DNA of 64,000 nucleotides, taken from assembly GCA_002730975.1 (NCBI GenBank), contig PCBO01000004.1, forward strand, positions 1 to 64,000, read 5' to 3'. A model generated the notes under the pieces. The model made no database searches and was not told where the DNA came from. It saw only the letters and a list, made by a program, of their open reading frames with translations. Position numbers and translations under genes: made by a program. Origin of the DNA: Opitutia bacterium (GTDB lineage Bacteria > Verrucomicrobiota > Verrucomicrobiia > Opitutales > Seribacteraceae). Below, one piece after another: positions 1 through 64,000 of the stretch (positions within the stretch are counted from its first letter, which is position 1; each line of letters opens with the position of its first letter).

Positions 1-452
1 CGCAGTTTCGGAAACTTTTCCACGAACTGACGGCGAAAAAACACATTCAACAATCGAATGAATCTGGTGAAATGAGAGATGCGCATTGACTGCACTCCGC
101 ACAAACGCTTGTTCTCGTCGAGATAGAAACCGAGATTATTCACCTCAGAATAATCTAACAAAGCGTTTAGCAGTTTTTCCTCGGGGTCACCGAACACCAT
201 TTCGGGATGTTTGCCATCCTGCATCTTTTGCAACGCCTCGGCGCAACCGGCTCGGTTATACTCGCTTATCCAGTTGTTGAAGAAAAAGGCACGCCCTCCC
301 GCAAGAACAGATTCCAGTTGCTCGACCTGCCTATCACTCAATTGCTCTTCCGTAGCGACGTCTTGCGATCGATCGTCAAAGCCAGCCTTTGTCGCTCCGT
401 AAATGCCTTCGTACTTGAGAGCAATCAACAAGGTGTCATTATTTTTTTTCAT
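1..452 (-). CDS. hypothetical protein, partial (runs off left edge)
   Basis: Reverse strand is open from ATG at 452 to the window edge (MKKNNDTLLIALKYEGIYGATKAGFDDRSQDVATEEQLSDRQVEQLESVLAGG...). Absent from the ORF track because it has no stop inside the window. Confidence 0.65.
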   Translation of the reverse strand, partial: MKKNNDTLLIALKYEGIYGATKAGFDDRSQDVATEEQLSDRQVEQLESVLAGGRAFFFNNWISEYNRAGCAEALQKMQDGKHPEMVFGDPEEKLLNALLDYSEVNNLGFYLDENKRLCGVQSMRISHFTRFIRLLNVFFRRQFVEKFPKL

Positions 453-624
453 ATCGATAAACCAGCTCCTGACTTTCGAATTCGATGCAGGAGCTGAAAG
501 GAATTGCAGAACAAATCACGATAATCCTGAAGAGCAAACTCTTCATTTAATGAAACCTAAGTATTCCTAATACTTAGGCAAAGGATTTGTTGCGCTTAAA
601 CGAAAAACCTAGAAAAGAGACTCT

Positions 625-1590
625 ATGAAAGTTCATTTGACCGTCATCATAACCTTGTTTTCAATGGCATCGAGCGCAGCGGCTGTAAAAGAAGCGAAAG
701 CAAAACCTCTCTACGCCAAGGTAGCCCCTGCATGTTTGGAAATACTTGTGGGCGGCAGGCTAGACGGTTCAGCGACAATTGTAAGCAAAGAAGGTCTTGT
801 CCTCACCGCCTGTCACGTCATTCGGAAGAAGAGCAAGCGTTACGAGGCTCTCTCCCCCACCCTTGGTCGCCATCCACTGAAACTAGTTTGCACGGACCGT
901 TCCCATGATCTGGCCCTGCTATCCCTGCCCAAACGAGAAACCCCATATCCTTTTCTTCCAATCGCTAAAAACATCCCAAACGAGGGAAGGCCAAGCTATC
1001 TCTTTGGAGCTCCAGTATTTCGGCACAACCTCCTCATCACCGGATATGTGGCTAAGAAAAAATCGAGTTTCGAGTGGTACGACGGCGCCTTTGCCGAAAC
1101 CTTCGCCATAGCGGGCATTGGAGCGGGTGGCACATCGGGGGGACCATGGCTAAATTCCAGAGGTGAGATCATTGGTGTTCAGGTTGCCTCCATGACTTTG
1201 GGCGAAGTACATCAAGGGATTGCTTCCGCCATTCCTCCAACTGCAATCCGCTCCTTGATTGAAAAGAAACTGACAGTCGTCACCACTACCATGCAGGCAG
1301 CGGTTGAGGAAATCTGGGGGCAATCTTCCGAGTTTCAGGAAAAACTTAAACCAAAGACTAAAGGTCTGTTGTTAAGACAGGTCGCCAAAGGTGGAGTCGC
1401 GGCAAAGGTGGGGCTAAAAGACGAAGAAATTATTCTGAAAGTCGGTGGCAAGAGAATCTTCGAAAGGATTGAACCTTTCATGCAAATGCTACGCAGGAAA
1501 AAACCCGGCGACACGTTACTCCTTCACATCGCAGATTCGAAGGGGGAAGGTGAGCGTGCAGTAAAGATCAAGTTGGCCGAACTCAAATAA
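625..1590 (+). CDS. trypsin-like serine protease with C-terminal PDZ domain (S1C/HtrA-like)
   Basis: Signal peptide; catalytic-type motifs TACHVI (His), HDLALL (Asp), GTSGGPW (Ser); C-terminal PDZ-like segment GGVAAKVGLKDEEIILKVGGKRI. Confidence 0.85.
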   Translation: MKVHLTVIITLFSMASSAAAVKEAKAKPLYAKVAPACLEILVGGRLDGSATIVSKEGLVLTACHVIRKKSKRYEALSPTLGRHPLKLVCTDRSHDLALLSLPKRETPYPFLPIAKNIPNEGRPSYLFGAPVFRHNLLITGYVAKKKSSFEWYDGAFAETFAIAGIGAGGTSGGPWLNSRGEIIGVQVASMTLGEVHQGIASAIPPTAIRSLIEKKLTVVTTTMQAAVEEIWGQSSEFQEKLKPKTKGLLLRQVAKGGVAAKVGLKDEEIILKVGGKRIFERIEPFMQMLRRKKPGDTLLLHIADSKGEGERAVKIKLAELK

Positions 1591-1602
1591 CTAGAAAGTT
1601 CT

Positions 1603-2235
1603 TCAGCTACCCTTTTGGTAAATCTCAACCGTGCTGCGAAGCCTAAGAAGACGCGAGCTGACCTTGAGATTGCGTGAAGCATAACCCTCCCTATTAATCA
1701 ACAGTTTAACACGATTTCGTGATCTCACAATGCTCACGCAAGCTCCCTCGCTAGCAAACTTACTCCCCTCGCCTATGGCCAGCACGCCTTTCTTGTCGCA
1801 TAGCGTACATTCGGACCATCTGTTTTCCTCCGATTGCAGGAAGTAGACGACGGCGCAATCCTTAAAAACTTCATTCTCCTCGTCGGCATCCGGGATGCGC
1901 GCTAAGGAAAACACCTTCACCTTGCGTCCTTGAAGCGTGATTTTCAATTCGTCGATAAGGAATAAAAGAACCTGAGCAAAATGGTGACGGTCCTGACCTA
2001 CTACGGCAAGACCAACGGTAGAACGGGCACTTGGCAGATCCTCCTCATCCCAAGTCGAATAGTGAAGGAGGTGGGCGAGGTAAGCCGCCTTGAGACGAGC
2101 CTCCGTTCTCGCATCCTCCGAAAAATCCGTTTTCCCGAAACTCGCATTGAAGCAGACGCAAACAGACACAATGGCGAAGGACGTAAACCACATCGCCTTA
2201 GCGAAATTTTTGAATCTGGTAATCAGGGAAAGCAC
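1603..2235 (-). CDS. YfiR/DUF4154-family periplasmic protein
   Basis: N-terminal signal; KAAYLAHLLHYSTWDEE...VGLAVVGQD...VYFLQSEE...GVLAIGEGSKFASEGACVSIVRSRNRVKLLINREGYASRNLKVSSRLLRL is typical of YfiR-like proteins. Confidence 0.8.
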   Translation of the reverse strand: MLSLITRFKNFAKAMWFTSFAIVSVCVCFNASFGKTDFSEDARTEARLKAAYLAHLLHYSTWDEEDLPSARSTVGLAVVGQDRHHFAQVLLFLIDELKITLQGRKVKVFSLARIPDADEENEVFKDCAVVYFLQSEENRWSECTLCDKKGVLAIGEGSKFASEGACVSIVRSRNRVKLLINREGYASRNLKVSSRLLRLRSTVEIYQKGS

Positions 2236-2248
2236 GGAAGGAAAAAAT

Positions 2249-4537
2249 TCAGAATCTCTTGGTTATGGATAAAAGGAGGGAACGCTCGACTCGGGCAGGC
2301 TCGAGCTCCAAGTCTTGGTACATGTTTTCGGGGTGATGGGGATCGAGAAGATCGCGACCGAAAAGGCCGATTTCAAGACTTTCGTCGGGTCTCCAGATGA
2401 ATCCGAGATCCATCCGCAAGTGAGCGGGGATGAACTGGGGATTGTATGCAGAGGGGATCGTCCTTTCCGCAGCATAGTAGAAATTCTGGGTGAAGGTGAG
2501 ATCGTCCCGCAAGCGAATATGAGAAGAAAAATTGGCCAAGGTCTTGGGGAAATTGTTGGTTTCCACACCTTCCTTCTTGCTAATGGTACGGGATGCACCT
2601 CCCTTCAGTGTCCAATAATGGAAAGGGCTGTAGTCGAAGGTAAACTCTCCCCCCGAAGTCTTGACGTCGTGGGCTTCGTAAATAGGGGGACCGGAAAAAA
2701 TGGCATTTGTGGTATCGTAGTGATAAAGAGACAGTTCAACAGTAAAATCGACCCACGGTTGAGAACGCCAACCGATTTCGAAAGCATCGGTTTCCTCTTT
2801 TTCATTGTTGGGGTTACCTGCAAAGGATTGATTCATCCAGAATCCCTTTGCCGGATTCAGTGGATCCGCCGGATCGGTTGGCACCCACACGCGGGCGTAG
2901 GAAACTTTAGTGTAACGTTCCACTAATGAAGGAGTGCGATAAGCCCGAGAATACGCTGACCATAAGACGTTGTATTCGTTGACTGCCCACGAAAGGCGCG
3001 CTCCCGGTTGGACGCCGGTACCGGCAAGGTCACTCTCTTCAAATTTTGCTCCGGCAGAAAGCAGGAGAGTGTCGGTAAATTCGTACGAATCTTGAAAGAA
3101 AGCTGAAAAACGATCGAACTTCGTCGGATTCTCACCGTAGTCGAGAATAGGTATGTCCGAAGTAGGAACCATGGAGGAAGGAGTCGTTGTGCCGGGTATC
3201 GTATCGATAACCGGAAAGTTCCAAGGGGGCGTAACCACGTCCTCGACTTCCAAATTCATATGACGAGATGCCAGGCCGAAGGCTATGTTATGCCGATCGC
3301 CGAGGATCGTATTCGCCCTGAAGTCGATGTCGTATTCTTTGCGTTCCCAACGATGACCGACATGCCCGAGGAAAGTTTTGTATTGCTCGGCATAAAAGGC
3401 CAAAGACCATTCCAAGTCAGAGTCGCTAACTCCCGAAAGCTTGGTTCTCAGATGACCTGCATCATGAGGCATTTCTCCCCAATATTCGTATCGAGTAAAC
3501 CCAGCAGGCATCGAGAGATCGGAAGCACGAGAGGAGGGCCAAGTACCTGGAATGTGCGTGGGCAAATTGGCAATGGGAACGAGGGGAGTTGCTCCCAAAG
3601 TTCCAGCAGAATTATCATAATATAACCGCTGGCTCAAATCCAACACGTGATCCACTCGCCGCTTGCCCAGGGCGCCTGCGAAAGTGAAGTCAATATCCCT
3701 TGACAAGGTTTTGTCATAACGGAAACCCACCTTGCGGAAGTAACCGTCGTCCTTGGCGGGCAATCCTGAGCTTAAGGTGCCCTCGGCATACTCTTGGTCG
3801 CGAAACCAGATTCGATAAAAGGCATCCTCTCCCGCCCGACCTCCATGAACGTAGTCTCCGAGAAAAGTACCATCGTCACGCAAAACCAAACGCACGGAAT
3901 CTCCTTGCGTAGCGGCCGCGCTCTTGGTGACGACGTTGTAGACGCCACTTACTGCATTTGTGCCCCATATCGAAGCGCCGGGACCGCGAATGATTTCCAC
4001 TCGATCCAAAATCTCCAAGGGAACGCCCTCGCCCGTGGCATTGACCGTTCCACCCATAATTTGAAGAACCTCCCTGCCATCCACCATAGCGAGAAACTTC
4101 TCCGTGGAGGAACCGCTGAAGTTCCGCATAATGGCAAAATCGTCGTAACCCGTACCACGAGTGACGTGCATTCCCGGGACGCCCCGAAAAGCTTCCACGG
4201 TAAGCACATGACCATTGAGACTGACGTCATCCGGTCGCAAAACGTAGACCGAGGCAGGATTACGCCAGTATTCTTGCTCGTAACCTAAAACCCCACGGAT
4301 AGGACGCCGAGCCAATTCCCTCAAGCCCAAGCCGAACAATCGCCGAAGTTCAGTCTTTTCAAAAGGAGTAAGAGCGTCCTGATTACGCTCGATTGGAACC
4401 AATGCAAGTTTGGGCAAAGTTGCATTTGCCTCTATCCCATTCAAAGGAACCTGTCCGGGAACTGAAGAAGGAAACGCCCCAAACAGGAAAAACCCAAAGA
4501 CAGAAACTATTACAACTGAGCGTGTATAAAAAAGCAC
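2249..4537 (-). CDS. TonB-dependent receptor
   Basis: Plug domain (VDGREVLQIMGG...LEILDRVEIIRGPGASIWGTNAVSGVYNVVTKSA) and beta-barrel ending in aromatic LLLSITKRF. Confidence 0.9.
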   Translation of the reverse strand: MLFYTRSVVIVSVFGFFLFGAFPSSVPGQVPLNGIEANATLPKLALVPIERNQDALTPFEKTELRRLFGLGLRELARRPIRGVLGYEQEYWRNPASVYVLRPDDVSLNGHVLTVEAFRGVPGMHVTRGTGYDDFAIMRNFSGSSTEKFLAMVDGREVLQIMGGTVNATGEGVPLEILDRVEIIRGPGASIWGTNAVSGVYNVVTKSAAATQGDSVRLVLRDDGTFLGDYVHGGRAGEDAFYRIWFRDQEYAEGTLSSGLPAKDDGYFRKVGFRYDKTLSRDIDFTFAGALGKRRVDHVLDLSQRLYYDNSAGTLGATPLVPIANLPTHIPGTWPSSRASDLSMPAGFTRYEYWGEMPHDAGHLRTKLSGVSDSDLEWSLAFYAEQYKTFLGHVGHRWERKEYDIDFRANTILGDRHNIAFGLASRHMNLEVEDVVTPPWNFPVIDTIPGTTTPSSMVPTSDIPILDYGENPTKFDRFSAFFQDSYEFTDTLLLSAGAKFEESDLAGTGVQPGARLSWAVNEYNVLWSAYSRAYRTPSLVERYTKVSYARVWVPTDPADPLNPAKGFWMNQSFAGNPNNEKEETDAFEIGWRSQPWVDFTVELSLYHYDTTNAIFSGPPIYEAHDVKTSGGEFTFDYSPFHYWTLKGGASRTISKKEGVETNNFPKTLANFSSHIRLRDDLTFTQNFYYAAERTIPSAYNPQFIPAHLRMDLGFIWRPDESLEIGLFGRDLLDPHHPENMYQDLELEPARVERSLLLSITKRF

Positions 4538-4811
4538 TTGGTGAATAAGTATTAAAAATCTTCCAATTACAGAATGAAATTCACAAGTAGAAAGCCAACC
4601 TAATGTAGCTTTTAATTAAAAATTAACAAGTTGAAAACAAAAACTAATCAATTCCAAGAAATGCATACAGATCCACATTAGTCTTTCCAGACACAAATAG
4701 TGCGGAAAAGCATTGATTGGCACAAAGGGAAAGCCAACCTGCAAGAACCAAGTTCAGAAGAAGAACCCTGCCCGCGCCAAAGCCAAGGCAAAGCTTAGCT
4801 CCGAGAAACCC

Positions 4812-5831
4812 TTAAGAGTCCCGAACGTCGAGCATCGCCTTGAGGATGACGTTCCAAGTCTCGGAATTCTCCAAAGTAGAGTTCGGGAACATGCAACCAT
4901 CCCAACAGATATGCTTGATGCCACGACTTTCAAAATCTTGAAGCCAGTATTGAGAGCAGCGAGTGATATCTAATTTACCATTTGGGTCGTCGGCGGGACA
5001 GTGCTTCCCCGTCTTATCGTGAGAACCTGCTCCATGAACCTGTCCATCATTCTGGGCAACGTGAAAGTCGATGGTCCATGGACGGAGTTTGTCCGTCATC
5101 TGCTCGTAGGCGGCGTAAAACTCTTCCTCGGAATAACCTTCCTGCAAAAGGGCATACTCGGGGGCGTTGTAACCAAGTGTGTAAAGGTAAGTATGAGCGA
5201 GATCGGCTTGAAAGCCAAGAGTCTCGGGCATACCGACGCCTTCGAGCAAATCCAGCATATCTTTCCAGCTATGCATGCCTGCCCAGCAGATTTCCCCTTC
5301 GGCGGCAAGACGCTCTCCATGATCGGCCGCAATTCTGGCGGCCTCCTTGAAGGTTTCGACAATGATGCCTGTGTTGGTCCCAGTATCCTCGCGCCACTTC
5401 TCCACCCCGAACTCAGCCGAGTCGATGCGAATCACACCATAGTTTCGGGCTCCATGCTCATTGAAGACCTTGGCGATACGGCAAGCCATCTTCACTGCAT
5501 CGAGAAATTTCCCACGTTGCTCTTCTGTGCCCATAGCCGAATCGCCAACTGTGCCGGGCCAAACGGGAGCCACCAAAGAACCGATGGAAAAACCACGACC
5601 GGTGATGCTGTCCGCAATGGCCTTCAGTTCATCGTCGGAAGCCTCGGGATTGGTGTGAGGAAGGAACAGAAAATAATCGATACCGTCGAACTTTTGGCCA
5701 TCCACGTCGGCTCCTGCGGAAAGATCGAGCATCCGATCGAGACTAATGGGAGGCTCTTGGCCTTCATCATCTCCCTTGCCCACGAGTCCGGGCCACATGG
5801 CGTTATGTAGTTTTAAAGATGCGTTGCTCAT
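4812..5831 (-). CDS. sugar phosphate isomerase/epimerase (xylose isomerase-like TIM barrel)
   Basis: Full-length ORF with [41 protein letters not shown] and [13 protein letters not shown]...[20 protein letters not shown] metal-site-like motifs. Confidence 0.7.
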
Positions 5832-6037
5832 TTCAATTTCCTTTATTTCTGAAGATTAGGTTTTTGGAGGCGTCGGAAAAATAAAGGGCATACATCAGCG
5901 AAAAAGGAATGCTTCGGGCAAGAAAAAAAAGCGAATGCCTTGCTTTCTCAAGACCTTCGCTCTATAGGTTATATAAAATTCAATATCACCAGTAACAACA
6001 AGAGACGAGCGATAAAAGTCTATACAAACAGCTATTC

Positions 6038-7192
6038 ATGAAAAAACTTATTCTTTGCCTGTTTTTCCTTGCAACAGTCTGGACCGCAGCTGAAATCCGA
6101 ACCTGGACAAGTACCTCCGGCACCACCTTGGAAGCGGAATTAATGGAGTACGCCAACCGCACAGTAGTTTTAAAGACCGCTGCCGGTAGAAAACTAACCC
6201 TACCCTTGGCTAAGCTGGTGCCCGAAGATCAAATCCGTATAACGAAATGGGCCGAAGGACAAGAGCAAGTGCAGGCTAAGACCCAATCCGCTCGCAATTC
6301 GGCGACAGGTACCGACACCCAATCCACGCTCAAGGGCGGCTTGGCCGATCTGCTTCCTGAAAACTTGCTGGATTCAAACGGCAAAGAAATTTCAAGGAAC
6401 AAATTGGCGGGCAAAACCGTTGGATTTTATTTTTCCGCGCATTGGTGCCCTCCTTGCAGAACCTTCACTCCCGGTCTCGTTAAATTTCGCGACGATAACA
6501 AAGATGACTTTGAGATAGTTTTTGTCAGCTCCGACAGAAGTCCACAGGCTCAAATGGACTACATGGAAGAAACGAACATGAAGTGGCTTACGCTACCCCA
6601 CCGAGGCAAGGCGGCAAACAGTCTGGCCGGTAAATACGGCGTGAGAGGCATTCCGGCACTCATCATCGTTTCACCGGACGGGGAAACCATAACCAAGAAC
6701 GGTCGCGACGACGTATCGGGCGATCCGAAAGGCGCGTTGGCCAAATGGACCAAGTCCGGCACCTCCACTCCTACCGCCACTGCCGATTCAAGCGGCAGAA
6801 AAAAGAATGCTGGCGGTTCTGAAACCAAGTGGCTGACCAATCTCGACGATGCCTTGAAAGAAGCGAAGAAAAGCGATAAAACCGTGCTGATAAACTTTAC
6901 GGGAAGCGATTGGTGCGGATGGTGCATACGCCTAAAGAAGGAAGTTTTCTCTAAAAACGAGTTTAAGGATTGGGCAGAGGAAAACGTTGTTCTTCTGGAA
7001 GCAGACTTCCCTCGGGGAAAACCCACTTTGGGAGATGCGAAAGAGATCAAGAAGCGTTTGGGCGGCGATGTTCGGGGTTATCCCACCATCCTGTTTCTCG
7101 ATGCCGAGGGCAAGGTAAAGGGAAAGAGCGGATACATGAAAGGCGGCCCGGGAAGCTGGGTGAAAAACGCCGAAAAGTTTACAGGGTCCTGA
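6038..7192 (+). CDS. secreted protein with SHD1-like N-terminus and two thioredoxin-fold domains
   Basis: Signal peptide; TWTSTSGTTLEAELMEYANRTVVLKTAAGRKLTLPLAKLVPEDQ (SHD1-like); two CxxC motifs: HWCPPCRTF and SDWCGWCIRLKKEVF. Confidence 0.8.
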   Translation: MKKLILCLFFLATVWTAAEIRTWTSTSGTTLEAELMEYANRTVVLKTAAGRKLTLPLAKLVPEDQIRITKWAEGQEQVQAKTQSARNSATGTDTQSTLKGGLADLLPENLLDSNGKEISRNKLAGKTVGFYFSAHWCPPCRTFTPGLVKFRDDNKDDFEIVFVSSDRSPQAQMDYMEETNMKWLTLPHRGKAANSLAGKYGVRGIPALIIVSPDGETITKNGRDDVSGDPKGALAKWTKSGTSTPTATADSSGRKKNAGGSETKWLTNLDDALKEAKKSDKTVLINFTGSDWCGWCIRLKKEVFSKNEFKDWAEENVVLLEADFPRGKPTLGDAKEIKKRLGGDVRGYPTILFLDAEGKVKGKSGYMKGGPGSWVKNAEKFTGS

Positions 7193-7202
7193 AAACATTG
7201 CC

Positions 7203-10200
7203 TTGAATCGAGCTTGCCACCCTTTGCTTATCGCAAGCTTCGGCTTCGCGATACTGGCGAATGCTGTCTTTGCAGTTGGCGAAAGTTGGAACGAAGCTTC
7301 GATTTGGTTTAAAAAGGGAGACGTGATCGAAGTTTCCGCCCCGGCGGAAGCCAAACGAGTTCGTCTCGAAGTACGTAATAAGGAAACAGGGGATTGGGAC
7401 GCGGTTAAGACAGGACACCTTCCGGGATCGCGTGTGGGCAAGATTTACTTGGAGATACCTTTCGACGTGGACCGAAGTCGCGTCCGAGTCAGGTGGAGCA
7501 GTTCCGACCCGCTTCCCTATTCCTTTTACGAAGGCCGTAGCAAATTTGGAGCTAGGGAGGGGGATGCTTCGTTCGCATCCGCTCAATTTCGAACTGCGGA
7601 ACTGGCTATGAGCGCAGTGACGGACAGCGCCGAAGTTTCGGACGACGGCACGGACAACGTACAGGAGTCCGATGTTTGGCGACTATCTGGAGACAGGCTG
7701 TATTTCTTCAACCAGATGAGAGGTTTGCAGGTGGTCGACCTCTCGAAGCCCAATGATCCAAAGGTGATCGCTCGGCACAGGCTTCCGGCATCAGGGGAAC
7801 AAATGTACGTCACCGACGATGGACACTATGCATACCTGCTTGCCCGAAAAAGCGGCCAAAGCTGGCCGTATTCGTCGGAGGTAAGGGTGCTGAAACTGGA
7901 CGATTCGGAGATTACGGAAGTGGCTCGATTAGATCTCGACGCCTCATATCGCGAAAGCCGGATGGTAGGGGACAAACTCTACGTGCTCTCCGAAAAATGG
8001 GAAAAAGACAAGATGGCATGGCAAAACTGGTCCTTCTCCTACAGTACACGCCTCGCCACCTTTGACCTAAGCGACCCCGACAATCCTCAAAAAATCGATG
8101 AGAAAATCCTCGCGGGAGCCCCTCAAGTTATCTCCGCCACAAACAGTAACTTGATGGTCGTCACCCGAGACCCATCCGATTATTACAACAAGCACCTCGT
8201 ACGTGTATTCGACCTCACGGGCTTCTCTGGCGTCCCCGAACAGATAACCGAGGTTAAACCCGGTGGTCGCGTGCTCGACAAGTTCAAGCTCCGTATCCGC
8301 AACGGCATCCTCACCGTCATCTCTCAAGCCTACCGTGAGGGAAACTGGAGAAACCGATATTCATTGCTGGAGACTTTCAAGATTTCATCCGGCAAACGCC
8401 AGGGTGCCATGGAACTGGCCGAACGTGAAACCCTGTACGCCACCCGTTTCGACGGCGACTACGCCTATGTCGTGACCTTTCTACGCACCGACCCCCTATT
8501 CATAATCGACCTGACGAAACCAGAGAAGCCCCGACTCATATCCGAGCTGATCGTTCCCGGTTGGTCCGAGTACATACAGCCAATGGGCGACCAGCTTTTC
8601 GCCGTGGGCGTGGAAGAAGGGCGAGTGACCGCTTCCCTCTTCGACGTTTCCGATAAGGAAAAACCGCGCCTCGCCTATCGGGTGTTCATGGGGCAAGCAG
8701 GAGCCTATTCTTGGAGTGAGGCCAACTACGACGAGAAGGCGATCGGACAGTTGCCCTCCCAAAACCTGTTCCTGATTCCCTTCCAATCATGGGAAGAAGG
8801 AAGATACGTCAAAAAGGTGCAGATCCTCGAAGTGACGAATGCGGGCCTGATCGCAAGAGGCGAAATCACCCACCGCTTTCAAGCGCGCAGGGCGGCCCCC
8901 GATGCAACCGGCTTGCGCATTTTCTCAATTTCGGGGAACGAGCTCAGGGTGACTGATTTCGCCGACCGTGAAAACCCGAAACCCTTGGCCCGAATGCCTC
9001 TCGCATGGAAGGTCGACCGTATCCACCTTTCAGGCGAACACCTTCTCCAAATCGAAGACCAAGGGGGATATTATTGGGGTTGGGGAATGTCCTCGCAGGA
9101 TGCAAACGCCACGCTACGCGTAACAAAAACGGCAACCCCCGATGAACTAATCAGTTCGCTGAACCTCGGTGCGGGCACAATCGCCGGCAGCCTCGTCCAT
9201 GCGGGGAAGCTTCATCTGGCCCTGGCCAACAACGGAAAACTAGTGGCCGAGGTCTACGATTTGGAATCCAACGGTTCCGCAATCAAGTTAGCCTCCGCAG
9301 AGGTAAAACTGAAAAATAATAATAATCGCCCAGAATTGAAGACCTTCATCCTCGACGAAAAAACCGTTTGTTGGGCTACCGTAGGCAAAAAGGGTCAAAC
9401 TTACTTTCCTTACGAATACTGGCGATCAAGCATGATGATCGACGATGCTCTCTACCCCTATCCGACCTATGGCTCGGCAACCGTCGAGGCACACACTTTT
9501 ACCTTCGAGGAAAACTTGGCGGGATCGACTCTTGTTCACGAAGCCAACGCCAGCATCACCCTATCGGGGAATGTCCAATGGAGTGAACCCTTCCTGCTGC
9601 AGGATCGCATCCTGTACGGATCCACAGTCACCAATCATCTCTACGATTCAAAGGAGACTTGGCGAGTCGTGAAATCGGACGTAAACTCCAGTCTCCATGG
9701 ATTCGACCTTACTGAGCCGAAGACCCCCAAGACCCTCGCCACGGCATCACTACCCGGCCTGCTAACCGGGGTACACCAACTGGAAGAAGGCTCGCAAGAA
9801 GCCTATCTTTTCGCGGAAAGCAAGGACACCTCCATCGGCATTTACCGCCCCATGCCCGTCATCCTCTACGACGACTCCGGAGAATTCCAGATCAGACCGG
9901 AGACCGAACGCTATGGTCGCTCTTTGACAGCTTGCGCATACGACGGCACCCTCGCCTATTACCTCGATGAACTCGACCTATCGAGCACCTCTGGCCCCCT
10001 CTCCGTGGCGAAAGGCAACGCCTTCGTCGGTTTGTCGAACTCGCAGTCCTCTGGAGTCAATGGCTACCGAATAGACGAGTCGGGCCTCTTTACCAAGACA
10101 TCCAGCCTGTTCAGAGGTGAAAACCTCTCGGAGTTGGCAACCGACGGCTCCTACCTGATCGGACGGACGAACAACGGCGTCCGAGTCACCGATCTCAACC

Positions 10201-10802
10201 AAGTCGACTCCCCGTACGAGTGGCCCAAGTCCACGCTATCGGGAAACCTCTACCCTGCCATCGGACATTTCGTCTCGTCCGCAGACGGTATTCGCATACC
10301 CGTCCGCAACTATGGGGTCGAATACTTACCCGCTCCCCCATCCACGGAACGGCGAGCCCTACAAGCCCGCCGTTCGGGCGCGATCGAAAGCTGGACGACG
10401 CTGGATGAATCCTTATTTCGCGTATTTAATGCGGACGAGGTTCCCGTCTCACTCACCCATGCCTCCTCGCCCGGTTGGAAATTCCGACAAGACTCAGCCC
10501 TCGATCAAAATGCCACCTCGCTGGAAGCCCATTGGAAAAGCTTACCGTGGTTTGGCTTTTTTCACGCCCGGAGTTACCCTTGGATCTACCATGCACGGCT
10601 AGGCTGGACTTATGTTTCCGAAGGAGAAGAAAACGCGCTCTGGCTCTGGCGAGCAAAGATCGGTTGGCTCTGGACACGGCCCGAACTTTACCCACACCTT
10701 TATGATCATGCAACCTCGTCTTGGACTTACTTAGACCTTCAAGCGCCCTCCAATACCGTCCGCCTCTACGATCACTCTGCCAAGGACTGGAGAACCGAAT
10801 AG
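7203..10802 (+). CDS. large secreted beta-propeller-domain protein with aromatic C-terminal domain
   Basis: TTG start; repeated LVIVD/propeller-like segments (LQVVDLSKPNDPKVIARHRLP; LFIIDLTKPEKPRLISEL; SLFDVSDKEKPRLAYR). C-terminus ends in WFGFFHARSYPWIYHARLGWTYVS...WLWRAKIGWLWT. Confidence 0.75.
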   Translation: MNRACHPLLIASFGFAILANAVFAVGESWNEASIWFKKGDVIEVSAPAEAKRVRLEVRNKETGDWDAVKTGHLPGSRVGKIYLEIPFDVDRSRVRVRWSSSDPLPYSFYEGRSKFGAREGDASFASAQFRTAELAMSAVTDSAEVSDDGTDNVQESDVWRLSGDRLYFFNQMRGLQVVDLSKPNDPKVIARHRLPASGEQMYVTDDGHYAYLLARKSGQSWPYSSEVRVLKLDDSEITEVARLDLDASYRESRMVGDKLYVLSEKWEKDKMAWQNWSFSYSTRLATFDLSDPDNPQKIDEKILAGAPQVISATNSNLMVVTRDPSDYYNKHLVRVFDLTGFSGVPEQITEVKPGGRVLDKFKLRIRNGILTVISQAYREGNWRNRYSLLETFKISSGKRQGAMELAERETLYATRFDGDYAYVVTFLRTDPLFIIDLTKPEKPRLISELIVPGWSEYIQPMGDQLFAVGVEEGRVTASLFDVSDKEKPRLAYRVFMGQAGAYSWSEANYDEKAIGQLPSQNLFLIPFQSWEEGRYVKKVQILEVTNAGLIARGEITHRFQARRAAPDATGLRIFSISGNELRVTDFADRENPKPLARMPLAWKVDRIHLSGEHLLQIEDQGGYYWGWGMSSQDANATLRVTKTATPDELISSLNLGAGTIAGSLVHAGKLHLALANNGKLVAEVYDLESNGSAIKLASAEVKLKNNNNRPELKTFILDEKTVCWATVGKKGQTYFPYEYWRSSMMIDDALYPYPTYGSATVEAHTFTFEENLAGSTLVHEANASITLSGNVQWSEPFLLQDRILYGSTVTNHLYDSKETWRVVKSDVNSSLHGFDLTEPKTPKTLATASLPGLLTGVHQLEEGSQEAYLFAESKDTSIGIYRPMPVILYDDSGEFQIRPETERYGRSLTACAYDGTLAYYLDELDLSSTSGPLSVAKGNAFVGLSNSQSSGVNGYRIDESGLFTKTSSLFRGENLSELATDGSYLIGRTNNGVRVTDLNQVDSPYEWPKSTLSGNLYPAIGHFVSSADGIRIPVRNYGVEYLPAPPSTERRALQARRSGAIESWTTLDESLFRVFNADEVPVSLTHASSPGWKFRQDSALDQNATSLEAHWKSLPWFGFFHARSYPWIYHARLGWTYVSEGEENALWLWRAKIGWLWTRPELYPHLYDHATSSWTYLDLQAPSNTVRLYDHSAKDWRTE

Positions 10803-10807
10803 GTCTT

Positions 10808-11959
10808 TCACCTTTCCCAAGGCAGGTCGGGGCTTTGGAAGTAGCCCGACAGAGCCACTTTCGGCCAATCGACGATCCCGAGATCGAGATCCTTGTAGAT
10901 AACGTCAATGCCGAACCAGTCACGGGGGGGCAGCTGATTGACCGCAAGTTCCTTCCACCCAGCGACATGTCGCAAATGGGCTTCCACAAGAAATGGCTCG
11001 GCTTCTCCCGGAGACCAACCAAGACGGACACGAGCGAGCTCTCCGTGCATTTTGCATAGGCGTTTGGCAAGTTGGCGGGCTCGCAATGGGCCTACACGAT
11101 CTATCTTGTGCGGATCCTTCCCGCAAAGAGCTCCTCCGCCAATCGGGATCGTAGGCCCATAGTGGTCCACCACCAGTTTCTTGCCGCTCAATCCATTATC
11201 GCCTTGAGGACCGCCTTGGCAAAAGTCCCCCGCCCCGTTGAGATAAAACTTATCGATCCCAAAGGTGGAAGATAATCCGGTCAGTCCGGACTGTTTTTCG
11301 AATCCGTTCAAGGTGTCTGCGAGAAAGGGAAAGAGTTGCCGGTACTGCAGTTCGTAGTCGATTCCCTTGCGGTGCTGGAGACTGACGGTAAGGCGTTCCC
11401 AATCCCAACTCGTCGACGAACCATTCCCGATACGGCGAAGGATCGGTAAAACCTTGAGATCGGGGCCGAAGTCGCGAACCCTTCGCGAGCGCCAAGCTTC
11501 CAGACTTCGCCCGAGTCTATTGGAAAGCCAATGAACAGGCGGCAGGTAATTGGTCTCAGGGGAGTCCTCGGCAAACCCGAGGACAATGTTCTGGTCGTCA
11601 GACAGGGAACGAATGTCATCCTCATCCTCGGACAATTCCTCTATGCAGGTTGAAATGCAAACCTGGAGGTCCTCGGGTTTTGGCCCCCAGTGCTCACCAT
11701 AACCCGCCTCCTTGTAAACCAGACGAACCAAGGAATCAATTTCTTTGGTCGCGCATTCAGCATTCAACAATACACCCGCAACTCGTCCATCAACGAAAAC
11801 CTCGTCGTCATGAACGGCGACCTCAACGCCAACGAGAGCCCGCTGATTTTGGCGAACAGCCCAAGCAACGATTTTCTCGGCCACGGCATCCGCAAGGCGA
11901 TCGGGATGACCGCTGGAAACGTATTCGGCAAAATGCAAACCGGTCTCTGGGTTCATCAT
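10808..11959 (-). CDS. divergent methionine adenosyltransferase (MetK-like)
   Basis: SSGHPDRLADAV (cf. SEGHPDKIADQI in MetK), DQNIVLGFAEDSPETNYLPP, GGPQGDNGLSGKKLVVDHYG, GGGALCGKDPHKIDRVG, GYFQSPDLPWE; length close to canonical MetK. Confidence 0.85.
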   Translation of the reverse strand: MMNPETGLHFAEYVSSGHPDRLADAVAEKIVAWAVRQNQRALVGVEVAVHDDEVFVDGRVAGVLLNAECATKEIDSLVRLVYKEAGYGEHWGPKPEDLQVCISTCIEELSEDEDDIRSLSDDQNIVLGFAEDSPETNYLPPVHWLSNRLGRSLEAWRSRRVRDFGPDLKVLPILRRIGNGSSTSWDWERLTVSLQHRKGIDYELQYRQLFPFLADTLNGFEKQSGLTGLSSTFGIDKFYLNGAGDFCQGGPQGDNGLSGKKLVVDHYGPTIPIGGGALCGKDPHKIDRVGPLRARQLAKRLCKMHGELARVRLGWSPGEAEPFLVEAHLRHVAGWKELAVNQLPPRDWFGIDVIYKDLDLGIVDWPKVALSGYFQSPDLPWER

Positions 11960-11977
11960 TTTTTGTGCTTGATGGTT

Positions 11978-13435
11978 TTAGTCAAAGGCCGGAAGTTCGC
12001 GTACTTCGAATGCATGAGGAAGGAGGTCGGCCATGTATCCCTGACCAACAAGACCTACGTAAAGCTTCACCTTCCTCTCCTTCCAAACATTGAGATCATT
12101 CCGGTTGGGTTGCCCGACGTAACCATCGGTAAGGACGACCACCCGCTTGGGTGTCTCGGGTTTTGGCAGGTTCGCCAAATGAGAATACACGCAAGCGATG
12201 TCAGTCCCACCGGTGTTCTGAAGGTTTTGCCTGTCGAAGGGTATCCTCGGTTCCACCTCATCAATCAAGGTGCTGAAGACAAAGAGCTTAACCTCTCCCT
12301 TTCGATGAGGTTCACGCAGGGCGGTCGTAAGGCTGGCCAAGACCCCCCACATCGAGCCACTTATATCCAGATAAACATAGGCCGTATCGCGAGGAGTTAG
12401 CCGACCCCGATGGTGCTTGCGCTTCACGTCAAAGAAAAAAGGGCGGAAACCAAGGGCTATCTCCAAACCCGGCGCCCGACGATCGTCAAGTTGGGGTAAT
12501 GGGGTCCGCGCTTCCTGAACGGTTTCGTTTCTTTCCCATGACCTATTGCGGGAGTTCCCGTGCTTCAAGATACCTGCCTTGCCAAACAACTTGCGGAGTT
12601 CCCGGTGAAACTTAGCCTGCGGATTGCGTCCTTCCTGCAAGAAGAAGTCGCTCGGGCTCCTCCCATCATCGCGACCTGAGATAGGCTTGTCCGGGGGGGG
12701 CCACTTCTCAACGATTTTGCGGACGACGTCCTGAACGGCATCATCAGAAAGAACCGCCTGGTCCAGTTCGCCCGAGAGGGATTCTCCGGAATGGTCGCCC
12801 AGAAGTACTGCTCCTTCGAAAAACTTATCCGTATCCTCGCTCGACACGATTTCCTGCAGGCATCCCGCCACCACCTTGAACACATCGTGGTAAGTGATGT
12901 TCGAATTGTCTTCTCGAGATCCCCCGTACAACAGTTCAATCACTGCAACCTCGCCCAAACGGGCATCCTCCGGCATCTCGACTTCCCCTCCCAATCGCCA
13001 GTTCGGCGGCGGACGAAGCAACCGAGCTGGAAAGCTGTTCCAGTCGTTAAGTTTGCAGAAAAACTCACGGTATACGGGTTCGGGAAACTCGTGACAGAGC
13101 ATTGAGTTTATTACCGCGTCGAAAACAAAATTGTGGAGGGGAGTGACCCGCTCGAACAACCGGGTGTGCCCCAAGATGACGTGGTATAGCTCGTGCATCA
13201 CAAGCATGAAGAGGTGCTCGTCGCGCTGGCAGTGTTCCTCCACGAACTCGGGGTTCAAGTGCATCCGCGGCTTGACCCGACACTCCACGCAGGCTGTAGG
13301 ACTGAGGTCGCTCTCCACCACGTCCATCAACTGGAGCAAGCGATCCATCTGATAGCCTGCGGCGGGCAGCACGTTGAAAATTCGAAGCCGGAGATCATTG
13401 GAACCGCTGATTATATTTCCAAAAAAAGAGGTCAT
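11978..13435 (-). CDS. VWA-like domain/putative metallopeptidase protein (DUF2201-like)
   Basis: MLVMHELYHVILGH (HExxH) near N-terminus; C-terminal VWA MIDAS-like YLDISGSMWG and VVVLTDGYVG. Start chosen at MTSFFGNI, ATGA overlap with upstream gene. Confidence 0.8.
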   Translation of the reverse strand: MTSFFGNIISGSNDLRLRIFNVLPAAGYQMDRLLQLMDVVESDLSPTACVECRVKPRMHLNPEFVEEHCQRDEHLFMLVMHELYHVILGHTRLFERVTPLHNFVFDAVINSMLCHEFPEPVYREFFCKLNDWNSFPARLLRPPPNWRLGGEVEMPEDARLGEVAVIELLYGGSREDNSNITYHDVFKVVAGCLQEIVSSEDTDKFFEGAVLLGDHSGESLSGELDQAVLSDDAVQDVVRKIVEKWPPPDKPISGRDDGRSPSDFFLQEGRNPQAKFHRELRKLFGKAGILKHGNSRNRSWERNETVQEARTPLPQLDDRRAPGLEIALGFRPFFFDVKRKHHRGRLTPRDTAYVYLDISGSMWGVLASLTTALREPHRKGEVKLFVFSTLIDEVEPRIPFDRQNLQNTGGTDIACVYSHLANLPKPETPKRVVVLTDGYVGQPNRNDLNVWKERKVKLYVGLVGQGYMADLLPHAFEVRELPAFD

Positions 13436-14025
13436 TCTCTTCCCTTCCTTGAATTCTTTTTTAGAAGTGGAGGCAAGATGGCCGCAGTTATCTTCTTCGG
13501 AGTTTTTTGCCCGGGTATGCGAGGATCGTCGAAAATGAAATAAACTTCCAGCAAGGCGTCCCAAGTGTAATTGGGCGGACGAGAAGAAAGAAAAAGGTTC
13601 CCCACTGCCCTGCTTAGAATCCCGATGGTCAGTGCGAGATCGTCGCACAAATGCGACAGGTGCATCGTGGACTCCAACCTTTGTCTTCTATAGTTTTCAA
13701 AGGTATCGCATTTTCCGATCAGCACTCCGCCCAATTCGGCAACAGCCTGATCGGCCGACTTCAAGGAAACGCCCTGACCCGCCAACCAACTGCAGATGCT
13801 CTCGGGAGAGCATCCGGAGAAAAGTTGATTCAGTTCTTTGTCTCCGGGGACCATGAAACCCGTGAACCCACTGAACAGTAGCCAATGCCGGAAACTGACC
13901 AAAGTAGCCTTGTACACCGGACGCGTGCGGTAATTGACGGTCGTGCGCGGAGGCACGCTCATGTTGTGCAGGATACCTGATATACCAACAACTATATCGG
14001 GGGCCAAATAAGTAGATCGGCTCAT
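13432..14025 (-). CDS. hypothetical protein in MoxR/VWA/MetK operon
   Basis: ORF overlaps both neighbours by ATGA (start at 14025 overlaps ATPase stop; stop at 13432 overlaps VWA gene start). No family recognised. Confidence 0.75.
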   Translation of the reverse strand: MSRSTYLAPDIVVGISGILHNMSVPPRTTVNYRTRPVYKATLVSFRHWLLFSGFTGFMVPGDKELNQLFSGCSPESICSWLAGQGVSLKSADQAVAELGGVLIGKCDTFENYRRQRLESTMHLSHLCDDLALTIGILSRAVGNLFLSSRPPNYTWDALLEVYFIFDDPRIPGQKTPKKITAAILPPLLKKNSRKGRE

Positions 14026-15578
14026 TGCTTACGCTCCTGCTCTGATTGCTCCGGGATTTCCAGCTCGATGCGATCCAAGTCGAGTTTCTTCCATTGCAAA
14101 CTAAAGAACTTGAGCACTTCCCTCGGAGAACTTTGGCAGTAACCGTCGGGCAGCAAACCGTAAAGCAGGTTGCGGGCATAACGATCGCGTATCAGGGTAC
14201 CTCCATCGAAATAAACGATGCTACCGATTTCACGCAGTACGCTGGCAAGAGCTCCACGCACCGTGCTCTTTCCCTTCCGCGGCACGAGCACTCGTGAAAT
14301 CTCCTGAGCCAAGGTCTCCACAACGGTACCCGGAACATTGCGATCCAGTCCGAATCGCAAGTAGGCTGCAAGCGCCGTCGCGGTCCGCAACCCTCCTTCG
14401 TCTTGGGAGGAAACGGCCTCGAGAATCACCTTTCCCAAGTCGAAATCACTCAGCTTGTCTCCCAAGCCGGCAGCCACCGCGAGGCGATCCAGCGGATCGG
14501 GAGTTTCTAGAATCTGCTTCCATGGATCGTCGTCGCCGAGCTTTGTCAACTCCCATGCTTGCCGATGGGCGGTCGCCAGTCCGGCATAGTCCACCGAGGT
14601 CTCTCCCGCCACTTGAGGAATGGAATGAATCAAGGCGGTCAAGGCTGATTCCTCCCACTCCACTACGACTGCATCCACTTCACTCGCCAAATGAGCCAAG
14701 ACCACACGAGCCGCTTGCACAGCCAATATGTTCCGGTGCAGAGAGGTCATCCTGCGGGCTGAAATATAGAGGTCGGCCAGGGCAAGATTCTTCTCCAACT
14801 GAATCAGATATTCGGTTAATCCGTCGGGAGGATTCGCTTGCAACCCGACATAGACCCTTCTGGCCTCGGCTAGCACTTCGGGAGGCTTGACCGCGAAATC
14901 GTGTCGCCCCTTGAACTGGTCTCCAAGCATGCGACGCTTCTCCTCCTTGCTCAGGTCGCTCCATTCAGGGACAGGAACGAGGAACCCAAAGCGATCGGCG
15001 AGGGCCGGGTCCAAGGGTTCTGCCCCCAGATACGCATCCTCGTCATCATCTCCGGGAGGCGGGTTCATGGCCGCCCAACGATAACGCAGTTTCTCGAGTT
15101 TCACCCCTTGTACGCGACGCTCGTGGACGATGGGGAAGAGCTTGTTCTGCAACTCGGGCTTGGTTCGGTTTATCTCGTCTAGGAAAACCACCTCGGCGTC
15201 CCAGATGGCCGCCGGAGTTGAGATATAGCGGAGCGACTGCTTGTCCTCAGTAGGTATAGGAAATCCCACAAGGTCGTCGAAATTGAGCAAGCTGGCGTTG
15301 TAACACCTGAATTCCAGTTCGAGAGCTTCCGCCAAACGCTCAAGTAAAAAACTTTTGGCGGCACCGTGGCGCCCGACAAGCAAAAGGGGCTCCTCTGATG
15401 CGAGGGCCGCCAGGATGACGGGTTCTAATTTCTCCCAGCCCTCGAGACCCAAGGATTTGGTGAGCACGCCGGGCCCATGGCGGATGGTTTTGAACTTCCT
15501 CTTGGCAACTGGTTTTGCAGCCTTACGAATTTTAGAGACCGCGGATTTCGCGGAACGGACGTTTTTTGTGACAGCCAT
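14022..15578 (-). CDS. MoxR-like AAA+ ATPase
   Basis: Walker A VGRHGAAKSFL, Walker B VVFLDEINRTKPELQNKLF, MoxR/RavA-like LVGFPIPTEDKQSLRYISTPAAIWDAE and RFGFLVPVPEWS. Confidence 0.85.
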   Translation of the reverse strand: MAVTKNVRSAKSAVSKIRKAAKPVAKRKFKTIRHGPGVLTKSLGLEGWEKLEPVILAALASEEPLLLVGRHGAAKSFLLERLAEALELEFRCYNASLLNFDDLVGFPIPTEDKQSLRYISTPAAIWDAEVVFLDEINRTKPELQNKLFPIVHERRVQGVKLEKLRYRWAAMNPPPGDDDEDAYLGAEPLDPALADRFGFLVPVPEWSDLSKEEKRRMLGDQFKGRHDFAVKPPEVLAEARRVYVGLQANPPDGLTEYLIQLEKNLALADLYISARRMTSLHRNILAVQAARVVLAHLASEVDAVVVEWEESALTALIHSIPQVAGETSVDYAGLATAHRQAWELTKLGDDDPWKQILETPDPLDRLAVAAGLGDKLSDFDLGKVILEAVSSQDEGGLRTATALAAYLRFGLDRNVPGTVVETLAQEISRVLVPRKGKSTVRGALASVLREIGSIVYFDGGTLIRDRYARNLLYGLLPDGYCQSSPREVLKFFSLQWKKLDLDRIELEIPEQSEQERKQ

Positions 15579-15923
15579 GGCGGATGTTTCCTTTCGGGTT
15601 TATGCGCCTCGCCCGACCGACCGGTCTTCGCCGGTAATCGTTTGACAAAAAACTTGCCCGGAAAAGCCGGGGAGGACACTTGGTTTCGGTCGCGCTCCAT
15701 ACCGCGCATCCCGGCCTTCGGCCTTGAACCACCGCAGCGATCCTCTCGCCCGGTTGGTAACCCGCAATAAACGGATTTCTTCGGATGCTTGCTTTCTGAG
15801 CGCTTAACAACATTCCCTTAAACCTACGAATGAGAATCGTCATCGCAACCCGTGAGCGTGTCATAACTTCCTTAGAGCTTTCAACGTTGTCTTATCAAAG
15901 CTTTACAAGCATAAGACTCGTCC

Positions 15924-17573
15924 ATGCATTCGAGCTCCAAAACTGCCATGAAGGTTGCCCGTGAAGACAACCTCGTTGTGGCTTTGCGGGACTTGGACTC
16001 GGACGAAATCGTGAAGATAGAGGGCGAAACCTTTAGACTAACTAAGAAGGTTTCAGCCAAGCATAAATTTGCCGCCAAGGATTTTAAAAAGGGTGACCTC
16101 GCCACCATGTACGGTGTGGTTGTGGGAGAGACCACCCAAACCGTTCCACGTGGAGGGCCTCTCACCACCGAGAATCTCATCCATCGGTCAGCGGGATATG
16201 GCGAACAGACCGAGGAGATATCTTGGCGTGCGCCAGACGTCTCTCGCTGGAAGGACGCTACCTTCAATGGCTTTCACCGTAGCGATGGTTCAGTCGGTAC
16301 CGCCAACAACTGGCTGGTCATACCGATGGTCTTCTGCGAAAACGGTAACGTGGAGCTTCTTCGAGAGGCCATGCTGCGAGCACTGGGTTACGAACAACGC
16401 AGCCATTATCAGAGATTTGCCCAAGAACTCGCAGAAACATGCCGAACAGGTGGCGATCTTGGGAGCGTTAGCCTACCCGAAGAGGGAAACAACGAATCCT
16501 CACCTATCTTCTCTAACGTGGATGGAGTGAAATTTCTTGTCCACGGTCTTGGTTGTGGCGAGACACGCGGGATATCGCATGAACTTTGCGGCTTGTTGGC
16601 GGGATACGCGAACCACCCGAACGTGGCAGGTATAACCGTATTGAGCCTTGGCTGTCAGCACGCTCAAGTTTCCATTTTGGAGGAGGAAATAAACAAGAGA
16701 AACCCGAATTTCGACAAACCTCTCCTCGTATACGAACAGCAAAAACATGCCTCCGAGCGAGAGATGCTCGAACAAGCCATCCGCGAAACGTTCGAAGGCC
16801 TCCGCAAAGCTAATGAGTGTGAACGGACACCTGCCCCTCTCTCCAAGCTCACCCTAGGCATGGAGTGCGGAGCATCCGACGGTTTTTCTGGCATTTCCGC
16901 CAACCCCGCCCTCGGCCGAGTCGCCGACCTGACCGTCGCTCTGGGTGGTCGCGTAATCCTTTCCGAATTTCCTGAGCTTTGCGGAGTTGAACAGGAGTTG
17001 GTTAACCGTTGCGCGGAAACGGCCATAGGTCTGCGCTTCATCGAAATCATGAGAAACTACGAAGACCGGGCAAAGGAAGCCGGATCCGGTTTTCACATGA
17101 ACCCCTCTCCGGGCAATGTAAAAGACGGCTTGATCACGGATGCCATAAAGTCGGCGGGCGCCGCTCGAAAAGGCGGTACTTCTCCGGTGGTCGACGTCAT
17201 TGACTACCCGGGTTGGGTTTCCAAGCCCGGACTCTCTCTTCTCTGTACAGCCGGCAATGACGTCGAGTCGACTACCGCGATGGCAGGGGCGGGAGCCAAC
17301 CTCATGCTTTTCTCCACAGGGCTAGGCACGCCCACGGGGAATCCCGTAGCCCCGGTCGTAAAGGTTTCCACCAATAGCAAACTCGCAGAATCCTTCGTGG
17401 AATACATCGACTTTGACACTGGGCCGATCATCCGAGGGGAAAGCACCGTCGAGGATATTGGGGATGAACTCTTCGAATCCGTCATCGCCTATGCAAGCGG
17501 AGAAAAAATGACAAAGGCCGTTCGGCAGGGACGAGACGATTTTCTGCCTTGGAGGCGAGGGATGTCTCTATAA
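15924..17573 (+). CDS. UxaA-family altronate dehydratase-like hydrolase (sugar acid dehydratase)
   Basis: Both the SAF-like N-terminal part and the long catalytic region (HRSDGSVGTANNWLVIPMVFCEN, LGMECGASDGFSGISANPALG, GVEQELVNRC, STGLGTPTGNPVAPVVKVSTN). Confidence 0.85.
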   Translation: MHSSSKTAMKVAREDNLVVALRDLDSDEIVKIEGETFRLTKKVSAKHKFAAKDFKKGDLATMYGVVVGETTQTVPRGGPLTTENLIHRSAGYGEQTEEISWRAPDVSRWKDATFNGFHRSDGSVGTANNWLVIPMVFCENGNVELLREAMLRALGYEQRSHYQRFAQELAETCRTGGDLGSVSLPEEGNNESSPIFSNVDGVKFLVHGLGCGETRGISHELCGLLAGYANHPNVAGITVLSLGCQHAQVSILEEEINKRNPNFDKPLLVYEQQKHASEREMLEQAIRETFEGLRKANECERTPAPLSKLTLGMECGASDGFSGISANPALGRVADLTVALGGRVILSEFPELCGVEQELVNRCAETAIGLRFIEIMRNYEDRAKEAGSGFHMNPSPGNVKDGLITDAIKSAGAARKGGTSPVVDVIDYPGWVSKPGLSLLCTAGNDVESTTAMAGAGANLMLFSTGLGTPTGNPVAPVVKVSTNSKLAESFVEYIDFDTGPIIRGESTVEDIGDELFESVIAYASGEKMTKAVRQGRDDFLPWRRGMSL

Positions 17574-17585
17574 AAACTCGAAATC

Positions 17586-18371
17586 ATGAGCTCAATATCT
17601 CTCAAAGACAAAGTGGCCGTAGTGACCGGAGGCGGCAAGGGAATCGGACAAGCCATAGCCAAAAGGTTTGCCTCGAGCGGAGCCGCGGTGGCCATCTGGG
17701 AACTGGATGAAAAAGCCGCCAACGAAACCGTCTCCGCAATTCGAGAAGGCGGCGGGACAGCGCAAGCGTTTTCCTCCGATGTTTCAGACCAAGCAAGTGT
17801 GCTAAATGCCTCCGAGGAAACGATCGAAAAACTCGGACGAGTCTCTGTATTGGTAAACAACGCCGGCATCGCCCACATAGGCACGGCGGAGACGACGAGT
17901 GAGGAAGATTTCGACCGTATTCTCAAAATTAACGCTAAGGGCGTATACAACTGCCTGCATCACATTCTCCCAGGAATGGTCGAGGCGCAGTCAGGAGTCG
18001 TCCTTAATCTAGCGTCCATTGCCTCGCGCCTCGGAATTTCCGAAAGGTTTGCCTACTCAGCCAGCAAAGGAGCTGTTCTGGCAATGACCCTAAGCGTGGC
18101 CAAAGATTACGTCGACAAGGGTATCCGATGCAATTGCTTGTGCCCTGGACGGGTACAGACGCCATTTGTCGACGGGTACCTGAAAGAGTACTATCCAGAC
18201 GAGGAGAAACGCGCCGAGATGTTCAGGAAACTTTCCGAATATCAACCAATGGGGCGCATGGGACAACCTGAGGAAATCGCCGCGCTTGCCACTTTCCTAT
18301 GCTCCGACGAAGCTGCCTTCATCACAGGCTCCGCCTATGACGTCGATGGTGGCACGATGCTGCTTCGCTGA
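17586..18371 (+). CDS. SDR-family oxidoreductase (candidate 2-keto-3-deoxy-L-fuconate-type dehydrogenase)
   Basis: TGGGKGIGQA Rossmann motif, NNAG, YSASKGA active site, CPGRVQTPF; operon context. Confidence 0.8.
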   Translation: MSSISLKDKVAVVTGGGKGIGQAIAKRFASSGAAVAIWELDEKAANETVSAIREGGGTAQAFSSDVSDQASVLNASEETIEKLGRVSVLVNNAGIAHIGTAETTSEEDFDRILKINAKGVYNCLHHILPGMVEAQSGVVLNLASIASRLGISERFAYSASKGAVLAMTLSVAKDYVDKGIRCNCLCPGRVQTPFVDGYLKEYYPDEEKRAEMFRKLSEYQPMGRMGQPEEIAALATFLCSDEAAFITGSAYDVDGGTMLLR

Positions 18372-18418
18372 TCAATTTTCGCCAATAGCAAACCTTCACC
18401 AAAAACTACAATCACAGC

Positions 18419-19273
18419 ATGAAATTAATCCGAAAAGGAGAACCTGGAGAAGAATCACCCGGGCTCATCCTGCCCGACGGTCGCGAGGTCGACGTCTCCG
18501 CATTCGAAGAAGACTACGACGAAATATTCCTGGAGACCGATGGTCTCGAACGCCTCGCGGAATGGGCCCGAGAGCACGCCGAGTCATCCCCTCCCTTTCC
18601 TGACGGCGATCGCTATGGCCCACCTATCAATCGCCCGAGCAAGATAGTCTGCATCGGTTTGAACTTCGCCGACCATGCCGCCGAATCTGGGATGGCACTG
18701 CCTGCCGAACCAGTAATCTTCTTCAAGGCCTCCTCCGCGTTTTGCGGCCCGAACGACGACTTGATAATTCCTCGTGGGGGAGACAAAACCGACTGGGAAG
18801 TCGAACTTGCATTCGTCATCGGCAAGCGGGCAAGCTACGTCGATGAAACCGAAGCTCTCGACTACCTCGCAGGATACTCCCTTCACAACGACTACAGTGA
18901 ACGAGGCTTCCAACTGGATCGCTGTGGCCAATGGGTGAAGGGGAAAAGCTGCGATTCCTTTGCTCCCTTGGGGCCCTTCCTCGCCACGCCCGACGAGCTT
19001 TCGGACGTAAACGACCTCCGCATGTGGCTTACGGTAAACGGGGAGAACAAACAAGAAAGCAATACCTCGAATCTTCACTTCAAGATTCCTTTTCTCATAA
19101 GTTATCTGAGTCAGTTCATGACTCTCTTGCCGGGAGACGTCATCTCGACGGGAACCCCTCACGGCGTTGGTCTCGGGTTCGATCCTCCGCAATACCTGAA
19201 ACCCGGCGACGTCGTGGAACTGGGAATAGAAGGTCTTGGCACATCTAGCCAAAAGGCAGTCGCAGCGTCTTGA
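18419..19273 (+). CDS. fumarylacetoacetate hydrolase family protein
   Basis: IVCIGLNFADHAAESGMALPAEPVIFFKASSAFCGPNDDLIIP, DWEVELAFVIGKRA, GDVISTGTPHGVGLGFDPPQYLKPGDVVELGIEGLG. Confidence 0.9.
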   Translation: MKLIRKGEPGEESPGLILPDGREVDVSAFEEDYDEIFLETDGLERLAEWAREHAESSPPFPDGDRYGPPINRPSKIVCIGLNFADHAAESGMALPAEPVIFFKASSAFCGPNDDLIIPRGGDKTDWEVELAFVIGKRASYVDETEALDYLAGYSLHNDYSERGFQLDRCGQWVKGKSCDSFAPLGPFLATPDELSDVNDLRMWLTVNGENKQESNTSNLHFKIPFLISYLSQFMTLLPGDVISTGTPHGVGLGFDPPQYLKPGDVVELGIEGLGTSSQKAVAAS

Positions 19274-20064
19274 ATCTAAAACTACAAGGCAAGGTCGTAC
19301 TCGTCACGGGCGGGGCAAAAGGAATCGGCGAAGCAATTGTTCGTTCCTTTGCGGAAGAAGGTGCGATCGTCTCTATCGTCGACCGTAATCCCGAAATCGC
19401 CGAAAAGCTTATTCAAGAGATTGAGTCCTCGGGAGGGAAAGCATTCTGCATCCCGACCGAACTCACGGACGAGGAGGCATGCCGCAACGCAGTCGAAAAA
19501 ACCGTCGACCGAGGGGGAAGTCTAAACGTACTCGTGCACAATGCGGGAGTGAACGACGGGGTGGGCCTCGACTCCTCTCCGAGCGATTTCCAGAGCTCTA
19601 TTCAAAAGAGCCTTTTCCACGTTTTCACACTCACGCACTTCGCCTTGGACAAGCTTGTAGAATCGAAAGGGAACATAATAAACATCGGTTCCAAGGTAGC
19701 CGTCACGGGACAAGGCGGGACATCCGGTTACGCCGCTTGCAAGGGCGCAATGAACGCCCTTACTCGTGAATGGGCTCTTGACCTCGCCGATCGCGGCGTT
19801 CGAGTCAACGCCGTGATCCCTGCCGAGGTCATGACCCCCATGTATAAGCGCTGGCTGGACTCTCTCGACAACCCCGAAAAAACCTTGGCCTCCATTGAGC
19901 AAAACATCCCACTCGGCAAACGGATGACCACGGATGCGGAAATCGCGGATGCTGTGGCCTTTCTAGCTTCCGAACGCTCGTCACACACTACTGGGCAAAT
20001 ATTCTATCCCGATGGCGGTTACGTTCACTTTGATCGCGCCTACGGAAAAATAAAACTCGACTAA
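19270..20064 (+). CDS. SDR-family oxidoreductase (candidate L-fucose dehydrogenase-like)
   Basis: TTG start overlapping previous stop; VTGGAKGIGEA, HNAGVND, YAACKGA; C-terminal DGGYVHFDRAYG resembles the VHLDRA ending of L-fucose dehydrogenase-like SDRs. Confidence 0.8.
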   Translation: MNLKLQGKVVLVTGGAKGIGEAIVRSFAEEGAIVSIVDRNPEIAEKLIQEIESSGGKAFCIPTELTDEEACRNAVEKTVDRGGSLNVLVHNAGVNDGVGLDSSPSDFQSSIQKSLFHVFTLTHFALDKLVESKGNIINIGSKVAVTGQGGTSGYAACKGAMNALTREWALDLADRGVRVNAVIPAEVMTPMYKRWLDSLDNPEKTLASIEQNIPLGKRMTTDAEIADAVAFLASERSSHTTGQIFYPDGGYVHFDRAYGKIKLD

Positions 20065-20072
20065 AATCATTC

Positions 20073-21269
20073 GTGAAGTCCGACATCTGTATAATCGGCG
20101 GTGGGATCGTTGGCTTGGCAACGGCTTACCGCCTCACTGAAAGCCACCCAAGCAAACGAATCATCGTATTGGAAAAGGAGACCCGCGTGGCCGAGCACCA
20201 GACAGGCCACAACTCGGGGGTACTGCACTCCGGCATTTACTACAAACCGGGTTCCCTCAAGGCGATCAACTGCCGCGCAGGAAAAGTAGCCATGGAAACC
20301 TTCTGCCAAAAGGAAGGCATCGACCACGACATTTGCGGGAAGGTAATCGTTGCCCTCGATGAAGAGGAAGTTCCCCGCATGCAAAAAATCTACGAGCGTG
20401 GACAAGCCAATGGAATTAGCTGTGAACTAATCTCGAAAGAACGCCTCGCTGAGCTCGAGCCCCACTCCGCCGGCGTCGCAGCCATACATGTACCCGAGTG
20501 CGGAATTGTCAATTATCGTCAGGTATGCGAACGCCTGGCGCATCGCGTAGATGAAAAAGACGGCAACCAAGTCATCAACGATGCCAAGGTTACCCGGATT
20601 AGCAAAACCGCGGACGGTCAGATCGTACACTCGTCCCAAGGAGAGGTCGAAACCTCCTTCATCGTAAATTGCTCGGGCCTTCACTCCGACCGAGTGACCT
20701 CCTTGGGGGGAGAAACCCCACCCGCCAAGATCATTCCCTTCAAAGGGGAATACTACGAGTTAAAGGAGGAAGCCGGTCACCTCTGTCGCAACCTTATCTA
20801 CCCGGTGCCCGACCCTCAGTTTCCTTTTCTCGGCGTCCACTTCACCCGGATGATAGACAACTCCGTCGAATGCGGCCCCAACGCAGTGCTCGCCTTTGGT
20901 CGCGAAGCCTATGGCAAGCTCGACCTCAACCTGCGGGACCTTCTCGAATCCCTATTCTACAGGGGCTTCCAAAAAATGGCATGGAAACACTGGAAGATGG
21001 GCCTCGGTGAAATGTGGCGCTCTTACAACAAGGTAGCCTTCGTCAAAGCGCTGCGCCGACTCATTCCCGAGATCAACGCCGAGCATCTAAAATCCGTTCC
21101 TGCTGGAATTCGGGCTCAGGCAGTAACTCCCGACGGCGGACTCGTCGACGACTTTCTCATCCAAGAAACGGACAGGATCGTAAACGTATGCAACGCCCCG
21201 TCACCAGCCGCCACCGCATCCCTCAACATCGGACAACACATCGTCGAGAAGCTCGCCGGGAGATTTTAG
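20073..21269 (+). CDS. lhgO: L-2-hydroxyglutarate oxidase-like FAD-dependent oxidoreductase
   Basis: GTG start; ICIIGGGIVGLATAYRL FAD motif, TGHNSGVLHSGIYYKPGSLKA, HFTRMIDNSVECGPNAVLAFGREAY; full length. Confidence 0.8.
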   Translation: MKSDICIIGGGIVGLATAYRLTESHPSKRIIVLEKETRVAEHQTGHNSGVLHSGIYYKPGSLKAINCRAGKVAMETFCQKEGIDHDICGKVIVALDEEEVPRMQKIYERGQANGISCELISKERLAELEPHSAGVAAIHVPECGIVNYRQVCERLAHRVDEKDGNQVINDAKVTRISKTADGQIVHSSQGEVETSFIVNCSGLHSDRVTSLGGETPPAKIIPFKGEYYELKEEAGHLCRNLIYPVPDPQFPFLGVHFTRMIDNSVECGPNAVLAFGREAYGKLDLNLRDLLESLFYRGFQKMAWKHWKMGLGEMWRSYNKVAFVKALRRLIPEINAEHLKSVPAGIRAQAVTPDGGLVDDFLIQETDRIVNVCNAPSPAATASLNIGQHIVEKLAGRF

Positions 21270-21339
21270 CTTCGGATAAAGTTGTTTGTGAATAAAAGGT
21301 TGTCCTCATCTGCAGAAGCGGCACCGAGAATAACGAATA

Positions 21340-21380
21340 GAGGGTATGGCGGAATTGGTAGACGCGCCGGATTCAAAATC
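21340..21380 (+). pseudogene. 5' fragment of a tRNA-Leu (acceptor strand through anticodon loop)
   Basis: GAGGGTA TGGCGGAATTGGTAGACGCGCCGGATTCAAAATC matches the D-arm and anticodon loop of the intact tRNA-Leu at 23885, with one mismatch from TGGCGG through AAAATC; no 3' half follows. Confidence 0.8.
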
Positions 21381-21540
21381 GCAACTTAATTTATTGGAAA
21401 TCAGAAAGTTCCAGATAAACACTAGGTTTCCCCTTACGAGTTAGGGACATAAGACCAAGAAAAAGGGGTGCTTTGGGACAAAGTTTGGAAGACATCATGC
21501 CGCCATCCAACGATGGCGGCTCCGACAAGCCGAATTGAAA

Positions 21541-21585
21541 CCACCCTACCCGCCCTTGACTCCCTAATGCAGCGACGTCTAGGGT
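21541..21585 (+). repeat. repeat R1 copy 1
   Basis: CCACCCTACCCGCCCTTGACTCCCTAATGCAGCGACGTCTAGGGTG; ends CACCCTA/TAGGGTG are complementary. Confidence 0.75.
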
Positions 21586-21616
21586 GAGGGGAATAGGGTT
21601 TGGAGCATGAAGGCTC

Positions 21617-21654
21617 GTTAAAAAATTAGCGAAAACTTGTAATAGGCGAATCAA
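21617..21654 (-). repeat. repeat R2 copy A (inverted relative to copy B)
   Basis: Reverse complement TTGATTCGCCTATTACAAGTTTTCGCTAATTTTTTAAC matches copy B at 33 of 38 positions by hand alignment. Confidence 0.7.
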
Positions 21655-21799
21655 TCGAAAGGCTCAACAGGTTGACCCGTTGGCGATTATATCAGGTTGG
21701 GCCAGCCGATGCGAGGGGAGAGCGAGGAGTAAGGTTTCAGGGATGACGGCTAGGAGACAAGACTTGATTAGCAAACCATCATATGATGACCTGAAAGTT

Positions 21800-22522
21800 A
21801 TGAAATCTAGAAGAAAATTCATCAAGTTAAGCGCTTTGGCTGCTCTAGTGATCAAGGAAAAATCCTATGCTTTCGAACCTGCCAAAAAACCATTTATCCA
21901 TGGGTTCAACTTTAAATTCAAAAGAGGTGTTCCGGATGAGGAAATCTCGTCCTTAATGAAGGAATTGGCTGCTATAAAAAAGAAAGTACCTGTTCTTAAG
22001 GAGTTTTTGATAGGTAAAAACATAGCCAAGAGAACACATGGATTTCAGTATGGTGAGATTGCAGTCTTTGATAAAAAAGAGGATCTCATGACCTATGAGA
22101 AACATCCCGAGCATCAGAAACTAGTGAGAAAAATTCTTCCGAGAATGGAAATTGGAAATGGAATGGATTTTTTTCCGATTGGTAAGCTGGACACGAAACT
22201 TGGCGAAAAGAGTTACAAGGGTCATTTCATCCATGCCTTCAATTTTAAATTCAAGGTCGGGGTTTCTAATGACGAAATTGCCGAGTTGATGAATGAACTT
22301 GCTGGCCTTAAAGGAAAAATTCCAGTTCTCAAAGAATTGTTGGTTGGAAAAAACGAGGCGCGTTGGCAAAGGGGCTTTCAATACGGCCAGATTTCTGTCT
22401 TTGATAAAAAAGAGGATCTTATGACCTATGACAAACATCCCGAACACCAAAAATTGGTTCGGAAGATTATTCCTAAACTTGCGGGTGGAAACGCCATGGA
22501 TTTTATTCCTATAGATGCTTGA
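21800..22522 (+). CDS. Tat-signal protein with two tandem Dabb (stress-responsive A/B barrel-like) domains
   Basis: Start at MKSRRKFIKLSALAAL (SRRxFxK Tat-like); two highly similar ~95-aa repeats (H[GA]FNFKFK.GV...MTY[ED]KHPEHQKLVRKI[LI]P). Confidence 0.7.
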   Translation: MKSRRKFIKLSALAALVIKEKSYAFEPAKKPFIHGFNFKFKRGVPDEEISSLMKELAAIKKKVPVLKEFLIGKNIAKRTHGFQYGEIAVFDKKEDLMTYEKHPEHQKLVRKILPRMEIGNGMDFFPIGKLDTKLGEKSYKGHFIHAFNFKFKVGVSNDEIAELMNELAGLKGKIPVLKELLVGKNEARWQRGFQYGQISVFDKKEDLMTYDKHPEHQKLVRKIIPKLAGGNAMDFIPIDA

Positions 22523-22867
22523 TCCTTTCTGTGATAGGCATTTGAGATTGAATTTAGTTCAAATACACATGATAGCGACCTTCCCAATATGAGATGGAGG
22601 CAAGAGTTGGCCGGATATTATAATCGCATTTGGATTTGGGGGGGGAACTTTAGTCGCGATGTTTTCATCCATGCTATTGCTGGGGTGTACCTTATAGAGA
22701 GGAAAAGACAGTTTGAAGCATAACGAAGAACTTATAGCCAAAAGCACTCGGATTACTTGGGTTGTCGGCTTTGTATCATTAGGGACAATGGCGGTAACCA
22801 TGCTTTAGTACTTTGATGGGGATTTACTACCTATACCAAGAAACTGGTGTATCGACTCTGAACAAAG

Positions 22868-22912
22868 CCACCCTACCCGCCCTTGACTCGCCAAAACGGC
22901 AGCGGCTTCGAC
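22868..22912 (+). repeat. repeat R1 copy 2
   Basis: CCACCCTACCCGCCCTTGACTCGCCAAAACGGCAGCGGCTTCGACG; same orientation as copies 1 and 3. Confidence 0.75.
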
Positions 22913-22923
22913 GAGACAGAAGC

Positions 22924-23172
22924 CTACTTGAACTTACCCCGACCCCGCCTGGCCATGTCCCGCAAGGTCTGGCAAATCATCGGCACCGCCGGCTTGCTGT
23001 CCTCAGACTCGATGATCTCGAAGAAGGACAGGAGAGCCTGATTCATCATTTGGTTGGTGTTCCAGTTCCCGTATTTCTTGTATTCCTCGACCTTCTTCCA
23101 AGTTTCCAAAGAGATGCGAGTGGTAAAAGATTTGGATTCCTTTTTAGGCTTAGTTTTTTTACGTGCGGTCAT
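22924..23172 (-). CDS. small ribbon-helix-helix-like protein
   Basis: Start at MTARKKTKPKKESKSFTTRISLETWKKVEEYKKYGNWNTNQMMNQALLSFFEI; basic N-terminus plus RHH-like pattern. Confidence 0.5.
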   Translation of the reverse strand: MTARKKTKPKKESKSFTTRISLETWKKVEEYKKYGNWNTNQMMNQALLSFFEIIESEDSKPAVPMICQTLRDMARRGRGKFK

Positions 23173-23236
23173 ATAGTATTTACAGTAATTTATTAAATAC
23201 AAAAAGTTCTATCAAATTAAAACAATTAAGCAAGAT

Positions 23237-23278
23237 CGTCCTACCCGCCCTTGACCCGCCAATGCGACGGCGACTAGA
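23237..23278 (+). repeat. repeat R1 copy 3
   Basis: CGTCCTACCCGCCCTTGACCCGCCAATGCGACGGCGACTAG; same orientation. Confidence 0.7.
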
Positions 23279-23690
23279 ATGCTTAGTGACGCCTTCAGAG
23301 ACCTTAGAAACACCGGGATTTCACATCTCTAAACCTTTTCGGTCCGGCACACAAAATGTGGAAAGACTCGTAAGCGATGAATGGAGAAATAATAACAATA
23401 ATAAAACCGCCGACAAAACCTGGGTGAATTATGGCTTCAAGAGTAATATGTTTATATATTATGTAACAACCTAGAGGCCTCGTAATCAGGAAATAAAAAA
23501 TTTCGGAACAAAATACATAAGAAGCCACCTACCGAGAAATTTGTTTCTTTTTTTTCAGATCGGGCTAACCGCAAGACTAGCATCTCAACTCTCCTTCCCA
23601 TCGCTTGAGTTTGCAGTGTCCGTTGGGACAGGATTCAGGCTTACTAAAGTTTTTTGAATCTCCCACCTCGCTATTTTGGGCCTTTTGTAG

Positions 23691-23728
23691 TTGGTTCGGC
23701 TATTACAAATTGTCGCTAATTTTGTAAC
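23691..23728 (+). repeat. repeat R2 copy B
   Basis: TTGGTTCGGCTATTACAAATTGTCGCTAATTTTGTAAC. Confidence 0.7.
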
Positions 23729-23884
23729 CATTACACAACACTGGCCTCTTCCCAACCTCGGCTTGAACCCTATCAACGAACGGCAGATTTTGATTGAGTC
23801 AGTACAAAGTCAGTGCATGATGAACAAAACTTTCGTTTGTACCCGATTTGATGAAGCAAACAAACGACTGAGAATAAACAATTT

Positions 23885-23971
23885 GCCCGGATGGCGGAAT
23901 TGGTAGACGCGCTGGATTCAAAATCCAGTTCCCGCAAGGGAGTGAGGGTTCGACCCCCTCTCCGGGCACCA
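23885..23971 (+). tRNA. tRNA-Leu (anticodon CAA), CCA encoded
   Basis: GCCCGGATGGCGGAATTGGTAGACGCGCTGGATTCAAAATCCAGTTCCCGCAAGGGAGTGAGGGTTCGACCCCCTCTCCGGGCACCA; acceptor GCCCGGA/TCCGGGC, anticodon stem CTGGA/TCCAG with loop TTCAAAA, long variable arm, T-loop GGTTCGACCCC. Confidence 0.95.
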
Positions 23972-24020
23972 GTCTCAAGAAAAGCAAAACTCTCTCTCCA
24001 CAACAATTAGCCTTATTAAA

Positions 24021-24998
24021 ATGAAGTACCTTAGTTTTGTTTTCCTAGTTTCATTTACTCTCGTGCAGTTCTCCAATGGCCAAGAGGAGCTCAAAGAAGA
24101 ACTCGAAGAAAGCTTGTTCGAAATGGTCGAGCAGCTTGAAGAGAGAAAAAGCTTTCATGATGAACTCGAGGAAAACCTGCAGAGTCTCCTCGACGACAAA
24201 ATCTCAGAGGACGAAATTGAAGAGGATATGCTTCAAGCAGAGATTGAGGGAAACGAGGAGTGGATTGAACGAAACACAAATCATATTGAAAAGCTAAGGC
24301 TAATTATTGACTCCGATGACCTTGACCCGGAGCAAAAGGAATCGTCGTTTGCCAATGGCATGAAAAGACTCCGGCGCATCAATCATCTCCATGAATTAGA
24401 GTTCGCAAGCCATCGTATGGAAGTCGAACTCGAGCTTCATGTGGAAAAGGATGAGGAAGAAACTGTGGACCGCCTCGAAAGGAGATTGGACAACTTAAAC
24501 CTAAGGATAGAAAGAACTCAGGAAATCCACGCAGAATGGGACCAAGTAGCTGCTGCTAGAAAATCGGAACAATATGAAAAAGCTGAGAAATTGAGCCAAG
24601 CTTTGTGGCTACGGGAACGAGACCTTGAACTAGGTATCCAACTGGATGACATTAACATGGAAGTTGCCGAGACCAAGGGACAATCCGCGGAACTTAAAGC
24701 GGAATCGAAGCGGGTGGAAAAAATCCTGAATTTGACAATCGAAAGGCAAAAGCAAACTCAACGCATGGCCGAAAAATGGGCAATTCTAAAGGAAAAACTG
24801 AAGGCATCAGACATGCACCAGAAGCATGAATTGATTGAGAACTTCGATCGTGCGGAAGAAAAATTTCACCTCACCAACGAAGTCCTGAACATACGAAAAA
24901 ACCTACTCTTTGCTGAGTCAGAAGGCAACTTGGATGAAATTGAAGAATTGCAGGCTAACATCGAGGAACTTGAGCAAGAAATCAAGGGTATCAACTAG
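24021..24998 (+). CDS. secreted acidic coiled-coil protein
   Basis: Signal peptide MKYLSFVFLVSFTLVQFSNG followed by Glu/Leu/Lys-rich heptad-like sequence throughout. Confidence 0.7.
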   Translation: MKYLSFVFLVSFTLVQFSNGQEELKEELEESLFEMVEQLEERKSFHDELEENLQSLLDDKISEDEIEEDMLQAEIEGNEEWIERNTNHIEKLRLIIDSDDLDPEQKESSFANGMKRLRRINHLHELEFASHRMEVELELHVEKDEEETVDRLERRLDNLNLRIERTQEIHAEWDQVAAARKSEQYEKAEKLSQALWLRERDLELGIQLDDINMEVAETKGQSAELKAESKRVEKILNLTIERQKQTQRMAEKWAILKEKLKASDMHQKHELIENFDRAEEKFHLTNEVLNIRKNLLFAESEGNLDEIEELQANIEELEQEIKGIN

Positions 24999-25072
24999 CA
25001 AGTCTACTAATAAAAGCTAAATGCCGAATCCGAAATAGTGGAAATTTCCATTTGCTCGGTATTTTTCAGTTT

Positions 25073-26011
25073 TCAGGGGAAATAAATGCGGCTCATTTTG
25101 CTTAGGATTTCTTCCAGGCGATCGTAGTATTCCAAATCCTTAAGCTTTGTCTTGCGGGAGCGATGGCGGGCTAGTTCGAGCTCGAGAGCATCGCGCTCGG
25201 CCCGTTGGCCGGCGGTAAGCTTGCGTTCGTTTGCACTTGGAACCAAATGAATTTGATGAGCTCGCAGTCCATCGGGCAAGAGGCCTTCCTCCGCGCTGTT
25301 GCTAGTCACCTGCAAGCCGCGAAACCAGTCCGACTGGGTACCTTTGCCGTCGCCATTGTCGTCAAGCAGAGAGTGCTCGGTTGCGAGACGTCCCTCTTCC
25401 TCGTAAAAAGCCGCGGTACGACGGGCGGCAATGAGCCAAGCCTCGAGGAGGGAGGTCTGCCCGTCCTTGTCGAGGTCGGCGGTGGAATCGCCGATGGCAG
25501 TGGCCAAGAAGCCACCGAGGCGACAATAGTTTCGCTCCACTCCGCTGCGGGTTGCAGTGATCACCACGCGCCCCTTGGCTCTGAGACTGTTGTGGAAGGG
25601 GGAGCTTGAAGAAGCGCAATTGACAATGACCAAAGGTCGTTCGAAATCCTTCAACCACTCGGCCAGTTCGCCCGCCTCAAGGTCCGGCCCGTTGAGGTTG
25701 AACTTCGCCTGCTTCCCCGCATAGGTGCCGTGCCCCAGCAACACGATCCAAAGGGGTTGCGGGCTTTTTTTCGATTCCTTGGCGAGAATTTTGCGCAAGT
25801 TATCCTTGGGATCAGCTTTCTTCGCCTTACCCACTTGGCGAAAGGTGGCCTTGGCTTTCTTGGAAGCCGCCTTCCACCGGTCCGCCCACTTCGCGAAATC
25901 TTGGCCGTACTCCTCAGTGCCTGAGGCTCCCGTAACTACGATTACGGAGGACTTTTCGGCAGCGCCGAGCAGACCGACGACGAAGGGTAGAAAAATGAGG
26001 GCGACACGCAT
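25073..26011 (-). CDS. caspase/legumain-like (C13-type fold) peptidase, secreted
   Basis: Start at MRVALIFLPFVVG (TGATG overlap with upstream gene); LWIVLLGHGTY (His) and PLVIVNCASSSS (Cys) arranged as in clan CD peptidases. Confidence 0.6.
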   Translation of the reverse strand: MRVALIFLPFVVGLLGAAEKSSVIVVTGASGTEEYGQDFAKWADRWKAASKKAKATFRQVGKAKKADPKDNLRKILAKESKKSPQPLWIVLLGHGTYAGKQAKFNLNGPDLEAGELAEWLKDFERPLVIVNCASSSSPFHNSLRAKGRVVITATRSGVERNYCRLGGFLATAIGDSTADLDKDGQTSLLEAWLIAARRTAAFYEEEGRLATEHSLLDDNGDGKGTQSDWFRGLQVTSNSAEEGLLPDGLRAHQIHLVPSANERKLTAGQRAERDALELELARHRSRKTKLKDLEYYDRLEEILSKMSRIYFP

Positions 26012-28347
26012 CAGGGAAGGCCCTTTCTTCGGCGCAGAAACCACTCCGTCACAAAGCAGGAGAGAGCCAACATGAAAAATGGAGTTTGGTGCCAAACGGG
26101 GGAATGCAACGTCTCGGTCACGGGGACCCGCAGGGATGGAAGCATCTCGACAAAGTCATCGAGCTCGGAAAGCGTGAGGGTTCGACCACCCGTTTTGGAT
26201 GCCAGTTCCTCGAGGAGCGCTCGATTGGGGGCGAGGGAACGATATTCGGCGGCGGCAAAGTCAGTTGACCAGCCCGCTTGGCGAGTTCCCATGAGATTAC
26301 CCTTGGGGTCGCGTACCTCGGTCTCGGCTAAATATCCCCCGGTGGCCCGAGGTACGAATTGGGTGGCATAAACGCCCGCATTCTCGTCATCCGTCTCGGC
26401 AGTAAGCGGAATGAAGTCGGAGTCCCCCATGATTCGCACCTTAAAGGTAACCTTGGCGTCATCGAGAAGTTGGAACTGCTGGTTGCGGGCCGTCACGACC
26501 AGCTCCCGGCCAACTGCATCCGGAGATTTACCAACTGTCAACTCGATGAGCGCCGGAACATCGGCCACGAGCCAGCGAATCATTTGTCGCCACGCTTGGT
26601 TCATATCCTCATGATTTTCTGGATTGGCGAGACCCCATTTCCAAAAATCGCCAAGGAGCATCGCGGCCACCCGACCTCGGCCAAACTTGTGGGTGACGAT
26701 AGCGGGACGAGGCCCTCCCCCACCCTTTGTCTCGACGGTGGCCATGACGCTGGCGCCCGGTTTATTGCCGCGCACTTGATTGAGGGAGGAAAAGGTTGCC
26801 ATTTCGTCAAGACGATTCTTCTCGAGTTCCTCCTTGTCCCGCAGGCGCATCCATGGTTGAAGCCATCCGTCGCGGGTAAGGTCGATGCTAAGATTGTCGA
26901 GCGCACTAACCTTTCCTTGCAGATCGAGATAGACCGGAAGCATGCCACCGATGGGGGTGCGCTCGTACTTGCCCTGCCGAAAGGATTCCTGTCCACCGAG
27001 CATAAGTAAGCCGCCACCACGACGGTTGACGAACTCTTGAACCAGCGAATGCTGACGGGAGGTAAAGAACTTGGCCTCGAGGTCGTCGATGATGACGGCA
27101 TTGTAGGCAAAAAGTTCCTCAGGCGTGGAAGGAAATCCGGTTTTCAATTCGTCGGCGTCACGTGTATTCAGGCGGATCAAGACGGGCTTGTCGTACTCCT
27201 CGGCGTCCTGATCCTCATTCTTGAAACCGCGAAAGAGAGGATTGCTGCTTTCGCCGGTGCGGCCCTTGAAAGTGAACTTCGGTTCCTTCTTGGCGATACG
27301 AATAAGACCCACGAGAGCGACCTCGTCATCCTCATCTAGAGCCCTCTTAAGGAACTTGAATTCCCAGTTAGCCCGGCCCGAGACGTAGAGCACGCGATAA
27401 GGACCGGCGCCACGATCAACCACGACCACGCGCGAATTGTTAGCTTGCGTAGCTTCATCCGCCTTGCCCGATGCACTTACAGTAAAACGATAGAACAGGA
27501 TTCCGGGAACTGCGGGGCGTACTTGAAAACGAAAGCTCAGACTGGAGTCGGGTCCAGTGGCCGGCAAGGTTTGCCTCCGGGTTTTGGATGCAGATGAGCC
27601 GTTGGCTTCAAGCAACTCGAGCGTTGCAGTTATTTCCTCCCCCTCGCAACCATGCGCCTCAACCTGACCTACGATGGTCACGGGAGCATCCTCGAAAGCG
27701 GTTTGCGTGGCGGTTACTTTGCGCACGGCCAAATCACGTTCGGGCCCCCCCTTGCCGATGATTACGGGATAAACCGGCGGCAGGCCGGAAAAGTCGGGAA
27801 GACCAGCATCGAAGTCGGTGGCAACGCCATCGGTGAAGACCACGACACCGGCAAGCGGTTGTCCGCGAAAGCGACGGCCCAAGGTACGGAGGGACTCGCC
27901 CAAGCGGGAGGCGGCACCAACGAACTTCATGCCTTCGAAGTTAGCCAGATTGGCGAGACGGGTGTCGAAACGGTACCGCTTGAGCTCAAAATCATTGGCC
28001 AGCTTGGCCTGCCAGTTCTTACTTTTTGGCTCAAGGGCGTTCTGCAAGATTGCGCCCCGTGACCGGGATGCACCGGCATCGGTGAGGTTGAGCCCCTCGC
28101 TGGTGTCAGCGACCAAGGCGAGCAAGTTGCCTCCGGGTTTGGCCCTTTCCTCGGTGACCATCGGATCGACCAAGCAGAGCAACAAGAGAATGATTCCGAG
28201 AACCTTCAGCCCAATGCAAATCCTCCGGGTTTTAGGATCCGTCGGAGCCTTACGATAGGCCCACACGACGAAGCCAACGGTAACGACCAAAGCGAGAGCC
28301 ACGGGAAGCAGCCATTCTTTTCCCGAAAGGTAGAAGGATTCGTTCAT
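26011..28347 (-). CDS. membrane-anchored VWA/GATase1-like protein
   Basis: N- and C-terminal TM segments; LAGVVVFTDGVATDFDAG; GGGLLMLGGQESFRQGKYERTPIGGMLPVYLDL (GATase1-like); operon context. Confidence 0.7.
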   Translation of the reverse strand: MNESFYLSGKEWLLPVALALVVTVGFVVWAYRKAPTDPKTRRICIGLKVLGIILLLLCLVDPMVTEERAKPGGNLLALVADTSEGLNLTDAGASRSRGAILQNALEPKSKNWQAKLANDFELKRYRFDTRLANLANFEGMKFVGAASRLGESLRTLGRRFRGQPLAGVVVFTDGVATDFDAGLPDFSGLPPVYPVIIGKGGPERDLAVRKVTATQTAFEDAPVTIVGQVEAHGCEGEEITATLELLEANGSSASKTRRQTLPATGPDSSLSFRFQVRPAVPGILFYRFTVSASGKADEATQANNSRVVVVDRGAGPYRVLYVSGRANWEFKFLKRALDEDDEVALVGLIRIAKKEPKFTFKGRTGESSNPLFRGFKNEDQDAEEYDKPVLIRLNTRDADELKTGFPSTPEELFAYNAVIIDDLEAKFFTSRQHSLVQEFVNRRGGGLLMLGGQESFRQGKYERTPIGGMLPVYLDLQGKVSALDNLSIDLTRDGWLQPWMRLRDKEELEKNRLDEMATFSSLNQVRGNKPGASVMATVETKGGGGPRPAIVTHKFGRGRVAAMLLGDFWKWGLANPENHEDMNQAWRQMIRWLVADVPALIELTVGKSPDAVGRELVVTARNQQFQLLDDAKVTFKVRIMGDSDFIPLTAETDDENAGVYATQFVPRATGGYLAETEVRDPKGNLMGTRQAGWSTDFAAAEYRSLAPNRALLEELASKTGGRTLTLSELDDFVEMLPSLRVPVTETLHSPVWHQTPFFMLALSCFVTEWFLRRRKGLP

Positions 28348-28381
28348 GGGATGATTTCAAAGAACAGGTGGCAAAAGCCAT

Positions 28382-31300
28382 CTATTTTCCCTTGCCCAGT
28401 CGTTCGTAATAACGCCGCACAAGCTCATCGAACTTGCCGGGAACGGGATCGCGGTCGATGGGGACGAGGGCCTTATCCGAATTGAACTTAGCCAGTTCCT
28501 CCGCCAATTGCCTGCGAATCTCGTTGAGAGGCTTAAGAATATCCGCCTCCACCAGATCCCATGCCGGCTCCTTGCTGTATCGGCCAAATTCCTTCGCCAT
28601 CTTGCGAATATCCTCGCGCACTTGGCTCACTCGCTCGCGAATCTCGGGAAGGTCGACCGCCTCCTCCACGTCACGCAAACGATCCGTCCATTCTCGATTG
28701 TTGCCACCGGTTATGGGGTTGCCTCCCCTACCGTTTGAACCAAAGCCTTTCTCTAAAAATGACAACCGCCCGGGTTGGTCCGATTGGTTGCCGGGTTGTT
28801 TTCCCGGTTGGCCGGACTGCTGGCCAGGTTGATTACCTACTTGTTGCCCAGGTGGCTCTCCTGGTTGTTGCCCTCTTTGCCCCGGTTGCCTGGCAGCCTG
28901 TTGCCCGAGCTGGCCCTCCTGTCCGGCTTGGTTGCCTTGCTGCTGCGCCTGTTCCTGATCACCTTCACCTTCGGCTTGTTCGCCGGGGTTTCCCTGCGGA
29001 CTGCTACCCCTCCCTTTCTTTCCCGATGGGGACTCTGGATTCGGTTGGTCACCTTGGCCGGGGTTTCCCTTTTCGGCCACCTGTTCGTCCCTGCCGGTTT
29101 CCTGTCCTTTCTGACCCGAACCGCTCAGCTTGGTTTGACCGTCTTGTTCCCCGGTTGCCTCGGCCTTTTCGTTTTGCAGGGCCTCCTCCAATTCGCGCAA
29201 TTCGCGCTCGGCGAACTTCAAAGCCTCGGCCTCGTTTCCGAGTACGCTCTCGGCGGCTTTCTCGATACCCTTCTTGAGGTTGTCCAGCTTACGCTGGGAA
29301 CGATCGCCAAGAGTCTTGCTCGCCTTGCGAAAATCTCCCTCGCGAAGCCGATCGACGAGCTCTTGCTTCTCGGGTTCATTCTCCATGACTTCCTCAAGTG
29401 AGCGAAGAAAGGAATAGTCTCTCAAGGCATCTTCCTCCTCGCGAAGCAAAGTTGATGAGGCATCGAGCGATTTTTCCGTTTGGTCCTGATAAGCTTGTCT
29501 AAAGGACTGGTGGAGTTTTCGATTGAGGAGCGGTTCCGCCAATTCGGATTTCTCGACGACCTCCTTGACCTCCTTGAGCAAGCCCTCAAGCTTTTCTTTT
29601 TGTTGGTCGAATTGTTCGGCGATTTCTTTTTTGTCGTCCAGCGACTCGTCGGTCAGGGAACGTCGCTTTTCCTTGGCTTTGTCCTCTTTTGCAAGTTGCT
29701 CTCCGATCTCCCGCTGACGCTGAGAAAGCTCCCGAGCCTCCCTGCGCATGTCGCGGAGTTGCTCGGCAAATTTGTTTGAGGTCTTCTCTCGCAACTCGTC
29801 TCGCATCTCCTGCAAATCCTTCTCGACTCGAGTGCCCGAAGCGATGGCTTGGGAAAGCTGCCCTTTTTGCAATTGCTCGGAAGCCTTGTTCATTTCTTGA
29901 CGCGTTTGCTCAACCTTTCTCCGCTCCTGAGCCATCTCCGATCGATTTTCGGGCTTCTCCATACGCTGGTTGAGCTCATCGAGGTCGGCAATATTTCGGC
30001 GCTGTTCCTCGCGAAGGCGTTTCAGCTGGCGCTGAAGTTCTTCTTCCGTGAGCGGATCCTCGGCGGCCCGCAAGGCGTTCTCAACTTCCTTGAGCTTCTT
30101 GTTCAGATCATCCTGTCGTTGGGCAAGTTCCTTGAGACGACTCAACACCTGCAACTGTTCGCGTTCCTCGGAATTCTGCAGGCGTTGGGCTTGACTCTCG
30201 GTTTCGTAGCGGTCTTCCTCCTTACGCAGGTCCAATTCGTCCAACTGGCTCTGCGAGCGTTCACTACCGGGTTGTGGTTTGGACTGGCTTTTGCTCCGAC
30301 TACGGTTGACCTCGAACTCGTAGGCGAGCAATCGCAACAAGGCTTGATAGGCACTCTGTTCAGAGGCCAAGGCCGGCATCAGTTTCTCAACTCCCTCGGT
30401 CGACTCGGTTAAGAGGGCAACAGCCTTTTCCATATGGTCGGCGGCATCCTGAAGAAAATCCTTAGCCTTTTCACTTTCGGCTTTCTCAAGAAGTTCCATC
30501 GTTTGCTGAAGCGCCTGATACTGGCTCTCGACGAGTACGGGCGCATCCTTCGCCAAGCTAACGGGTTGGCGATGGAGTTTCCAAGTGGCGTTGATGATCT
30601 GCTTCTGCAGCTTTATCAGTTTCTCCACCTGCTGGCTGAGCCCTTGCTGCTGTTCTTTCTCTTCCTCAGAACTCTCGCCCACTTGGCCCTGTCGAAAGAT
30701 TTCCTCAAAAGGTCGCACTTCGGCGAAGAACATGTCGCTAAAAGAGCGACGAGGTTGACCATCTGGGCCCGTATCCTCGGCCCAGAAGAACCAGCTGACG
30801 AGTTGACCGGTTTCCACTTTCATCTCCTCGAGGGCGAGCAGATGCGAGGCAAGGGACTTGAGTTGACCGTCGACGACCTCGCCCAACTCGAATTCCTCCA
30901 CGGCACCGCCATCGAGATTATAGGATAAACCATGACGGAGCAGACCGAAGTCGTCCTCTATCTCCGCGGTGAAAGTAATTTCCTCCAAGGGTGATACCTC
31001 TCGGTCGCCGACCGGACTGACGATTCGAATCTTCGGTCCCTTGTTAGGGTAGACAACAATCTCTATCCGAGGAGAGATTTTGTTGGTTCGACCGGCGGCA
31101 TCGACAAGCTCCAATTTCCATTTACGCGTCTTGGTGAGTACCAGGGAAGGCAGTTCGACAAGCGGTTGCTCGGGGTGGACATCAAGCTCGACGCTCTCGT
31201 TGTGTTCTCCAACAAGACGAGCATCCACGACCTGTTTGTTGAGATGGAACCGATAGGTGAGTCGGGTGCCCTCCACGACGCTGAGGCGACGGGTATCCTC

Positions 31301-32197
31301 GATCGTCCGTTCGGGTATTCCGGTGTAAGCGGGATAGCTCAGCGTGGCGTCTGCCCGCTCGAGCTCGGGATACTCGAAAACGTTGACCGAGAAAACATCC
31401 GACTTCCGGCCATCGTACTCGACCTGATAGGCAAATGGCCCATCCACGCTCGAGAGGGTGGCCCCGTAGATGGGGTCCTCCAGATTCTTGACCAACATCA
31501 AGCGGCGAAACTGGCCATTCTGCGGAGTAACCAAAAGGGTGGCCTGGCCGGGGAAACCCGCACTGAAATGTGCCAGCACCGCCAGCGGACTACCGCGCTC
31601 GACCTCGGCATCACCCGGGTCCACCTTGTCGAGTCGAGCAAGTTTATTGCCAACCGGTTTTGCCTCTTCCTTTACCTGAGTTGCCGAAACACCTGAAAGA
31701 GTCGGCTGATCGACTTGGCTGAGAACGATGCAGAAAATCATGAGAAAAACCCAGGAACAGCACCGCAGCACACTAAGTTCCTTGGTAGGAACGGTCTTGG
31801 CGAAGCCTGTCTCGACAAAGGCGTCAGCCGCCTTGTTGATCACACGTTCCTGCAGGAAGTGAAACTTGCCCGTCTTCGGGTCGGGTTTCTGCTCGACAGC
31901 AGTGAGAAGCGTGGCGTGCAGCTCGGGATGCTTCTCTTCGATGTCACGGGCCACTTGCCGGTAGTCCACTTCGGATTGACGCCGATTGACAACAAGGACC
32001 CCAAGCGTTCCTGTGATCAAGATGAAGACGATCCAGGCAACCGTTTGCTCGGGCAAGATGAATCCGCTTGCGGAAAGCCCGAAAACCAAGCAAGCGACCA
32101 CCGCCATCAGTCCCCACCAAACTGCCATCGCGCGCCACTTCCGCCAAAGATATTGCCGTCGAACAACGGGTTTCAGATAAGGTTTTAGTCTTGTCAT
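28382..32197 (-). CDS. large DUF4175-like membrane protein with coiled coil and Gln/Gly/Pro-rich region
   Basis: Two N-terminal TM helices, long heptad-rich segments, QQPGEPPGQQVGNQPGQQSGQPGKQPGNQ low-complexity region; position in MoxR/DUF58/BatA operon. Confidence 0.65.
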   Translation of the reverse strand: MTRLKPYLKPVVRRQYLWRKWRAMAVWWGLMAVVACLVFGLSASGFILPEQTVAWIVFILITGTLGVLVVNRRQSEVDYRQVARDIEEKHPELHATLLTAVEQKPDPKTGKFHFLQERVINKAADAFVETGFAKTVPTKELSVLRCCSWVFLMIFCIVLSQVDQPTLSGVSATQVKEEAKPVGNKLARLDKVDPGDAEVERGSPLAVLAHFSAGFPGQATLLVTPQNGQFRRLMLVKNLEDPIYGATLSSVDGPFAYQVEYDGRKSDVFSVNVFEYPELERADATLSYPAYTGIPERTIEDTRRLSVVEGTRLTYRFHLNKQVVDARLVGEHNESVELDVHPEQPLVELPSLVLTKTRKWKLELVDAAGRTNKISPRIEIVVYPNKGPKIRIVSPVGDREVSPLEEITFTAEIEDDFGLLRHGLSYNLDGGAVEEFELGEVVDGQLKSLASHLLALEEMKVETGQLVSWFFWAEDTGPDGQPRRSFSDMFFAEVRPFEEIFRQGQVGESSEEEKEQQQGLSQQVEKLIKLQKQIINATWKLHRQPVSLAKDAPVLVESQYQALQQTMELLEKAESEKAKDFLQDAADHMEKAVALLTESTEGVEKLMPALASEQSAYQALLRLLAYEFEVNRSRSKSQSKPQPGSERSQSQLDELDLRKEEDRYETESQAQRLQNSEEREQLQVLSRLKELAQRQDDLNKKLKEVENALRAAEDPLTEEELQRQLKRLREEQRRNIADLDELNQRMEKPENRSEMAQERRKVEQTRQEMNKASEQLQKGQLSQAIASGTRVEKDLQEMRDELREKTSNKFAEQLRDMRREARELSQRQREIGEQLAKEDKAKEKRRSLTDESLDDKKEIAEQFDQQKEKLEGLLKEVKEVVEKSELAEPLLNRKLHQSFRQAYQDQTEKSLDASSTLLREEEDALRDYSFLRSLEEVMENEPEKQELVDRLREGDFRKASKTLGDRSQRKLDNLKKGIEKAAESVLGNEAEALKFAERELRELEEALQNEKAEATGEQDGQTKLSGSGQKGQETGRDEQVAEKGNPGQGDQPNPESPSGKKGRGSSPQGNPGEQAEGEGDQEQAQQQGNQAGQEGQLGQQAARQPGQRGQQPGEPPGQQVGNQPGQQSGQPGKQPGNQSDQPGRLSFLEKGFGSNGRGGNPITGGNNREWTDRLRDVEEAVDLPEIRERVSQVREDIRKMAKEFGRYSKEPAWDLVEADILKPLNEIRRQLAEELAKFNSDKALVPIDRDPVPGKFDELVRRYYERLGKGK

Positions 32198-34275
32198 ACC
32201 GATTCCTCAGTTTGGGCCACAAGGGCTGATCGACGCCAGGTGCGTCCACCCAACCAAGTTTCTGATATTGCCAGCAGAATCGCCCCGACTATCAGCCAAC
32301 GCCACATTTCTTGACGTTTCTCGAGCTGCTCGTCCAGCAAGACTTGCCTTCGGTCTTGGGAAAGCGCCACCTGCGCCATATCCCTCGAGGCAAGTGGAAG
32401 CGCCAGCCCTTCGAGTCGCTCCTCGGAGATAGGGGCAGTATGGCTTTCCGTAGGAGGTAGATTTACCGAAAAGGTGGCGTTTCGAGCACCCTTTAGAGAG
32501 TAGATGCCAGGTTGTTCCGCAAAAAACTCATCGACCGTACCCGACAACCGGATGGTGCCTGCAGGACCCTCCACTTCACGGCTCGCAGTATGTTCGGTAG
32601 AGACGTTGATAGGACGGCCCACAAGGTTAGTAGCCTTAAAGGGGGAGAAGATTCGTCCCATGTCCATCATTGAGTAAAGCAACGGCACGAACTTGCTGGA
32701 AAGGGCGAGCTGACTGTCGGCGGGATGCCACCCACTGGTCAGGACAAGAAGATGTCCGCGACCGATGGGCAAATCTATGAGCGCCGGCGAATCATCGTCA
32801 AAACGAACCAGGACACGGGAACCGGCTAAGCGGGCGGAATCGATTGTCCGATGCTTCCAAAAATGGATTTTCGTGAAATCGCCGAAGCGAGGCTCCTTAA
32901 ACGGCACGAACAACGGATGCTCGAAATCCAGACGCGTAAGCAAGGCGTACTCGTTTACCTTGGCCTCGTTCACCGGCACAGGGCCTGATGCCGCAAGGAC
33001 GCCCAAGGTGGAAGCGAGACCTTCGTTCTTCAACACCAACAGCACGGGATGACCGGACTCGCAGAAGGAACGAACTTCCTCGATCACGGCATCCGGCAGA
33101 GCCTCGGTCACGATTAGCAGACGATCATCGGGATGAATCAATTTTCCCGCCAAGGCATCGGGAGCATGAGCAAGCACCTCGACATGCTGCAGGCGCGTTT
33201 TGGAGAAAGCCCGCTCGAGGTAAAAACGCATGTGCTCGACATCATCGGGCTTCTCGTTGCCGACATAGTGAATGCGGATGGGCTCGGGTGCTTCCGGTAC
33301 GATAAAAAGTTGGTCATCGAAGGATTCGTCGTCACCGAGCAGAGCCAGACAGCAGTCCTTGCCGGAGGGTCGGCGAGGAGCCTTCACCGAGCGACTTTTG
33401 CCGGCAGGCAGGTACAGGTGAGTGACTCCGGTCATGTTTGAATCGTCGGGCTTGACCCAAGCCAAGCGAAATTGCTCCTGCGTGGCATCTTCGCTGTTAA
33501 CGACACGAACATGCAGAGGCGTATCACCATCGTTCGATTCCCGGGCGGGAGCGAGGGAAAGACCCGCGTTTCCGATAACATCCGGTGCCAATGGTTCCAT
33601 TGTGAGCTCCATACCCTCTGGCCATTCATGACCTTGCAGGCCATCCATTCGACTCCCTCTCTGCAAATCGCTCAGGACTACGATCCGCTTACGAGTCGCG
33701 GCATCGGTTTCATCTAGTATCTCGGCTGCCGTAAGGATCGCGTTGCCCAAGTGCGTGCCACCCCATCCGGGCTGGAGTCTACCCAAGGTTTCCCGAGCGA
33801 CGGCCGGTCGTTTTTCCTCAGGCAGGTCGTTCCATTGATCGAAGCGTAGCAAAGCCTTTGTCTCATCGCCGAAAGCCAGAATAGCGAGACTACCATCCGA
33901 TTTGGTTTTCTCGATCACCGTCTCAGCCTTTGCCATAGCCTTGGTCCAGAGCCCGTTCCGCTGCATGCTTGCGCTGACGTCGATCAACAGGACAGTTCGC
34001 TGTCTAGCATCTGGATCTTGGTCGGGAATAACGAGTTCCTTGAAGAATGGTCTGGCGAAAGCGAAGGCCAGCAAAGCCAGAAGAGTGCAGCGGAGCAACA
34101 GGAGGAGAATATCCTCGAGCCGACTCTTTTTGGTTAACCGGGGCGCTTCGGGGCGGAGGAACATGAGGGAGCTAAAAGTGAAGCGCTCGCGCGACTTACG
34201 TCTTAAAAGGTGAAAGAGGATGGGGCCGGCAATGGCCAGACCGCCCAGTAGGAACAATGGTGTGAGAAAACTCAT
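32194..34275 (-). CDS. BatA and VWA domain-containing protein
   Basis: MSFLTPLFLLGGLAIAGPILFHLLRRKSRERFTFSSLMFL (BatA N-terminus); VLLIDVSASMQRNG VWA MIDAS; C-terminal TM. Confidence 0.9.
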   Translation of the reverse strand: MSFLTPLFLLGGLAIAGPILFHLLRRKSRERFTFSSLMFLRPEAPRLTKKSRLEDILLLLLRCTLLALLAFAFARPFFKELVIPDQDPDARQRTVLLIDVSASMQRNGLWTKAMAKAETVIEKTKSDGSLAILAFGDETKALLRFDQWNDLPEEKRPAVARETLGRLQPGWGGTHLGNAILTAAEILDETDAATRKRIVVLSDLQRGSRMDGLQGHEWPEGMELTMEPLAPDVIGNAGLSLAPARESNDGDTPLHVRVVNSEDATQEQFRLAWVKPDDSNMTGVTHLYLPAGKSRSVKAPRRPSGKDCCLALLGDDESFDDQLFIVPEAPEPIRIHYVGNEKPDDVEHMRFYLERAFSKTRLQHVEVLAHAPDALAGKLIHPDDRLLIVTEALPDAVIEEVRSFCESGHPVLLVLKNEGLASTLGVLAASGPVPVNEAKVNEYALLTRLDFEHPLFVPFKEPRFGDFTKIHFWKHRTIDSARLAGSRVLVRFDDDSPALIDLPIGRGHLLVLTSGWHPADSQLALSSKFVPLLYSMMDMGRIFSPFKATNLVGRPINVSTEHTASREVEGPAGTIRLSGTVDEFFAEQPGIYSLKGARNATFSVNLPPTESHTAPISEERLEGLALPLASRDMAQVALSQDRRQVLLDEQLEKRQEMWRWLIVGAILLAISETWLGGRTWRRSALVAQTEESV

Positions 34276-35213
34276 CGATTGGCGTGGCGGCGGATGCTCT
34301 TGCCTCGACGCCGACGCTGTCTGAGGAAGTCGGACAACACACGATCCAGAGGCAGATCGGTGGTGACGGAAAGAAATTCCGCACCGAGTTTGTTACAGAT
34401 GGAGCGCAAGGAATCGCCGTGTTCCTCGAATCTGCCGAGGTACTTGCGACGGGCGGCAGCAGGATCAATAAAGAAATCGGACTCCGTCTCCACATCATGA
34501 AAGAGGAGGGCTTCGTTATAATCGAAATTCACCTCCTGAGGATCCAGCACTCGAAAGACGACCACGTCGTGACCAGTGGCGGTCAACCGGCCAAGTTGCC
34601 GTTCCAATTCATCAAGTGGAGTAAGCAGATCGGAAACGAGCACAATGAGGCCACGCTTGTTGACCAACTCGACGATCCGGCGAAGTGGCTTGGACAGATC
34701 GGTCGACTTCCCCCCCGCCGGCTTCTCGAGCGAAAGCATGAGTTGCCGCAAGTGACCCGGCCGATTTTTAGCGGGAAGATAGTCACGAATATTCTCGTCG
34801 AAGCTGAGCAAGCCGACAGCGTCTCCCTGCTGGAAGAGAAAATAGGCCAAGGTAGCAGCGAGGGTATGGGCATAGTCAGCCTTTGTCCAGTCGAGGGAGC
34901 CGAACGTCATGGAGCGGCTTTGGTCGAGCAATAGGTGACAGCGAAGGTTCGTCTCGTCCTCGAACTTCTTGATGTAGAACCGATCGCTGCGGGCGAGCAA
35001 ACGCCAATCGAGGTAGCGCGTATCGTCGCCGGGCACATACTGCCTGTACTCCGTGAACTCGGCGGAAAAACCGTGATAAGGACTCCGATGAATCCCGTTC
35101 CAAAAGCCCTGCACCACAACTTGAGAGCGCAATTCCAAGCTGCGAATCTGCATGAGGATGCGCGTATCGATAAACTCGGCTCGCCTGGGAGAAGACTGGA
35201 CCGATGGAGGCAT
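34272..35213 (-). CDS. DUF58 domain-containing protein
   Basis: GFWNGIHRSPYHGFSAEFTEYRQYVPGDDTRYLDWRLLARSDRFYIKKFEDETNLRCHLLLDQSRSM is a hallmark DUF58 segment. Confidence 0.95.
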   Translation of the reverse strand: MPPSVQSSPRRAEFIDTRILMQIRSLELRSQVVVQGFWNGIHRSPYHGFSAEFTEYRQYVPGDDTRYLDWRLLARSDRFYIKKFEDETNLRCHLLLDQSRSMTFGSLDWTKADYAHTLAATLAYFLFQQGDAVGLLSFDENIRDYLPAKNRPGHLRQLMLSLEKPAGGKSTDLSKPLRRIVELVNKRGLIVLVSDLLTPLDELERQLGRLTATGHDVVVFRVLDPQEVNFDYNEALLFHDVETESDFFIDPAAARRKYLGRFEEHGDSLRSICNKLGAEFLSVTTDLPLDRVLSDFLRQRRRRGKSIRRHANR

Positions 35214-36214
35214 TATTTGATTACGGGAGAGATGCTCTCCAATAGGTGCTTGATTACCTTTTCAGTAGTAATGCCTTCGGCTTCCGCCCTGTAGTTGACT
35301 AGGATGCGGTGACGGAGAACAGGTTGAGAGAGAGCCTGAACATCTTCCACGGTGACGTGGGTGTTGCCAAGCAGAAGGGCTCGAGCCTTGGCCCCGAGCA
35401 CAAGGAACTGGGCAGCCCTGAGTCCCGCACCCCAGTTGACCCACTCATTCACATACTCGAGCGATCCATCCTGATGGGGTCGACTAGCCGCCGCGAGACG
35501 CACCGCATAACGGGTAATATCTTCCGCCACGGGCATCTTTCGTACGAGCCGGATGAAACGAATCATGGTCGCGGCACTAAAGAGCGGTTTACCGGGTTTG
35601 GTCGGCTCGGCGGTAGTTTGGCGAACCACCTCCACCTCATCGTCCTCGGGCAAGTAGTCGATCACCACGTTGAACATGAATCGGTCGAGCTGTGCCTCGG
35701 GCAACGGGTAAGTGCCCTCCATCTCAATCGGATTCTGCGTGGCGAGCACGAAGAAGGGCTCGGGCAATGGATGTCGCTTACCTGCGGCAGTCACCTGATG
35801 CTCCTGCATGGCCTCCAGTAGGGCGGCCTGAGTTTTCGGAGGCGTTCGGTTGATCTCGTCGGCCAGAAGCATGTTAGCGAAGACGGGCCCGGGCACGAAG
35901 GTAAGTTGCCGCCCATTCGCCGTTTCGCTCAGCACCTCCGTTCCCGTGATGTCAGCAGGCATCAGGTCGGGTGTGAACTGTACTCTAGAAAACTCTAATT
36001 TCAGGATATGTGAAATCGACTTCACCAGCAAGGTCTTGGCCAATCCGGGAGCCCCCGTGATGAGGCAATGACCTCCGGCGAAGAGAGAGATGAGGATCTG
36101 CTCGATGACCTCGCTCTGACCGACGATGGTCTTGTCCAGTTCAGTCTTTATCTTCTGATAGCCCTCCTCGAGCTGCTTTACGGTTCTGGATTCGGTTGAG
36201 GTCTTGGTTTTCAT
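35213..36214 (-). CDS. MoxR-family AAA+ ATPase
   Basis: Start at MKTKTSTESRT; GAPGLAKTLLVKSI, LLADEINRTPPKTQAALLEAMQEHQVT, FVLATQNPIEMEGTYPLPEAQLDRFM. Confidence 0.95.
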   Translation of the reverse strand: MKTKTSTESRTVKQLEEGYQKIKTELDKTIVGQSEVIEQILISLFAGGHCLITGAPGLAKTLLVKSISHILKLEFSRVQFTPDLMPADITGTEVLSETANGRQLTFVPGPVFANMLLADEINRTPPKTQAALLEAMQEHQVTAAGKRHPLPEPFFVLATQNPIEMEGTYPLPEAQLDRFMFNVVIDYLPEDDEVEVVRQTTAEPTKPGKPLFSAATMIRFIRLVRKMPVAEDITRYAVRLAAASRPHQDGSLEYVNEWVNWGAGLRAAQFLVLGAKARALLLGNTHVTVEDVQALSQPVLRHRILVNYRAEAEGITTEKVIKHLLESISPVIK

Positions 36215-37044
36215 CAATGCGTCATCGCGTAGAAGATTATGTTGATGCCCATTGGATAGGCTTTTGGTTCGGAGAAATTTCGGAAGTAATACTGGTTCTC
36301 GCCCTCTCGCTCCCAACCGTCCCCGAGGTCGGTGTTGTGGCAAATCATGACCATCATCCGTTCCTTGTCGTCGAAGATGCCTTGATAATGGACTTCACTT
36401 CCGTCGTCGGGTCCGGGACGCCACTCGAAATTCATACCGTTCATCGCTTGGCCTATACTGGGGAGCTGCGGTTTTTCCTTCAGGTCGAAAACGGAATGGA
36501 AGACAGGATGCTCTAGGGGTAATTCCTTGGGTTTTCGGTCGGGAAAGACCCGCTTCATCTCAAAAGCAAAGTTGTCGTACTCATCCCCTCCCCAGAAATC
36601 ATCCACAAGAAGAAAGCCCCCATTGAGGAGGTATTTCCGAAGAGCCTTCACCTCATCCTCTGAAAACCACAAATCGCCGGGCTCGATGATATAGATGAAG
36701 GGGTAATCGAACAGTTTCGGATCGGTTAACTCGAGCACCTTGCCCTCGGGATGGACCTTGAGGGAAGTCATTTCCTGCAGGCGGTAAGACAAGTTGAGCT
36801 CGGCATCGGGATAATCAGTAGCCCATTTTCTTCCCCTCCCCCCGTAGCTGCCGTAGCGAATCCTTACGAAAGTAAAAACGTCGCGCGGCATCTCGTTGTC
36901 GAGTTCCCACTCGGGCACACCTCGACGATCGATCGATGGTGGTACGGGGTAACGTTGTGCCCAAGCCACCGCTACTGCGATCAGGATCCCTGTGCCCGAG
37001 AACAAGGCAAACAAAGTTTTACTGCTCTTCTTGCGTTTCATCAT
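36214..37044 (-). CDS. DUF4159 domain-containing protein
   Basis: Start at MMKRKKSSKTLFALF; FTFVRIRYGSYGGRGRKWATDYPDAELNLSYRLQEMTSLKV...YPFIYIIEPGDLWFSEDEVKALRKYLLNGGFLLVDDFWG. Confidence 0.9.
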   Translation of the reverse strand: MMKRKKSSKTLFALFSGTGILIAVAVAWAQRYPVPPSIDRRGVPEWELDNEMPRDVFTFVRIRYGSYGGRGRKWATDYPDAELNLSYRLQEMTSLKVHPEGKVLELTDPKLFDYPFIYIIEPGDLWFSEDEVKALRKYLLNGGFLLVDDFWGGDEYDNFAFEMKRVFPDRKPKELPLEHPVFHSVFDLKEKPQLPSIGQAMNGMNFEWRPGPDDGSEVHYQGIFDDKERMMVMICHNTDLGDGWEREGENQYYFRNFSEPKAYPMGINIIFYAMTH

Positions 37045-39550
37045 TCCAGTCCAGTAGCAGTCGATGGGCCTCGCGAAACCGGGGAGCTGCCTCCAAGGCC
37101 ATAAGCAGTTGCCGCTTTGCCTCCGGTTTCCTGTACTCCCGAAGTAAGCGCGCCAAGTGGAAGTGAGCCTCGGCAGGATCCTCCGGTTCCAACTCCAGCA
37201 AGGTAAGCCAAGACTCGATCGCAGGTTCTGCCTGATTCTTGGCCTCGGCGGCAAGAGCGAGTTGCCGGTGGGGTCTTGGCAGAAGCGGATTTACCGCAAG
37301 GGCGCGATCTGCATTTCGCTGTACGGCTTCCCAGTCCCTCGCCTCTCCTCCAAGCTCGATGAGGCGAATAAAAGCCTCGTAGGCATCTCCGCTTATCCCT
37401 GCCAAGGTTTCCAAGGTTTTTCTTTCCTCACTAAATTCATTCAGCTCGCGATGGGCCTTCGCCAGCAAGACATAAGCGTTCCGTCCCCTTTTGTTTTGCT
37501 CAGGGAAAAGCTTAATCAGTTCTCGACAGATTGCCTTGAGCTCTTCCCAATTGCGATCCTTGGACAGACGGTGAGCCTCTCTGCTTAGAATGTAAAAGTT
37601 AGGGGGCTCCTTGGCCGACCCGTTCCGATCCTCCTTGCGATCATCAGGTACGGGTTTGCTCCAGTCCAGTTTGGGGCCGAGCGCTTCCGCTCGAGTACGG
37701 GCGTATATGGCGAACGCCACCTCAAGTTTCTCCATCGGTTCGACCGCCTGAGCGATGGCCACGTTAATCTTCACCCCTTGAGCGAGCTTGTCCAAGATAG
37801 CCCGAATCGCCTCGTGCCCGAACCGCTCCACGATGTATTCAACCACCAGCGATGACTGGTAATAAGCAAACTGCAAATGCTCGGGCGAAGGAGGAGAGAG
37901 AAAGGCTCCACTGAGCTTGCCGACCGGAGTCAGAACTCCCCCTAGGATCTTCTCCCTAAAATCCGGGTTCATGCGTTGGCCCCAAGTGGGACTGGCTTGG
38001 CGTTCCTCGTACACGCTGATACCCTCGCTGAGCCAACGAGGCATTTTATTCTTCGTCAGGGCAAGAGTCACGGTGTGGCAGAACTCATGCCAAAGCACGG
38101 CTTCCCAATTAGCCGGGAAAGGCATTTGCGTAGCAGGGCTGTTGGCCGTGATGACACACCCGAAGCAGACCCCGAGAAAGCCCGGGTTCTCAGGCATCCC
38201 GAAGGTACGCACGCCAAAATCCTTTTGCTTGTCGAAGATCTCCACCACGGTAGGCTTTTCCAGTTTGAGCCCATATTTCCGGGTCAAAGTCTCGTGGGCC
38301 CGATTCAGCAACCGTAGGGCACGAGCACCATAGACGGCGGCCTCATGGCGAGCCATACGGAGAACAAACTTATCAGTTCTCAAGGTATCAAATTTGTCGA
38401 GCGTATCCTTGAGGTTCAAAAGATTGAAGGTGGTGACGTCGTAGCCGTCGGCTTCGTGGGCGTCCTCAGTCAGTTTCCAGCCTTCATCATCTCGACCTAG
38501 ACGAAGAAGGTCCTGAGCCAACTGTATCTTCGCGGGGTGGAACCCGCCGTCGAAGGCCAGCGCTAGGCGCTGATGTTCCGCGCCTTCGGAAAAACGATAC
38601 TTCTGCGAAAGCTTCCGTCCGATCAGGTAGTCCACAACCGGATTATTCTTCCAGTGAGCGAGAGCCTTTTCGCGGGCGGCCTTTTCGGCCTCCTTATCTT
38701 CGAGAAGATGAGCGATGATGCTACGGTAGGCCCACGCCTGGGGATACCGGGGATTCACCTCCAAAGCCTTGGACAATTGCTTCTCGGCCTCCGTGTAAGC
38801 CTCCACATCGATCAGGTGATTGGCCAAAAGGATGAGCGAGGCAGTGTGATTCGGGTTTATGGACAAAGCCGCCTGCAGGTATTCCAACATCACCATCCGA
38901 TCCGATGGGGCGAACGCCCGGGCAGCCCCGAAATGCAGGTCGGCATTCTCAGGATGTTTTTTTAGAGCGAGTTGAAAGGTTCGCCCCGCCAAGGCAAAAT
39001 CACTCTTCGACAAAGCCAATTCACCAACAGCAAGAGGGACACCCACGTAATCGGCGTCCCTTTCCCGAGCACCCGAATAGAGGTTATCCAGAACCAGTTT
39101 CGGCTCGCCACCCAGTTTGAGAGCGGTTCGACCCAAGGCCACCAAGTCGGGAGCATTGCGATAGGCCCAAGCTCTTGAACCCGCCAGTTGGTTAATTTCG
39201 GCCAACATCGCATCGGCCCCCTTGGAATCCCCATTGTAACGAAATACCTCTTCCGCCAACAACCGAACGCGAACACCTCGAGAGACCTTCTCCAGGGCCG
39301 TACTGGTATTCTTCAAGGCATCCTCGTATTTCCCTAAGGCCATCAAGGCTCGAATCTGCAGAACCCACAAATCCTCTTTCCATTCATTCTCCTTTAAGGC
39401 CTCGGCAGCCTTAGTGGCAACTAGCGCGAAGTCTCCTTTCTTCCATGCCTCATGAACTTCCTCCACTGGTTCCGCCGCTGGAACCGAACAAACGAGAAAG
39501 AGCAGGGCTGTGACAACCCAAGTGCATTTTATATCTCCTACAAACTCCAA
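37019..39550 (-). CDS. TPR-repeat protein with gluzincin-type (peptidase MA-like) domain
   Basis: TPR-like helices at both ends; AVLWHEFCHTVTLALTKNKMPRWLSEGISVYEE (HExxH...E). Confidence 0.8.
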   Translation of the reverse strand: MEFVGDIKCTWVVTALLFLVCSVPAAEPVEEVHEAWKKGDFALVATKAAEALKENEWKEDLWVLQIRALMALGKYEDALKNTSTALEKVSRGVRVRLLAEEVFRYNGDSKGADAMLAEINQLAGSRAWAYRNAPDLVALGRTALKLGGEPKLVLDNLYSGARERDADYVGVPLAVGELALSKSDFALAGRTFQLALKKHPENADLHFGAARAFAPSDRMVMLEYLQAALSINPNHTASLILLANHLIDVEAYTEAEKQLSKALEVNPRYPQAWAYRSIIAHLLEDKEAEKAAREKALAHWKNNPVVDYLIGRKLSQKYRFSEGAEHQRLALAFDGGFHPAKIQLAQDLLRLGRDDEGWKLTEDAHEADGYDVTTFNLLNLKDTLDKFDTLRTDKFVLRMARHEAAVYGARALRLLNRAHETLTRKYGLKLEKPTVVEIFDKQKDFGVRTFGMPENPGFLGVCFGCVITANSPATQMPFPANWEAVLWHEFCHTVTLALTKNKMPRWLSEGISVYEERQASPTWGQRMNPDFREKILGGVLTPVGKLSGAFLSPPSPEHLQFAYYQSSLVVEYIVERFGHEAIRAILDKLAQGVKINVAIAQAVEPMEKLEVAFAIYARTRAEALGPKLDWSKPVPDDRKEDRNGSAKEPPNFYILSREAHRLSKDRNWEELKAICRELIKLFPEQNKRGRNAYVLLAKAHRELNEFSEERKTLETLAGISGDAYEAFIRLIELGGEARDWEAVQRNADRALAVNPLLPRPHRQLALAAEAKNQAEPAIESWLTLLELEPEDPAEAHFHLARLLREYRKPEAKRQLLMALEAAPRFREAHRLLLDWNDETQEEQ

Positions 39551-39632
39551 TGTGTAGCGTAGCTTTGATAAAAAAGCCCCGGCCGCAAGAAGGGAATTAG
39601 AAGGTCAGCTAAAATTCATATCGAGCTTCTCC

Positions 39633-40979
39633 TTAGACAGAGGTAATACGATTCAAAATATGCCTGCCATAGAAAAAAGTGATTATGGCTGCGCTCCAAG
39701 TGACCAGAAAGATACCCCACCAAATTCCAGATTCCTGAAAGCCCAGGTAAAAAGCCAAGAGATAGAAAACTAGGCAAGGAGCAAAGATTTGCCGATAAAG
39801 CCCAATGATAATTGCGTAAAGGGGCCTTTTAAGCCCTTGGAGCAACGAAACAGTCTGAAATAAAATGACGTACGAGCAAAGTGTGATTGCCGCGATTCGA
39901 AGGTAGTCCACCCCATGCCCGACCACCACGGAGTCGTTGGTAAAAAAAGTCATCAATGGCTTGGCGAGAAAGAAGCAAAAGAAACCGCCGAGAACCATCA
40001 TCAACAGGCCATATTTCATGGTAGTGTTCCAGGTTTCACGAACCCGATCGAACTTCTTCGCTCCGTTATTTTGCCCGGTAAGGGAAAGAACGGCGATGTT
40101 AAGGCCGATGGTCGGGAGCAGAACGATTTGCTCGATGCGAGTGGCAATTCCGTAAGCGGCAACACCCGCGGTACTGAATTTGCTGATGAAGAAGGTGATG
40201 ACAAAAATACCGACTGCCACGGTAACCATGTTCAAACTTGCGGGGATTCCCTGACGGGCGATATCCTTATAACTTGAGGAAGGAACAAAGTTGGACAAAA
40301 TAGGTCCATCCCAAAGCTTGGTAGCGGCCAACTTGCGAAGAAGGTAGACCGTACCGAAAACTTGGATGACAACTGTCGCCAAGGCGACACCACGAATCCC
40401 AAGAGCGGGAACTCCAAAACCACCGAACATGAACCAAGGGTCGAGTAAGCAATTAAAGAAGAAACCTGCGATCAAGACGTTTCGGTAGCTTTTGGTGTCT
40501 CCTTGAGAATTGAGCGAGGCGTTCAAGATCGATTGAAGAACAAAGAACACGGTACCCGCGAGAATAACGTTCATATAATCAAGAGCCAATTCAAGATAAT
40601 CACCCGTCGCTCCAAGCACTCCGAATAAGAAAGGCGCGAAAGCAAAGCCGATAATGGTGAGACCAATGGCAAAGAGGATTCCGAAGGACAGGCACTGCAC
40701 ACAGAAGTGATGAGCCTTCTCGCTATTCTTTTCGCCGAGGGCGTTGGCGATAAGAGCCGTGCCACCTTGGGATATTCCCGTGCCCATCGCGATAATGATG
40801 AAGAATACGGGAAAAGATATCGACAAGGCCGCCAAAGCCTCGGTCGATACAAACCCGGCGAAATAGGTATCGACCACGTTATACATTGTATTGAAGAAGA
40901 AACCGATGCTCGCAGGCACGGCAATTTTCCGGACGAGGCTCGGAATCGGGTCGGTGGTCAGATTCATCTCATCAATCAT
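39633..40979 (-). CDS. MATE-family multidrug efflux transporter
   Basis: Multi-TM; GFFFNTMYNVVDTYFAGFVSTEALAALSISFPVFFIIIAMGTGISQGGTALIANALGEKN. Confidence 0.9.
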   Translation of the reverse strand: MIDEMNLTTDPIPSLVRKIAVPASIGFFFNTMYNVVDTYFAGFVSTEALAALSISFPVFFIIIAMGTGISQGGTALIANALGEKNSEKAHHFCVQCLSFGILFAIGLTIIGFAFAPFLFGVLGATGDYLELALDYMNVILAGTVFFVLQSILNASLNSQGDTKSYRNVLIAGFFFNCLLDPWFMFGGFGVPALGIRGVALATVVIQVFGTVYLLRKLAATKLWDGPILSNFVPSSSYKDIARQGIPASLNMVTVAVGIFVITFFISKFSTAGVAAYGIATRIEQIVLLPTIGLNIAVLSLTGQNNGAKKFDRVRETWNTTMKYGLLMMVLGGFFCFFLAKPLMTFFTNDSVVVGHGVDYLRIAAITLCSYVILFQTVSLLQGLKRPLYAIIIGLYRQIFAPCLVFYLLAFYLGFQESGIWWGIFLVTWSAAIITFFYGRHILNRITSV

Positions 40980-41134
40980 TCATCAAAATGATCAAACTTG
41001 CGATCAAACGTTATCACCTAAATCGTTCGCCAAATTCCTTGCAAAGGAGGCCAACTCCTTCAAGAAATAAGGAATCCAAGTTCGCCACTTCAAGAATTGG
41101 CCTTGAAGCACCACTCATTACAGAGAACTCGATC

Positions 41135-41614
41135 ATGAAACAAATACTCACTACATTCCTTACGCTCTTCCTGCTTACTCCCTACCTTCATCCCGCAGAG
41201 AAAGAAAAAAAAGAAGAGGAAAAATCGTACTTGGACCGTCTTAAGAAGGCTTATGAAGAGAAAGTAGAAAGCGGCAAGAAGCTCTATGTCGAAAACGTCG
41301 AGGATGGGAAGAAACTCTATGAAAAGAATTTTGGGGACGGAAAGGAACTCACTGAACAAACGAAGGAGTGGGTCAAGGAGGACATAGAGAACATAGGCGA
41401 CTGGGAATATAAGATCGTCGCATTCGGAAGCAAAGCCAGCACGGAAATGGAAAAAGAACTCAACCGACTTGGACAGGAACGCTGGCAATGCTTCTGGGTG
41501 GAACCCTCTGGGAAGGAAAAGGTCTTTTATTTCAAAAGGACAAAGAAGAGCTACATTCAAAAGATTCCCGCCGGAGATCTTCTAAGAATTATTGGTGCTC
41601 TTAACCTAGAATAG
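41135..41614 (+). CDS. secreted protein with DUF4177-like C-terminal segment
   Basis: Start at MKQILTTFLTLFLLTPYLHP (signal peptide); GDWEYKIVAFGSKASTEMEKELNRLGQERWQCFWV. Confidence 0.6.
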   Translation: MKQILTTFLTLFLLTPYLHPAEKEKKEEEKSYLDRLKKAYEEKVESGKKLYVENVEDGKKLYEKNFGDGKELTEQTKEWVKEDIENIGDWEYKIVAFGSKASTEMEKELNRLGQERWQCFWVEPSGKEKVFYFKRTKKSYIQKIPAGDLLRIIGALNLE

Positions 41615-41730
41615 AACAAAGACTATTGTTTAGGCATTTCCTTCTTGTCGGGGCTGGGAAGACAAGATTTCCGAACGACCCTCGTACCCTGTTGACAAAT
41701 CTCATCTTTGAGGAAGTTTCTAACGGATAA

Positions 41731-43113
41731 ATGAATCAGTGGAGTCGGCGGAATTTTTTAAAGTTGGGCGTGGTGGGTTTGGCTTTACCCCAATTTGTGG
41801 ATTTACGTTCACAAGCTGCTGCCAGTCGAAATAGCGAAGTGGCCCAAGGTTTCGGCAGGGCCAAGTCCTGCATCGTGCTTTTTGCCTGGGGCGGATTGAG
41901 CCACCTCGACACCTTCGACATGAAGCCATATGCGACATCCGACGTTCGCGGGCATTTCAAGGAGATTCCCACGGCCGTGCCGGGAATCCGCGTGGGCGAA
42001 CACGTCCCGGGATTCGCACGAATGATGAAGGAGTGGGCTATTGTGCGGAGCGCCCACCACAACGCGTCTAGTCATCGTTCGGGAGCCTACTGGAACCTGA
42101 CGGGGCACGAACCGCCGAACCTCGGAGGTAACTGGCCAGCCTCGAGAGACGACTGGCCCTGCATCGGTTCCTTGATATGGGAGGCCCTGGGCGACGGGCG
42201 AGGCCCGGTGCCCGGTGCTAGTTCCCTACCATACACCCTCTTCGACGGCGGAGTGGCCAACGGACAAGACGGCGGATTTCTGGGTCTTGGTCGAGATCCT
42301 GTAGTGTTGCGTCCAACCGGAAGGAAACTTCGTGAGTACGAGGGGAAATCACCATCCTCCGGTCGCGTGGAACTGGATTTACCCGAGGGCTTGGATATGG
42401 ACCGATTGGATGGAAGACGGGGTTTGCTTCGCCAACTGGAGGACAGAATGATCGGAACCGACAATGAGGTGAGCAAGGCTGTTATTCGCTCGCGAGAGCA
42501 AGCCCTTGATATGCTGCTCAGTCCCAAGGCACGCGACGCCTTCGACTTGGAAAAGGAATCGGTCAAGACAAGGGAAACCTACGGCATGCATGTGTGCGGC
42601 CAAAGTGTTCTCACCGCACGCAGACTGGCGGAAGCTGGCGTGCCCGTATCAACGGTATACTGTGCCGCAGGAGATCTCAACGGCTCAAAGGGGGACCACT
42701 TCGACACCCATGTAGATAACTTCAACCGACTCAAGAACAATATGCTCCCCCCTCTCGACCAAGCAGCCACTGCTCTCATCGGAGACTTGAAAGCGCGTGG
42801 TATGTTGGAAGAGACTTTGGTCGTCCTGCTAACCGAGTTCGGACGCACGCCAAAAATAAACGGCGGAGCTGGTCGCGACCATTTTCCCGACTGCTATTCG
42901 GTCGCCTTTGCAGGTGGAGGAATTGGAGGCGGTCAGGTATACGGTAGTTCCAACGCCATCGGGGCAAAGCCTGCAACCAATCCATGCGAACCACCAGATA
43001 TACACGCCACTATCTTCCATGCTTTGGGGATTGATCACCGCAAAATGATAATGGATAGGAATGATCGTCCGTTACCCATATGCGACGGAAATCCCCTTCC
43101 GCTGTTCGGATAA
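41731..43113 (+). CDS. DUF1501 domain-containing protein (Tat-exported)
   Basis: SRRNFLKLGVVGLALPQ Tat motif; CIVLFAWGGLSHLDTFDMKP, VRSAHHNASSHRSGAYWNLTGHEPP, TLVVLLTEFGRTPKINGGAGRDHFP. Confidence 0.95.
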   Translation: MNQWSRRNFLKLGVVGLALPQFVDLRSQAAASRNSEVAQGFGRAKSCIVLFAWGGLSHLDTFDMKPYATSDVRGHFKEIPTAVPGIRVGEHVPGFARMMKEWAIVRSAHHNASSHRSGAYWNLTGHEPPNLGGNWPASRDDWPCIGSLIWEALGDGRGPVPGASSLPYTLFDGGVANGQDGGFLGLGRDPVVLRPTGRKLREYEGKSPSSGRVELDLPEGLDMDRLDGRRGLLRQLEDRMIGTDNEVSKAVIRSREQALDMLLSPKARDAFDLEKESVKTRETYGMHVCGQSVLTARRLAEAGVPVSTVYCAAGDLNGSKGDHFDTHVDNFNRLKNNMLPPLDQAATALIGDLKARGMLEETLVVLLTEFGRTPKINGGAGRDHFPDCYSVAFAGGGIGGGQVYGSSNAIGAKPATNPCEPPDIHATIFHALGIDHRKMIMDRNDRPLPICDGNPLPLFG

Positions 43114-43561
43114 GCTGAAAAAACAGACTGGGGTTTGCCCTTTTGCTAAAGCCGGATAATGAAAGAGTAGGCTTTAAATCCTCATTAGTAAGCATGAAAA
43201 ACAACAGATTTGAATGGATGCAAACTGACTTTCTGATCAATAGATTAGGAACACTTTTAAGGCGTCCCACCATATTAATCGGTTTTTGTGTATCAATATA
43301 CTTCACATTGAAAATCCTAACTGTTTAAATACTCCGATAAAATCTTTTCGTTCGGGTACTACATCAAAATTCAAACGATTGCCTCCCCTCCGAGAGAACT
43401 ATTTTCATCCGCTAAAACTCCTTCGGACATAGAAACACAGGAAAGAAACCTACCTCTTAAATTCTTCTTGTTAGAGAATCGGAATTGCATGATAGAGTCA
43501 GTTTGGTTTGGTTAAGTTGTAAAAAGGGGTCATCCCCAAGCGACTCTTCAAATCCCAAAGC

Positions 43562-44200
43562 ATGTATTCTACAACCTTCAGTGTCCTCCTTTTTATAACT
43601 CCTGCTTTCTCCATTGGAGTGAACAGCGAACAAAGTTGCCTCTTTAACGGCAAGGACCTAGGCCAGTGGAAATCCACGGGCAAGGCAGAGTGGCGAGTGA
43701 AGGACGGCGTCATCGTGGGTGGTCAAGACGGCGACCCAAAGCGAAGTGGGATACTTGTAAGCAAAGGAAACTACAAGGACTTCGACCTGCGACTGGAGTA
43801 CAAGATAGAAGAGCACGGCAAATACAACAGCGGCATCTACTTCAGGAGATCCAAAACCAAAAGGCTCGGCCCCCCCTACCAGTTGAACCTCGGGCGCGGG
43901 GTCGCCGAAGAATATGTAGGCCTCTACCTCGACGACTGGCTGGATAAGGGGGACGAGAAGGACGAAATTCGCAAGCCCAGGAAATGGAACAAGGTGCGCC
44001 TGCTCGTTGTCGACAACCGCATAAGGGCTTGGTTGAACGATCACCCCATCGTCGACTACACCGACCCCAAGCCCCGGGCCGACTTGCAAGAAGCCGGCTC
44101 CATCGCCTTCCAGACCTATGGGGCGGAAGGCCACGCCGGCTGGGTAAAATTTCGTAACCTAAAGATCATCGACCTTTCTTCCTTAAAACAAAAACCATGA
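43562..44200 (+). CDS. DUF1080 (3-keto-disaccharide hydrolase-type) protein
   Basis: LFNGKDLGQWKSTGKAEWRVKDGVIVGGQ...DFDLRLEYKIEEHGKYNSGIYFR...GSIAFQTYGAEGHAGWVKFRNLKI. Confidence 0.9.
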   Translation: MYSTTFSVLLFITPAFSIGVNSEQSCLFNGKDLGQWKSTGKAEWRVKDGVIVGGQDGDPKRSGILVSKGNYKDFDLRLEYKIEEHGKYNSGIYFRRSKTKRLGPPYQLNLGRGVAEEYVGLYLDDWLDKGDEKDEIRKPRKWNKVRLLVVDNRIRAWLNDHPIVDYTDPKPRADLQEAGSIAFQTYGAEGHAGWVKFRNLKIIDLSSLKQKP

Positions 44201-46104
44201 GGCTCTCAGCTATCTTCTCCCTGCTGCTCGCAAGCGCCGCGACCTGTCTCGCCGCAAAGAAAAAGCCCAATGTCGTATATATCATGTCCGACGAACTCGC
44301 CTACTACGAGCTCTCCCACATGGGTAACCCCTATATCAAAACGCCCAATATCGATAAATTCGCCAAGGAAGGCATACGCTTCACTCAGGCTCTCGCCGGC
44401 TCCCCCGTGTGCGGCCCGCTGCGATGCAACCTGATGACAGGTAAGCACGCAGGCCACGCCTCCATACGGGCCAACGACGGCGGCACCCCACTGCGGGCGG
44501 GAGAACCCACCATAGCCTCCGTCCTCAAGGCGCAAGGCTACGCCACCGGCGGCTTCGGTAAGTGGGGTTGTGGCGGACGCGACTCTACCGGGGTGCCCGA
44601 GAAGCACGGCTTCGACGTGTTCTTCGGCTACTACGACCAAGTTCACGCCCATTCCTTCTACCCACCCTACCTTATACGCAACAGCAAGGAGGTCCCATTG
44701 AAGGGAAACGTGGGCGGACGCTCCGGCGAAACCCACGCCCAGTACCCCATCATGGAGGAAGCCCTCAAGTTCATCCGTGAGAACAAGGGCAAGCCCTTCT
44801 TTTGCTACCTCCCCGTCACCCCCCCGCACGGCATGTACGACATCCCCGAGGACGACCCCGCCTGGCGACGCTACAAGGGAGAAAAATGGATCGAGGACGA
44901 AAAGATTTCGCAAGACGTAAAGAACTACGCCGCCATGGTCACCATGGTGGACGACAACCTCGGCCAAGTGCTCGCCCTACTCCGCGAACTCAAGCTGGAG
45001 GACGACACCATCGTGTTCTTCACCGGCGACAACGGCGGGCAGGACCGCTTCCGCAGCAAAGCCCACCCCCGCGGCTTCTTCGGGCCCAACGTCAACCCGC
45101 GCACGAAGGTGGAGTTCCGGGGTGGCAAGGGAAACCTCTACGAAGGCGGACTACGTATCCCATACCTTGTTCGCTGGCCGGGTAAAATTAAGGCGGGCCA
45201 AGTGAGCGACCTCATATTCTACCAACCCGACGTGCTACCCACCCTCGCCGAGCTCTGTAATGGGAAAGCCCCCGAAGACGTCGACGGCATATCCATACTT
45301 CCCACCCTGCTCGGTGAAAAAGCCGTCGGGCACAAGCAGGAGAAGCGCAACATGCTCTACTGGGAATTCGGCAACCAGATCGCCGTACGCAAGAGCCACT
45401 GGAAAGCCATCCAGCCAGGAAAGGACCGACCTTGGGAACTGTACGACCTCGACCAGGACGTCAGCGAAACCACCAGTGTAGCTGACGAGCATTCGAAAAT
45501 CCTAGCCGAAATGAAAGCCTTCGCCGTGTCCTCCCACGAGCCCGTCCAACCCGGCACATTCACCACCCGCGAGCGCCACGAGCGAGACCGCCAGGCGAAG
45601 TGGGGATCCACCCGCAGTGGTTCTAGTAACTCCGGCCAGAAAATGAATCGCCTCAAGGACAAGAACCTCATACCGCTCGAGGAAACCAAGCTGGTGCGCT
45701 TCAGCAGCGAGAACTTCGGCAACGACCGCCGAGCAGCTTACGCCATCGACGGAAACCCTCGTACCGTCTGGCACTCCCAGTTCGCCCCCAAGCTCCAGAT
45801 GCACCCTCACGAGCTCGTCATCGACCTCGGGTCCAAGCGCAAAATTAGAGGGTTCCACTACCTCGCCCGCCAGGACGGCGGATGGAACGGGACCTTCGGC
45901 AAAACCCAGTTCTTTCTCTCCGATTCACCCAAAGAATTCGGCGACCCCGTCCTCGAGACCACCTTCGCCAAGGTAAGGAAGCCCCAGTCCGCCAAACTCA
46001 AAAAAACTGTCGAGGGACGCTACCTCCTCGTCCGTGTGCTCGACGAGATCAACGGCAACCCCTGGGCCTCCGCCGCCGACATCGGCACGATACAGGCGAA
46101 GTGA
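44197..46104 (+). CDS. sulfatase with C-terminal F5/8-type (discoidin-like) domain
   Basis: NVVYIMSDELAYYELSHMGNPYIKTPNIDKFAKEG; CxPxR formylglycine motif VCGPLRCNLMTGKH; C-terminus RFSSENFGNDRRAAYAIDGNPRTVWHSQFAPKLQMHPHELVIDLGSKRKIRGFHYLARQDG. Confidence 0.9.
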   Translation: MRLSAIFSLLLASAATCLAAKKKPNVVYIMSDELAYYELSHMGNPYIKTPNIDKFAKEGIRFTQALAGSPVCGPLRCNLMTGKHAGHASIRANDGGTPLRAGEPTIASVLKAQGYATGGFGKWGCGGRDSTGVPEKHGFDVFFGYYDQVHAHSFYPPYLIRNSKEVPLKGNVGGRSGETHAQYPIMEEALKFIRENKGKPFFCYLPVTPPHGMYDIPEDDPAWRRYKGEKWIEDEKISQDVKNYAAMVTMVDDNLGQVLALLRELKLEDDTIVFFTGDNGGQDRFRSKAHPRGFFGPNVNPRTKVEFRGGKGNLYEGGLRIPYLVRWPGKIKAGQVSDLIFYQPDVLPTLAELCNGKAPEDVDGISILPTLLGEKAVGHKQEKRNMLYWEFGNQIAVRKSHWKAIQPGKDRPWELYDLDQDVSETTSVADEHSKILAEMKAFAVSSHEPVQPGTFTTRERHERDRQAKWGSTRSGSSNSGQKMNRLKDKNLIPLEETKLVRFSSENFGNDRRAAYAIDGNPRTVWHSQFAPKLQMHPHELVIDLGSKRKIRGFHYLARQDGGWNGTFGKTQFFLSDSPKEFGDPVLETTFAKVRKPQSAKLKKTVEGRYLLVRVLDEINGNPWASAADIGTIQAK

Positions 46105-46181
46105 CAAGTCGCGCCCTTTCCGCAAGGACGGCGCCAACGCAATCCAGAAGGCCACCATCACGGTGGAGGGTTGAGGGGAAA

Positions 46182-47651
46182 TCACTTCGTATTTTTCGTC
46201 GGGCTCTTGCGCCCGGGCGTTTTCCATTTGGGATCGGGCTCGTGTGACTGGTCCAATAAGTTGGCGGCATGCTTGACCAAATCGGGACGGCTCTTGGCAT
46301 GGTCCTTTTTCTCCTCGTAGTCGAATGAGAGGTCGTAAAGCCGGATCGGCCCGGTGAACATCGGTTGGCGAATTGCTTTCCATTTGCCGAAGCGCACCGC
46401 TTGAGCCGAGCCACGCTCGAGGAACTCCCAGTAGAGGTGACTCTTGCGGGTCCACTGCCTTTCGGGCGGATTGCCCCGCAAGGTGGGAAAAAAACTATCG
46501 CTATCGACGTCATCGGGCACCTTGGTCTTGGCCAACTCGGCAAAGGTCGCCATGCAATCGCCGAAATACCATTGATGGTCGTCAGCGCTTCCCGCCTTAA
46601 CGGAACCCGGCCACCACGCGATGGTGGGCACCCTGATGCCGCCCTCGGTGAGGTCGCGCTTGATGCCCACGTAGCGTCCATTGGAATCGAAGAAGTCCGC
46701 CTTGTGCCCGCCTTCCTGGTGAGGACCGTTGTCGGAGGTGAAGATGATTAGGGTGTCCTTGGCCACACCCAGCTCGGTCACCAAGTCGAGAACCTTGCCG
46801 ACGTCGCGGTCGAGGTTCTTGATCATGGTGGCGAACCCTTTCTCGGGCTCGGGCCAGTCCTTCTTGGCGAACTCGCCAAAGTCGGGCACTTCCATGCCTT
46901 TGTTGCCGGCCTCGTTGTTGGCATGGGGCACGTTCATGGCGAAATAGAGAAAAAAGGGCTGCTTGTGTTTTTCCCGTATGAAGCGGAGAGCGTCCTCGGC
47001 GAAGAGGTCGGGTGCATAATCGACTTTCTTAACCGCCACCCCGCGACCCGCCTGCGGAAGCTTAGGATCCTGCCAGCTCTTCCATTTCGTGGCCACCTCG
47101 TTCCGCAGTTTCTGCACTTTTCCGTTGCGGATGAGGAATTCGGGATAGAAATTGTGGGCGTGCCACATGTTGACGTAGCCGAAGAAGTGGTCGAACCCGA
47201 CATCGTTGGGGTTGGTGAAATTGTCCGGTGTTCCCACCCCCCACTTGCCCACGCAGGCGGTGGCGTAGCCGGCCTTCTTCAGGACCGAGGCCAAAGTGGG
47301 CTGACCCGGCTGGATGACAATCGGGAGGGATGAGTTGCCACGCACCACAGTGCGTCCCATGTGCCTGCCCGTGAGCAAAACGCTGCGGGACGGAGCGCAG
47401 ACCGTGCAACCCGCGTAGAACTGGGTGAACTTCATGCCTTCCGCAGCCATCTTGTCGAGACGAGGCGTCTTTAGTGTCTTCTGGCCAAAGCATCCGAGGT
47501 CGCCGAAGCCGAGGTCGTCGGCGAGAATCAAGATGACGTTCGGTGGTCGCTCCTTGGCTTCCGCAAACCCGGCAAAGAAAAAGAGGCTCAGGGCAAGGCG
47601 AACGTTCACCGAGGTTGAGAAAAAAAGGTTGGATTTCTTCATAGTCACCAT
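46182..47651 (-). CDS. sulfatase (arylsulfatase A-like)
   Basis: NVILILADDLGFGDLGCFGQKTLKTPRLDKMAAEG; canonical CxPxR motif TVCAPSRSVLLTGRHMGR; TSDNGPH. Confidence 0.95.
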   Translation of the reverse strand: MVTMKKSNLFFSTSVNVRLALSLFFFAGFAEAKERPPNVILILADDLGFGDLGCFGQKTLKTPRLDKMAAEGMKFTQFYAGCTVCAPSRSVLLTGRHMGRTVVRGNSSLPIVIQPGQPTLASVLKKAGYATACVGKWGVGTPDNFTNPNDVGFDHFFGYVNMWHAHNFYPEFLIRNGKVQKLRNEVATKWKSWQDPKLPQAGRGVAVKKVDYAPDLFAEDALRFIREKHKQPFFLYFAMNVPHANNEAGNKGMEVPDFGEFAKKDWPEPEKGFATMIKNLDRDVGKVLDLVTELGVAKDTLIIFTSDNGPHQEGGHKADFFDSNGRYVGIKRDLTEGGIRVPTIAWWPGSVKAGSADDHQWYFGDCMATFAELAKTKVPDDVDSDSFFPTLRGNPPERQWTRKSHLYWEFLERGSAQAVRFGKWKAIRQPMFTGPIRLYDLSFDYEEKKDHAKSRPDLVKHAANLLDQSHEPDPKWKTPGRKSPTKNTK

Positions 47652-47787
47652 CTTCTGAGCAATTGCCCTACAGGCTCAAGCCAAAGCGTGGCCCTTTGAC
47701 GAAAACCCTGCCACGGAAAAGAAGGATTTCCGATACAAGTAGGGATTGAATCCAAAGTGAAAGGGCGAATATATTTGATTTGCTTTC

Positions 47788-48681
47788 ATGCAACCGTTCA
47801 TCCTCCTTGCATTCACCATCGGAACCGCTGCCTTGCAAGCCAAGGTGAAAGTGTAAGCAGACTTCCACGGCGGGACCGTCTTTCACCCTCGAGGATGCGC
47901 CGAGTCTCGTCGAGGAAACGGTAGAGGCAAAGGTCAAAGCCGAAGCTTTCGAGTTTTGCAAGAGCGATAAGGGCCCTATCGTACCCGCTCTCCGCGGGGA
48001 AGCCCAAAGGCGATGGGAAGCAACCCGCCCTATGGACACAGACCCGCTAGCACGCATGGGAAGGAGGATCCAGCTGAGTCTGCCGAGCCCTCGTCGAATG
48101 GCTGACATCGGACCCCGAGAAGGCTAAGGCATTACGCGACAATGCGCGAATCTACATCGTGCCCATCATGGAAGTCGATAATGTGAAACGCGGGGCGGCA
48201 GGTAAAAACCAAGTACCCCACGACCACAATCGCGACTGGAGCGACCAACCGCGCTACCCCGAGGTCGCAACCGCTCGGACTTGGTTAGGTCGACTCAACA
48301 AGGAACGGACATTCAGTCTCTTCCTAGACCTCTGCAATCAGAGTCAAAGCGACCGTACACCCTTCTTCTTCGGTTCCCCCGATTCACATCTCAAACCCAC
48401 CTGCAAGGCAAACCAACAGCGCTTTCACGCACTTTGCCTGAAGACCTTGGGTAAACACTCCCTTGGTTTGTCCGTAAAAGTTCGTGCCACAGGTCCGGGC
48501 TACCATCCGCTTTGGAGGCGCATCAGTAAGAACCGGGTCGCCGAAAACACTGCCTGCATCTCAGTCAACTTGACTCTCGAGGCCACTTGAAACTCATCCA
48601 AATCCACCGAGAACGGCTACCGAACCTATGGTGTCGCCCTCGGTCAAGCGAATGCCAATTACCTAAAGCACGCTCGTTGAA
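47788..48681 (+). pseudogene. degenerate M14-type zinc carboxypeptidase-like gene
   Basis: Signal-like MQPFILLAFTIGTAALQAKVKV then an in-frame stop; separate frames carry ALVEWLTSDPEKAKALRDNARIYIVPIMEVDNVKRGAAGKNQVPHDHNRDWSDQPRYPEV and, after an in-frame TGA at 48588, NSSKSTENGYRTYGVALGQANANYLKHA. Confidence 0.7.
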
Positions 48682-48839
48682 GCAATTCTCGACATTGGGC
48701 GGGTAAGCTTAACCTTTCGAAACGTTGACCCACAGGCTGAAGCTAGAACTTATAACCCGAAGAAGAACAGCATCAAATGGCAGCCCTTGATCGTATTACC
48801 TTGAACATATACAAAGATTACTAAATCATAGTAATACGG

Positions 48840-49925
48840 ATGGAAAAAGAAATAAAACTTTTAAGCCAGACGAGCCACAAGGAGGCGACCTCCAAGTGGA
48901 AGAGGATTGTCGCCGAGCACCAGAAGCCAAGCGCTGTTCGTGCCAGTTGGCAGGTTTTCAATTCCATCGGTCCCTATTTCGCACTATGGGGGTTATGGAT
49001 TTACATGTCCCTTGGTCTTTCGCTTTCATCGTGGTGGGCTATACCACCGGCTCTCCTTTCCGGAATGTTTCTGGTTCGGGTCTTCATTATTTTTCACGAC
49101 TGCGGTCACGGCTCTTTTTATAAATCCAAAAAGGTTAACAACTATCTAGGCTTCATTTCAGGATTCTTGACCTTCACCCCTTACTACCACTGGAGATGGG
49201 AACATTCCGTTCATCATGCCACGTCCGGAGATTTGGACCGTAGGGGAATGGGAGACATCTGGACGCTGACAGTGAAGGAATACCTAGAGTCTTCTCGATG
49301 GAGGAAAATTTCCTATCGGTTAGTGCGCAATCCAATTGTGCTGTTTTTAATTGCTCCTATTTTCCTTTTTCTGGTACTTGAAAGATTTCCTTCCAAAAAC
49401 TCCAAACCGAGGGAAAAAAGGTCCGTATGGTTTATGAACTTTGCCTTGCTCTCAGTGGCTGCCGGCCTAGTAAGCATTATCGGATTTCTGCCATGGTTTG
49501 TGTTTCAACTTTCTGCCATGTTAATGGCCAGCTCGTGCGGTGTATGGATGTTCTACGTTCAACACCAGTATGAAGATGCCTATTGGGTGGAGGGCGAGGA
49601 ATGGGACTATACCACAGCTGCCATTCAAGGTAGTTCCTTCTATAAACTGCCAAGGGTGCTGCAATGGTTTTCGGGTAATATCGGGTTTCACCACATCCAC
49701 CATCTCAGTCCTAAGATTCCTAACTACAACTTAGAGAGGTGCCACTGGTCCGACCCTATGTTTCAAGAGGTGAAGGCCATGACTCTATGGAGTAGTCTAA
49801 AGTCAATCAATTCTCGTCTCTGGGACGAAGACTCGAAGAAAATGATCGGTTTTGGACAACTAAAAAGACAACTCCGAGAAGAAAAAGCCGATTTGGAGGC
49901 AACGGCTTCACGGGAAGCCGCCTGA
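48840..49925 (+). CDS. fatty acid desaturase
   Basis: His boxes HDCGHGSF, HSVHHATSGDLDRRGMGD, GFHHIHHLSPKIPNYNLERCH. Confidence 0.95.
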   Translation: MEKEIKLLSQTSHKEATSKWKRIVAEHQKPSAVRASWQVFNSIGPYFALWGLWIYMSLGLSLSSWWAIPPALLSGMFLVRVFIIFHDCGHGSFYKSKKVNNYLGFISGFLTFTPYYHWRWEHSVHHATSGDLDRRGMGDIWTLTVKEYLESSRWRKISYRLVRNPIVLFLIAPIFLFLVLERFPSKNSKPREKRSVWFMNFALLSVAAGLVSIIGFLPWFVFQLSAMLMASSCGVWMFYVQHQYEDAYWVEGEEWDYTTAAIQGSSFYKLPRVLQWFSGNIGFHHIHHLSPKIPNYNLERCHWSDPMFQEVKAMTLWSSLKSINSRLWDEDSKKMIGFGQLKRQLREEKADLEATASREAA

Positions 49926-50014
49926 CATTTCACTACACAACCTCCGGAAGACCTAGATAGCCCGCTCTTCGGAATTCTTGCCGAAGTGGCGGAAACATTC
50001 CATTATTTCTAGCG

Positions 50015-51013
50015 ATGAGTAAACCTTTCAAGGTGGTGGTAACCGATTTCGTGGAGGAACCCGCGAATTTCGAACGCGAGATTTTGGATGATATAGCCGA
50101 GGTAAAGACACTTCAAGCGATAGGCGAGGAAAACTTGGCGGGCAAGGTAGAGGACGCCGACGCAATCATGCTCTACCACTATGTAACCATAACTCGCCAG
50201 ACGATCGAACGCCTGACCAACTGTCGCCTGATCGTACGCTGCGGGGTAGGTTACGACAACATCGACCACGTCTTCGCCCGGGAACGAGGCATCGACGTTG
50301 CCAACGTCCCGGACTACGGGAGCGAAGAGGTGGCAGACTCCGCCTTGGGGATGGCCTTGGCCTTGGCCAGAGGGTTTCACTTTTTGAATAATCGTCTGCG
50401 AGATGATTCTAGTGCACCTTGGTCTTACGAAATAGCCAAGCCTCTTCGGCGTTTGCGCGGAGAAACCTTCGGCATCGTAGGCGTTGGCCGCATCGGCACG
50501 GCCACGGCTTTGCGAGCTAAGGCATTGGGAATGAAGGTGGCCTATTACGACCCCTATGCTCCCGATGGTCGCGACAAGGCTCTCGGCATTCGCCGGTTGG
50601 AGGATCTGGACGACCTCTTGCGACAAGCTCGTGTCCTAAGTCTGCATTGCCCGGGAACCGATGAAACGAAAAACCTGATCGATGCCAGAGCCCTGTCCCT
50701 GATGCCGAAAGGTTCGTTTCTCGTAAACACCGCCCGTGGAACCGTAACGAACGGAGAAGCGATAGCCAAAGCACTCCAAAGCGGGAAACTGGCGGGTGCT
50801 GCCATCGACGTACTCCCGCAAGAACCACCGACCGAGGACTCGCCGCTCCTGCAGGCATGGCGCGACCCGAAGCACCCCGCCCACCATCGCTTGATCCTCA
50901 ATCCGCACGCCGCATTCTATTCCGAAGAGGGTATCGACGACATGCGCAAAAAAGGAAGCGAAAACTGCCTTCGTGCGCTTAAGGGATTGCCGCCACGCAA
51001 TCTAGTGAACTAG
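50015..51013 (+). CDS. D-isomer-specific 2-hydroxyacid dehydrogenase (CtBP-like)
   Basis: RCGVGYDNIDHVFARERGIDVANVPDYGSEEVADSALGMALALAR; GIVGVGRIGTATALRAKALG; SLHCPGTDETKNLI. Confidence 0.9.
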   Translation: MSKPFKVVVTDFVEEPANFEREILDDIAEVKTLQAIGEENLAGKVEDADAIMLYHYVTITRQTIERLTNCRLIVRCGVGYDNIDHVFARERGIDVANVPDYGSEEVADSALGMALALARGFHFLNNRLRDDSSAPWSYEIAKPLRRLRGETFGIVGVGRIGTATALRAKALGMKVAYYDPYAPDGRDKALGIRRLEDLDDLLRQARVLSLHCPGTDETKNLIDARALSLMPKGSFLVNTARGTVTNGEAIAKALQSGKLAGAAIDVLPQEPPTEDSPLLQAWRDPKHPAHHRLILNPHAAFYSEEGIDDMRKKGSENCLRALKGLPPRNLVN

Positions 51014-51031
51014 AGGGGAAAGCATTTCCAC

Positions 51032-51535
51032 ATGAACCTATCCATCCGAAACGGCGTTGAAGCCGATCTTCCCGCAATACGCGATATCCTTAACCACTAT
51101 ATCCTCGAATCGGCAGTAACCTTTGAGGTGGAGGAGGTTTCGATCGAGAACCGGAGGGAATGGTTCAAGCAATTTGATCCAGTAGGTCGACACCAATTGA
51201 TCGTAGCTGAAGTCGATGGGAAGGTAGCTGGATATGCAGCAAGTATCCGATTTCACGAAAGGCCGGCGTACGAGCCCTCGATCATGACAAGCGTTTACAT
51301 CAGTAAAACGCAATTGGGCAACGGCATTGGAGAAACTCTCTATCGCGTCTTGCTCTCGGGAGTGGAAAAGACGGGACTCGTGCATAGAGCTTACGGCCTC
51401 GTGGTAATACCAAATCCAGCATCAGTAAAACTGCACGAGAAATTAGGATTTCGAGAAACAGGCGTACTCCACGAAGCAGGCTACAAGCTTGGCAAATATC
51501 ACGACGTAAAGATTTACGAACGTCGTTTCGAGTAG
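51032..51535 (+). CDS. GNAT-family N-acetyltransferase (phosphinothricin acetyltransferase-like)
   Basis: IRNGVEADLPAIRDILNHYILESAVTFEVEEVS; TSVYISKTQLGNGIGETLYRVLL; NPASVKLHEKLGFRETGVLHEAGYKLGKYHDVKIYER. Confidence 0.9.
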   Translation: MNLSIRNGVEADLPAIRDILNHYILESAVTFEVEEVSIENRREWFKQFDPVGRHQLIVAEVDGKVAGYAASIRFHERPAYEPSIMTSVYISKTQLGNGIGETLYRVLLSGVEKTGLVHRAYGLVVIPNPASVKLHEKLGFRETGVLHEAGYKLGKYHDVKIYERRFE

Positions 51536-51539
51536 CGGT

Positions 51540-52532
51540 TCAGGTAGGCAATAAATCAAGGACCATCGAGCGTTCCTCTGACAATTCGGCCACGGAAGCA
51601 TCTATCTTTTCGCGGGCAAAATCGTTGATCGGGACCCCTTGTGCAATTGACCATTTCGTCCCGTCGGAACGGACAGGAAAGGAAGTGATCAGACCTTCTT
51701 TGCTACCATAGGATCCGTCAGAAGCCACGCATACGCTATTCCAATCGCCCTCTGGCGTGGGCTTCACAAGAGAGCTCACCGTATCGAGGGCGGCGTTGGC
51801 AGCCGAGGCGGCAGAGGAAGAGCCTCGGGCTTGTATGATGGCGGCTCCGCGTTGCTGGACTGTGGGAATGAAAGTTTCGCGACACCAGTCCTCGTCGCCA
51901 ATAACCTCTGAAGCAGCCCTTCCTCCGATTCGAGCGTTATGATAGTCGGGATACTGAGTGGCGGAATGATTGCCCCAAATGGTGACGTTGCTCACCTCGG
52001 AAACATGGGCGTCGGCCTTGGCGGCAAGTTGAGCTGCCGCCCGGTTCTCATCGAGTCTCGTCATGGCAAACCAACGATCCTTCGGAACGTCGGGAGCATT
52101 GTTCATCGCGATAAGGCAGTTGGTATTGCAAGGATTACCAACCACAAGGACGCGGACGTCGGAAGCAGCCGATCGCTGAATGGCCTGTCCTTGCCCCGTA
52201 AAGATCTTTCCATTGATGCCAAGCAAGTCTCCGCGCTCCATGCCTGCCTTGCGCGGGACGCTACCGACAAGCAGGGCCCAGTTGGCGTTACCGAAACCTT
52301 GATCGAGATCGCAGGTGGGACGGACGTCGCGGAGAAGTGGGAAGGCGCAATCCTCAAGCTCCATGACAACCCCCTCCAACGCCTTCATCGCCGGCTCTAT
52401 CTCAAGCAAGTTGAGCGAGACCGGTTGATCGGGTCCGAAGAGTTCCCCGGACGCAATGCGAAAGAGAAGAGAATAGCCGATTTGACCGGCTGCGCCGGTA
52501 ACGGCTAAACGTATGGGTTGTTGGGCGATCAT
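51540..52532 (-). CDS. mdh: malate dehydrogenase
   Basis: [86 protein letters not shown]. Confidence 0.95.
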
Positions 52533-52574
52533 TGAGATTAAGTTTTTATAATTGAAGAATTCTGAAGAGAGAAA

Positions 52575-53633
52575 TCAGGAAAATCTTGCCTTGTCGATGA
52601 CCTCGGCGGTTCGGCGGAGAAGGGCCTCCGTGGAAGACCAGTCGATACAACCATCAGTAATGGAAACTCCATATTCGAGATCTTCAGGCGGACGCGGGAA
52701 GGATTGACTGCCGGCATTCAAGTGGCTCTCGATCATTACGGAATGGATGACGTCCGAACCGTTGGACACTTGACTCAATACCTCATCCATAACAACTGGC
52801 TGTCGTTGTGGATCCTTTCCGCTGTTCGCGTGACTACAATCGATCATGATAGAGGCAGGCATCTGGGCGGCCTTGAGAGTCTCTTCGGCAACGGCAACAT
52901 ACTCCGCGGCATAGTTGGATCCAGAGGAACCACCCCGGAGAATCAGTTGGCAATCAGGATTGCCTCCGGTAGTTACGGCAGAAGCTCGACCATCCTCGGT
53001 TATCCCGAGGAAGGTTTGACTCTGAGTGGCCGCCAAAATCCCGTTGACGGCCGCCTTAACGTCGCCACTCGTGGAATTCTTGAATCCCACTGGCATCGAA
53101 AGACCGGAAGCCATCTGCCGATGGGTCTGAGATTCGGAAGTGCGGGCACCGATAGCCGACCAGCAAAGGGAGTCGGCAATGTATTGAGGTGTGATGGGAT
53201 CAAGTAACTCGGTGGCAGTGGGAATGCCCAAGTCCAGCATCTCGCCAAGAAATCTTCGGGCTATGCGGAGACCTTCGGGAATGTCGCAGGTGCCATTAAG
53301 CTTGGGATCCATGATTAATCCCTTCCAACCTAATGTCGTACGAGGCTTTTCGAAATAGACGCGAAGCACCAACAGGAGTCGATCTTCGAGTTCGCCGGCC
53401 AATCCACGAAAACGCTTGGCATATTCACGGCATGCATCCAAGTCATGTATGGAACAGGGCCCCACCACGCAAAGAAGTCGCTTATCTTCCCTGTGAATAA
53501 TGCGATGGAGCTTTTCGCGGGCTTCCGCGACAAAGCCTTTTTGCACAGGACTTCGAGGAATTTCATTGCAAAGTTCCGCCGGAGCCGGGAGGGGGTCCGA
53601 TGAAAGAATTCGTAGGTCAGTAACTTGTTGCAC
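52575..53633 (-). CDS. 3-deoxy-7-phosphoheptulonate (DAHP) synthase, class I
   Basis: VVGPCSIHDLDACREYAKRF; YFEKPRTTLGWKGLIMDPKLNGTCDIPEGLR; MPVGFKNSTSGDVKAAVNGI; MIDCSHANSGKDPQRQ. Confidence 0.95.
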   Translation of the reverse strand: MQQVTDLRILSSDPLPAPAELCNEIPRSPVQKGFVAEAREKLHRIIHREDKRLLCVVGPCSIHDLDACREYAKRFRGLAGELEDRLLLVLRVYFEKPRTTLGWKGLIMDPKLNGTCDIPEGLRIARRFLGEMLDLGIPTATELLDPITPQYIADSLCWSAIGARTSESQTHRQMASGLSMPVGFKNSTSGDVKAAVNGILAATQSQTFLGITEDGRASAVTTGGNPDCQLILRGGSSGSNYAAEYVAVAEETLKAAQMPASIMIDCSHANSGKDPQRQPVVMDEVLSQVSNGSDVIHSVMIESHLNAGSQSFPRPPEDLEYGVSITDGCIDWSSTEALLRRTAEVIDKARFS

Positions 53634-53705
53634 AATGGTGGATCATAAAAGCCAAGCTCGTATGAACAAGACAAACTTTTAAAAATGTGGTAATAGGGGA
53701 ATTAT

Positions 53706-54629
53706 ATGTTTGTTCATTATCATCAACCGGCTGCCGTCATCCTTGCCTCGGGAGAGGATTCCCTTGCCTATCTACAAAGCCAGTGGAGTACCCAGCTTGT
53801 CTACCAAGGAGAGAATCAAGCGACATATGGGCTTCGCCTCAATCGCAAGGGTCGCATCCTTGCCGATGGCTTTATTCTGAGAAAGAACGATGAAAACTTC
53901 CTCATCATCAGTTATGATTGCCCCGCGACCGACCTGATCCCACTTTTAGAGGAGAACGTGGTGGCCGACGACATTGAATTCGAGGACCGAACGGATGGGT
54001 ACAAAATAATGTCCCTTTGGGGAGGCAACTGTGAAGACATTAGTTCGCACATGAATTTCAGGCTGCCAAAAGGGAATTCCCTTGTTACATCAGAAATCGG
54101 TTTGATTTTTTGGGGACGAAAAACGAAACCACCCAACATCGAGATTCTGGCAGACGAGGAACAAACCAAAGCAACGTCGAAATTGTTGGAGAGATCGACA
54201 GAGGAAGGTATCCTTACCATTGCAAATGCAAATGCGCTGGCTCTAGCCCGAATTGAATCAGGTATGCCTGCCATACCCGTCGAAATGGGCCCAACCGAAC
54301 TTCCTCAGGAATGCGGATTGGAGGATGGCGCCGTTGATTTCGAGAAAGGTTGCTACCTCGGACAAGAAGTGATGGCGAGAATCCACTCCATGGGACAAGT
54401 CCAACGCATCCTGCTGCCTGCAATCATAAAAAAAGAAGTCCATAAAGCCTTACCCGCAGATCTTTTCCTAAATGAAAAGAAAGTCGGTGAATTAAAAAGC
54501 TGCTTTTATGAAAAATCTAAGATTCTTGGATTGGGTATGGCCTTGGTTCGCCGCAATCTCTTGCAAGAAATAAAGACCTCAGGACTCTCTCTTTCGCCTT
54601 CGGACGAGCCCCAAATCTTCATTAAATGA
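53706..54629 (+). CDS. YgfZ/GcvT-type folate-binding protein
   Basis: GLRLNRKGRILADGFILRKN; GPTELPQECGLEDGAVDFEKGCYLGQEVMARIHSMGQVQR (YgfZ KGCYxGQE motif). Confidence 0.9.
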   Translation: MFVHYHQPAAVILASGEDSLAYLQSQWSTQLVYQGENQATYGLRLNRKGRILADGFILRKNDENFLIISYDCPATDLIPLLEENVVADDIEFEDRTDGYKIMSLWGGNCEDISSHMNFRLPKGNSLVTSEIGLIFWGRKTKPPNIEILADEEQTKATSKLLERSTEEGILTIANANALALARIESGMPAIPVEMGPTELPQECGLEDGAVDFEKGCYLGQEVMARIHSMGQVQRILLPAIIKKEVHKALPADLFLNEKKVGELKSCFYEKSKILGLGMALVRRNLLQEIKTSGLSLSPSDEPQIFIK

Positions 54630-54886
54630 ACGAAAATAGCGAAACAAGCGATATTGCGGGAATATTTTCAAGCCTTGGAGCCGAAAAAAAACAGGCGTTA
54701 CGGATGGCGGGTCAATTACTCAAGAGAGCCGGGCAGCTTTCGGTCGAGCTAAACATTACGAAAGCCGAAGCTCTTCAAGGACTTCTGGAAACTGTGACTT
54801 GTGGTTCCAGAGGCGAGATCAAGCCATCTGAGCAAGAGGCTACTGGGGTCGCAAAGGAGCAAAAAACCAGAAAAAATCAAGCCTAG
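54626..54886 (+). CDS. hypothetical small protein
   Basis: ATGA overlap with the upstream ygfZ-like gene; 86 aa, helical. Confidence 0.55.
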   Translation: MNENSETSDIAGIFSSLGAEKKQALRMAGQLLKRAGQLSVELNITKAEALQGLLETVTCGSRGEIKPSEQEATGVAKEQKTRKNQA

Positions 54887-54991
54887 AGCAAAAAGGGGTT
54901 GACGAAACGCGAAAAAAAAAGAGGCATGGAGGCATCCCAAATCACTGGCTTACAAAATCTCAACCAACCTTCAAAACAAAAGGAATCTTAA

Positions 54992-55264
54992 ATGAATAAA
55001 GGACAACTGATTGACGCCGTACAAAAAAACCTAGGCAAGGATGCCTCTCGTGCAACAGCTGACGCCGCACTCAACGCAGTAATCGACAGCATCACCAAAG
55101 CGGTAAAGAAAGAGAACGTTCAAATCATTGGATTCGGCACATTCTCGGTCGTAAAGAGAGCTGCCCGTGACGGAATTAATCCTCAAACTGGCGACAAGAT
55201 TAAGATCAAGGCCTCCAAATCAGTGAAGTTCAAGCCCGGCTCAAAGCTTAAGGCTTCTCTCTGA
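54992..55264 (+). CDS. HU-family DNA-binding protein
   Basis: MNKGQLIDAVQKNLGKDASRATADAALNAVIDSITKAVKKENVQIIGFGTFSVVKRAARDGINPQTGDKIKIKASKSVKFKPGSKLK. Confidence 0.95.
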   Translation: MNKGQLIDAVQKNLGKDASRATADAALNAVIDSITKAVKKENVQIIGFGTFSVVKRAARDGINPQTGDKIKIKASKSVKFKPGSKLKASL

Positions 55265-55288
55265 GACATTTTCCCGCCTATCTTTACA

Positions 55289-55318
55289 AACCTGCGGTTC
55301 GCCGCAGGTTTTTTTTTG
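55289..55318 (+). terminator. rho-independent terminator after HU gene
   Basis: CCTGCGG TTCG CCGCAGG hairpin followed by a long T tract; reads into galK start region. Confidence 0.9.
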
Positions 55319-55322
55319 CAAG

Positions 55323-56519
55323 GTGACCAAAGAGGAAAAAAAGGCTCTAAGCCTTAACGCATATAGAGAGTACATGCAGGATTGCTACTCCGCCGAAGCT
55401 CCCGGTCGGATCGAGTTTTTAGGAAACCATATTGACTACAATGGCGGTAAGGTCCTTGGCGCTGCAATTAACGGTGTCGTGTGCGCACTTGCAAAGCCTC
55501 GAAAAGATCTAACGATTAGACTCTTCAGTGAGAGCTTTGAGAACGATGTCGTCGAGACCTCTCTTAACGACCTTTCTTTCCGCAAAGGGTCGGAATTCTG
55601 GGCTAACTATCCGCTCGGTGTTCTTTGGTCCTTAAAGGAAGCAACACTTGCTCCACCATCGGGCTTTGAGTTGATCCTAACGACAGACCTGCCTCTCGCT
55701 GCAGGACTCAGTTCCAGTGCCGCCGTGGAACTCGCGACTGCTCTCGCGCTCTTACAGCTCAACGGAAATGAGTTAGGCAAAAGCGACCTTGCCCGCTTAT
55801 GTCGTCGGGCGGAAAATCAATTCGTCGGGCTACCCTGCGGGATTCTCGATCAAGGAGTCTCCGCCCATGGCGAGAAAGATCACCTCGTTCTCATCGACTG
55901 TGAGAAGGAAAACTTCTCCACTCTGCCCCTACCCAAAGATACCTGTCTGTGGATCTTCGATACGGGGATCAAGCACGACCTTGTCGACTCTCTCTATGCC
56001 ACAAGACACTCAGAGTGCAAGCAAGCGCTGGAACTCCTAAAGAAGAAGGAACCTGACCTGACCTGCCTTGCCGCAGCATCCGAGGGATTGCTTACTTCGG
56101 CGAACCTCCCCGAACCCTTATCCAAGCGAGCTCTCCACGTCGTCAAGGAAAAGACCCGAGTCGACCGAGCGATCGAACTTCTGAAGGATGATGCTTCTCG
56201 AAAGGAAATCGGTGAACTTCTCTTCGCTTCGCATGACAGTTCACGCGAACAATTTGAAAACAGTTGCCCCGAGCTCGATTTCCTCGTGGATGACCTGCGT
56301 AAGTGTCCGAGCGTCCTTGGAGCACGTCTAACCGGCGGCGGATTTGGAGGAGCAGTGCTCGCGTGGACTCACCACGCTTTTTCACAAACCGATGCCAAAG
56401 CAACCGCGACCGCTTTCAGAAAAACATTTGGAAAACATCCGAAAGTTCACCGATTCGAAGCTTCCCGAGGGGCGAGAATCACCACCACCCTTGGAGAAGC
56501 CGGTCCGCCAAGTCTATGA
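55323..56519 (+). CDS. galK: galactokinase
   Basis: APGRIEFLGNHIDYNGGKVLGAAING; LPLAAGLSSSAAVELATALAL; GARLTGGGFGGAVLAW. Confidence 0.9.
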   Translation: MTKEEKKALSLNAYREYMQDCYSAEAPGRIEFLGNHIDYNGGKVLGAAINGVVCALAKPRKDLTIRLFSESFENDVVETSLNDLSFRKGSEFWANYPLGVLWSLKEATLAPPSGFELILTTDLPLAAGLSSSAAVELATALALLQLNGNELGKSDLARLCRRAENQFVGLPCGILDQGVSAHGEKDHLVLIDCEKENFSTLPLPKDTCLWIFDTGIKHDLVDSLYATRHSECKQALELLKKKEPDLTCLAAASEGLLTSANLPEPLSKRALHVVKEKTRVDRAIELLKDDASRKEIGELLFASHDSSREQFENSCPELDFLVDDLRKCPSVLGARLTGGGFGGAVLAWTHHAFSQTDAKATATAFRKTFGKHPKVHRFEASRGARITTTLGEAGPPSL

Positions 56520-56561
56520 AAGCTAGACAGTGGTCTGGAGAAACATGGGAGGGAGCAGAAA

Positions 56562-57335
56562 CTAGGTTTCTCGCAGAGCAGATAAAAAACCCGGCTTGTC
56601 CTCGGCATGAACGAAGTGTCCTGCCTCAGGTAAAACCTTGGTTCGAGCCTTTGGGAAATGACGAAGGATTGAATCCTCATCCTCAAGGCAAACATAAGAG
56701 GATTTGCCGCCGTTCACGAAGCTCACGACGCCACCGTAGGATTCTTCCGGAGTCAAGGGATTCCTCGAAAGATCAGGTAAGCTAGATCGTAATACGCAAA
56801 GATTGGGTTTCCAGCCAAATACTCCGGACTCCTCGGAGAGGTTGGTTAGAAGAAACTTACGAAATGCCCAGTTCGGGAACGCCTTCATCAGTTGCAAGTC
56901 CGCATCCTTGTGAGAGGAAAGAGTTTGGAGGTTGAGAGCAAGTAGGCCGTCGAAGGTCGACAAGTGATTATCGGGCGGATAGTCACGGGGAGCAATGTCG
57001 ACCACCACGAGTCGCTGAACTCGGGCGCCATGAAGGCAGGCGAACTTCATCGCGATCTTACCGCCAAGGCTGTGCCCACACAAAACAAAAGAGCCCAGGC
57101 CTTGGCCATCGGCCCAAACCCGCAAGTCATCGACCATAAAAGATACTCTGCCTTCTTCATCGTGAAAGGAATCTCCGTGGTTGCGAAGATCGAGCGAGAA
57201 CACTCGATGTGAAGTTGACATATCCTTGGCAACGGATCTCCAATTTCGCCGAGAACCAAGCAATCCATGAAGAAAGACTATGGGTGGAGCATCTTTTGAA
57301 CCCGCTTCATCAAAGGCCAGTGTCCGAATCGTCAT
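56562..57335 (-). CDS. alpha/beta hydrolase (YbfF-like)
   Basis: VFLHGLLGSRRNWRSVAKDM, SLDLRNHGDSFHDEE, LCGHSLGGKIAM nucleophile elbow, C-terminal EAGHFVHAEDKPGFL. Confidence 0.9.
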   Translation of the reverse strand: MTIRTLAFDEAGSKDAPPIVFLHGLLGSRRNWRSVAKDMSTSHRVFSLDLRNHGDSFHDEEGRVSFMVDDLRVWADGQGLGSFVLCGHSLGGKIAMKFACLHGARVQRLVVVDIAPRDYPPDNHLSTFDGLLALNLQTLSSHKDADLQLMKAFPNWAFRKFLLTNLSEESGVFGWKPNLCVLRSSLPDLSRNPLTPEESYGGVVSFVNGGKSSYVCLEDEDSILRHFPKARTKVLPEAGHFVHAEDKPGFLSALRET

Positions 57336-57338
57336 TAT

Positions 57339-60011
57339 TTAGAACAACTCGAGCTGAACGTTTTCATTGGAATCAACTTTCTCGTCATGAGAAATGTCCG
57401 AATCCACTCTAGGTTCGCTTTCATTCGAAGGCTGGCTATGGTCCGTTGCTTGGCTTTCGGAAGGTTCAGGTATCGGTTCGGCAACAGACACTCCCTCTAA
57501 ATCGGCTTTCGACGCCTCAGCGTCCCCAACTTCCAAACTCTGGAGAATCGTCTTGGCTCGTTTGACGACGCCATCGGGCAAGCCGGCGAGACGAGCCACT
57601 TGGATCCCGAATGAACGTTCCGATGCGCCTGGAGTCACTTGTCTGACAAAGACAATCTCATCGTTCCATTCCTTCACTGCCACCGAATAATTGAGTAGCC
57701 TGGGCAAGCTTTCGGAGAGACGCGTCAGTTCATGATAGTGGGTAGCAAAAAGTGTCTTGGGACCATTGGCTAGCTTCCCGTGAAGATGCTCAACAACTGC
57801 CCAAGCAATGCTGAGGCCATCATACGTGCTTGTTCCACGACCTATTTCGTCCAGAACGATCAAGCTCCTGTCCGTACAGTTATTGAGGATATTGGCAGTC
57901 TCGTTCATCTCGACCATAAAGGTGGAATTACCGCGAGCAAGCTCATCCCCGGCGCCGACTCGCGAAAAAATCCGGTCGACCAATCCCAGACGACAAGCCC
58001 GAGCAGGCACCCACGAGCCGACATGGGCCAAGAGAGCAATCAAAGCTACTTGCCGAATAAAAGTAGATTTTCCCGCCATATTAGGTCCCGTAATCAGGCA
58101 TATCTGCTCGTTCTCGGAAGAGAGTTGGCAATCGTTCGGGACAAAGGCGTGGGTTCCCGCCAAACCGAGGCTCTCTCTCTTGAGGGAGAGTTCCACCACG
58201 GGGTGACGCCCTTGCTCGATTTCGAGAACGGAGGAATTTCCTTGAAATTCCGGCCTACAATATCCGCGTTCTCGAGCGATACAGCCCCATGATGAATAAA
58301 GATCAATTTCAGCTAGAACGGAAGCCATCTCGGTCAGAGCATCCGCTTCCCTCAATGCCGAATCCAAGACATCACGAAACAATTCTTCCTCTCGAGCCAC
58401 TGACCGTTCCTCGGCATTGACGATTTCCTTTTCCTTCTGCCTGAGCTCCTCCGTAAAATAGCGCTCGGCGTTGGTCATTGTTTGTTTTCGGACGTAATGC
58501 TCGGGAACAAGCGAGAGGTTCGCCTTGGTCACCTCAATGAAATAGCCGAACGCTCCATTGTATTTCACCTTTAGGTTTCCGATGCCCGTACTTTGCCTCT
58601 CGGATGCTTCCAGATCGAGAATCCACTGTTTGCCACCGGTACCCGACTCACGCAGGCGATCCAAGTCCTCGTTAAAACCTGAACGAATCACTCGGCCACC
58701 ATCCGACTTCACATCCACCTTGATGTCGGCTGGCAGCTCCTCCTCGAGCGCCTGATTCAGCAGTTCGCAAAGATCGTCGAAGGTGCATAAATCTTGACCA
58801 AGTCCGCCGATTCGCGGATGCCTATCGGACACATCCCGCAATAAGTTAGCCAGTACGGGTAGATTTCGCAAGGTTGCTCGAAGACCACCGAGTTCCCGAG
58901 GTCGGGCCAAACGGTTTCGCAAACGGCCAAGGATACGCTCGACGTCGTTTCCGCCACGCAGAGCATCGCGAACCTTGTCGGCCAATCCGGGAGCTGCCGC
59001 AAATTCTCCCACGCACTGTTGGCGACGATTAATTTCCGTAAGATCAAGTTCGGGTTGCCCCAGATAACGCTCCAACAAGCGCCCTCCGGCCGAAGTAACT
59101 GTTTCGTCCATAGCATCAAGCAAAGAACCTTTGCGAGAATTGGAAGAAGTGCGAAACACCTCCAAGTTTCTCTGGGTCGCCGGATCAACCAAAAGGGCGG
59201 CCCCTGTTCGATATTCTTCCACCCTGCGTAGGTTGCCCGGCTTGCCCCGCAATACGTCGTTTGCATAAATGAGCAAGGCTCCTGCAGGCCCAAGTCCGGC
59301 ATGATCAAGTCCGATTCCAAATCCTTCCAGATTCATGACTCCGAGATTCTCCATGACCTCGCGAGCTCCCGAACGTTGGTCGAAATCATAGTCGGCGCGA
59401 TCCGTTCGCGTAACCTCGCCAAGCAAGTTTTGGAACTCGTCAAGAAAAGTCGCTAGGTCGGGGTTACGACTCGCCCGATCAGCTAAACCTTCCGGGACAA
59501 GGTATTCGTGCGGAGCGAGAGAAGCAAACGCGGCAAGAAGGTCGTTCGGGTCTTCGACGGAAGCGAGAACGAACTTTCCAGTGGAAAGATCGAGCCAAGC
59601 TGCACAGGCTCCTTTCTTATCACAATCCAAGGCCAAAATGAAATTGTTTTGGCCTGCTTGAAGTTGGCGCTCTTCCAGAACAGTGCCTGGAGTTAATATG
59701 CGAGTAATGCCCCGCTTGACAAGTTTGCCCGCCTTGGGAGCCTCCAACTGCTCGCAAATCGCTACCTTGTAACCGTTTGCAAGCAACTTGGCGAGATAGC
59801 CCTCGGCCGCATGAAAAGGGAACCCTGCCATCGCCATATCGTGCCTCTTCGTAAGAGTAATGCCAAGAACAGGCGCACCCCGTTCGGCATCAACCTCGAA
59901 CATTTCGTAAAAGTCCCCCAGACGAAAGAGCAACAAGGTTTCCTGGGTCAGGCTTGCCCGAGCCTCCCGGTACTGCTTCATCATGGGAGTGTCTTCTTTA
60001 TGCTTGGTCAT
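57339..60011 (-). CDS. mutS: DNA mismatch repair protein MutS
   Basis: Start at MTKHKEDTPMMKQY; LLLFRLGDFYEMFEVDA; Walker A ITGPNMAGKSTFIRQVALIALLAHVGSWVPA; DEIGRGTSTYDGLSIAWAVVEHL. Confidence 0.98.
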   Translation of the reverse strand: MTKHKEDTPMMKQYREARASLTQETLLLFRLGDFYEMFEVDAERGAPVLGITLTKRHDMAMAGFPFHAAEGYLAKLLANGYKVAICEQLEAPKAGKLVKRGITRILTPGTVLEERQLQAGQNNFILALDCDKKGACAAWLDLSTGKFVLASVEDPNDLLAAFASLAPHEYLVPEGLADRASRNPDLATFLDEFQNLLGEVTRTDRADYDFDQRSGAREVMENLGVMNLEGFGIGLDHAGLGPAGALLIYANDVLRGKPGNLRRVEEYRTGAALLVDPATQRNLEVFRTSSNSRKGSLLDAMDETVTSAGGRLLERYLGQPELDLTEINRRQQCVGEFAAAPGLADKVRDALRGGNDVERILGRLRNRLARPRELGGLRATLRNLPVLANLLRDVSDRHPRIGGLGQDLCTFDDLCELLNQALEEELPADIKVDVKSDGGRVIRSGFNEDLDRLRESGTGGKQWILDLEASERQSTGIGNLKVKYNGAFGYFIEVTKANLSLVPEHYVRKQTMTNAERYFTEELRQKEKEIVNAEERSVAREEELFRDVLDSALREADALTEMASVLAEIDLYSSWGCIARERGYCRPEFQGNSSVLEIEQGRHPVVELSLKRESLGLAGTHAFVPNDCQLSSENEQICLITGPNMAGKSTFIRQVALIALLAHVGSWVPARACRLGLVDRIFSRVGAGDELARGNSTFMVEMNETANILNNCTDRSLIVLDEIGRGTSTYDGLSIAWAVVEHLHGKLANGPKTLFATHYHELTRLSESLPRLLNYSVAVKEWNDEIVFVRQVTPGASERSFGIQVARLAGLPDGVVKRAKTILQSLEVGDAEASKADLEGVSVAEPIPEPSESQATDHSQPSNESEPRVDSDISHDEKVDSNENVQLELF

Positions 60012-60079
60012 CTTTGATAAACCCAAATTGTTTTCAGTTCGTCAACCGACAAGGCAACGAAAAAACAAACGGACCCGAA

Positions 60080-60943
60080 CTAAAAATCAGCCCCAAGGCC
60101 GAGTTCGATCAAATGATGACGCAGGGTCCCGAAATCTCCATTTTCAGAGGCACCAAGGTAACGGTAGCCAAAACGAGCATGCAAAGATTCGGAAAAAGAG
60201 AAGCCCAGATCGACAAGCGCATCGTAAGTATAGGTCAATGAAGAGTCCGAAGGCAGGGGCCGAGGAACACCAGCCAACATGGCAACCAGAGAATCCTCCC
60301 TGTTGGCAAAACCCACTCCAAGACCAAATTGAATCCAGGATTTTGCAGACAATTGATGAAGGAATCCGGCTCTCACTCCAAAATTAATCAACTCAGAATC
60401 ACCGGAAACGGAGGAAACTCCGCCTAGAGAAGATGATAAATCCTCAATGGAGCCGAACTCGCTTTGCCCATACTCGAAGTGGACCTCTCCAAACCAGCGC
60501 CCAAAATTCCTGCCACCCATAAGCCCAAGAATAAATCCGGTTTCAGTACCAAACTCCGAATACCCGCCGGCGAGATCCTCGTAGCCAAGCGATGAAGGCA
60601 GAGACAGGCCGAAAAAGGGTAAAACGTAATAATCGCCAAGAGCTTTCCCCTTTGGTTCGGTCGTCACAATTCGGGAAGAGCCTAAACCATCTGCTGTTGG
60701 CGATGAAACAGGGGGTATTTCGGCCAAAGGCATAGGAGCAAGCAAGCTTGCCTGTGAGGATACGCCAAGCGCTCGAGCACGTGCTCCAAGCCGAGACAAT
60801 CTTGATTCGAGACTTTCGATTGATTCATTCCCGGAACTGGATGGCATCAAGACTTCTTGAGCAATCAAATGAGTATTCTTCCCATTAAATAAAGCCAAGG
60901 CAAAGAGGATGAGCGAGAGTTTCATAATCAAATTTTGCATCAC
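60080..60943 (-). CDS. outer-membrane beta-barrel-like protein
   Basis: Signal peptide; alternating hydrophobic barrel strands; C-terminal RYLGASENGDFGTLRHHLIELGLGADF ending in Phe. Confidence 0.65.
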   Translation of the reverse strand: MMQNLIMKLSLILFALALFNGKNTHLIAQEVLMPSSSGNESIESLESRLSRLGARARALGVSSQASLLAPMPLAEIPPVSSPTADGLGSSRIVTTEPKGKALGDYYVLPFFGLSLPSSLGYEDLAGGYSEFGTETGFILGLMGGRNFGRWFGEVHFEYGQSEFGSIEDLSSSLGGVSSVSGDSELINFGVRAGFLHQLSAKSWIQFGLGVGFANREDSLVAMLAGVPRPLPSDSSLTYTYDALVDLGFSFSESLHARFGYRYLGASENGDFGTLRHHLIELGLGADF

Positions 60944-60957
60944 TAATTCGTGAAATT

Positions 60958-63900
60958 CTAGCGGGCGAACTTTACCTTTATACCGAGCTTAATAAGTTCG
61001 TTTGATTCGCCAAAGAGAGAAAGTTCGGTCGAGATGAGACTGAGTTGGGTCTCGGACACGCCGTCAAATCCCCGTAGAACAGACAAAGCTTCAGCGATAG
61101 AAGTGGAACTGTGAAGCAAAGAGGAAAGCCTTTCGCTACTCGAGCTATCCGCATCCAACCATTTCCGAGAAGCATAAGAGTAATACCATGGAGCAGAAGG
61201 TTTGGACAGAGACAGGTAGCACCAGGATTTCAGATCGTTGATGTATCCGTAGGGAAATGCATTGCCTGACCAAAACCAGCCAAGATCTTCATTCCACATC
61301 CAGATGTTTTGTTTTTCAAGTATCGAAGAAGATACATAAGTCCAACCCAACTTCTCGTGGTAAACCCAAGACTGCCCAACTTGGTAGAAATAACCGAATC
61401 CATTTGAGTGATTCCAACCAAGAGGAGTAATCATCAAGGACACCTTGGCCGAGTCACTGAGACCTTGCGAGTCGGAGGTCGGACGATCCCGAATCACATA
61501 GGTAAAGGAATCTTCTCCATAAAACCCGCTGGCGGAAGGTGTGTATAAAACTTTGTCTCCCTGAATGCTTACAACGCCAAATTTGGGATTGGATGAAATG
61601 GATAAGGTGAAGTTTTCATCCGGGTCCGGATTGGGACCGTCATTTACGGTAACATCGAGGGAGTAGGAAGCTTGTTTCCCGGAAAACACAATAATGTCAT
61701 CTACAGCCTTGGGCTTATCGTTTAGGGAAAGCACAGATAAAACAATAGAACGATTACTCTCCAACAATCCATCGGAAATCCTGAGGGCAAAAGAATCTTG
61801 ACCATAGAAGTTAGCATTCGGTCGGTAAAAAAGAGAACCGACCCCGGAGACTAGCGTGCCGTAGGCGGGAGGAGATAAAATCGAAAAGGAGACCGATTGG
61901 CCTTCCGGATCAACTGCTTTTAGAACCTGCACTTCACTATCCTCATTGACGGTAAAATCACTCTCAATGAAATAGGGAGGTTCATTAACGTTAGAAACTG
62001 CGGCTTTCAATAACTGCAAAGAAGAATTCAACCCATCACTGGCATTAATTTCCAAATCGTAAACATTGCTTCGAGAACGCTCGAAATCAGGTGACTCCGC
62101 AAATTCCAACCGTGGCGGAGTCACATTTTGGTCGATGACAAAAAAAGCATTATCAAGTTTTCCCGGAACCAAAGAATAAAAAAGAACGCTAACGTTATTG
62201 TCCGATGCGTTGAGATCGAGAACATGAGTCGAGTTGCCTTCCTGAACGGAAGTACTGTAAAGCAAACCCCATGATGGAGGAAATATGGGAGCCACTTCAT
62301 CAACATCCACAACCTGAACGATAACCGATTCGATTACGGTGTAGAGACCATCCGTGGCGTTAACCTCCAAGAAGTACTCATTACCGCCAAACTTAGATGC
62401 GGGAATTTCAAAGTCGGGTGCAACCTTGAACGATAATGCACCAGTTCCATTAACTTCGAACAGGGCCTCGTCGCCCCCCCCGGAAACGACATAATCCGGC
62501 GTGGCACCATCAAGATCCGTTGCATTAAGTTCAACGACGAAGACTCCGTTCTCGGCAACTTTAACCAAGAGGCTACCATTGGTATCTCGGGATGGATAAA
62601 GAGGAGAGGTATCGTTCAGATTGGTTATTTGTATAGAAAATATTTGAGACGCGACCGCCATGCCATCAGTGGCATTGACCTCAAGGTTAAAGATATGTTT
62701 ACGCGAGACTGAAGCATTAGACTCATAATCAGTAGGAGTAATAAAGGACAAGGAGCCTGTTGCATTAATCTCAAAGAAATCCTTTTCGGATCCTCCTAAG
62801 GAATAAGTGAGAGCGTCTCCATCCTCATCGGTAACGTTAACGTCTACAATGAATAACTGGTTTTCAGGAACCATCAATGAGACGGAGGAGTTCCCGTCAT
62901 GGCTTTTGAAAATAGGGGCATCATTCGCATCAAGTACTGTGACTTGAATTAATTTTTCAACAGGAATCGCCTCGACGGTATTGTCGGTCACGAGGACCTT
63001 CACAGTGAAAAGGTTATTGCCATTACCGGAAGAGTTAGACTCGAAATTCGGAGGAGTCATAAATGCAAGGAATCCGGTGGTGGCGTTTATATCAAAGAAA
63101 GCACCATCAAATTCGCTTTTAGACAGGCTGTAGGTGTGGATATCCTCAAGATCGGCATCGGACACGTTCACATCCATGACCGACACTTGGTTCTCGGAAA
63201 CTGAGACTGTATTTGGTGTGGAGAAAGAAGGAGCATCGTTTATGTTGGCGACCTCCACGGTGACTATGATTTCATCGCTCAACCCAGTTGGATCGGTAAC
63301 CTTCAAAGTAAAAGTATCAGTACCATTGAAATCCAAGTTCGGCGAATAGGTAAAAATAGGTGGGTTGCTAGCAGAAGTAAAAGTTGCGTTTCCTCTTGAA
63401 GCATTTGACAAAATGGACCAAGTCAAATTGCCCCCATCCGGATCCGAAGCATTGAGATCCGGGTCTCGCCAGGAAGTGGGGCTACCGTCTTCGTCCATGA
63501 ATACAGTAACTTCAGACCTGCCGGTTATCTCCGGAGGGTCACTGTCGTTAGTTACTATGACGGTGAGGGTTAGGGTGTCCTTGTTGTTAGAATTCCCATC
63601 CTCATAAACGACGACGACCACTTCGTATGTATTATTCGCACCGGCATCCAGAGGACGTTCATAATTTGGAGCATACTTAAACCAAAGATTTCCAGAAGTG
63701 GAGTTAATATCAAAAAAAGAGGAGTCAACCGATGTCGAATCAATGGAGTAAGACAATGCGGAGTTCTCCGCATCCGTGCCATTCAAATCGGACACGTACT
63801 TTTGATTCTCCTTAACGCTCAGGGAAGTGCTAGACGCACCGCCAAAAGAGGTAAACACGGGTGGATCATCTACTTCAGAAACTATAATCGATACATTATT

Positions 63901-64000
63901 TTCTTGCTCTGAACCTCCCGAAAAACTGATCCAAGTGAAAGCATCGTTTCCAGAAAAGTTTCCATCGGGTACATAGGTTGAGGAATTTGTCAATGGATCG
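60958..64000 (-). CDS. cadherin/Ig-like tandem-repeat surface protein with aromatic C-terminal domain, partial (continues off right edge)
   Basis: Repeated cadherin-type motifs (VxENQ..V.DVN..D.DGDALTYSLGG.....FFEINATGSLSF....DYE); C-terminal WVYHEKLGWTYVSS...WMWNEDLGWFW. Reading frame stays open to the window end; the TTG at 63993 is not a convincing start. Confidence 0.85.
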   Translation of the reverse strand, partial: DPLTNSSTYVPDGNFSGNDAFTWISFSGGSEQENNVSIIVSEVDDPPVFTSFGGASSTSLSVKENQKYVSDLNGTDAENSALSYSIDSTSVDSSFFDINSTSGNLWFKYAPNYERPLDAGANNTYEVVVVVYEDGNSNNKDTLTLTVIVTNDSDPPEITGRSEVTVFMDEDGSPTSWRDPDLNASDPDGGNLTWSILSNASRGNATFTSASNPPIFTYSPNLDFNGTDTFTLKVTDPTGLSDEIIVTVEVANINDAPSFSTPNTVSVSENQVSVMDVNVSDADLEDIHTYSLSKSEFDGAFFDINATTGFLAFMTPPNFESNSSGNGNNLFTVKVLVTDNTVEAIPVEKLIQVTVLDANDAPIFKSHDGNSSVSLMVPENQLFIVDVNVTDEDGDALTYSLGGSEKDFFEINATGSLSFITPTDYESNASVSRKHIFNLEVNATDGMAVASQIFSIQITNLNDTSPLYPSRDTNGSLLVKVAENGVFVVELNATDLDGATPDYVVSGGGDEALFEVNGTGALSFKVAPDFEIPASKFGGNEYFLEVNATDGLYTVIESVIVQVVDVDEVAPIFPPSWGLLYSTSVQEGNSTHVLDLNASDNNVSVLFYSLVPGKLDNAFFVIDQNVTPPRLEFAESPDFERSRSNVYDLEINASDGLNSSLQLLKAAVSNVNEPPYFIESDFTVNEDSEVQVLKAVDPEGQSVSFSILSPPAYGTLVSGVGSLFYRPNANFYGQDSFALRISDGLLESNRSIVLSVLSLNDKPKAVDDIIVFSGKQASYSLDVTVNDGPNPDPDENFTLSISSNPKFGVVSIQGDKVLYTPSASGFYGEDSFTYVIRDRPTSDSQGLSDSAKVSLMITPLGWNHSNGFGYFYQVGQSWVYHEKLGWTYVSSSILEKQNIWMWNEDLGWFWSGNAFPYGYINDLKSWCYLSLSKPSAPWYYSYASRKWLDADSSSSERLSSLLHSSTSIAEALSVLRGFDGVSETQLSLISTELSLFGESNELIKLGIKVKFAR

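Follow-up and report, generated by a model that had tools for sequence, protein, structure and literature searches.

Two genes in the window (the whole 64,000-nucleotide stretch of DNA that was analysed) encode large exported proteins that share an aromatic-rich domain, termed here the module (Table 1). The gene of carrier 2 extends past the end of the window: its full open frame comprises 1084 amino acids with the start beyond position 64000, and the true start is a GTG codon with a signal peptide at approximately contig position 64176, outside the window.

Table 1. Coordinates of the two module copies and their carriers in the window
Feature	Position	Strand	Evidence or remark
Carrier 1: 1199-aa exported beta-propeller protein (PF09826), module at the C-terminal end	7203..10802	+	ORF; Pfam E 3e-57
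Carrier 1, predicted signal peptide, TTG start, MNRACHPLLIASFGFAILANAVFA	7203..7274	+	own heuristic score, not SignalP
Module copy 1: predicted five-hairpin aromatic C-terminal domain, ~88 aa, running to the stop codon	10533..10799	+	profile E 5.6e-27
Carrier 1 stop codon, directly 3' of module copy 1	10800..10802	+	
Carrier 2, part within the window: cadherin/Ig-repeat exported protein	60958..63993	-	Pfam Big_9, Cadherin, Cadherin_4/5
Module copy 2: same predicted five-hairpin domain as copy 1	61156..61416	-	profile E 1.1e-22
65-aa tail after module copy 2	60961..61155	-	common to homologous cadherin proteins; no Pfam match

The original prediction had proposed that the two proteins end in related segments, with a matching spacing of W, Y and G residues over about 65 residues. 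The first segment does start at position 10548 as claimed, and the two segments are real and align at 41% identity over 69 residues (BLASTP, E 1e-17). The spacing is confirmed but the extent was underestimated, since the domain spans about 88 residues and copy 1 begins with the tryptophan codon at 10533 and extends through the final sense codon, which ends at 10799. The C-terminal remainder of carrier 1, APSNTVRLYDHSAKDWRTE, corresponds to the fifth hairpin of the module. The second segment, placed at about 61145..61420 of the complementary strand, is likewise present, with refined boundaries, but, contrary to the original statement, it is not the end of the cadherin protein: 65 further residues follow it. 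Similar tails are found in the homologous cadherin proteins L171, L172, L174, L177 and L178 and, more weakly, in L176 and L188. Within one group of large cadherin proteins, to which carrier 2 belongs, the tail after the module measures 63–71 residues, is rich in apparent helix formers and is unnamed in Pfam.

The module follows the consensus WxxSxWFGxFxxxxxxWIYHxxLGWLYxxxxxxxxxWLWxxxxGWxWTxxxxYPxLYxxxxxxWLYxxxxxxxxxxFYxYxxxxW. W, Y, F and H together account for about 30% of its residues, tryptophan for 11.5%, and cysteine is nearly absent; among 61 diverse module sequences, conservation is spaced and includes invariant glycine and tryptophan columns. The AlphaFold2 model of copy 1, computed from an alignment of the 61 sequences, has a mean pLDDT of 92.6 and a pTM of 0.80, and that of copy 2, from 32 sequences, a mean pLDDT of 86.1 and a pTM of 0.72. 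Both models display the same ten short strands, which form five beta-hairpins when pairing is read from strand order; strand pairs in copy 1 include 20–23/27–33, 39–43/47–51, 58–61/66–70 and 80–83/88–91. An internal repeat of about 20 residues is also detected, with a profile self-comparison score of 27.0 bits, whereas 200 column shuffles gave 13.1 ± 2.7 and at most 24.9. By confident prediction the module is thus a compact, folded, all-beta hairpin-repeat domain.

The absence of a Pfam name, as originally stated, holds after wider searching. Pfam and NCBIfam return nothing significant for the module with both proteins, both segments, 22 members and 61 members as queries, and the best PDB hit by profile, XepA, has an E-value of 0.11. 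Foldseek searches of the two models against the PDB and of one model against viral structures give nothing below E 0.6, the best PDB matches having E-values of 0.61 and 0.65, with TM-scores of at most 0.3 among the matches listed. The module is unnamed in the libraries searched (Pfam, NCBIfam, PDB), and no description of it was found in the open-access literature on C-terminal domains, secretion and surface proteins of Verrucomicrobia and Opitutales.

The 3.85-Mb marine Verrucomicrobia genome to which the window belongs encodes many further copies. The copy 1 segment finds 24 additional matches with E-values from 2e-16 to 1e-3, and the profile search suggested with the original prediction, carried out with a 22-sequence profile, returns 26 matches down to 1.6e-30. 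All 42 genomes of the same family (f1), representing four genera, carry the module in 3–39 copies each. Of 177 genomes sampled from the order, 52 have it, spread over 25 of 76 genera, and several of these genomes hold just one or two copies, while a sample of the phylum yields it in 9 of 388 genomes, seven of the nine, the genome of the window included, belonging to the same order. A peptide-pattern scan of 84,980 species identifies 76 loci; the record titles name Opitutales, Opitutia/Opitutae or Verrucomicrobia in nearly every case, and none of 29 pattern matches on viral contigs encodes a relative. In these sequence surveys the module occurs almost nowhere outside the order. One genome titled Deltaproteobacteria (BP6.bin57; G551, locus L183) holds 16 copies and is therefore either a mislabelled verrucomicrobial genome or a case of real horizontal transfer. 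A locus in an 'Akkermansiaceae' bin (L120) is probably a contaminating contig, since the module there is almost identical in sequence to one encoded by the genome of the window. Outside the order, L107 and L114 (G223:C45, C20) contain a divergent, shortened module limited to the first three hairpins, with seven occurrences, several of them clustered on one contig. In the genome of the window, L071 (G000:C140:793-894) is a decayed copy: a 51-codon frame, interrupted by a TAA, contains a fragment of the module.

Position within the protein was assessed on the 143 unique copies whose stop codon could be seen; 129 of these are full length. The proposed C-terminal placement is borne out, as no more than 15 residues separate the module from the stop codon in 110 of the 129 full copies, the median tail being four residues. 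Internal copies occur in L059 and L146, where 579 and 505 residues respectively follow the module, as well as in L143 and L113; two modules are present in each of L146 and L157, and in one further exception an InlB-type repeat follows the module. The carriers are otherwise unrelated proteins of exported type. Their Pfam domains are led by cadherin repeats (29 of 96), TSP3 (18) and Big_9 (14), and further carriers contain Laminin_G_3, FG-GAP, InlB repeats, trypsin, M23, subtilase, reprolysin, FSH1 hydrolase, alpha-amylase or FGE-sulfatase domains. Signal-peptide-like starts, scored with a simple home-made heuristic and not with SignalP, are found in 30 of 41 carriers against 141 of 391 control ORFs (odds ratio 4.8, Fisher p 6e-6), which together with the extracellular-type identity of recognisable carriers agrees with the proposed location on exported proteins. 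Matches are not always C-terminal on signal-peptide proteins: a few copies are internal, and in 11 of 41 carriers this crude test finds no signal-peptide-like start. Two unusual carriers were also seen: in L033 (G000:C34) long low-complexity repeats of the GDGGYGS/GDEGYHT type precede the module, and in L106 (G302:C104), outside the order, a multihaem cytochrome-like protein (Cytochrome_C7, C554, MtrC-like) has a divergent module at its C-terminus.

Orthologous proteins differ in what they carry at the C-terminus, and this is the most telling outcome of the analysis. A trypsin-like protease ends with the module in nine f1 genomes, in two f18 genomes and in three proteins from f20 genomes (one in G161, two in G129). 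At the same place, the protease of G078 and G119 (f20) and of G064 (f24) bears a textbook PEP-CTERM tag composed of IPEPR, a membrane helix and a basic cluster (IPEPRTLPAILGILTLLVVFIRRRR, IPEPRHFAMAFGAVLMLVVGLRRR and IPEPRTWGLLTGFAVFALAAFLRRRK). In these orthologous proteases the module is thus observed to sit in place of PEP-CTERM. The beta-propeller orthologs carry the module in f1, f4, f18 and f21, an unnamed TSP3-linked domain in f7 and no C-terminal add-on in f13. Among the M23 peptidase orthologs, those of f1 and f4 bear the module and those of f18 the TSP3-linked domain. On these two protein families, comparison of the orthologs indicates that the module is an optional add-on. The other unnamed domain, seen in L222, L226 and L227 (f7) and L258 (f18), consists of a TSP3 repeat followed by about 90 residues with ...DLKDW...FLRM/FIRL at the end.

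None of the 143 module tails contains a PEP pattern or a membrane helix, the basic tail is also absent from the module, and TIGR02595 matches none of 61 module members. The PEP-CTERM model gives zero or one weak match in each of 15 sampled f1 genomes; many relatives have 10–45 matches or more. Many f20 and f21 genomes hold both tags, on different proteins, so the two are not strictly alternatives. This distribution suggests that in f1 the module took over from PEP-CTERM, while elsewhere the two coexist. One or two exosortases are encoded in 12 of the 15 sampled f1 genomes, but also in most module-free relatives; being common across the order, exosortase does not discriminate the module-bearing genomes. 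In the genome of the window, L266 (G000:C14:40000-49234) encodes an exosortase with an undecaprenyl-phosphate sugar transferase, a WecG-like glycosyltransferase and a NusG-like protein, neighbours of the exopolysaccharide-locus type when gene identities are assigned by eye. Homologs that exchange LPXTG, PEP-CTERM and GlyGly-CTERM for one another have served earlier as an argument for common roles (PMC3237569), and by the same logic the module would be a functional counterpart of PEP-CTERM.

The explanation that best accommodates these data, to which we assign a probability of about one half, is that the module is a folded C-terminal domain that retains secreted proteins at the surface through non-covalent glycan binding and so does the job of PEP-CTERM. 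A carrier would be exported by means of its N-terminal signal peptide, and the five W/Y-rich hairpins would then hold it non-covalently in the envelope or exopolysaccharide layer of the cell itself, where aromatic side chains, by analogy, may stack on sugars. In this lineage the module would serve as the PEP-CTERM/exosortase tag does in relatives. Both retention at the cell surface and a glycan as the ligand are what we infer from the following. Membership of one domain family, C-terminal placement, exported carriers, the predicted hairpin repeat, the PEP-CTERM swap and the near absence of PEP-CTERM in f1 count for this reading; the internal copies, the single-copy genomes, the f13 beta-propeller without an add-on, the carriers that lack a signal-peptide-like start and the coexistence of tags in f20 and f21 count against it. 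In its broad form the original proposal of an anchoring, sorting or glycan-binding module is upheld, the replacement of PEP-CTERM in orthologous proteases being among the findings that favour it.

The main rival, possible although unlikely, is that the module acts as a secretion or sorting signal for a dedicated export or anchoring machine encoded in these genomes, in the manner of the type IX secretion C-terminal domain, a partner protein passing the carrier across the outer membrane or attaching it. Tentatively phrased, the module would then be the recognition signal of an undescribed Opitutales system for export and surface attachment with its own partner, which displaces PEP-CTERM/exosortase in one family and stands beside it in others. 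One C-terminal domain on many unrelated signal-peptide proteins, mostly at the stop codon and in place of a known sorting tag, is what such a machine would leave, and lineage-specific paralogous C-terminal domains have previously been read as signs of new sorting systems (PMC3237569). In contrast, the internal and doubled copies (L059, L146, L157, L143, L113) are easier to reconcile with a binding module than with a strict sorting signal, and the genomes with one or two copies and the f13 beta-propeller without a module weigh mildly in the same direction. In addition, neither the type IX CTD nor any other CTERM model matches the module, and SprA is found in 0 of 42 genomes, a count to be read with the fact that no positive-control genome matched either.

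If the ligand were instead an external glycan of algae or particles, the module would be a carbohydrate-binding module that attaches enzymes and adhesins to the surface of food or of a host and not to the cell. We regard this as doubtful. The module is indeed a small aromatic-rich beta domain that ends modular secreted proteins, among them an amylase, peptidases and laminin-G-type proteins, its internal and doubled copies suit this role, and many of the records are environmental and, by title alone, apparently marine. However, most carriers are adhesin-like, peptidases or of unknown type rather than polysaccharide hydrolases, and a food-glycan ligand fails to explain why PEP-CTERM is replaced on trypsin-like proteases. 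Carbohydrate-binding modules are, moreover, usually free to sit anywhere in a protein. It is more improbable still that the module is a protein–protein or self-association domain, an aromatic hairpin clip building a surface network or fibre: one domain in many copies on different large adhesin-like proteins of one cell, its high W/Y content and the two modules on one protein would suit such a clip, and no specific finding contradicts it, although many enzymes carry the module too. Chance similarity arising from the aromatic-rich composition is refuted by the conserved spacing with invariant G and W in 61 sequences, E-values to 1e-30, orthologous copies in other families and one confident fold for both copies in the window.

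Surface retention, the preferred reading, would probably make the module a novel means by which these bacteria retain secreted proteins on their surface. It is hard to tell from genomes which proteins these mostly uncultured bacteria keep on their surface, and the module, new to Pfam, NCBIfam and the PDB, makes dozens of them per genome easy to pick out. The PEP-CTERM swap suggests that a folded domain without a membrane helix can do the work of a sortase-type tag. Two questions become testable: what the carriers are retained on, and what has happened to the exosortase where PEP-CTERM targets have all but disappeared, as in the genome that contains L266.

Among known systems, XepA (PDB 6i56) is the sole named weak profile match that recurs with both profiles, but its E-values (0.11–0.35) are at chance level and not significant, and it is a protein of a phage-like element rather than a secreted C-terminal module. 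The type IX secretion CTD (TIGR04183/TIGR04131) resembles the module as a beta-rich C-terminal domain of about 80 residues on unrelated secreted proteins. It is, however, an Ig-like sandwich, whereas the module is a predicted hairpin repeat from a different phylum and has no match to these HMMs (61 members against NCBIfam, 22 against Pfam). Choline-binding modules (Choline_bind_1, PF01473) are also aromatic beta-hairpin repeats of about 20 residues on secreted proteins, whose aromatic residues between the hairpins keep enzymes attached to the cell wall (PMC4471590), and non-covalent surface retention is the function proposed here, by analogy, for the module. Homology is nevertheless not detectable: PF01473 gives a single hit, at E 0.054, among 22 members, no choline-binding PDB chain appears at E ≤10 and none is among the Foldseek matches listed. 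The choline-binding fold is a solenoid whose ligand lies between the repeats; Foldseek matches the module models to no solved structure. As neither a sequence nor a fold match was found, the likeness is one of working and not of membership. PEP-CTERM/exosortase (TIGR02595, PF09721; PMC1569441) differs in its parts, since a PEP motif, a membrane helix and a basic cluster in about 24 residues stand against a folded beta domain of about 88 residues without them. In contrast, the two agree in being C-terminal tags on many unrelated exported proteins, in many copies per genome and on carriers with signal peptides (by the simple score given above); the one exosortase locus inspected lies in an EPS-type cluster, and in the orthologous trypsin-like proteases PEP-CTERM and the module occupy the same place.
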